20,756 bases of DNA from a virus, in IMG/VR virus record IMGVR_UViG_3300009788_000347, positions 1-20,756 of that record. The stretch is one strand, 5' to 3'. Shown here piece after piece: positions 1 to 20,756 of the stretch. Under the pieces are notes generated by a model that made no database searches, was not told where the DNA came from, and was given only the letters and a program-made list of their open reading frames with translations. The translations under genes and the position numbers were made by a program. How positions within the stretch are numbered: position 1 is the first letter of the stretch; the number at the start of each line of letters is the position of its first letter.

Positions 1-746
1 ACTTCCTTCGGTGCGACCCGTGCCGCCTCGAAGTAGGTCTGGTGGTCGACCGCGTTGATGACTGACGCCGAAGAGTCGTCCGGCTGCGTCATGATGACCA
101 CCACCTCGAAGGACACGCCGGCCAGGATCTCGGCCTCCGTGACCTCGGTCAGTGCCTCCGCCATGACGGAGACGTTGCCGGAGTTCGAGTCGTACCCGTC
201 GTTGGCGTAGATCGTGCGCCCTTCCGCGAGGATAGACGACAGGCCCGAGTCGAACCGCATGATCCGAATGACCCACGAGCGGGCGTCGTCATCCGAGCCC
301 TTCCAAGACGGGCCGGTGAGCTGGGCTCGAACCTGCCACGCGCCTTCGCCGCCAGTCGGTACGGTCATCTTCTTCACGTCGACCGAAGAGTCGTAGACGC
401 CGCCCTCGTCGAACTTCTCGTCGCCCCAAATGAGGGTAGACGTGGCTCCCGACCCGACGTTCTGGTCGACCAGCATCGTGACTCTGGCGTAGAAGGACGG
501 AGCGATCTCCGACTCCAGCACCGTGACCCGGTCGCTGATGTTGACGATGTCCAGCTCGGCGGCATCGATCGCAACCTGAATGAGGTTGATAGTCCCGTCG
601 ATACCGAGCGCCGGGGACGTGGTCGTATCGCCCGTGCTCTCGCCAAAGACCGTGTTGAGAATCCCACCCCACGAGCCGATGTCCCCGCCCACGGCGGGAA
701 GTTGCCAGCTGTAGTTGATGGTGATTCCATCACTAGGAACAGCCAT
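1..746 (-). CDS. Fibre/appendage protein, C1q-like (3' end cut by window edge)
   Basis: The reading frame is open from an ATG at 746 to the left edge (248 codons, no stop), so the gene is partial. A GGGAGAG ribosome site sits just upstream of the ATG. Residues 1-80 form a small N-terminal module (WGGILNTVFGE, then LGIDGTINLIQVAIDA, then a short heptad-like stretch). This module is clearly paralogous to the start of the 661-aa fibre encoded at 1953-3938 (WGTELNTAIGE, LGIDGVLALVQVELDA). From about residue 85 it reads as a C1q/TNF-like beta-sandwich (FYARV near the start, then VTVPTGGEGAWQVRAQL, seen here as MTVPTGGEGAWQVRAQL). Such domains are frequent in phage fibres and other virion appendages. 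The shared N-terminus probably docks both fibres to the same tail structure; this is inference. Receptor-binding specificity cannot be read from the sequence. Confidence 0.8.
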   Translation of the reverse strand, partial: MAVPSDGITINYSWQLPAVGGDIGSWGGILNTVFGESTGDTTTSPALGIDGTINLIQVAIDAAELDIVNISDRVTVLESEIAPSFYARVTMLVDQNVGSGATSTLIWGDEKFDEGGVYDSSVDVKKMTVPTGGEGAWQVRAQLTGPSWKGSDDDARSWVIRIMRFDSGLSSILAEGRTIYANDGYDSNSGNVSVMAEALTEVTEAEILAGVSFEVVVIMTQPDDSSASVINAVDHQTYFEAARVAPKE

Positions 747-755
747 TGTCTCTCC

Positions 756-1940
756 CTACGCTACAGTTGAAACCCGGAAGGCGATCTGCCGGATATGTGC
801 CGAAGTGTATGTCGCGCCCGACCCTGAGCCGAAGCCGGAGCCCGCCACGAAGCCCACCCCCGCCATGTGCGATTGACGGAGGGCGTTGTAGGTGGCGTCG
901 GCGGCGTTGGCGTTGCCGAGATTCGTAATCATCGGCGTCTCACTCGTCTGACTGAACATGCGGACTGCGGGTGTCCCGCCTGAGACGCCCAACGCGGCCC
1001 AATAGGTCTTCTTCTCCAGCAGCGTCGTGACTGCGACCGCTGCTTCCTTCACACCGGTCGAGCCCGTGCCGATCGAAGCGGTCTCCACGAGCAGCGACCC
1101 GGGCTTGCCGTCCGCGTCGGAGTCGAAGATCCCCAAGCGGACGAGTCCCCCGGCGTCGAGCGTCGTCACCTCGAACGCCATGCGGTCAACGTCTAGGTCC
1201 CGCGACACGAAGAAGGGGACATAGGCGACCGCGCCATCTGTCAGGGCGAACACCTGGGTGTCGTTTCCGATCCCGCCGGCCACGTACCACCGCTTGAAGT
1301 CGCTCCCCCAAGGGTAGACGAAGGGGGCGTGCCCCGGACCCTCGCCCGGGAAGCCGGCGGACACCGACCCTGCGATGGCCGGGGGCATGTTGCTGAACGA
1401 CGGGCTCGTCATGACGGCGGGGTTCGGCATGGCCGTCCACAGCGCCGCCGCGTGGTCGATCGAGCCATAGTCGTTCAGCTCGTCGTTCGCCTCCGCAGCC
1501 GAGATGCCGCCGAGCGTCAGGGCACCGGCCGCCGACCCGATGCTGGTGACTTGGTACTTCGTGTCGTTCGATCCACTGTCCCTCCGCGAGATGACCGCTG
1601 CGTAGTACATCCGGCCGGGCAAGAGGTCCACGGTCATGCCGATCGTACTGGTCTTGACCGTCCTCGTGGCGTCACCGTTCGTGCTCAGGTTCCCCGTCTC
1701 ACCCAGGAGTACGCTCGGGAGTCCGTTCTCATCCGAGGTGTAGACCCCTAGCCGGATCGTATTGTCGTACCCCGTGCCGTCTGTCCTGAGCGCCAGGGCA
1801 TCAATCTGACAGCGCCGAGTCACGAAGAACGGCCGGTACCGGATCACGTCGTCGCCAATAGCCCGTGTGGGGCTACCAGCAGCCACCCGGGAGCCCAAGA
1901 GCCACCAGCGGGAGACGTTCGGAGTCGGAATCGAAAGCAT
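756..1940 (-). CDS. Tail appendage protein with two tandem beta-rich repeats
   Basis: This is a 394-aa protein with no signal peptide or membrane segment. It contains an internal duplication. Residues about 35-120 (YRPFFVTRR, IRLGVYTSDENGLPSVLLGE, LLPGRMYYAAV) align with residues about 240-325 (YVPFFVSRD, VRLGIFDSDADGKPGSLLVE, LLEKKTYWAAL), an offset of about 205 residues. Each copy is preceded by an RWW/RWY motif. A third copy of the same domain lies in the neighbouring 661-aa fibre. The C-terminal tail is Gly/Ser-rich (about 365-378). The start ATG has AGGGGAC upstream and lies 12 nt past the stop of the preceding fibre gene, so the two are almost certainly co-expressed. I infer a structural, probably surface-binding role from the position among fibre genes and the modular beta architecture. 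The exact family is not recognised. Confidence 0.75.
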   Translation of the reverse strand: MLSIPTPNVSRWWLLGSRVAAGSPTRAIGDDVIRYRPFFVTRRCQIDALALRTDGTGYDNTIRLGVYTSDENGLPSVLLGETGNLSTNGDATRTVKTSTIGMTVDLLPGRMYYAAVISRRDSGSNDTKYQVTSIGSAAGALTLGGISAAEANDELNDYGSIDHAAALWTAMPNPAVMTSPSFSNMPPAIAGSVSAGFPGEGPGHAPFVYPWGSDFKRWYVAGGIGNDTQVFALTDGAVAYVPFFVSRDLDVDRMAFEVTTLDAGGLVRLGIFDSDADGKPGSLLVETASIGTGSTGVKEAAVAVTTLLEKKTYWAALGVSGGTPAVRMFSQTSETPMITNLGNANAADATYNALRQSHMAGVGFVAGSGFGSGSGATYTSAHIRQIAFRVSTVA

Positions 1941-1952
1941 CTATGTCCCCTA

Positions 1953-3938
1953 CTAAGGCAGTTCGTCGATGCGAACGCTGATACCGGGCCAGTTGCCCGA
2001 CACGAAAGCGCGTCCGACCAGTGTCGCCGGGTCCGGCAGGGCACCCGAGATCCCGCCCGTCTGTGCCGCCGAAACGGCAATCGCCCATGCGAGCCCCGAG
2101 CTGTTCCCGTCGTACACGAAGTTCCCCGCGTCCTCCGTGGTCGCCACACCCGCCTTGTGGGCCGCCGCGCACGACTGGTCGCCGGCAGCGCCGTCGACCT
2201 CTCCGTCTTCCGTGTACCCTCCCGGAACGCCGAGTAGCACATCATCGGACGTGCCCGGTGCAGCAACCGCGATCAACAGCGTCTCCGTCGGCCCCCACGA
2301 GGGGGTAATCGCCGGCGGGTTGAAGCGTTCACCGAACGGCTGCGTGGCGTCTTGCTCGACCACCACAGCTTCGGGGTCTTCCGTCAGGTGCGACCCATCG
2401 ATCAGGTACGCCACTGACGCACTGGTCCTGTTGAGAGACGAAACGAACAACACGGACCCACCGCCGGCCTCGCTGGCCGAGATTCGCCGGAACACGACCA
2501 CGCCGTCCGTGACCGTGCTGGTGGCCCCCGCGTCAAGCACGAGGGTCCAACCGCCCGGAGGCGTGATAGCGGAGTTCGCCCGCACGTTGAAGTTGATGAC
2601 CAGTATCTGGCCGTCCACCCGCGCCTGTGGGGGCAGTTCCACCGTGTGCTGTGTGTCCGTCGTCTGGTTACTGAACTTCGTGCCCACGACGCTCGCACCG
2701 ATACCCGCACGCAGCATGAAGTCCGCCTGCGTCGCGCCCGGGAGAGCGTCCTGTGGACTTTCCCACCCGAGGTGCGCCCCGATGCTCTCACCGGCGCCGC
2801 TCACGCCCTCCAGCTGGAAGGTCCCGCCGCCGCTCACGTCGTACTGTGCAATCGCCATCCAGTAGAGGACGTTCGGCAGCAGCGTGATCGGGCTCTCGAA
2901 CGTGGCCGTGTAGTCAGCCTTGGCGGAGCCGTTGAACACCATGTCAGCGGTCTGCCCCATGAGGGCACCCGGAAAGGCGTTCGCGGCCTGCGCCTGATAG
3001 ATCCCGACGCGGGCGTTCTGCTCCCCGGTCGAAGCGGTACGGAGCCCGAAGGAGCACTGATCGAGCACGACCTTGCGGTACACCGCGACCGGCCTGTAGT
3101 AGACGTTCCCCGCTGCGAGGTTGACCGCGCCACCGGACATCTCGGCGTCGATCTCTCCGAGCCGAGCCCACCGCCCCACGAGCATGGGCGTCGACCACTG
3201 CATGGTGGCGAGCACGTCCTCGCCCGGGCTGGGCATCTGATATATCTCGAAGTGGTCGCTGGCCGCTCGGATGAGGTTGGACGACGCCGGGGCCTTCACG
3301 GCACCATACCGGCGAAGTCTGACCTCGTAGTAGTCCCCTGCAAGGGCGCTGTCGATCACCGCGACCCGCAGCGTCTCGTCCACGTTCTTCTTACTGTCCG
3401 AGCCGTTCGTGGTCCGGGGCGTCCGCATGGTCGCCATCGGTGTGCCGGCGGCGTTCTTGTGGAGGGTCAGCTCCCACCCGAACTTGTCGTCGTTCCCATC
3501 GAGGTTGCCCCTGTGCGTCGGGACCGTGATCTGCGCGGAGATGTTGTATCCGCCCTTCTTCGGGACCGTCACACGTTCGGCGGTCGCGGAGTCGTAGAAC
3601 GCGGTGTCGCTGCTCACGTCGAACTGCGCCGTGGTCGGCCAGTCGAGTGCGGAGGCTGTGGTCGACGATGTGATGGTCACGGGGGGTCCCAGCCGTGCAT
3701 AGTGGGGCTCCGCCCGGGCACCTTCCAGATTGGTGGTGCGCTGGTCCAAGTTCGTGATCGTGGCGATGACCGCGTCCAGCTCGACCTGCACGAGGGCGAG
3801 GACGCCGTCGATCCCCAGGATGAGCGCGACCGTCTGCTCACCGATAGCCGTGTTCAACTCGGTGCCCCACGTATCCGTGGAGCCCGCGTCTAGCGGGAGG
3901 TCCCAGCCGTAATAGAGGGTCGGATCGATTGTGCCCAT
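1953..3938 (-). CDS. Multidomain tail fibre protein
   Basis: This 661-aa protein is built from visible modules. Residues 1-75 are the putative docking module shared with the gene at the left edge. Residues about 80-235 are a C1q/TNF-like beta-sandwich (PHYARLGPP, VTVPKKGGYNISAQITVP, YYEVRLRRYG). Residues about 280-365 are the YRP-type domain (YYRPVAVYRK, ARVGIYQAQA, LLPNVLYWMAIAQ) that is duplicated in the next gene. Residues about 430-630 are a further beta-rich domain (VDGQILVINF, TPPGGWTLVLDA, SVAYLIDG) of a kind common in phage minor structural proteins. The ATG at 3938 overlaps the end of the adaptor gene region by coupling (adaptor stop at 3940). Placement directly after the adaptor gene supports a tail role. 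Trimerisation and receptor are not visible from sequence. Confidence 0.82.
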   Translation of the reverse strand: MGTIDPTLYYGWDLPLDAGSTDTWGTELNTAIGEQTVALILGIDGVLALVQVELDAVIATITNLDQRTTNLEGARAEPHYARLGPPVTITSSTTASALDWPTTAQFDVSSDTAFYDSATAERVTVPKKGGYNISAQITVPTHRGNLDGNDDKFGWELTLHKNAAGTPMATMRTPRTTNGSDSKKNVDETLRVAVIDSALAGDYYEVRLRRYGAVKAPASSNLIRAASDHFEIYQMPSPGEDVLATMQWSTPMLVGRWARLGEIDAEMSGGAVNLAAGNVYYRPVAVYRKVVLDQCSFGLRTASTGEQNARVGIYQAQAANAFPGALMGQTADMVFNGSAKADYTATFESPITLLPNVLYWMAIAQYDVSGGGTFQLEGVSGAGESIGAHLGWESPQDALPGATQADFMLRAGIGASVVGTKFSNQTTDTQHTVELPPQARVDGQILVINFNVRANSAITPPGGWTLVLDAGATSTVTDGVVVFRRISASEAGGGSVLFVSSLNRTSASVAYLIDGSHLTEDPEAVVVEQDATQPFGERFNPPAITPSWGPTETLLIAVAAPGTSDDVLLGVPGGYTEDGEVDGAAGDQSCAAAHKAGVATTEDAGNFVYDGNSSGLAWAIAVSAAQTGGISGALPDPATLVGRAFVSGNWPGISVRIDELP

Positions 3939-3939
3939 G

Positions 3940-4584
3940 CTAGAACACCAGCCGTGGTTCGTCGGTCATTTCGCCACTGAAGGTCAGCCGCTGCGTCGCA
4001 GCGTCCAACTCGTTCAGACTCTCATCCAGCATACCCTTCCACACCTGAATCCGGCTGTCGTCCTTCAGGAACGGGGCGCTCTCCACCAGCGTCGCGTAGA
4101 CGTAGATGTCGGCGTTCTCGTTCAGGAACCGGCTGGTCGGGCTCGTGGCCGACAACTGTGCGAGTCGCGTCCAGTACTGCATCTGGAGCGCATACTCCGC
4201 GTCCGGGATGGGGGCCACCTGAAGGAACACAGCCCCCGAGTCACCCTTGATCGCGCACGCCACGGGCACACCCGTCGTGATCGAGTGGAGCGCCTTGTAC
4301 TTCTGTAGGCCGCCGAGGTCCGTGAGCACCAGTGGCCCGAAGTAGTTCGGACCCTGGTGCGCCACCGAGTACAGCGAGTCGATCTCACTCGGGAGGGCTG
4401 TCACCTCCGACGAGACTGAGAATGGACTCAGGTCCGCTAGGAGTTTCGCCCTCGTGTCCCTCCGCAGCTTCAGCTCCGCCCTCTGGATCCACGCCGGCAC
4501 CGCCGCCACTGTCGCTGCGTCCGACCGGTTTAGGATCTCCAGCACCTCCGTCTGGAGGGTCGCGTACGTCGTCACTAGCGGCAT
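3940..4584 (-). CDS. Head-tail adaptor protein (SU10/P22 gp4-like)
   Basis: This 214-aa protein has the hallmarks of the phage adaptor family that binds under the portal ring and connects it to the tail. The N-terminus has a short helix (TYATLQTEVLEILNRSD) followed by VPAWIQRAELKLRRDTRAK, the typical 'I..AE..L.RD.R' signature, then a beta part beginning with LPSEIDSLYSV. The C-terminal half contains YALQMQYWTRLAQLS and a helical NADIYVYATLVESAPFLKDD segment, also typical. The start is an ATG with AAGGA eight bases upstream. Unusually, the first 200 nt overlap the 3' end of the glycosyltransferase gene in another frame; the conserved family signature lies in the adaptor frame, so this gene is the constrained one there. 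Assignment rests on remembered family pattern, not on a search. Confidence 0.82.
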   Translation of the reverse strand: MPLVTTYATLQTEVLEILNRSDAATVAAVPAWIQRAELKLRRDTRAKLLADLSPFSVSSEVTALPSEIDSLYSVAHQGPNYFGPLVLTDLGGLQKYKALHSITTGVPVACAIKGDSGAVFLQVAPIPDAEYALQMQYWTRLAQLSATSPTSRFLNENADIYVYATLVESAPFLKDDSRIQVWKGMLDESLNELDAATQRLTFSGEMTDEPRLVF

Positions 4585-5359
4585 CTTCGACTTCCTTCAG
4601 TTGCTGTTGCAGCTTGTCCTGCGCCCACACATGCTCCAGCGAGAACTGCTCGTCCCCGAGGTGCTTGATCTGCTTCGACAGGTCATGGTCAACGTGGATC
4701 GGGACGCCGGCTTCTCTCACCAGCCGGCAGAAGTACACGTCCTCCCCGATCTGACTGTTGTGCTTCGGCATCCACTCGTACCACCACCACGGCTGTTCGC
4801 GGGGGTCCGGCAGCGCCTCGAACACGTCCCGGCGGATCAGCATGACACCGAAGCCGAGCGCGTCGCACTCTTCCACGCCGGTGGAGTCACGGGCCGTCGT
4901 CAGGAGCGTGCCCTTTTCCTCACTCTCCGGGTCCGCCACCTTCTCCACCCCGATGTATCGCACGGGGTACTTCCGGCTGACGTAGTTACAGCCGACCATG
5001 GGCAGGTTCCGGGCCAGGAGCCGCGCGAGCGTGTCCGGCGGGAACCGCATGTCGGAGTCGAGGAAGAGGACGTAGTCCATCTCCTGCTGCATGGCCGCCG
5101 CCGCCAGCGCCATCCGGGCCGTGTGGACGTAGGTACCGACCTGCATGGCCAGCGCCATGTTGTCGATCACGCCCGGCACCGAGTACCGCGTTGCGGTGTA
5201 GGCCATCATCTGCGCGAGGTCGTAGCAGAAGTACGCCTTCACGTCCGACTGGCAGGGGACGGCCACCACGACGTTGATCCCGCGCTGGGCAACCTCGTCG
5301 GCCTGCTTCTCCATCTTCTTCATCTCGCGCTCTTGGCGCCTACGCATCTGTCGATTCAC
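4385..5359 (-). CDS. GT-A (GT2-like) glycosyltransferase
   Basis: Product is about 324 aa from a GTG at 5359. I chose it because GGAG lies seven bases upstream and the previous gene stops at 5377; the frame is open up to 5431. The GT-A fold is recognisable: INVVVAVPCQSDV opens the Rossmann part, MDYVLFLDSDMRFPP holds the metal/nucleotide-sugar DXD (residues about 101-103), MVGCNYVSRKYP follows, and ECDALGFGVMLIRRDVF, then IGEDVYFCRLVREAGV (ED candidate base) and KHLG complete the set. The basic, charged N-terminus has no membrane segment, so it is predicted cytoplasmic. It would transfer a sugar from a nucleotide sugar to an unknown acceptor: virion protein, host surface glycan or DNA. The C-terminal ~66 residues are low-complexity Gly/Asp/Glu/Pro-rich and overlap the adaptor gene, so they look like an overprinted extension and not part of the catalytic domain. 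Confidence 0.82.
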   Translation of the reverse strand: MNRQMRRRQEREMKKMEKQADEVAQRGINVVVAVPCQSDVKAYFCYDLAQMMAYTATRYSVPGVIDNMALAMQVGTYVHTARMALAAAAMQQEMDYVLFLDSDMRFPPDTLARLLARNLPMVGCNYVSRKYPVRYIGVEKVADPESEEKGTLLTTARDSTGVEECDALGFGVMLIRRDVFEALPDPREQPWWWYEWMPKHNSQIGEDVYFCRLVREAGVPIHVDHDLSKQIKHLGDEQFSLEHVWAQDKLQQQLKEVEDAASDDVRDPPDGGAGDPKPVGRSDSGGGAGVDPEGGAEAAEGHEGETPSGPESILSLVGGDSPPE

Positions 5360-5376
5360 AGGTCTTCTCCACAGGC

Positions 5377-5700
5377 TTAGATTCTCCCGGGTCTCGTGCG
5401 CCATGCACTGTTGTCCGGGTCGTTGAGCCACGCCGTAAACGCGACCCCGTCCGGGTCCTTCTTCTCGTCAATGATCCCCTGCTTGACGAGACTCCAGTAG
5501 ATCGACGTGGGGATGCGAGCGACGTGGTTCTGGAACTCGTTCCAGCGCCCGCCCCGCTCATTGAAGTTCATCTTGTTGTTGCGGAGTACGTCCGTCACGT
5601 TCTGCTGCGAGTGGATCGTAACGTCTCCGTCACCGTGCTGGAGGTGCATCCGCTTGATCGCCTGCTCCGGTGTCTCGTTCAGCTTCCTCGCTATGCTCAC
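5377..5700 (-). CDS. Conserved phage protein of unknown function
   Basis: This 107-aa protein starts at a GTG that overlaps the stop of the previous gene (GTGA), with GGAG eight bases upstream. It is soluble and mixed in composition. I recall the C-terminal pattern LNDPDN..WRTRPGRI and the central HVARIP segment from small proteins found in late operons of many podovirus-like phages, where they are generally annotated as hypothetical. A QNVTDVLRNNKMNFNE stretch near residues 33-48 also belongs to that pattern. No catalytic motif is apparent. Position between the spanin-like gene and the glycosyltransferase gene gives no clear hint; a virion assembly or internal role is possible but is only a guess. 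Confidence 0.72.
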   Translation of the reverse strand: MSIARKLNETPEQAIKRMHLQHGDGDVTIHSQQNVTDVLRNNKMNFNERGGRWNEFQNHVARIPTSIYWSLVKQGIIDEKKDPDGVAFTAWLNDPDNSAWRTRPGRI

Positions 5701-6257
5701 AGACTAAGCTCCCACGAGAGGTTGACTGCCACCGGGCCCACGCAGGGTTTACCCCCGGCGCACAGGCCAGCGAATGGTCCGATTCCCAGCCTGGGGATCC
5801 ACCAGGGCGATTTCCCCGGCCGGTCCTCAAGCACCGTGTGTAGACTGTCGCCCCGCGACAGCGCAAGCCCTAGCGCCTCACGGGTCAGGTCGTGGCTTCG
5901 GCTCTCCGTCTGGTACGCTATTTTCCATCGGTTGCTCTGCTCCACCACCTCGGTAATCACCGAGTCGCGTAGCACCTCTCCAGGCGTCACCGCCGGGGGG
6001 AGGTTCACGATCCGCTCGATGATGACAGGTTCCCGGGCCTCGGCTTCCTCCGCGCTGGCTACGGCCTGTGAGCGCAGCACTTCCGCTTCGGCCTGCAAGT
6101 CGACGACCCGGGACCGTAGTTGATCCGAGTCGGCCAGCGCCACCTGCACGCGGGCCTCCCACTCGTTGGCGTTGGAAGTGTAGCAGTGCCCAACCCCGAG
6201 AACGAGGCCGAGCACAGCCACCCCTACCAGCACCATATTCAGGCTGGGCTTCTTCAC
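5697..6257 (-). CDS. Spanin-like (Rz-type) membrane-anchored protein
   Basis: This 186-aa protein starts at a GTG that shares its first G with the upstream TAG (TAGTG). Residues 7-24 form a single hydrophobic membrane segment after a KK start, with the rest predicted periplasmic. Residues about 30-80 are Glu/Ala/Leu/Arg-rich and likely coiled-coil. The C-terminus (PRLGIGPFAGLCAGG, then KPCVGPVAVNLSWEL) is a short beta-like stretch with two cysteines. A membrane anchor plus long coiled coil is the layout of i-spanins, which fuse inner and outer membranes at lysis of Gram-negative hosts. Cys25 follows VGH, which is not a good lipobox, so I prefer a membrane anchor to a lipoprotein. No overlapping o-spanin and no endolysin are seen nearby, so the lysis role is moderate-confidence inference. 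Confidence 0.6.
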   Translation of the reverse strand: MKKPSLNMVLVGVAVLGLVLGVGHCYTSNANEWEARVQVALADSDQLRSRVVDLQAEAEVLRSQAVASAEEAEAREPVIIERIVNLPPAVTPGEVLRDSVITEVVEQSNRWKIAYQTESRSHDLTREALGLALSRGDSLHTVLEDRPGKSPWWIPRLGIGPFAGLCAGGKPCVGPVAVNLSWELSL

Positions 6258-6457
6258 TACGCTGCGACCGTACCGGTCAGGATCCCGGCTGCGATCAGGT
6301 CACGAATGACGGTTCCGAGCAAGTCGGAAAGCTCGTCGTTCGAGGCGCTGTTGCAGTCGATGTCCACGTCCTCGGTGAAGTTGGTGAGCGCGTAAACCGT
6401 GCTCCCCGACACCTCGTGATTCGGCAGATCGGTCCGCAGTCTCTTAGGGACTGGCAT
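6257..6457 (-). CDS. Small hypothetical phage protein
   Basis: This 66-aa protein has an excellent ribosome site (AGGAGG five bases before the ATG). The 3' end of the sulfotransferase gene overlaps its start by 14 nt. The sequence is soluble: a Pro/Lys-rich start, a short beta-like part (STVYALTNFTEDVDIDC) and a C-terminal helix (ELSDLLGTVIRDLIAAGIL). I recall similar small proteins with a 'helical L..LI.DL...G' ending in phage structural operons, without known function. No motif supports an enzymatic role. Confidence 0.65.
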   Translation of the reverse strand: MPVPKRLRTDLPNHEVSGSTVYALTNFTEDVDIDCNSASNDELSDLLGTVIRDLIAAGILTGTVAA

Positions 6458-7031
6458 GGTTCCTCCTGTTTTGGTACGAGTAGCCGTACCGCTTGATTTC
6501 GTCTTTCCAGCGGGCGGCCACGTACTCGCGGGTCGCCTCGTCGTAAAACTCGGAGTAGTGCTTCTTCTTCGTCGCTCGCCTCGCAGCCCCGAGGTTCACT
6601 TTGGGGAGCGTGACTGGCTGTTGGAGCACTGACCCCAGGTCCCGTTCTATGTGCTCGAACCGCATGATCCGATCCGCGAAGGTGTCATGTAGAGCCCACA
6701 GTCGATCGGGTTCGGGGTAGTACTGCACGTACCTCCCCAAGAACAGCTCGATCCACTCGGGTCCGAATGGGAGCCCCTTCGGTCCGTGGAAGTAGTACCA
6801 CGAGACCCAGGTGTCCCAATGGTTCCGTACTGTCGTGAAGACCCGCCAGCCATCACCCGGGTGTGTCAACAGGCCCTGGTGATGGCCCTGCGGGGTCTCT
6901 CCGGCCTCCACTGGATTTCCGTCGGGCGTCGGCTGGTAGAAGCCGAGCCCCTTCAGCAGCTGCCGCGTCGCCTTGCTCGCGGTCTTGGGATGGGCGAGGT
7001 AGATCAAGCCCCTCTCTTGTGAGATGAGCAC
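6444..7031 (-). CDS. Sulfotransferase family protein (PAPS-dependent)
   Basis: This 195-aa protein starts at a GTG with AAGGAG nine bases upstream; that ribosome site includes the stop of the preceding gene. Two family signatures are visible. The 5'-phosphosulfate binding loop is at residues 10-26 (IYLAHPKTASKATRQLL, with H14-P-K16-T17). The 3'-phosphate binding motif is at 66-81 (TTVRNHWDTWVSWYYF, with R69 and S77). H50/H51 in the region between them are candidates for the catalytic base. These fit the sulfotransferase family, which moves sulfate from PAPS to a hydroxyl or amine of a sugar or other acceptor. The protein is short but seems complete, with no membrane segment. The gene lies inside the virion structural operon, so the acceptor may be a virion glycan or a host surface sugar. 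The acceptor is unknown. Confidence 0.8.
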   Translation of the reverse strand: MLISQERGLIYLAHPKTASKATRQLLKGLGFYQPTPDGNPVEAGETPQGHHQGLLTHPGDGWRVFTTVRNHWDTWVSWYYFHGPKGLPFGPEWIELFLGRYVQYYPEPDRLWALHDTFADRIMRFEHIERDLGSVLQQPVTLPKVNLGAARRATKKKHYSEFYDEATREYVAARWKDEIKRYGYSYQNRRNHASP

Positions 7032-7044
7032 GACCCGTCTCTCC

Positions 7045-7560
7045 TTAGTCCGAGGAACGCGAGGTGAGGTGCGCGATCATCATGATCGCCTCACTGTTGA
7101 GCTGCACCTCGTCCATCAGGCTGTTCAGAGCGTCTTCGAGCACGCCCGTTCCGGCCGTCGAGAAGAGGGTAGCCGTGTCACCGACTTCCTCGAAGTCGAT
7201 GTCGGTCTCCGAAGACAACAGGTAGATCCCGTTGCCGGCAGTCCCCGGGACCCTCGCGGTGAGGGTGATGAGCGAGGCGGCGGTCGTGACCACTGCGCTC
7301 ATGTTCGGGTTCTGCAAGGTTCCCGTGTCGTAGTACGTGGTTGCTCCCGGCGTACCCGATCGATTGATCGCCAACACCAGATTCGCGAGCGAACCAGTGT
7401 CGTCGGCCGTGCCCCCGCCCACATCCACATCATACGCCGAAGCCGGCGTGGCGATGAGGGTGTAGACAATGGCCCCGATCGTGAAAGCATCGGTCGCAAC
7501 AGGCGAAGCGTCGAACTGAAGCTGCGCCGTGGCACGCACCAGTGTCTGTGGTGCCATCAT
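7045..7560 (-). CDS. Beta-rich virion-associated protein
   Basis: This 171-aa protein starts at ATG 7560 (or the next ATG) with GGGAG nine bases upstream of the first. Residues about 10-120 show a repetitive beta pattern: ATAQLQFDASP, AFTIGAIVYTLIA, SLANLVLAINRSG, then TLTARVPGTAGNGIYLLSS. This pattern ('G..YT......LANLAAAIN...T.TA...G..GN') recurs in phage head and tail structural proteins. The C-terminal 40 residues (VLEDALNSLMDEVQLNSEAI) are helical. It sits directly downstream of the major capsid gene, behind a strong hairpin, so it is probably a low-copy or modulated structural protein such as a capsid decoration or head fibre. That specific role is inference. Confidence 0.68.
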   Translation of the reverse strand: MMAPQTLVRATAQLQFDASPVATDAFTIGAIVYTLIATPASAYDVDVGGGTADDTGSLANLVLAINRSGTPGATTYYDTGTLQNPNMSAVVTTAASLITLTARVPGTAGNGIYLLSSETDIDFEEVGDTATLFSTAGTGVLEDALNSLMDEVQLNSEAIMMIAHLTSRSSD

Positions 7561-7588
7561 CGTTCTTGTCTCCCTGAGAAGATGGTGA

Positions 7589-7618
7589 AGGTGGGGGCCG
7601 ACTATCGACCCCCTACCT
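7589..7618 (-). terminator. Strong hairpin after the major capsid gene (attenuator candidate)
   Basis: An imperfect palindrome lies 14 nt past the capsid gene stop. On the minus strand the arms are AGGT-A-GGGGG-T-CGA and TCG-G-CCCCC-ACCT around a three-base loop, with about 12 pairs. No uridine run follows, so it is not a textbook intrinsic terminator. Hairpins after the capsid gene often lower downstream expression or protect the capsid mRNA end in phages. That role here is inferred. Confidence 0.5.
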
Positions 7619-7632
7619 CAGTCAGCCGCCGC

Positions 7633-8604
7633 TTACGACGTGTTCAGATCCGCCGCGAGACCGAGAGCGGCCTCGTTCTTGACCTTCAACGTCCACTCAG
7701 CGATGAGCATACGCTTCTCAGCGTCACCCGTCTTCGCCAGCTTGACGGTCTGGAACGGACGCAGGAACAGCACTTCGAGGAACTCGAAGTCCAAGAACCA
7801 TGCGTCTCTCTCCCTCTGGTACCGCGAAGGGATCACCTTCAGGGTGCCGAAGTCGGAGACGTACACGTCGATCGCAGCGATCACGGCCGAAGGGCTCGGA
7901 TCGACGTTCGACATGTCGAAGTTCCGCGTGACCACGCCCGAGAAGTTGGACACGGCCTGCTTGTTGAACGGGCCGACGAAGAGCGAACGAAGATTCGCCC
8001 CGCCGGTCCACATCAGGGACACCACGGCCTTCAGGATGGTCTCCGTGAAGGCACGCTGGGTGCCATCGCCACGGGCGTCATTCGGGACGCCACTGGTCCA
8101 CGTCGGGCTCGTCCCGCCCGCGCCGACCGAGTCGTGCGACTTGACGGTCGCACCGAGGGACGCGATCTCTCGCGCCGTGGTGCTGTCGCCGGCCACGCCG
8201 ATCTGGTTCTGGAAGATGATGGCTTCGAGATCCCGTCGCAGCTCCAGGCCACGCCGAGGAATCTGATACGCCATCTCCGAGCGCCTACCAGCCTTGTCCA
8301 GCACTTCCTCGGTGTCCGAGATGAGGAAGACTTTCCTGCTGATCTGCGTGATGTTTCCAACACGCACGCTCGCCGTGATCGCGCTGTACGAGGTGACATC
8401 GTCACCTTCGAGCTGCGCGTTGGAGGTGTCGGCCGAAGCGAGGACATCCGTCTGCCACTCTTCGGTCGTCTGCTTCGCGCTCCCTCTGCCAGCTGCGCTC
8501 AGGAACGGGGTCTCTTCGGGCGACACATCGTAGATGATGTCGGCAAGAGACTCACGCAACCCGGCCGCGTCGTAGCGGAGGAAGGTGTTTGCAACGATAG
8601 CCAT
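7633..8604 (-). CDS. Major capsid protein (DUF5309 / SU10-type, HK97 fold)
   Basis: This 323-aa protein has the N-terminal signature of the SU10-type capsid family: NTFLRYDAAGLRESLADIIY, then SPEETPFLSAAGRG, then TEEWQTDVLA and NAQLEGDDV. The middle has VGNITQISRKVFLISDTEE and a helical RRGLELRRDLEAIIFQNQ, the spine-helix region. The C-terminal half carries FGTLKVIPSRYQRERDAWFL and AEWTLKVKNEAALGLAADL, typical of the P-domain end of this family. Its length matches the family (about 300-340 aa). There is no N-terminal delta domain, in keeping with a separate scaffold gene directly upstream. The ATG at 8604 has an AGGGAGC ribosome site. This is one of the firmest calls in the window. Confidence 0.9.
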   Translation of the reverse strand: MAIVANTFLRYDAAGLRESLADIIYDVSPEETPFLSAAGRGSAKQTTEEWQTDVLASADTSNAQLEGDDVTSYSAITASVRVGNITQISRKVFLISDTEEVLDKAGRRSEMAYQIPRRGLELRRDLEAIIFQNQIGVAGDSTTAREIASLGATVKSHDSVGAGGTSPTWTSGVPNDARGDGTQRAFTETILKAVVSLMWTGGANLRSLFVGPFNKQAVSNFSGVVTRNFDMSNVDPSPSAVIAAIDVYVSDFGTLKVIPSRYQRERDAWFLDFEFLEVLFLRPFQTVKLAKTGDAEKRMLIAEWTLKVKNEAALGLAADLNTS

Positions 8605-8631
8605 TCTACTCTAGCTCCCTGCGAAGTTGTG

Positions 8632-9759
8632 CTAGGCGTCGTCGCCCAGCATGTCGAACAGAAGTGACTCAGCGTCGTTCACCGAGCCCGTCTCGGAAAG
8701 CCGCTGGCGAGCCGCGACTGCCTTCCGGCGTCCAGACTTGATACGCCGGCGTCTGGTTCCGGGCTTGAGCGCAGCCACGGGCGGTTTCTTGCCCTTGCGG
8801 ATCTTGCGACCCTTCGACTGCATCTCACTCAGGAGCATGGAGTCACGAATCAGGACCACCGCACGGTGATCGAGAAGCCCCTCCATCTCTTCCACGGAGA
8901 ATCCGATCTTGAGGGCATGGGCGTAGAGCCTCTTCTGCTCACTGGCCATGACCTCGGCACCCTTCTCAGGGTCGGACCACTCCGGGATCGCCTCCAGCAT
9001 CAGCTGCTGCTGCTCGCCCTTGAAGGTCTCAAGCTGCTGCGTTTGGTCAGCGACGTTCTCGTCGTCGACTCGCTTCTGCTCGGCCCGTAGCCCCTCCAGC
9101 TGTCGTACGTGGCGGGTCCACTTGGCGGATTCAGCAACGAACCGGGCGGGATCTTCCTTCTCCAGGGTGTCCCAATCCGGCTCTTGCGGATACGATTCAA
9201 CGAGCGCCTGCTCCACCTGCTTGAGGCGCTGCCCGTATACCTCACGACTCTCGCGCACAGTCGCAGCCTCGGCGTCGACCTCTTTTCGGGCCTTTGCCAG
9301 TTCCTGCGACTTCTGCGTATTGTGAGCCCGGAAGGAGTAGCCGTTGGTCAGCTCATCCATCGTGACCTCGTGTTCCTTGCCGTCCACCAGTACGGTGTAT
9401 GTCTCGGCAGTTTCCTCGGGGTCCTCGATGACGTTCCCATCCTCGTCGACGTACTCGTACTCGAACTCGTCTTCGAGGGGCTGTTCTTCCTCTCCGGTCT
9501 CTTCTCCGAGCGGGGGGTCGCCGTCTTCGACGATCTCTTCCACCGGCTCGTCTTCGCTGGGACTTGGAGCCTTGTCCACAACGGGTGGGTCGCTTTCCTC
9601 TTCTACCGGACCGGCGGCCGTCATCTTCCGGCCGTCCAGATCCGCTTCTGAGAGCAACCCTAGCAGCTTGGCCTCTGCCGTGTTCACGTCACCGCCGGCG
9701 GCGAAGAGATGCCTCTCCAACGGTGCTTCTTGTCCCTTATCCTCTGGTGCGTCTGCCAC
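8632..9759 (-). CDS. Scaffolding protein
   Basis: This 375-aa protein lies between portal and capsid genes, the usual place for a scaffold. Residues 50-118 are strongly acidic and low in complexity. Next comes TYTVLVDGKEHEVTMDEL (about 120-137), followed by NGYSFRAHNTQKSQELAKA; this DUF-like block is common in scaffolds of podo- and siphoviruses. Residues about 150-275 are Glu/Gln/Lys/Arg-rich helix, likely coiled coil. The C-terminal 60 residues are very basic (KIRKGKKPP, RRRRIKSGRRK), matching the capsid-binding basic tail of P22-type scaffolds. It would assemble with the capsid protein inside the procapsid and then exit. No protease domain is seen, so exit without self-cleavage is likely. 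Confidence 0.85.
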   Translation of the reverse strand: MADAPEDKGQEAPLERHLFAAGGDVNTAEAKLLGLLSEADLDGRKMTAAGPVEEESDPPVVDKAPSPSEDEPVEEIVEDGDPPLGEETGEEEQPLEDEFEYEYVDEDGNVIEDPEETAETYTVLVDGKEHEVTMDELTNGYSFRAHNTQKSQELAKARKEVDAEAATVRESREVYGQRLKQVEQALVESYPQEPDWDTLEKEDPARFVAESAKWTRHVRQLEGLRAEQKRVDDENVADQTQQLETFKGEQQQLMLEAIPEWSDPEKGAEVMASEQKRLYAHALKIGFSVEEMEGLLDHRAVVLIRDSMLLSEMQSKGRKIRKGKKPPVAALKPGTRRRRIKSGRRKAVAARQRLSETGSVNDAESLLFDMLGDDA

Positions 9760-9795
9760 GCCATGCCTCGGTGTTGGAGCCGGCCGGGCCCGCGT

Positions 9796-10044
9796 TTACG
9801 GGATGTCGGTTGTCGGCTCTTCCTCGTCCTCGGGCTCCGGCTCGAATAGTGAGGCCATGAACCCAAGTTGCCGCAGGAGGCCGCCGAGAGCGTGGCGTCT
9901 GTGCCATGCCGCCTCGCGGGCCTCTACGTCTTCGCCACTCATCCAGTCGTCGAGGTATTCGTCGGCCGCGAACTCTAGGGCCTCCGTGAGTACCGGGTCT
10001 TCGAGCAGCTGGATCGCGCGTCGCGCCTTCTGTTGCTGGTCCAC
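9796..10044 (-). CDS. Small conserved protein between portal and scaffold
   Basis: This 82-aa protein starts at ATG 10044, 12 nt after the portal stop (10057). It is largely helical: KARRAIQLLEDPVLTEALEF, then YLDDWMSGEDVEAREAAWHR and ALGGLLRQLG. The tail is acidic (EPEPEDEEEPTTDIP). Small helical proteins of this type ('LL.dP.l..aL...e..y...W.......RE...') are common between portal and scaffold/capsid genes, where they are usually annotated as hypothetical. A head-assembly role is implied by position only. Confidence 0.68.
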   Translation of the reverse strand: MDQQQKARRAIQLLEDPVLTEALEFAADEYLDDWMSGEDVEAREAAWHRRHALGGLLRQLGFMASLFEPEPEDEEEPTTDIP

Positions 10045-10056
10045 AGGCAGACCTCT

Positions 10057-12285
10057 CTATTCCGTGGGTGTCCGTGCAGCCGCCGCAGCAGCCGCCTCGC
10101 GTTTGTTCTGCTGGTCCATCAGGAGCTTCGCCGCGCTCACGCCGGCGTCCTGCTCCGCTCTGTCGCTCTTGACTGCCGCATCGAGAACCGACGTAGCGAG
10201 AGCACCCTGCTCCCGGTTGGCCTCGTTGCGGACGCGCTCCGAGTCGACCGCGAAGGTGCGGGCGATCTTGTCGCGCTCTCTGTCGTCCTTGAGAAGCATG
10301 TCCTGGGTCTTCAGCTCGATCTCGGCCTGGGCCTTCTCACCGTCCTGCTTGACCCGCTGCGCCTCGATCATGACCAACTGTTCCTCCGGGGAGGGCTGCT
10401 GGCCGGCCTGGGCCTGCTCTTGCTCGAACGCCTGCTGTTGCTCCGGCCCCCAAATGGTGAAGAACTCGTCGCCGGTCGGGAACCCGGCCAGCTCGACGAT
10501 CTTCTCCAGCGTGGTGCGGATGCCCTGCCAGGACACGAGAGGCGAGGCCAGCCCCATCAGCTCCTGCTGCTTCGCGAGCACGAGGCCGAGGATCTGAAGC
10601 TTGTCCTCGACGAGGCCAGTCCCGAGCGCCACGTTGACGCGCACGTCCATCGTGGCGTCCCACTTGTCCGGGTCCACCGAGATGTAATCGCCCCGGAGGC
10701 GGACGATCCGCCTGCGAGTCTCGTCCTTGTGGACCACGAGCAGCCGGAGGATGCCTTTGTACAGCTCGGCCACGCCCGTCTCCGCGAAGATGCGGGCGAT
10801 CATCTCCAACTGCTGCTGAGAGCCCGTGACGCTGGCCTGGACGGCCGCCTTCGTCGTGGACTGGAGGACGGAGGGGTCGAGCCCCTGCGACGCCTTAGAG
10901 CGCCCTGTGCGGTCTTCCTTGACCGAGTCGAGGTAGCGCAGCATCTCCAACGCCTCGCCACCCACCCAACGGTGGGGCACCTCTCGCATCATGTTCGGTC
11001 GCTTGGCCCGCACGATGCGGGACAGCTTCCGGGACATAACGTCCTTCATGTTCACTTCCGACGCCACGACTTCCGTCACGGGGTCGATCGCGGTGGCCAG
11101 CGAATCGAGGCTGGCCCGCGCGACGAAGGACTGGATCCTCTGGAGATCCATCGTGATGTCGGACATCGAGCTGCCGACGATCGTGTGGGGCTCCGGTTCG
11201 GGGCTCAGGAACGCGAACGGGATCTCGTCCACCAGCTCGCCCTCACCGTCGCCGTTGGCGATGATGTAGTCGGTGCCGATGCACTGATAGAAGCGCAGCT
11301 CCGCGATGTCGTCGCCGTCCACGTCGATTCGCGCATACAGCTCCGCGAACTGCGTCAACTCGGCGGCGTCGTCACGTACGGACTGCGTGGGAGAGTTTCC
11401 CCCGTCGACCCGGCGTGCAGCTCGCACCTCAGAGGTCAGGGCGTTCTCCATCGCCTCGCCGGCGTGCTCTTCGACCAAGTCCCGGTCGAGGCCCATGGCG
11501 ATCAGCTCGTCGGCCGGCACGTCCCGGATGTGCCCGATCAGCATGGCGTCGTGCTTGCTCCGCGCGTCCGGGCTCCAGATCATCTCTTCGGCCGGGATGG
11601 CGGCGAACCGCACCTTGCCCTCGGCGCTCATGAACCGCGCCTCTAGGTCGAACACCTCCTGCTGGTTGCCGTTGAGGCCCGCCTCTTCCGTCATGAGTAC
11701 GATGTCGGTGACGCCGATCTCGCTCTCCAGCACCGCCGAAAAGGCGCCGATCTCAGCGAGGGTCAGGGACTGGAACTTCTGCACCTGGGGCTTCTGGTTC
11801 CGCTCGAACCACCACTTCATGATCCCGAGCCGACGGACCAGAGCGTCCTTGAACCAGCTGTGGAACTCCAAGAAGCCGTCGTTGTCCTCGCGGATGACGA
11901 GGTTGACGAAGTCGGTCTGCTGCTTCGCCAAGTCCACGTCCTCTTCCTGCCGGCCGATGAACTCCACGACCCGCTCGGGGCCGAAGAACACGCGCAGCAG
12001 GGAGGGCATGGTCGCGCGGATGGCGTCCCGGACCACGGTGAGGACGATCTGTGACCGGCCCTCTACCTCGTTCCCGAACGGCTCGCCCTTGTAGTACTTG
12101 GTCGCCTCCGCGAGGAAGGGGTCCAGATTTTCCTCACGCCAGTGGCGGGCCTCTTCAGCCATCTCTTGGAGCTTGTTCCGCACGTCCTCGTTCTCGGGGT
12201 CTATAGACTCCGAGACGGTGGTCGGGCTTTCTTCCTGCTCCAGAATCGCCTGCTCGTCAGCGACGTAGTATTCTCGTCCGTCCAC
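10057..12285 (-). CDS. Portal protein (P22-like)
   Basis: This 742-aa protein starts at a GTG whose first G is the last base of the TerL stop (TAGTG), so its translation is coupled to TerL. After an acidic leader it has the P22-type start of helices (HWREENLDPFLAEATKYYKG), then GRSQIVLTVVRDAIRATMPS and LLRVFFGPERVVEF (residues about 76-110). Further on are a long central stem/clip region and a conserved MSDITMDLQRIQSFVARASL stretch. The C-terminal 130 residues (from about 605) are Gln/Glu/Lys/Ala-rich helix, matching the long barrel domain of P22-like portals. Length is typical. It forms the dodecameric DNA channel at one capsid vertex, binding TerL during packaging and the adaptor afterwards. 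The adaptor gene is present at 3940-4584. Confidence 0.9.
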   Translation of the reverse strand: MDGREYYVADEQAILEQEESPTTVSESIDPENEDVRNKLQEMAEEARHWREENLDPFLAEATKYYKGEPFGNEVEGRSQIVLTVVRDAIRATMPSLLRVFFGPERVVEFIGRQEEDVDLAKQQTDFVNLVIREDNDGFLEFHSWFKDALVRRLGIMKWWFERNQKPQVQKFQSLTLAEIGAFSAVLESEIGVTDIVLMTEEAGLNGNQQEVFDLEARFMSAEGKVRFAAIPAEEMIWSPDARSKHDAMLIGHIRDVPADELIAMGLDRDLVEEHAGEAMENALTSEVRAARRVDGGNSPTQSVRDDAAELTQFAELYARIDVDGDDIAELRFYQCIGTDYIIANGDGEGELVDEIPFAFLSPEPEPHTIVGSSMSDITMDLQRIQSFVARASLDSLATAIDPVTEVVASEVNMKDVMSRKLSRIVRAKRPNMMREVPHRWVGGEALEMLRYLDSVKEDRTGRSKASQGLDPSVLQSTTKAAVQASVTGSQQQLEMIARIFAETGVAELYKGILRLLVVHKDETRRRIVRLRGDYISVDPDKWDATMDVRVNVALGTGLVEDKLQILGLVLAKQQELMGLASPLVSWQGIRTTLEKIVELAGFPTGDEFFTIWGPEQQQAFEQEQAQAGQQPSPEEQLVMIEAQRVKQDGEKAQAEIELKTQDMLLKDDRERDKIARTFAVDSERVRNEANREQGALATSVLDAAVKSDRAEQDAGVSAAKLLMDQQNKREAAAAAAARTPTE

Positions 12286-13760
12286 TAGGGAACCCCCATC
12301 GATCGGTCAGGTAGCTCTTCGTTCCACGCGGACCCGCTGAAGCCCGTGCCATGTCCCATGAGCACGGCCACGTCCTCCGCGAAGGTCAGCATGAAGGCGT
12401 CCGCGAGATCGGGCGAAGCGACGCCCCGCTTCCGCATCTCGTCCTTACTCTCAACCTTGATCTTCCCGCTCGACTGATAGCTGTACGTCGGCTTCACCAG
12501 CTCCGACACGGTGATCTCGACCGGGCAGTGCTCTTTGCGACTGAAGGGCGGGAACTTCACGTCCTTGCCCTCGAACCACTCCCGGACCCTCCACCACAGC
12601 TCGTCGCGGAGTCGCATGAACCTATCGTCGATATTCGCGCTCTCACCGACGTTTATTCCACGCACGGGGAGCCCCAGCTCGATCAGCCGGTCCACCACGC
12701 CACCGCCCAGCCCGTTCACGTCGATCAGAATGGTCTCGGGCCGCTCCGACGGCATCGTCGCGTCCCACTTGCGCTTGATCCTCCCGGCCGTCTGCATCAG
12801 GTCGACACCTTCCCAGGTCTCGATGCTGACCAGCTCGCGCTTCGTGCGGACGGCCAGTGCGTTCCTGGCGGAGCCAAAGCGGGCCACGTCCACGCCCCAC
12901 ACGCAGGGGGCGCCGGGCACCGTCTTGATGTCGCGCGTCCTAGACGCCTCGACCAGCTCGAACGGGACGACGGTGTTCTCGTCGCCCTTCGGAAACTCCC
13001 CCAGGACCCGGATGCGGTAGGCATTTGACTCTTCGCCGTACCGCAGGGCGATGTCCTCGACGAAGTCGGGGATCACCCTGTCGCTCGGAATCCCGCTCGG
13101 CCAGTCCACGCTGGCGGCCCGGATGTGGTACGTCTTCCAGTTGTCCGCCATCTTGTTGAACACGTCGAAGAACAGCCCCGAGGTCCGCACCGGGTTCCCC
13201 AGCAAGATCGTCGTAGCGTTCTCACCTGACATGGAACCTGAGCCGGCCTCGAAGATCGGCTCCGGGATACCCGATGCCTCGTCCGCGATGATGAGGACGT
13301 GGTCGCTGTGGATCCCCTGGAGGGCTTCCGGCATCTCGGGCCGGGCGCTCCGGGCGCTGAAGAAGGACTCCGCCGGGCTCCCCAGCAGCTCGATACGGTC
13401 GCTCTTGAAGTTGAAGAGCGCGTTCAGCTGCGGCGGAAGCCGTTTGCCCCAGGACAGGATCTCCGTGAAGAGGGAGTCGAACAACTGCCCCTTCGTGGGG
13501 GCCGTGGCGACGGTCTTCTGCGGGAACCTCGTTAGCAACATGCACCAGACCATCCATGCCACGACGCAGGTTTTCCCGGGACCATGAGCGGACCGAATGG
13601 CGATACGCCGTTCGCCCCGCCCAAAGTCCTGCAGCACGTCACCCTGCCACTCATCTGGATCGGCCTTGAACACCTCCTTGACGAGGTTCACCGGGCCCAT
13701 GGCTCCCATGGGGGGACCGTAGCGTCCGATGAAGTCAAGCAGAATCTGGTGTGGCAGCAC
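12285..13760 (-). CDS. terL: Terminase large subunit (packaging ATPase/nuclease)
   Basis: This 491-aa protein carries both terminase activities. ATPase: Walker A at residues 57-64 (SAHGPGKT), Walker B HVLIIADEAS with D160-E161, and a coupling motif around LLGNPVRTSG (187-195). The adenine-side WQ (39-40) precedes them. Nuclease (RNase H fold): GVDVARFG with D291, ILIDVNGLGGG with D347, and DLADAFML with D451/D454, the expected metal-binding acidic residues. Start is GTG at 13760, placed directly after the stop of the fibre gene; the ribosome site is weak, so the true start could be the internal Met at about residue 18. It drives DNA into the procapsid through the portal. TerS lies about 5 kb upstream in the operon and not adjacent, as discussed in findings. 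Confidence 0.94.
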   Translation of the reverse strand: MLPHQILLDFIGRYGPPMGAMGPVNLVKEVFKADPDEWQGDVLQDFGRGERRIAIRSAHGPGKTCVVAWMVWCMLLTRFPQKTVATAPTKGQLFDSLFTEILSWGKRLPPQLNALFNFKSDRIELLGSPAESFFSARSARPEMPEALQGIHSDHVLIIADEASGIPEPIFEAGSGSMSGENATTILLGNPVRTSGLFFDVFNKMADNWKTYHIRAASVDWPSGIPSDRVIPDFVEDIALRYGEESNAYRIRVLGEFPKGDENTVVPFELVEASRTRDIKTVPGAPCVWGVDVARFGSARNALAVRTKRELVSIETWEGVDLMQTAGRIKRKWDATMPSERPETILIDVNGLGGGVVDRLIELGLPVRGINVGESANIDDRFMRLRDELWWRVREWFEGKDVKFPPFSRKEHCPVEITVSELVKPTYSYQSSGKIKVESKDEMRKRGVASPDLADAFMLTFAEDVAVLMGHGTGFSGSAWNEELPDRSMGVP

Positions 13761-13761
13761 T

Positions 13762-15294
13762 CTAGTAGACCCCGTACCGCGTGTTCAGGTAGTCGCGGAC
13801 GAGAATCCGATCAGCGTCCGACAACGCGGTCCGGTAGAAGATCACCGCCGCGATCGAGCCGATGAAGGGCTCCGTGTTCGCCTGCGTCCCGCCGACGTTG
13901 TAGGTCTCCAGCTGCTGCAGGACCGGGTTCCCGACATCTTCCTCCGCGCCGTCGTCGACCGCGATGTTCATGAAAGTGTTGTTCGACCGGTAGCTGATGA
14001 GGTACTTCGTGTTGTCCGCCAGCGTGGTGGACGTTTCGAGCCACCCGCCATTAGTGTCCCACCAGTACAGCCGGTTGTTCGCAGCGTTACGACGAGCCCC
14101 AAAGCTCATCCGGTTCGTAGCGATGGGGGACGAGAACTGCACCATGGTGGAGTGCCCGGGGGCGCCGGAGATCACTCCGGTCTTCAGTACGATGAACACG
14201 GTGATCGGTCCCAGCCCCGTACTCGCGCCCCTGTCCGCGTTCAGCATGTCTGTCTGCGAACCGTTCCAGAGGACGTGCTTCCGGGGGCTGGTGAACACGC
14301 TGTCCTTGACGAGCGCGTTTGCCGATGTGTTCTTCGTGAAGTCGTAACCGCTCCAGATGTCGACCCACGATCCGATCTGAGAATCCAGAGCACCGAGACT
14401 GCCCGCGTCCAGCCTGAACTCCTGCGTGCCAGTGACCGTCGGATATACCGGGATGTCCAGCTGGAAGGTCGAACCCGGGTAGAACGCCCCGGACAGCCTG
14501 TACAGCTCTACATCGAGGTTGTCGGTCACGATTGCCGTCGGCCAGCCGTCGTAGGGGACCTCGTCGCCTCCGAGGTCCAGAGTGGCTGTCCCGCCGGATT
14601 CAGTCGCGGTCCCCACCACGGCCTCGCCGGAGGTGAGGATCTTGAACTTCTGACTAGCTTCGAGCCCTGTGCAGGTCACGATCTTGTCGGACATGTAGAT
14701 CACGTCGTCGAAGAGGCATGACCCCGACGTACGGGCCCACAGGACGAGGATCCCGTCCTGCCCGTTCAGTGCGGCGTCGGTCTCAACGGCGCGAACGGCT
14801 CCGTCCCGCCAACTCCTTTGGTCGTTGTCCGCCACATATAGGGCGGCCAGCTTCTGCACGTTGTCCGGGTTGCCGAGACCCGAGTTGTCGAGGTTCGTGT
14901 ACGAGGTGTTCGACACACGGAAGAGCGTCGTGCTCCCCTCCAGATACCCCATGTAGTAGGCGTCGATGTCCGCGTTCCACCGAAGCTCGAAGGCCCCGTC
15001 TCCTGTGCCGCTACGAGTCATCTGGCACTGCGCGTATGACTTGTTCCGCGCCGCGACGGTCGTGATGGGCAGCTTCAGCCGTCCCCACGAGTTGACTTGC
15101 ACCTGCCCACCCACGATGGCGGACGTACCTCCGCTAGTGTCCCAAAGCGACAGGTCTCCGCTGAAGTCGTCCTTGAACAGGAGCCCTTCAGTGAGCTGCG
15201 AGAGGGGGTTGACGGCTGGGGCTCCGCCCGGGGTACTGGTCGGAACCCAAACCCCACTTCGAGTAGGGCTCCAGACAGCAGATTTGACGCTCAC
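13762..15294 (-). CDS. Fibre/appendage protein with two concanavalin/LamG-type domains
   Basis: This 510-aa protein starts at a GTG directly after the stop of the upstream 102-aa gene. Residues about 39-190 resemble a LamG/concanavalin-like jelly roll (FKDDFSGDLSLWDTSGGT, GAFELRWNADIDAYYMGYLE). Residues about 300-510 form a second one, ending in FIGSIAAVIFYRTALSDADR and VRDYLNTRYG, the ending typical of LamG-type domains in phage fibres and environmental surface proteins. Between them is a shorter beta-linker region. LamG domains usually bind carbohydrate. A virion attachment role is therefore likely. It is odd that this gene sits immediately before TerL and not with the other fibre genes at the left side; this could be a moron or a separate head/vertex fibre. 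Confidence 0.75.
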   Translation of the reverse strand: MSVKSAVWSPTRSGVWVPTSTPGGAPAVNPLSQLTEGLLFKDDFSGDLSLWDTSGGTSAIVGGQVQVNSWGRLKLPITTVAARNKSYAQCQMTRSGTGDGAFELRWNADIDAYYMGYLEGSTTLFRVSNTSYTNLDNSGLGNPDNVQKLAALYVADNDQRSWRDGAVRAVETDAALNGQDGILVLWARTSGSCLFDDVIYMSDKIVTCTGLEASQKFKILTSGEAVVGTATESGGTATLDLGGDEVPYDGWPTAIVTDNLDVELYRLSGAFYPGSTFQLDIPVYPTVTGTQEFRLDAGSLGALDSQIGSWVDIWSGYDFTKNTSANALVKDSVFTSPRKHVLWNGSQTDMLNADRGASTGLGPITVFIVLKTGVISGAPGHSTMVQFSSPIATNRMSFGARRNAANNRLYWWDTNGGWLETSTTLADNTKYLISYRSNNTFMNIAVDDGAEEDVGNPVLQQLETYNVGGTQANTEPFIGSIAAVIFYRTALSDADRILVRDYLNTRYGVY

Positions 15295-15603
15295 TTAGAG
15301 GTGCCGGGGATTCTTGAGGATGCTCGCCGCCACGTCGGTCGGAACCGCCACGGACGCGATTGCCCGAAGCTGAACGCCGGCCGGCGCCACGAAAGCGACC
15401 GCTCCGTCCTCCGTCAGCACGCCTGTGCTGCCCATGGAGACGAAGCTCCGGGCGGGCGTGGTTCGGACCTGTAGCGTCACCGTCGCGCCATTCCACGTAC
15501 CTTCCGCGATGAACATGCCCTCGCCCCCGCTCCAGTCGACGATACTCGTCGCTTCGACCGAAGAGTCGAGAATATGCTCTAGGACGCCGTTATTGAGTCC
15601 CAT
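15295..15603 (-). CDS. Small beta-rich phage structural protein
   Basis: This 102-aa protein starts at ATG 15603 with AGGGAG eight bases upstream. Its centre reads SIVDWSGGEGMFIAEGTWNG, then ATVTLQVRTT; its end has VAPAGVQLRAIASVAVP. This 'G.G.F...G.W.G..V.LQ......F....P.G..LRA' pattern recurs in small proteins of phage structural operons, whose function is not settled (decoration or fibre-associated roles have been suggested). The next gene, a LamG fibre, begins on the base following its stop, so they are likely translated together. It may be a cofactor or capping protein for that fibre. Confidence 0.65.
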   Translation of the reverse strand: MGLNNGVLEHILDSSVEATSIVDWSGGEGMFIAEGTWNGATVTLQVRTTPARSFVSMGSTGVLTEDGAVAFVAPAGVQLRAIASVAVPTDVAASILKNPRHL

Positions 15604-15722
15604 CTTGGTTCTCCCTGTGAGTGAACCCTTTCGGGCCGATTTTCAAGAAATACGAGGCGTCAATGCTGCATTTGGCGGTTTAGACCGCTCAGAACGGTTT
15701 TCAGCTTGACTTGGCCCCGGAT
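15604..15722 (-). other. Intergenic stretch with overlapping stem-loops
   Basis: This 119-nt gap is one of the few in the late operon. It holds a perfect hairpin (GCGGT-TTAG-ACCGC at 15675-15688) whose right arm can pair instead with CGGT at 15695-15698, giving two mutually exclusive stems. On the plus strand the second stem is followed by TTTT, so it would be terminator-like for transcription opposite to the operon. No convincing promoter was seen for leftward transcription. The ribosome site for the 102-aa gene lies at its left end. Confidence 0.35.
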
Positions 15723-16217
15723 TTAGATGTCTGCGCCTGCGTAGCTGCTCATGGCCGGGCTGGGAGCGATCCACAGCGTCCCAACGTCACAGGCCATCGG
15801 TGACAGCGGAATTGGTTGCGGAGGGGACATTACGAGCCCCCCACCGGTGATTTCGAGGATGAGGTAGCCCCCGGAGCCCATCAGATTCCGGTTGACCTTG
15901 ATTCTCTCCGTTTGGAAGCCGTAGACGGTCGGTTGGAGGCGCCGATGGAAGCCGGAGCGGCTTACGACGTGTACCTTCATCGAATACGTCCCCTGGTTCT
16001 TCACCACGAGCGTTACGGTCGGACTTCGTCGGTCACAGCGGTCTTCGTAGGCCGCCACGACCTCTTCGTCGCGTGGATCGAGTTCTGTGTGCTTCCCGCA
16101 TCCCTGCACCAGAGCGAGGGCCAAAATGGCGGCTAGACCCAGCGCCAGGGCCCCGGCGGAGCGCCGGTTGCGCGAAACCTGCCGCTGGCGGCACACGCCG
16201 TACTCGCTGCGGGCCAT
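15723..16217 (-). CDS. Putative lipoprotein (moron-like)
   Basis: This 164-aa protein overlaps the upstream gene by one base (TAATG) and has a GAGGG ribosome site. An Arg-rich N-terminus (about 20 residues) is followed by a hydrophobic stretch ALALGLAAILALALVQGC with a cysteine in a lipobox-like position (LVQGC, V at -3 and G at -1), so it is probably exported and lipidated. The mature part has a beta-sandwich look: VTLVVKNQGTYSMKVHVVSR, RRLQPTVYGFQ, GGYLILEITGGG, then a Pro-rich end. The overall pattern resembles short lipoproteins I associate with Gemmatimonadota and related soil/marine bacteria ('VxNxxxxxxxVYxVxxGxRxRLGxV'). That resemblance is recollection, not a search. Phage lipoproteins often block superinfection at the cell surface, but this function is unproven here. 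Confidence 0.55.
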   Translation of the reverse strand: MARSEYGVCRQRQVSRNRRSAGALALGLAAILALALVQGCGKHTELDPRDEEVVAAYEDRCDRRSPTVTLVVKNQGTYSMKVHVVSRSGFHRRLQPTVYGFQTERIKVNRNLMGSGGYLILEITGGGLVMSPPQPIPLSPMACDVGTLWIAPSPAMSSYAGADI

Positions 16218-16531
16218 TATAGGCCCTCAAGCGGGAAACAGGCCATGAGCTGCCGGACGGACCTCATTTGGGTCGCTGGCCCGCGACCTCTGAACTCCAC
16301 GAAGCCGTTCACCCTGTAAGCGCCTAGATCCTCGTCCGCGATAGCGTAGGGGATCGGGGTTCGGACCGTAACGGGCACCTCGATCGGATCGGGTGCCTCA
16401 CCCGGGCGGTCGACGTACTCGATCAGCGGCGCGTCGAACTCCGAATCGGACATGAGACCGGCCGCGAGGCCGACGAAGAACAGCGCCACGCCGATGAGGG
16501 CGAGGATCACGATTCTCAGGACTGGAGACAT
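16217..16531 (-). CDS. Small single-pass membrane protein
   Basis: This 104-aa protein begins with a hydrophobic helix at residues about 5-26 (LRIVILALIGVALFFVGLAA, then GLM) after a short N-terminal tail, then has a soluble C-terminal part of roughly 75 residues rich in Pro, Glu and Arg. Its ATG overlaps the stop of the preceding small gene (TAATG) and its stop overlaps the next ATG, so it belongs to a tightly coupled set. A single N-terminal membrane segment with a charged periplasmic tail could suit a lysis factor, but no heptad repeat or lipobox is seen, so I do not call it a spanin. Confidence 0.6.
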   Translation of the reverse strand: MSPVLRIVILALIGVALFFVGLAAGLMSDSEFDAPLIEYVDRPGEAPDPIEVPVTVRTPIPYAIADEDLGAYRVNGFVEFRGRGPATQMRSVRQLMACFPLEGL

Positions 16532-16647
16532 TAGTCACCCCCCGAAAGGTCGACGGAAATGCGGGGGAGCCACTGGCCCGCGCCCATGCGATGGCCGAGG
16601 ACGCCTCCGCCTACGAACACTACCACGAATCCTACGAAGAGCAGCAT
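16531..16647 (-). CDS. Tiny membrane protein (38 aa)
   Basis: A 38-aa reading frame has a very strong ribosome site (AGGAGG five bases before the ATG) and a stop that overlaps the next gene's ATG (TAATG), which argues that it is real. It starts with a hydrophobic segment MLLFVGFVVVFVGGGVLG and ends polar (RMGAGQWLPRISVDLSGGD). It is too short to assign a function; a single-pass membrane peptide is all that can be said. Candidates such as holin or antiholin are only guesses. Confidence 0.55.
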   Translation of the reverse strand: MLLFVGFVVVFVGGGVLGHRMGAGQWLPRISVDLSGGD

Positions 16648-16655
16648 TGAGCCTC

Positions 16656-17222
16656 CTAAAGGTCGATTTGCCGGCCGTGCATCGTCCCCTCGAAGTGGTC
16701 GAGGGTCGAAAGGTTGTCTCGGACCAGGGTCTGGACGTATTGGCCCGGCGTCAGGAAGATCCCGTAGCCGATCGAGCGCGTCATCTCCCAGCGAACGGTC
16801 AGCTGGTCGACGGTGGCGCCCTGCCACACGATGCTCGTGTTCATCGCCCCGAGGTGCGCCCACATGATGTTGTGGGTCACGGGAGCGAACGAGGCGATCT
16901 CGGTGTCGTCGCTCTCGTGGACGCTGATGACTACGCCGTTCGCGAGCTGCGCGAGACTCCCGAAGAGCTGCGGCTCGATGCCCGGGTCCGCGACGTGCCA
17001 CTCGCCCATGGACAGGATGATGACCTTGTCCGCCGGGCAGATGACCTTGAACTCCGCCGGGGTCGTCCCGTCGATGGCCATGTCGTTCGTGACGCCTGCC
17101 CCGTCCAGCGAGAACTCCTGTACGAAGATTTCGCTAGGCGGGATGAGCTGCGGCGCCGTGAACCGGTCGTCCGTCGGGGTCCGCAGGTGCTGGCTCAGAT
17201 TCCGGTTGGTGAGCCAGCTCAT
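16656..17222 (-). CDS. Phage structural-type protein of unknown function
   Basis: This 188-aa soluble protein begins at an ATG overlapping the stop of the previous small gene (ATGA), with an AGAGG ribosome site. It has a beta-rich pattern (NDMAIDGTTPAEFKVICPA, DKVIILSMGEWHVADPGI, FGSLAQLANGVVISVHES) and ends with DHFEGTMHGRQI. I recall proteins with 'NMAVDGST..eF......D..I......D......FG....L.NGi.i' from environmental podovirus-like phages, where they are annotated as hypothetical or virion proteins. No catalytic motif is seen. Function is unknown; its position among small coupled genes does not settle it. Confidence 0.65.
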   Translation of the reverse strand: MSWLTNRNLSQHLRTPTDDRFTAPQLIPPSEIFVQEFSLDGAGVTNDMAIDGTTPAEFKVICPADKVIILSMGEWHVADPGIEPQLFGSLAQLANGVVISVHESDDTEIASFAPVTHNIMWAHLGAMNTSIVWQGATVDQLTVRWEMTRSIGYGIFLTPGQYVQTLVRDNLSTLDHFEGTMHGRQIDL

Positions 17223-17323
17223 GAGCGGAACCTCTTCCAGAGGCGCCGCCCGCTCTTACGTAGCGGCGCCCACCGCGCCTGAAGCACGAGAAGGAAGATC
17301 AGGCCCAACAGGACTTCGGTCAT
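17219..17323 (-). CDS. Tiny membrane protein (34 aa)
   Basis: A 34-aa frame starts at ATG 17323 overlapping the stop of the gene before it (ATGA) and ends overlapping the ATG of the gene after it (ATGA). Coupling on both sides is the main evidence that it is translated. It starts with a hydrophobic segment (VLLGLIFLLVLQA) followed by a strongly basic tail (RKSGRRLWKRFRS). That positive-inside layout suggests a single-pass inner membrane peptide, small enough to be a holin-like or membrane-modulating factor. No further assignment is possible. Confidence 0.5.
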   Translation of the reverse strand: MTEVLLGLIFLLVLQARWAPLRKSGRRLWKRFRS

Positions 17324-17616
17324 ATCTCCGAGTGCTCCACGATCCACTCCGGGCTCACGTCACCGAACTTCCGCTCGATGAAGTGGGCGATGAACAGCTG
17401 CTCGTGGCAGTCGATGGGAGGACTGAGGTCACGTTGCCCCAGGCGCACCCACCGCTGCCCCGTGAAAACCGGGATTCCCTTCTCCCGCTTCCCGCGAATC
17501 TCCAGCCCGGGGACCTTCCCCATGCCGACCTCGCGGGCCAGTTGCTCGTTCAGAGCGGCGAGGCTCATGCGCCGGTCTTCAGATAGCCCATCATTCCGAA
17601 CTTCATATAGCGTCAC
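17320..17616 (-). CDS. Small hypothetical protein next to tRNA-Tyr
   Basis: This frame encodes 98 aa from GTG 17616, only eight bases past the tRNA-Tyr 3' end. No ribosome site is visible there, so translation more likely starts at the internal ATG at 17568 (82 aa, weak GAAG eight bases upstream). The product is soluble with the segments RGKREKGIPVFTGQRWVRLG and HEQLFIAHFIERKFGDVSPE. I do not recognise it. The stop overlaps the ATG of the next membrane peptide gene. If the tRNA is cut from a common transcript, the resulting mRNA would have a very short leader. Confidence 0.55.
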   Translation of the reverse strand: MTLYEVRNDGLSEDRRMSLAALNEQLAREVGMGKVPGLEIRGKREKGIPVFTGQRWVRLGQRDLSPPIDCHEQLFIAHFIERKFGDVSPEWIVEHSEI

Positions 17617-17624
17617 CTATTGAG

Positions 17625-17707
17625 TGGAGCGGGGAGGGGTCGAACCTCCACAGCGCCCAGGCGTCCGGGTTACAGCCGGATGGGCTCACCAAGTGCCCAG
17701 CCGCTCC
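17625..17707 (-). tRNA. tRNA-Tyr (anticodon GTA)
   Basis: A class II cloverleaf folds on the minus strand. The acceptor is GGAGCGG with CCGCTCC plus A, and the D-stem is GGGC/GCCC. The anticodon arm is TCCGG-CTGTAAC-CCGGA (anticodon GTA). The variable arm is long, as expected for bacterial tRNA-Tyr, and the T-arm is GGAGG-TTCGACC-CCTCC. The CCA end is not encoded. It starts four bases after a 34-nt hairpin in the transcript. Confidence 0.9.
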
Positions 17708-17849
17708 ATGTCCCAGCGGTATCCCCGTTGGGGGACCGCCGGGAGTCGAGTGAGCGCCCTGCCTGCACCTTCTAGGGAGGAAGGGACCCTCACCGTGGTA
17801 CGCCGGAGTGGTATCTCCGTTTGGAGTGGTATCCCCGGCGTGGGGGTAA
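17708..17849 (-). ncRNA. Structured spacer between tRNA-Ile and tRNA-Tyr
   Basis: This 142-nt stretch has no convincing reading frame and holds three hairpins. One is at 17800-17841: a perfect 7-bp outer stem (ACGCCGG/CCGGCGT) around a near-symmetric internal loop and a CTCC/GGAG stem. One is at 17768-17784 (CCTTC/GAAGG with a seven-base loop). One is an imperfect palindrome at 17711-17744 of about 14 pairs. The word GGTATCCCCG occurs at 17718 and 17829, and the variant GGTATCTCCG at 17811. It may be a processed RNA or a decayed tRNA; the identity is unknown. Confidence 0.35.
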
Positions 17850-17923
17850 TTCGGGCGGGAGGATTTGAACCTCCGACTGCCCGCGTATCAGGCGGGATCT
17901 CTACCGGACTGAGTTACACCCGA
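17850..17923 (-). tRNA. tRNA-Ile (anticodon GAT)
   Basis: A cloverleaf folds on the minus strand. The acceptor is TCGGGTG with CGCCCGA (one G-T pair) plus A. The D-arm has CTC/GAG pairs and the expected GG in the loop. The anticodon arm is CCCGC-CTGATAC-GCGGG (anticodon GAT), and the T-arm is GGAGG-TTCAAAT-CCTCC. CCA is not encoded. Its first base directly follows the last base of tRNA-Trp. Confidence 0.9.
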
Positions 17924-17993
17924 CAGGCCCATGAGGGATCGAACCCCACACAGCACGGTTTGGAGCCGCGCCCGCCACCCTGGCGTTGGACCT
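17924..17993 (-). tRNA. tRNA-Trp (anticodon CCA), atypical D-arm
   Basis: The acceptor is AGGTCCA with TGGGCCT plus discriminator G, which suits tRNA-Trp. The anticodon arm is CGCGG-CTCCAAA-CCGTG (anticodon CCA), and the T-arm is TGGGG-TTCGATC-CCTCA. At 70 nt it is three bases short of normal. The D-arm is reduced to a 4-bp stem with a 3-5 base loop (CGCC-AGGGT-GGCG) and an extra GG before the anticodon stem. No CCA is encoded. Confidence 0.75.
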
Positions 17994-18005
17994 AGATTTT
18001 GCCGC

Positions 18006-18089
18006 TCACTTCCGCCTCCGGTTGTTATCGGTGGATCGCCCCTTCGGTCGCTTCCTGATCCCGACGGGGAGCTTCTTCCCGCTGGCCAC
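18006..18089 (-). CDS. Possible tiny basic peptide (27 aa)
   Basis: A 27-codon frame starts at a GTG whose first base is the last base of the preceding stop (TAGTG), the same arrangement used by the portal and spanin-like genes here. The product is very basic (VASGKKLPVGIRKRPKGRST, then DNNRRRK), a composition compatible with nucleic-acid binding. It has no ribosome site of its own, so expression would depend on coupling. This is a weak call. Confidence 0.3.
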   Translation of the reverse strand: MASGKKLPVGIRKRPKGRSTDNNRRRK

Positions 18090-18235
18090 TAGACGCGGCT
18101 GGCGAGGGTCGGCACCCACCCGATCATGCCCCACACGTCCGGGCCACCGTCCAGGCCGATTATCACATCGGAGTAGAGCGTATGGCTTGTTCCACGTTCT
18201 GGAATCTGGAACACGAGGCTTGTGATGTCGCGCAT
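18089..18235 (-). CDS. Small hypothetical protein (48 aa)
   Basis: I chose the ATG at 18235 because a GGAG lies seven bases upstream, although the frame stays open further. The 48-aa product is soluble with mixed residues (MRDITSLVFQIPERGTSHTL, then DVIIGLDGGPDVWGMIGW). Codon use has mostly G/C third positions like the rest of the operon, supporting real coding. The stop is coupled (TAGTG) to the tiny basic frame. No family is recognised. Confidence 0.5.
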   Translation of the reverse strand: MRDITSLVFQIPERGTSHTLYSDVIIGLDGGPDVWGMIGWVPTLASRV

Positions 18236-18669
18236 GTCATTACTCCATAACGATATAGGGCCGATTCCTGTGGATTTCTGCCCCATTTTATCGGGGAAGT
18301 GGTTGGCACGGTGTCTCTTACCCCCCTCTCCCCTCGCCGCCCCCCGATGGGGCCCCGTCGGGGGGCTTCCCCCAAGTCGTTGCCCTGCTTCACCTTAGCC
18401 CTGTTGCACCGACGCCTCACTTCGTGACCCACGCTGTCGTGTGTCCTCCATGCTGCGTCAGTGCATCAGGGTAGGGGGGCCACAGTCCAGCGCCACACCC
18501 GAGCTAAGTGCATACCCCCGGCCCTGTTACGGTGAGGCAGTGATGCAACGCCTCGCGCGTGCGACAGCCAAGCCGGGGTCATGATCGGCGGTCAAGTCAA
18601 AGGCCAAGCAGCCAGCGCAGCAGCATGAGGCCCAGCTTCCACATGTAGTACGCTCGCTTCACCCCATGC
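18236..18669. other. Mostly non-coding stretch of about 430 bases
   Basis: No frame with good ribosome site, length and codon pattern was found. The longest minus-strand frame (18163-18432) has an Arg/Gly-rich, irregular composition and overlaps the better-supported 48-aa gene. Two micro-frames were seen: 21 codons at 18597-18662 (GTG start, hydrophobic: KRAYYMWKLGLMLLRWLLGL) and 38 codons at 18466-18582 without a ribosome site. A strong hairpin lies at 18339-18366. An AT-rich CCCC/GGGG stem-loop lies at about 18282-18297. This stretch might hold a leader or processing sites between TerS and the small genes. Confidence 0.45.
18339..18366. terminator. GC-rich hairpin without a T-run
   Basis: The arms GCCCCCCGA and TCGGGGGGC pair perfectly over nine bases around a ten-base loop that itself contains GGGGCCCC. 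No T-tract follows on either strand, so it is not a standard intrinsic terminator. It could be a pause or processing structure in the long leftward transcript. Confidence 0.35.
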
Positions 18670-18903
18670 TCACCCCGAGATGAGGCGTTGGTTGAGGCGT
18701 GCGGTCAACAGTCCGCTGTTCTCCATGTCCACCGCCTTCGAGTTGGGATCGATCAGCCAGTGCAAGCGGACGATCAGCCTCGCCTTCTCCGCCTGCTCAC
18801 CTGTCTTCACCCCGTCGAGCCAGTCGTCAGCCTCACTCTTCGGCACCCGCCTCCGTTGCTCGCTCTCCATCTGGTGGAGTAGAGCGTACACTCGGTCGAG
18901 CAC
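18670..18903 (-). CDS. Small helical hypothetical protein downstream of TerS
   Basis: The frame encodes 77 aa from a GTG at 18903 with GGAG nine bases upstream; the same frame is open to 18942 with no ribosome site there. The product is helical and charged: LDRVYALLHQMESEQRRRVP, then EADDWLDGVKTGEQAEKARL and LTARLNQRLISG, with W/H/D-rich midsection LHWLIDPNSKAVDMENSG. I do not recognise it. Its first 71 bases overlap the 3' end of the TerS gene, where TerS is low in complexity. It might be a TerS partner or an unrelated small protein. Confidence 0.5.
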   Translation of the reverse strand: MLDRVYALLHQMESEQRRRVPKSEADDWLDGVKTGEQAEKARLIVRLHWLIDPNSKAVDMENSGLLTARLNQRLISG

Positions 18904-19390
18904 CGTCTCCTTCTCCACTGTCCAGCAGCTCCACTTCAGCAACGGGGATCGGCTCCCCTTGTATCGGCATGCGCCCGACCTCTCGAAGGGCGTCGAGGTG
19001 TAGACTGGACAGGTCGAGGGCTACTCCTATCTGAAGCTTGGCGTCGTCCCCGTACTGAGCCCGGTCTCTCTTGCTCGCCAACCACCGCCGGTGTTCGGCT
19101 CGACTCTTCGCCTTCTGTACGTCGGGCCCACTCTCGGTGCTCGCGTTGTCTAGTATCTCACCCGCCTCTTCCACCAGGGCACCAGCTTGTGCGCTCTTAG
19201 CGTCGAGGTAGGCCGCCTTCCTGGCCGGCGTGGCGTTGCACCACTTCCTCATGGTCTCCCGACTCACGCCGTAGGTCTTGGCGACTGAGACCAGCGTCGA
19301 GCCGGACGCGATCAGGTCGAGAACCACGTCGTCTCCACCCTCGCCTTCGATCCGCTTCGCCAGTTGTCGAGTGATCGGTTGTCCTGCCAC
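18833..19390 (-). CDS. terS: Terminase small subunit (Sf6-like, HTH)
   Basis: The 185-aa product starts at GTG 19390 (GGGGAG nine bases upstream). Residues 31-51 form a helix-turn-helix (STLVSVAKTYGVSRETMRKW). These are followed by YLDAKSAQAGALVEEAGEIL (61-80) and the signature VQKAKSRAEHRRWLASK (91-107), then AQYGDDAKLQ (111-120). This 'helix-turn-helix, ARE..A..LADEI, RL..DAR.WLASKL.P..YGD' layout is that of Sf6-type terminase small subunits, which recognise the packaging site and pass DNA to TerL. The C-terminal 40 residues are low-complexity and overlap the next gene. It is the first gene of the leftward operon and adjoins the divergent control region. A transcription-regulator role cannot be excluded on the HTH alone. 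Confidence 0.78.
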   Translation of the reverse strand: MAGQPITRQLAKRIEGEGGDDVVLDLIASGSTLVSVAKTYGVSRETMRKWCNATPARKAAYLDAKSAQAGALVEEAGEILDNASTESGPDVQKAKSRAEHRRWLASKRDRAQYGDDAKLQIGVALDLSSLHLDALREVGRMPIQGEPIPVAEVELLDSGEGDGARPSVRSTPPDGERATEAGAEE

Positions 19391-19496
19391 AGACCTTGAC
19401 TCCCCTTGTGTGTATCACGGGGAGCGACGTTGTACCGCGTACACCGCTCGGTCAGGGCACGACTGGCCGCCTCGCGCGGGGGCTGCAACTGAGTTC

Positions 19497-19648
19497 CAGT
19501 AGAGCATGCTATAAGTCGTTACTATACTACTACCTACGCTCTACTGCAGAGATAGTAGAGAATAGTAGAGCAACTAGCCCTACTCAGGGCTCAGTAGAGC
19601 GTAGGTAGTTACAGTGTAACGACATAGCAAATGCTCTACTCTCTACTG
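19497..19648. repeat. Large inverted repeat made of two long elements and half-sites
   Basis: The element at 19508-19546 (plus) recurs as its reverse complement at 19592-19628. Over the 32-bp core (19515-19546 against 19592-19623) 27 positions match: GTCGTTAC, a variable middle, then ACTACCTACGCTCTACTG identical in both. Outer half-sites CAGTAGAGC (19497-19505) and GCTCTACT-CTCTACTG (19633-19648) extend the symmetry. Between the arms are TAGTAGAGA (19553) and TAGTAGAGC (19563). Confidence 0.8.
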
Positions 19649-19817
19649 CGAACTGCCCAAACCGCTTCCCTTACTCCGTGATACACTCCATTCGCCCCCG
19701 ATTCTGTTGTACACACGGTGCAGTCATACGTCATGTCGTGATACCACTTGTACTTACAGCCGTGGCTTACATAACACACTCGCTGTATAAGCAGCCATTC
19801 TCATCGTGTTGAGACGA

Positions 19818-19854
19818 GCTATGTCGTTACTGGCCAACCACCTATGCTCTACTG
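19818..19854 (+). repeat. Third copy of the long element
   Basis: It starts GCTATGTCGTTAC (the same 13 bases, reversed, as the end of the copy at 19592-19628) and ends ACCTATGCTCTACTG, with the same spacing as the other copies. It lies about 15 bases upstream of the sigma-54-like -24 box and about 70 bases upstream of the first rightward gene. That is a sensible place for an activator or repressor site. Confidence 0.75.
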
Positions 19855-19868
19855 GAGAACGTGCGGCC

Positions 19869-19885
19869 GTGGCACGAGACGTGCA
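19869..19885 (+). promoter_or_regulatory. Candidate sigma-54-type (-24/-12) promoter
   Basis: The bases GTGGCACG-AGAC-GTGCA match the -24/-12 consensus (TGGCACG, four bases, TTGCW) except for one T-to-G change, with the invariant GG and GC exactly ten bases apart. A start near 19895 would give a leader of about 30 nt before the ATG at 19926. Function is inferred from consensus alone. Confidence 0.4.
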
Positions 19886-19925
19886 GTATAGGAACGCGCA
19901 CGAGGACACCTCAACGGAGGACCAC

Positions 19926-20063
19926 ATGATCGGACGAACACTGGCAGTCTTCTCTGGACTCACTCTTGGCGCGTGGCCGGTGGCTGCGCTCGTACCCCTT
20001 GCGGTAGGGGTCGCCGTCGCCCATGTTGTCTACCGCACCCTCAACCTGTGGAGGACAGCATGA
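19926..20063 (+). CDS. Small membrane protein (45 aa), first gene of rightward operon
   Basis: I chose the ATG at 19926 because GGAGG lies five to six bases upstream; the frame is open further upstream but crosses the repeat element, so a longer start is unlikely. The product has a long hydrophobic stretch (LAVFSGLTLGAWPVAALVPL, then AVGVAVAHVVY) that could cross the membrane once or twice, with a basic end (RTLNLWRTA). The stop overlaps the next ATG (ATGA), so the two genes are translationally coupled. The function is unknown; early small membrane proteins of phages often target host functions, but nothing here shows that directly. Confidence 0.6.
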   Translation: MIGRTLAVFSGLTLGAWPVAALVPLAVGVAVAHVVYRTLNLWRTA

Positions 20064-20756
20064 GAAGCTTGGAGACGATCAACCTCGAAGCGATCAGGAG
20101 CGGTGGCGAGGCTCGCACCAGCTCCAACGTCTACGCGAACGCCCTGGCCACGGCGGCCGGCGGCTACGTGTCTCGGGACGACGACGGCACGTACGTCGTG
20201 CGTCTCGTGAAGCTCACCACCGACCGTGACCGCTCGGTCAGGGGCGACAGCGCAGAGGCACAGCGGAAGGACGACGAGGCATGGGCCAGGATCGTGGCCA
20301 CCGCTGACGAGATCCTGAACGAGCAGAACGCCGCCGAGCGGGCCCGTGACACAAGGGCGCTCGGATTCAAGCACGGTGGCGCCGTCTACCTCTCCGACTC
20401 CTTCACCACCCTGCGGGACAAGGTACTGGAGCTGGGCGCCCACCGTGTGAACGGCGAGCCCGGCACCGGGGTGGACATAAAGAAGGTGGTGGTGGCCGTC
20501 GACCCCGAGGCGTTGCTCGCCCTCTCCATTGACTACGCTCTGATCGACCTCGACGAGAGCTTGCCCACCGCTTCCCTGCTTGCGGCAGCTCAGGCAGTCA
20601 TGGACGAGGCCGACGACGCGATCAAGGGCGACGCGATCAAGCGTGACCTCGAAACCCTGGCCCGGTGGTCCGACGAGTCGCTGGCCCGCCAGGAAGCGTC
20701 ACGGGCGACCTACGAGGCGTACTACCCACCTCCGGCGCTCGGCATTGAGGTGGCGG
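20060..20756 (+). CDS. Rightward-operon protein, unknown (3' end cut by window)
   Basis: The frame is open from ATG 20060 to the window edge (232 codons). The start overlaps the stop of the previous gene and a GGAGG lies close upstream. The protein is charged and soluble with no signal peptide. Features: SSNVYANALATAAGGYVSRD and GTYVVRLVKLTTDRDRSVRG near the start, a helical AWARIVATADEILNEQNAAE, a KKVVVAVDPEALLALSIDYA segment, and a near repeat AIKGDAIKRD. I do not recognise a family. The plus orientation and location across the control region suggest an early/middle gene set distinct from the late operon. The missing C-terminus limits any assignment. Confidence 0.7.
   Translation, partial: MRSLETINLEAIRSGGEARTSSNVYANALATAAGGYVSRDDDGTYVVRLVKLTTDRDRSVRGDSAEAQRKDDEAWARIVATADEILNEQNAAERARDTRALGFKHGGAVYLSDSFTTLRDKVLELGAHRVNGEPGTGVDIKKVVVAVDPEALLALSIDYALIDLDESLPTASLLAAAQAVMDEADDAIKGDAIKRDLETLARWSDESLARQEASRATYEAYYPPPALGIEVA

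What the first reader, a model, noticed from the sequence alone, without database searches (positions are those of the whole stretch)
6444..7031. Phage-encoded sulfotransferase in the structural operon
Both PAPS-binding signatures (HPKTAS and VRN.WD..VSWY) are present in a short, apparently complete protein with a good ribosome site, sitting between a capsid-associated gene and a spanin-like gene. Sulfotransferases are uncommon in phages. One placed with late genes suggests sulfation of a virion-borne glycan or of host surface sugar late in infection.
Basis: partly seen in the sequence, partly recalled or inferred. Interest (0 to 1): 0.6.

Follow-up and report, generated by a model that had tools for sequence, protein, structure and literature searches.

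The report
Sulfotransferase gene inside phage capsid cassette
A short-tailed phage carries, wedged among its capsid and tail genes and next to a sugar-transferring enzyme, a gene for a sulfate-transferring enzyme that its near relatives have kept; it probably adds sulfate to a sugar on the phage particle, but what it really acts on is untested.

Summary
Window 6444-7031, minus strand, is an intact 195-codon gene (GTG start, AAGGAG 9 nt upstream overlapping the stop of the preceding gene). Its protein has the 5'-phosphosulfate loop (HPKTAS), the 3'-phosphate site (VRNHWDTWVSWY) and a family-invariant His between them. It matches no Pfam family alone, but a family profile finds sulfotransferases as its best PDB matches (best E 1e-4), the AlphaFold model (pLDDT 84.7) matches SULTs and phage sulfotransferases, and it aligns end to end (24%, 3e-12) with a phage protein that passes the Pfam Sulfotransfer_2 cut-off. 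The gene is under purifying selection and kept in five distinct lineages down to 62% capsid-protein identity, always with a glycosyltransferase (GT) gene in the same capsid-to-adaptor interval. The GT is a widespread part of this LUZ24/SU10-type cassette (67 of 78 sampled GT loci have it with capsid and adaptor genes; none of the 78 has this sulfotransferase). I read it as a clade-specific add-on that sulfates a sugar placed by the GT, most likely on a virion protein. Catalysis and substrate are inferred. Phage sulfotransferases are already known. New member of a known kind, in an informative context.

The parts
6444..7031 (-). Sulfotransferase (195 aa, GTG start): 5'-phosphosulfate loop residues 14-19, conserved His50/His51, 3'-phosphate site residues 68-79, C-terminal YGY motif
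7041..7046 (-). Ribosome-binding site AAGGAG, 9 nt before the GTG start, overlapping the stop codon of orf7045
   Evidence: read directly from the sequence; similar purine-rich sites before the starts in L003 and L010
4385..5431 (-). Glycosyltransferase-like protein, GT-A type (FLDSDMRF and GEDVYFCR motifs), soluble; likely functional partner
   Evidence: family found in at least 557 viral contigs, next to MCP and adaptor in most sampled
7633..8604 (-). Major capsid protein (SU10_MCP, PF17236)
   Evidence: E 2.2e-84
7045..7560 (-). orf7045, 171 aa, unknown, between MCP and sulfotransferase; possible head-associated protein
   Evidence: no family; syntenic in all sulfotransferase-bearing relatives of this cassette
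6257..6457 (-). 66-aa ORF overlapping the 3' end of the sulfotransferase gene
   Evidence: conserved 79-85% in L003 and L008
5697..6257 (-). Spanin-like protein: N-terminal membrane segment followed by a charged, coiled-coil-like region
   Evidence: hydropathy maximum 2.2 over 19 residues near the N-terminus; no family assignment
5377..5700 (-). phrog_3982 protein, a constant part of this cassette type
3940..4584 (-). Head-tail adaptor (SU10_adaptor, PF24175), downstream border of the cassette
   Evidence: E 1.1e-21

Best explanation
The gene encodes a compact soluble PAPS-dependent sulfotransferase, a divergent branch of the Sulfotransfer_2-like superfamily. It is translated with the head genes. 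PAPS made by the host binds between the 5' loop (K16-S19) and the 3' site (R69, S77); the conserved His51 (or His50) acts as general base, and sulfate is moved to a hydroxyl. The most likely acceptor is a sugar that the cassette's GT-A enzyme (4385-5431) attaches to a virion protein, so assembled particles would carry a sulfated, negatively charged glycan that could affect adsorption, stability or shielding. Shown by sequence and model: gene, motifs, fold, conservation, co-location with the GT. Inferred: catalysis, the GT-to-sulfotransferase order, the virion acceptor and the benefit.
For: Family profile (A3, 11 phage sequences) against PDB: 16 of 17 matches are sulfotransferases, best SULT4A1 E 1e-4, aligned on the 3'-phosphate site. 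Eight of 11 members match phrog_3347, Galactose-3-O-sulfotransferase. AlphaFold2 pLDDT 84.7, pTM 0.80; Foldseek best PDB match SULT1A3 E 8.8e-4, and BFVD matches include sulfotransferases of Ralstonia phage RSL1 and Prochlorococcus phage P-SSM7. End-to-end BLASTP match (24%, 3e-12) to L072, which passes the Pfam Sulfotransfer_2 cut-off (31.7 vs 22 bits); profile-profile probability 99%. H51, R69, D73 and others invariant, S77 nearly so. Purifying selection. The sulfotransferase and GT lie together between MCP and adaptor in all five distinct lineages, even where gene order changed (L011: directly adjacent). The GT is a regular member of this structural cassette: 67 of 78 GT loci have MCP, GT and adaptor. 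No case in this cassette type of the sulfotransferase without the GT. The GT model matches protein-glycosylating GT-A enzymes (collagen hydroxylysine galactosyltransferase; PBCV-1 capsid-glycosylating enzyme), at low model confidence. Other distant members sit beside a GT8-like protein, a TylF-type methyltransferase and a capsule-synthesis-type protein. No transmembrane segment in either enzyme.
Against: Substrate and activity are untested. The window protein by itself matches no Pfam or NCBIfam family. TM-scores are modest (0.45 to PDB). Co-occurrence with the GT rests on one clade, so shared descent could explain it. Several distant family members sit beside replication genes with no relative of this GT found nearby (L014, L015). 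GT model quality is low (pLDDT 59.8).
Confidence: 0.45

Rival explanations
1. It is an active sulfotransferase that sulfates a host glycan (surface polysaccharide or a lipid-linked precursor) in the infected cell, for example lowering re-adsorption of progeny to lysing cells and debris.
For: Distant relatives L067 and L072 lie in glycan-modification clusters with capsule-synthesis-type and methyltransferase genes. PHROGs classes phage sulfotransferases as moron/host takeover.
Against: No transmembrane segment in either enzyme; no polymerase, flippase or other surface-sugar genes seen in the cassette; the GT partner is constant within the capsid cassette of many phages.
Confidence: 0.25
2. It sulfates a protein side chain (for example tyrosine) of a virion protein, or a small molecule, independently of the glycosyltransferase.
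For: Family members occur without a nearby relative of this GT, beside DNA polymerase or RNA ligase genes (L014, L015), so the GT is not needed by the family as a whole. The best PDB matches are SULTs, which act mostly on small molecules (their substrates are own knowledge).
Against: In this cassette type it was never seen without the GT; the nearest named viral families are annotated as carbohydrate sulfotransferases.
Confidence: 0.2
3. Catalytically dead sulfotransferase fold reused as a structural or regulatory protein.
For: Small size; K16 of the 5' loop is R in several members; dN/dS of 0.41 against L008, higher than for MCP.
Against: Both PAPS-binding motifs and a His are kept in all members down to about 30% identity; the K-to-R change is conservative.
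Confidence: 0.07
4. It takes part in modifying phage DNA together with the glycosyltransferase.
For: A paper states that glycosyl- and sulfotransferase-based nucleotide modification has been reported in phages (PMC10829341).
Against: No DNA-modification gene next to it; the GT family tracks the capsid cassette.
Confidence: 0.03

Closest known systems
Phage sulfotransferase family phrog_3347 (Galactose-3-O-sulfotransferase) and Pfam Sulfotransfer_2 (PF03567)
   Same: Motif order, size about 200 aa, C-terminal YGY end; linked through L067 and L072, which pass the Pfam cut-off
   Different: The window protein matches phrog_3347 over residues 116-186 only (E 8.4e-5) and no Pfam model; HWD follows VRN where the bridge proteins have P(Y/W)D
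Cytosolic sulfotransferases (SULT1A3, SULT4A1; Sulfotransfer_1)
   Same: Fold class and both PAPS-binding sites; Foldseek E 8.8e-4, profile E 1e-4
   Different: About 100 residues shorter, about 11-17% identity; acceptor-binding parts not comparable
Sulfotransferases of isolated phages (Roseobacter phage SIO1 gp5.1, Prochlorococcus phage P-SSM7, Ralstonia phage RSL1)
   Same: Predicted fold
   Different: 14-20% identity; their genomic setting was not examined here
LUZ24/SU10-type head cassette with glycosyltransferase (Manatee Spring phages MW202711, MW202496, MW202462)
   Same: MCP - phrog_3982 - GT - adaptor order
   Different: No relative of this sulfotransferase found anywhere in those genomes; the window clade has orf7045, sulfotransferase, 66-aa ORF and spanin-like gene added

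Membership tests
PAPS-dependent sulfotransferase superfamily | 5'-phosphosulfate-binding strand-loop-helix with (K/R)-(T/S)-x-(S/T) | tested here: met
   HPKTAS; T17 and S19 invariant in 11 sequences, K16 is K or R; strand 9-12, loop, helix 20-28 in the model
PAPS-dependent sulfotransferase superfamily | 3'-phosphate-binding Arg and Ser eight residues apart at a strand-loop-helix | tested here: met
   R69 invariant, S77 nearly invariant; strand 63-68, helix 71-82; aligned to the same site of SULTs. The SULT1A1 spacing (R130, S138) is own knowledge
PAPS-dependent sulfotransferase superfamily | Catalytic base (His or Glu) between the two PAPS sites | tested here: inconclusive
   H51 invariant, H50 nearly so, in the right interval; role not tested
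PAPS-dependent sulfotransferase superfamily | Sulfotransferase fold | tested here: met
   Model pLDDT 84.7; best PDB matches and the named top BFVD matches are sulfotransferases; TM-scores modest
PAPS-dependent sulfotransferase superfamily | Transfer of sulfate from PAPS | not testable with these tools
   needs an enzyme assay
Pfam Sulfotransfer_2 (PF03567) | Score above curated cut-off | tested here: not met
   No match for the window protein; relatives L067 and L072 pass, so it is homologous but outside the family as curated
phrog_3347 | Significant profile match over most of the length | tested here: inconclusive
   E 8.4e-5 over residues 116-186 only; 8 of 11 members match, best 1.8e-7
Virion-glycan modification module | GT and sulfotransferase gene together in the capsid-to-adaptor interval across relatives | tested here: met
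   Five of five distinct lineages
Virion-glycan modification module | Sulfated glycan on a virion protein | not testable with these tools
   needs mass spectrometry of virions

The most novel reading that the evidence does not exclude
A two-enzyme phage module, GT plus sulfotransferase, built into the head cassette, coats virions with sulfated sugar: sulfated-glycan decoration of bacteriophage particles, for which I found no description in the papers searched.
Probability: 0.35. Interest if true: 0.75.

Novelty: new member of a known kind. Interest (0 to 1): 0.42.

Why it matters
Phage sulfotransferases are reported often, but their role is called unclear (PMC10580990). Here one is locked into the capsid cassette beside a glycosyltransferase whose family is widespread in phages of this type. 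That gives a concrete hypothesis about the acceptor (a virion-protein sugar), and natural comparison phages with the glycosyltransferase but without the sulfotransferase.

Tried and rejected
Single-sequence searches against Pfam, PDB and the isolate-phage collection gave no useful match; the best single-sequence PDB match (a ribosomal protein, E 0.49) is chance. No relative was found in 84,980 bacterial and archaeal genomes with two pattern scans; such scans reach only sequences that keep the chosen peptide, so a host origin is not excluded. Searching the records directly with phrog_3347 rang nowhere, the controls included, and so says nothing. NCBIfam matches of other members (YD repeat, ATPase) are chance. 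A nucleotide match to known phages was not found. DNA modification was considered and judged unlikely. Considered and rejected: that the gene is passing cargo, since it is kept in all close relatives found and is under purifying selection.

Full report
Setting. The window is a 20.8-kb viral contig. All head genes read on the minus strand: terminase (12285-13760), portal (10057-12285), scaffold (8632-9759), major capsid protein (7633-8604, SU10_MCP E 2.2e-84), orf7045, the gene in question, a 66-aa ORF, a spanin-like gene, a phrog_3982 gene, a glycosyltransferase-like gene and the adaptor (3940-4584, SU10_adaptor E 1.1e-21). Terminase, portal and scaffold are named from synteny with annotated relatives. 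No isolate phage is close: the best MCP match is 56% and the best terminase match about 47%. The layout is that of LUZ24/SU10-type short-tailed phages, such as Sinorhizobium phage phiM5, whose record notes LUZ24-like conservation and virion detection of the homologous head proteins.

The gene. 195 codons, GTG start, AAGGAG 9 nt upstream overlapping the upstream stop codon. A nearly identical contig (99.86% over 17 kb) carries it too, and L003 has it at 85% identity. Start codons differ (GTG, TTG, ATG) while the protein is kept. dN/dS is about 0.21 and 0.41 against L003 and L008; MCP gives about 0.16 and 0.20. So it is under purifying selection, though it evolves faster than the capsid.

What the protein is. 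Alone it hits only phrog_3347 (E 8.4e-5). An alignment of 11 phage relatives (A3) shows invariant T17, S19, H51, V68-D73 (VRNHWD), W78 and GY183-184, with S77 nearly invariant. That profile finds sulfotransferases as 16 of its 17 matches in the PDB (best 1e-4; the last is a weak chance hit). The model is confident (pLDDT 84.7, pTM 0.80), with strand-loop-helix units at both PAPS motifs; PDB neighbours are SULTs (8.8e-4), and named viral neighbours are sulfotransferases of phages and large viruses. A bridge exists: L072 encodes a 192-aa protein above the Pfam Sulfotransfer_2 cut-off, which aligns with the window protein from residue 1 to 186 (24%, 3e-12); profile to profile the probability is 99%. 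I treat sulfotransferase homology as established (about 0.95) and catalytic competence as likely.

Relatives and setting. Scans of IMG/VR found family members in five distinct lineages with the same cassette: window/L002, L003, L008/L009, L010, L011 (plus L058, cut by a contig end). Sulfotransferase identity falls 85, 62, 44, 37% as MCP identity falls 89, 87, 67, 62%, which fits vertical descent. In all of them the GT lies in the same MCP-to-adaptor interval; in L011 it directly follows the sulfotransferase. More distant MCP relatives (31-48%) with that interval complete have neither gene detected (whole-record profile search for the sulfotransferase). Three complete Manatee Spring phages have the GT but no relative of this sulfotransferase. 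A scan with the GT family matched at least 557 viral contigs; of 78 kept outside the sulfotransferase clade, 67 have MCP, GT and adaptor together and none has the sulfotransferase within the fetched DNA. So the GT is a widespread cassette gene and the sulfotransferase a clade-specific addition, seen in this cassette only where the GT is present. The sampling was by gene and the clade is one, so this is suggestive, not a test of dependence.

The GT. It has DSDMRF (a DxD metal site) and GEDVYFCR motifs, invariant in essentials in five sequences, and weak GT2/GT21 matches. Its model is poor overall (pLDDT 59.8, better in the core), but 274 PDB matches pass 0.001, led by collagen hydroxylysine galactosyltransferase and including the PBCV-1 enzyme that glycosylates its capsid. 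This points to GT-A, not to a specific acceptor.

Elsewhere in the family. Distant members occur in unrelated phages: near DNA polymerase or RNA ligase genes (L014, L015), near terminase (L016), sometimes as pairs (L061, L016), and in glycan-type clusters with TylF methyltransferase, GT8-like and capsule-synthesis-type genes (L067, L072). The family is thus not tied to capsids; in the window clade it sits among them.

Function. Both enzymes look soluble and would meet PAPS and nucleotide sugars in the cytoplasm, where virion proteins are also made. The simplest reading is a two-step decoration of a virion protein: sugar, then sulfate. Host-glycan sulfation is the main rival.

Literature. Phage sulfotransferases have been reported in marine phages and as auxiliary metabolic genes, with function described as unclear (PMC10580990; PMC8290583; PMC10829341). 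Searches for phage virion glycosylation returned papers that discuss it, for example in mycobacteriophages (titles and abstracts only); I found none on sulfated phage glycans in the papers searched, a limited library.

Verdict. Observation confirmed; identity supported; function plausible but inferred. A new member of a known kind in an informative context.

Noticed in passing
window 4385-5431 (-): The glycosyltransferase family is a frequent member of the LUZ24/SU10-type head cassette (MCP - phrog_3982 - GT - adaptor; 67 of 78 sampled GT loci have MCP, GT and adaptor), though PHROGs lists its best match (phrog_1574) as unknown. It may be a general virion-glycosylation gene.
   Followed up: partly
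L061:7372-8543; L049:2-1451; L047:8548-9669 with L012:2572-3192 (one contig): Some unrelated phages carry two copies of this sulfotransferase family, side by side in L061 and close together in L049.
   Followed up: partly
window about 100-722, 759-1940, 1953-3938 (-): Tail-side proteins share domains: two ORFs match phrog_25864, and the N-terminal part of the 661-aa protein has a 34% identical copy downstream, near the window edge (seen in L002).
   Followed up: no
window 17624-17994 (-): Three tRNA genes (Tyr, Ile, Trp); the Ile and Trp genes overlap by 2 bases. A tmRNA call (17043-17715) overlaps them and protein-coding ORFs and is probably spurious.
   Followed up: no
L067:7336-11147, L072:7303-10028: Sulfotransferase next to a TylF-type methyltransferase and, in L067, GT8-like and capsule-synthesis-type genes: a likely phage glycan-modification cluster.
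   Followed up: partly

Follow-up and report, generated by a model that had tools for sequence, protein, structure and literature searches.

A probable iteron replication origin between the small terminase gene and a divergent operon of an SU10-type phage

Genes and repeats of the control region

The window, by which we mean the whole 20,756-base stretch of DNA that was analyzed, comprises the entire virus record and consists mostly of leftward late genes, which Pfam and PHROG identified as those of an SU10-type phage. The first leftward late gene encodes a small terminase subunit (terS, 18833-19390, minus strand; Sf6-like, PF20901 with E 7.8e-17, PHROG 1482). The leftward genes further include those for the large terminase (12285-13760; PHROG), an SU10-type portal protein (10057-12285; Pfam/PHROG), a scaffold protein and an SU10-type major capsid protein (both Pfam, PHROG). 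To the right of the small terminase gene starts a rightward operon of small genes without assigned function. Its first ORF (19926-20063, plus strand), recognized by eye from the sequence, has 45 codons and the second (20060-20756, plus strand) is, according to its translation, truncated by the contig end. The second ORF gave no PHROG match and has a 67-residue homologous stretch in two related loci, L011 and L013. No initiator gene was recognized on the window contig, from which part of the genome is missing. Three tRNA genes (Tyr gta, Ile gat and Trp cca) are located at 17624-17994 on the minus strand; a tmRNA called by ARAGORN at 17043-17715 appears spurious and overlaps protein genes and the tRNA-Tyr gene.

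A repeat array is situated between terS and the divergent rightward operon. An earlier note on this DNA had described three copies of an element with fixed spacing and a variable middle, and a pattern search bore this out. The 32-bp pattern GTCGTTAC-N6-ACYACCTAYGCTCTACTG occurs exactly three times without mismatches, at 19515-19546 (copy 1, plus), 19592-19623 (copy 2, minus) and 19823-19854 (copy 3, plus), and shuffled sequence gave 0.00 occurrences even when up to three mismatches were allowed. The large inverted repeat that the note had seen in two of the copies was recovered as 49-nt arms around copies 1 and 2 (19498-19546 and 19592-19640) that are 80% complementary. The proposed ATAGC/GCTAT flank is present but does not keep a strict register, the core being preceded by GCTATAA in copy 1 and by GCTAT in copies 2 and 3.

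The densest repeating unit is shorter than the 32-bp element; it is CTCTACT/AGTAGAG, a putative iteron half-site with which copy 1 also ends. It occurs eight times on both strands of the about 350 bp at 19481-19860, with a maximum of five in 2000 shuffles, in agreement with the extra half-sites reported around and between the copies. A repeat scan located GCTCTACTG at 19497-19505 (minus), and the half-site count gave TCTCTACTA and GCTCTACTA, 10 bp apart, at 19553-19571 (minus) and the overlapping pair GCTCTACTC and TCTCTACTG at 19633-19648 (plus). The array thus has the repeat clustering by which an iteron origin is recognized. Across the remaining contig there are three further occurrences of the half-site, two of which have the 11-mer TACGCTCTACT in common with copies 1 and 2; these outlying copies are at 18172-18182 and, within terS, at 18878-18888, both on the minus strand.

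Arrays and DNA stability in related phages

A search of IMG/VR with the large terminase yielded at least 80 loci. The nearest among the matches listed were L010 (100% identical), L011 (88%), L012 (86%), L013 (83%), L014 (72%) and L015 (63%). Three of these (L010, L012 and L014) end before the control region, and L011, L013 and L015 are the three congeners that cover it. The 32-bp element was found in none of 14 related loci checked, even at six mismatches, and a lone GCTCTACT was present in four of them; a search of IMG/VR with the 32-bp motif also gave no match. According to the earlier note, absence of the motif at the syntenic place of close relatives would refute its reading as a functional site. 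The sequence is indeed absent, but a literal reading misleads because another array of similar architecture occupies that place. Upstream of terS, L011, L013 and L015 have their own arrays on both strands, with cores GGGACGA, GGAACCG and GTAGCAGAGTT, respectively. On the 44,023-base contig of L015, the ends of which overlap over 137 bp at 99.3%, GCAGAGTT occurs nine times in the array and once elsewhere. Seven of the nine GGAACCG copies of L013 lie in the array and two outside; this array was missed by the repeat finder, which listed families for L011 and L015, and was found by eye and k-mer count. L011 has 15 copies of GGGACGA, seven in the array and eight outside. Five exact 8-mers recurred in three or more of the four control regions, which is within chance (null mean 2.0, maximum 7).

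Two minor observations concern repeats elsewhere in these contigs. In L011 (reverse complement) more GGGACGA copies adjoin a tRNA-like stretch at ~14069-14092, which puts them ~1.4 kb to the left of where terS starts and near the place of the window's outlier at 18172. In L015 an array stronger than the origin candidate occurs at ~34401-34800 in a pentapeptide-repeat ORF and probably consists only of coding repeats.

L111 has a weak array, and MW202496, a complete but distant relative, has a CGTAACAG array around TATATATAAA, located ~3 kb from terL in a genome with no annotated terS. Comparison of the window DNA with phage records gave no match, nor did tblastn with a 661-aa late protein. Searches with the window TerS alone, the RepA of L015, the right-hand gene and the TerL of L015 turned up no additional congener that includes the control region. 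In bacterial genomes a TerL profile found 35 loci, most of them in metagenome bins and the best 52% identical, from which no host could be named for the window's genus.

A nearest-neighbor stability scan placed the least stable 200 bp of the window contig at 19487-19686, a candidate unwinding element, and the least stable 50 and 100 bp at 19519-19568 and 19487-19586. An easily melted element, as expected of an iteron origin, is present at the array. The least stable 200 bp overlapped the array in the window and in all three covering congeners (4/4), and the chance of the least stable stretch being this near was 0.002 to 0.014 for each, with array limits that were set by hand. In MW202496 the least stable stretch likewise overlaps the array. 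The coincidence was absent in L017 and in 16 of 17 side-branch loci tested (see below), the exception being L134.

The GC-skew minimum of L015 is at 32,452, ~0.5 kb from the center of the array (~31,750-32,140). In L017 and MW202496 the minimum is also no more than ~1 kb from the array, and it is away from the array in MW202879 (~3 kb off) and L111 (far off). GC skew also tracks gene orientation, which confounds its use for calling origins. DnaA boxes are common, though not required, at iteron replication origins. No perfect box TTATNCACA was found in the window or in three congeners (L103, L104 and L108); the window has one TTGTACACA.

RepA and the array in the side branch

To the best 80 of 237 matches of a small-terminase search belong the relatives of MW202879, here called the side branch. 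Their TerS has 34-40% identity with that of the window. Sixteen loci were removed manually, in most cases because little upstream DNA was available or the match started deep inside the protein, and a few of them would have been testable; the other 64 were tested together with the window (65 rows). The array signal exceeded all 30 shuffles in 39 of the 65 rows. A RepA could be read at 33 of the 64 loci. Leaving out L136, L138 and L161, in which the longest ORF was not taken as RepA, and L112, which belongs to another lineage, gave a set of 29 that was not dereplicated. Omission of L120 because of its incomplete RepA left 28 loci for the analysis of co-variation, or 23 after dereplication.

In the side branch the array directly follows the stop codon of a gene for a RepA-like primase-helicase. 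The four RepA proteins that were scanned contain PriCT and AAA_25 (L119, L128 and L131) or VapE (L134). At 19 of the 29 loci two or three DnaA boxes TTATNCACA start within 250 bp of the RepA stop; the other ten have none. The repeat core varies by locus and includes TAAACCGG, TAAAGCGG, CCGCATTAG, GACCGGAC, GAAGGGAC, GGTTGCAC, GGAGATACC and others. Over the 23 dereplicated loci, core sharing correlated with similarity of the C-terminal 120 residues of RepA with r 0.68, and the partial correlation given TerS and the N-terminal part of RepA was 0.46 (p 0.0005). The N-terminal part gave r 0.58 and a partial correlation of -0.19, and added nothing once the C-terminus was known. For TerS the values were 0.27 and 0.19 (p 0.0025). 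Judged by these sequence correlations, the side-branch core goes with the RepA C-terminus much more closely than with TerS.

Pairs of closely related loci indicate how the cores change. Between L128 and L131, identity is 97.6% over the 1,177 bp that begin just past the array; through RepA and the array the two are ~65% identical or unalignable, and the similarity resumes at the RepA start (117 bp, 100%). Similarly L137 and L138, which are opposite ends of one contig, match at 97.8% identity over the 2,781 bp past the array and cannot be aligned in the array itself; no RepA was seen in L138. These patterns imply that RepA and the array move as a single cassette. The presence of one terS region with different arrays on a single IMG/VR contig (L137/L138) may reflect strain variants joined in assembly or a real duplication. 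A smaller change separates L119 and L143, which in most copies differ by one base in the core (TAAACCGG vs TAAAGCGG); the exception is the inverted copy behind the RepA stop, where the difference is another one. Their RepA C-termini are nearly the same, and the differences include A to S in the last predicted helix. Linkage of neighboring DNA accounts in part for the correlation between core and RepA and can itself give co-variation. A matched pair predicts a cassette that holds initiator and repeats together, so the cassette fits pairing.

A predicted model of the L119 RepA C-terminus (pLDDT 83.6, pTM 0.59) has an order of helices and strands that is compatible with a winged helix. At an E-value threshold of 0.001 it matched nothing in the PDB. 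Weaker matches, with Z 2.6-4.9 (best 4.9), were to cullin C-terminal, JetA cWHD, RctB and Clr domains, which we take to be winged helices, and were interspersed with unrelated folds such as glutaredoxins (Z 2.7-3.3). We name no family for the domain because these fold matches are too weak.

The same loci bear on the alternative that the array is a packaging site, a pac or cos region upstream of terS to which the small terminase binds. Such a function would agree with the location immediately before the terS gene, on its upstream side, in both the window and its congeners, with the two outlying copies in and left of terS, and with the small partial correlation that TerS keeps with the core. Within the genus it is inseparable from the origin reading since the congeners differ in TerS as well, being 62, 53 and 40% identical to the window in this protein. 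In the side branch, however, L128, L129 and L131 have TerS sequences that are identical in the compared part and the core of L131 is different, whereas L125 and L131 have the same core with TerS just 68% identical. These comparisons argue that the small terminase does not set the core. The MW202496 array ~3 kb from terL, in a genome without annotated terS, also speaks against packaging, and we consider this explanation unlikely.

The other two meanings that the earlier note had offered besides replication-origin iterons fared less well. Operators of a regulator that silences or activates both divergent operons would suit the divergent junction, the position of copy 3 just upstream of a promoter candidate (see below) and a small protein encoded in the rightward operon of L015 that by eye resembles an HTH regulator. 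Against this, the 44-kb relative L015 has a single array, the side-branch array follows a stop codon, and the congener arrays overlap the least stable DNA; an operator array thus appears quite improbable. Promoters of a T7-type single-subunit RNA polymerase, suggested by the fixed spacing in three copies and a partial likeness by eye of GCTCTACTG to the CACTATAG core of T7-type promoters, are hardly credible in view of the convergent copies, the different motifs at the same place in congeners, and the lack of a PF00940 match in the window (a partial genome), L015, L017 and L111 with a T7 control that was found.

The origin reading and the adjacent promoter candidate

The region is probably an iteron replication origin of the phage, with a recognition word that changes fast at a constant place; an origin is the only one of the three earlier proposals that found support. 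The interpretation follows from an array far above chance with congener arrays at the same place, from the least stable 200 bp at the array in 4/4 phages and in MW202496, and from the nearby skew minimum of L015. It further draws on the side branch, with its array after the RepA stop, its DnaA boxes, the co-variation of core and RepA C-terminus, and the exchange of cassettes. Sequence comparison shows co-variation with RepA and exchange of the cassette in the side branch only.

Replication would start at the window array. The CTCTACT half-sites would act as iterons on both strands around AT-rich, easily melted DNA. Binding of an initiator to the array would be followed by melting of the DNA inside it and loading of a helicase on the melted DNA, and the forks would depart from the junction of the leftward late genes with the rightward operon. 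The window contig has no initiator gene, so we infer that the array is read by a protein encoded in another part of the genome, most likely a RepA-like primase-helicase that binds DNA through its C-terminal domain.

Several known systems resemble this arrangement. The alpha protein of satellite P4 is a primase-helicase with a C-terminal origin-binding domain, and its origin consists of ori and crr with short iterons in both orientations. The second element, crr, would match the window's outlying copies; this likeness is one of layout, and P4 is a satellite phage, unlike the phages here. According to PMC7581432, the replication modules of SaPI and SCCmec combine a Rep or Cch2 helicase with an iteron origin, and their short iterons lie directly downstream of the initiator gene, as in the side branch, and are recognized by the C-terminal domain of the initiator. 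SaPI and SCCmec are islands, whereas the phages here are complete tailed phages, and the initiator gene is far from the array in L015 and presumably in the window. In the Vibrio satellite PLE, as PMC8263062 describes it, the DNA-binding domain of RepA varies together with the origin and the two are exchanged as one module, as in the side branch; the cognate pairing of RepA_N and origin was shown experimentally, and the iterons are required for cleavage by the nuclease Odn. PLE differs in that the DNA-binding domain of RepA_N is N-terminal, the iterons are semi-palindromes of ~30 bp and the initiator is, according to PMC7145576, not a predicted helicase or primase. The O protein and ori of phage lambda and Stx phages likewise have iterons beside an AT-rich unwinding region (PMC7466680). 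By analogy, the array most likely functions in the manner of the Rep-origin modules of SaPI/SCCmec and PLE (PMC7581432, PMC8263062).

If the origin reading is true, sequence conservation is the wrong test, since place and architecture are kept and the word changes. The natural pairs of initiator C-termini and repeat words would then form a data set for a DNA-recognition code and would serve the question of why phage origin specificity diversifies. A wider scenario is tentative and, in our estimate, rather doubtful. It holds that the origin stays at a fixed address and that its recognition word changes fast, in step with the C-terminal domain of the initiator, through swaps of RepA-origin cassettes and concerted single-base change (TAAACCGG to TAAAGCGG). 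Such change would be driven by escape from nucleases that target origins, from satellites or from co-infecting relatives, and in the window's genus the adjoining operon would depend on host sigma-54, which would couple infection to the physiology of the host.

Immediately to the right of the array, a sequence pattern identified a sigma-54-like -24/-12 site TGGCACGAGACGTGCA (TGGCACG-N5-TGCA) at 19870-19885 on the plus strand. Sigma-54 promoters have the -24/-12 form GG-N10-GC. The same site occurs with no mismatches upstream of the first rightward gene in all three covering congeners (L011, L013 and L015). All four syntenic sites have GG-N10-GC with TGGCACG, and 13 of 17 positions are invariant in their consensus TGGCACGRGWCSTGCRT. 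Single sites of this kind are expected ~1-3 times per contig by chance; as one alone is not significant, the argument is carried by the four syntenic sites. A backward control pattern, with no more than one mismatch allowed, matched about as often (6 of 7 records). L017 has an exact match at another place, L015 has two more of like score, and L111 has a related sequence with the wrong spacing. On its sequence and position we slightly favor the site as a candidate sigma-54 promoter beside the array, which would be used by sigma-54 and from which the rightward operon is probably transcribed. To find a sigma-54-like promoter kept at the same position in four phages of one genus would be unusual.

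Separately from these sites, inverted GTGTATCAC words are found at 19410-19418, left of the control region, and at 19678-19686 within it.
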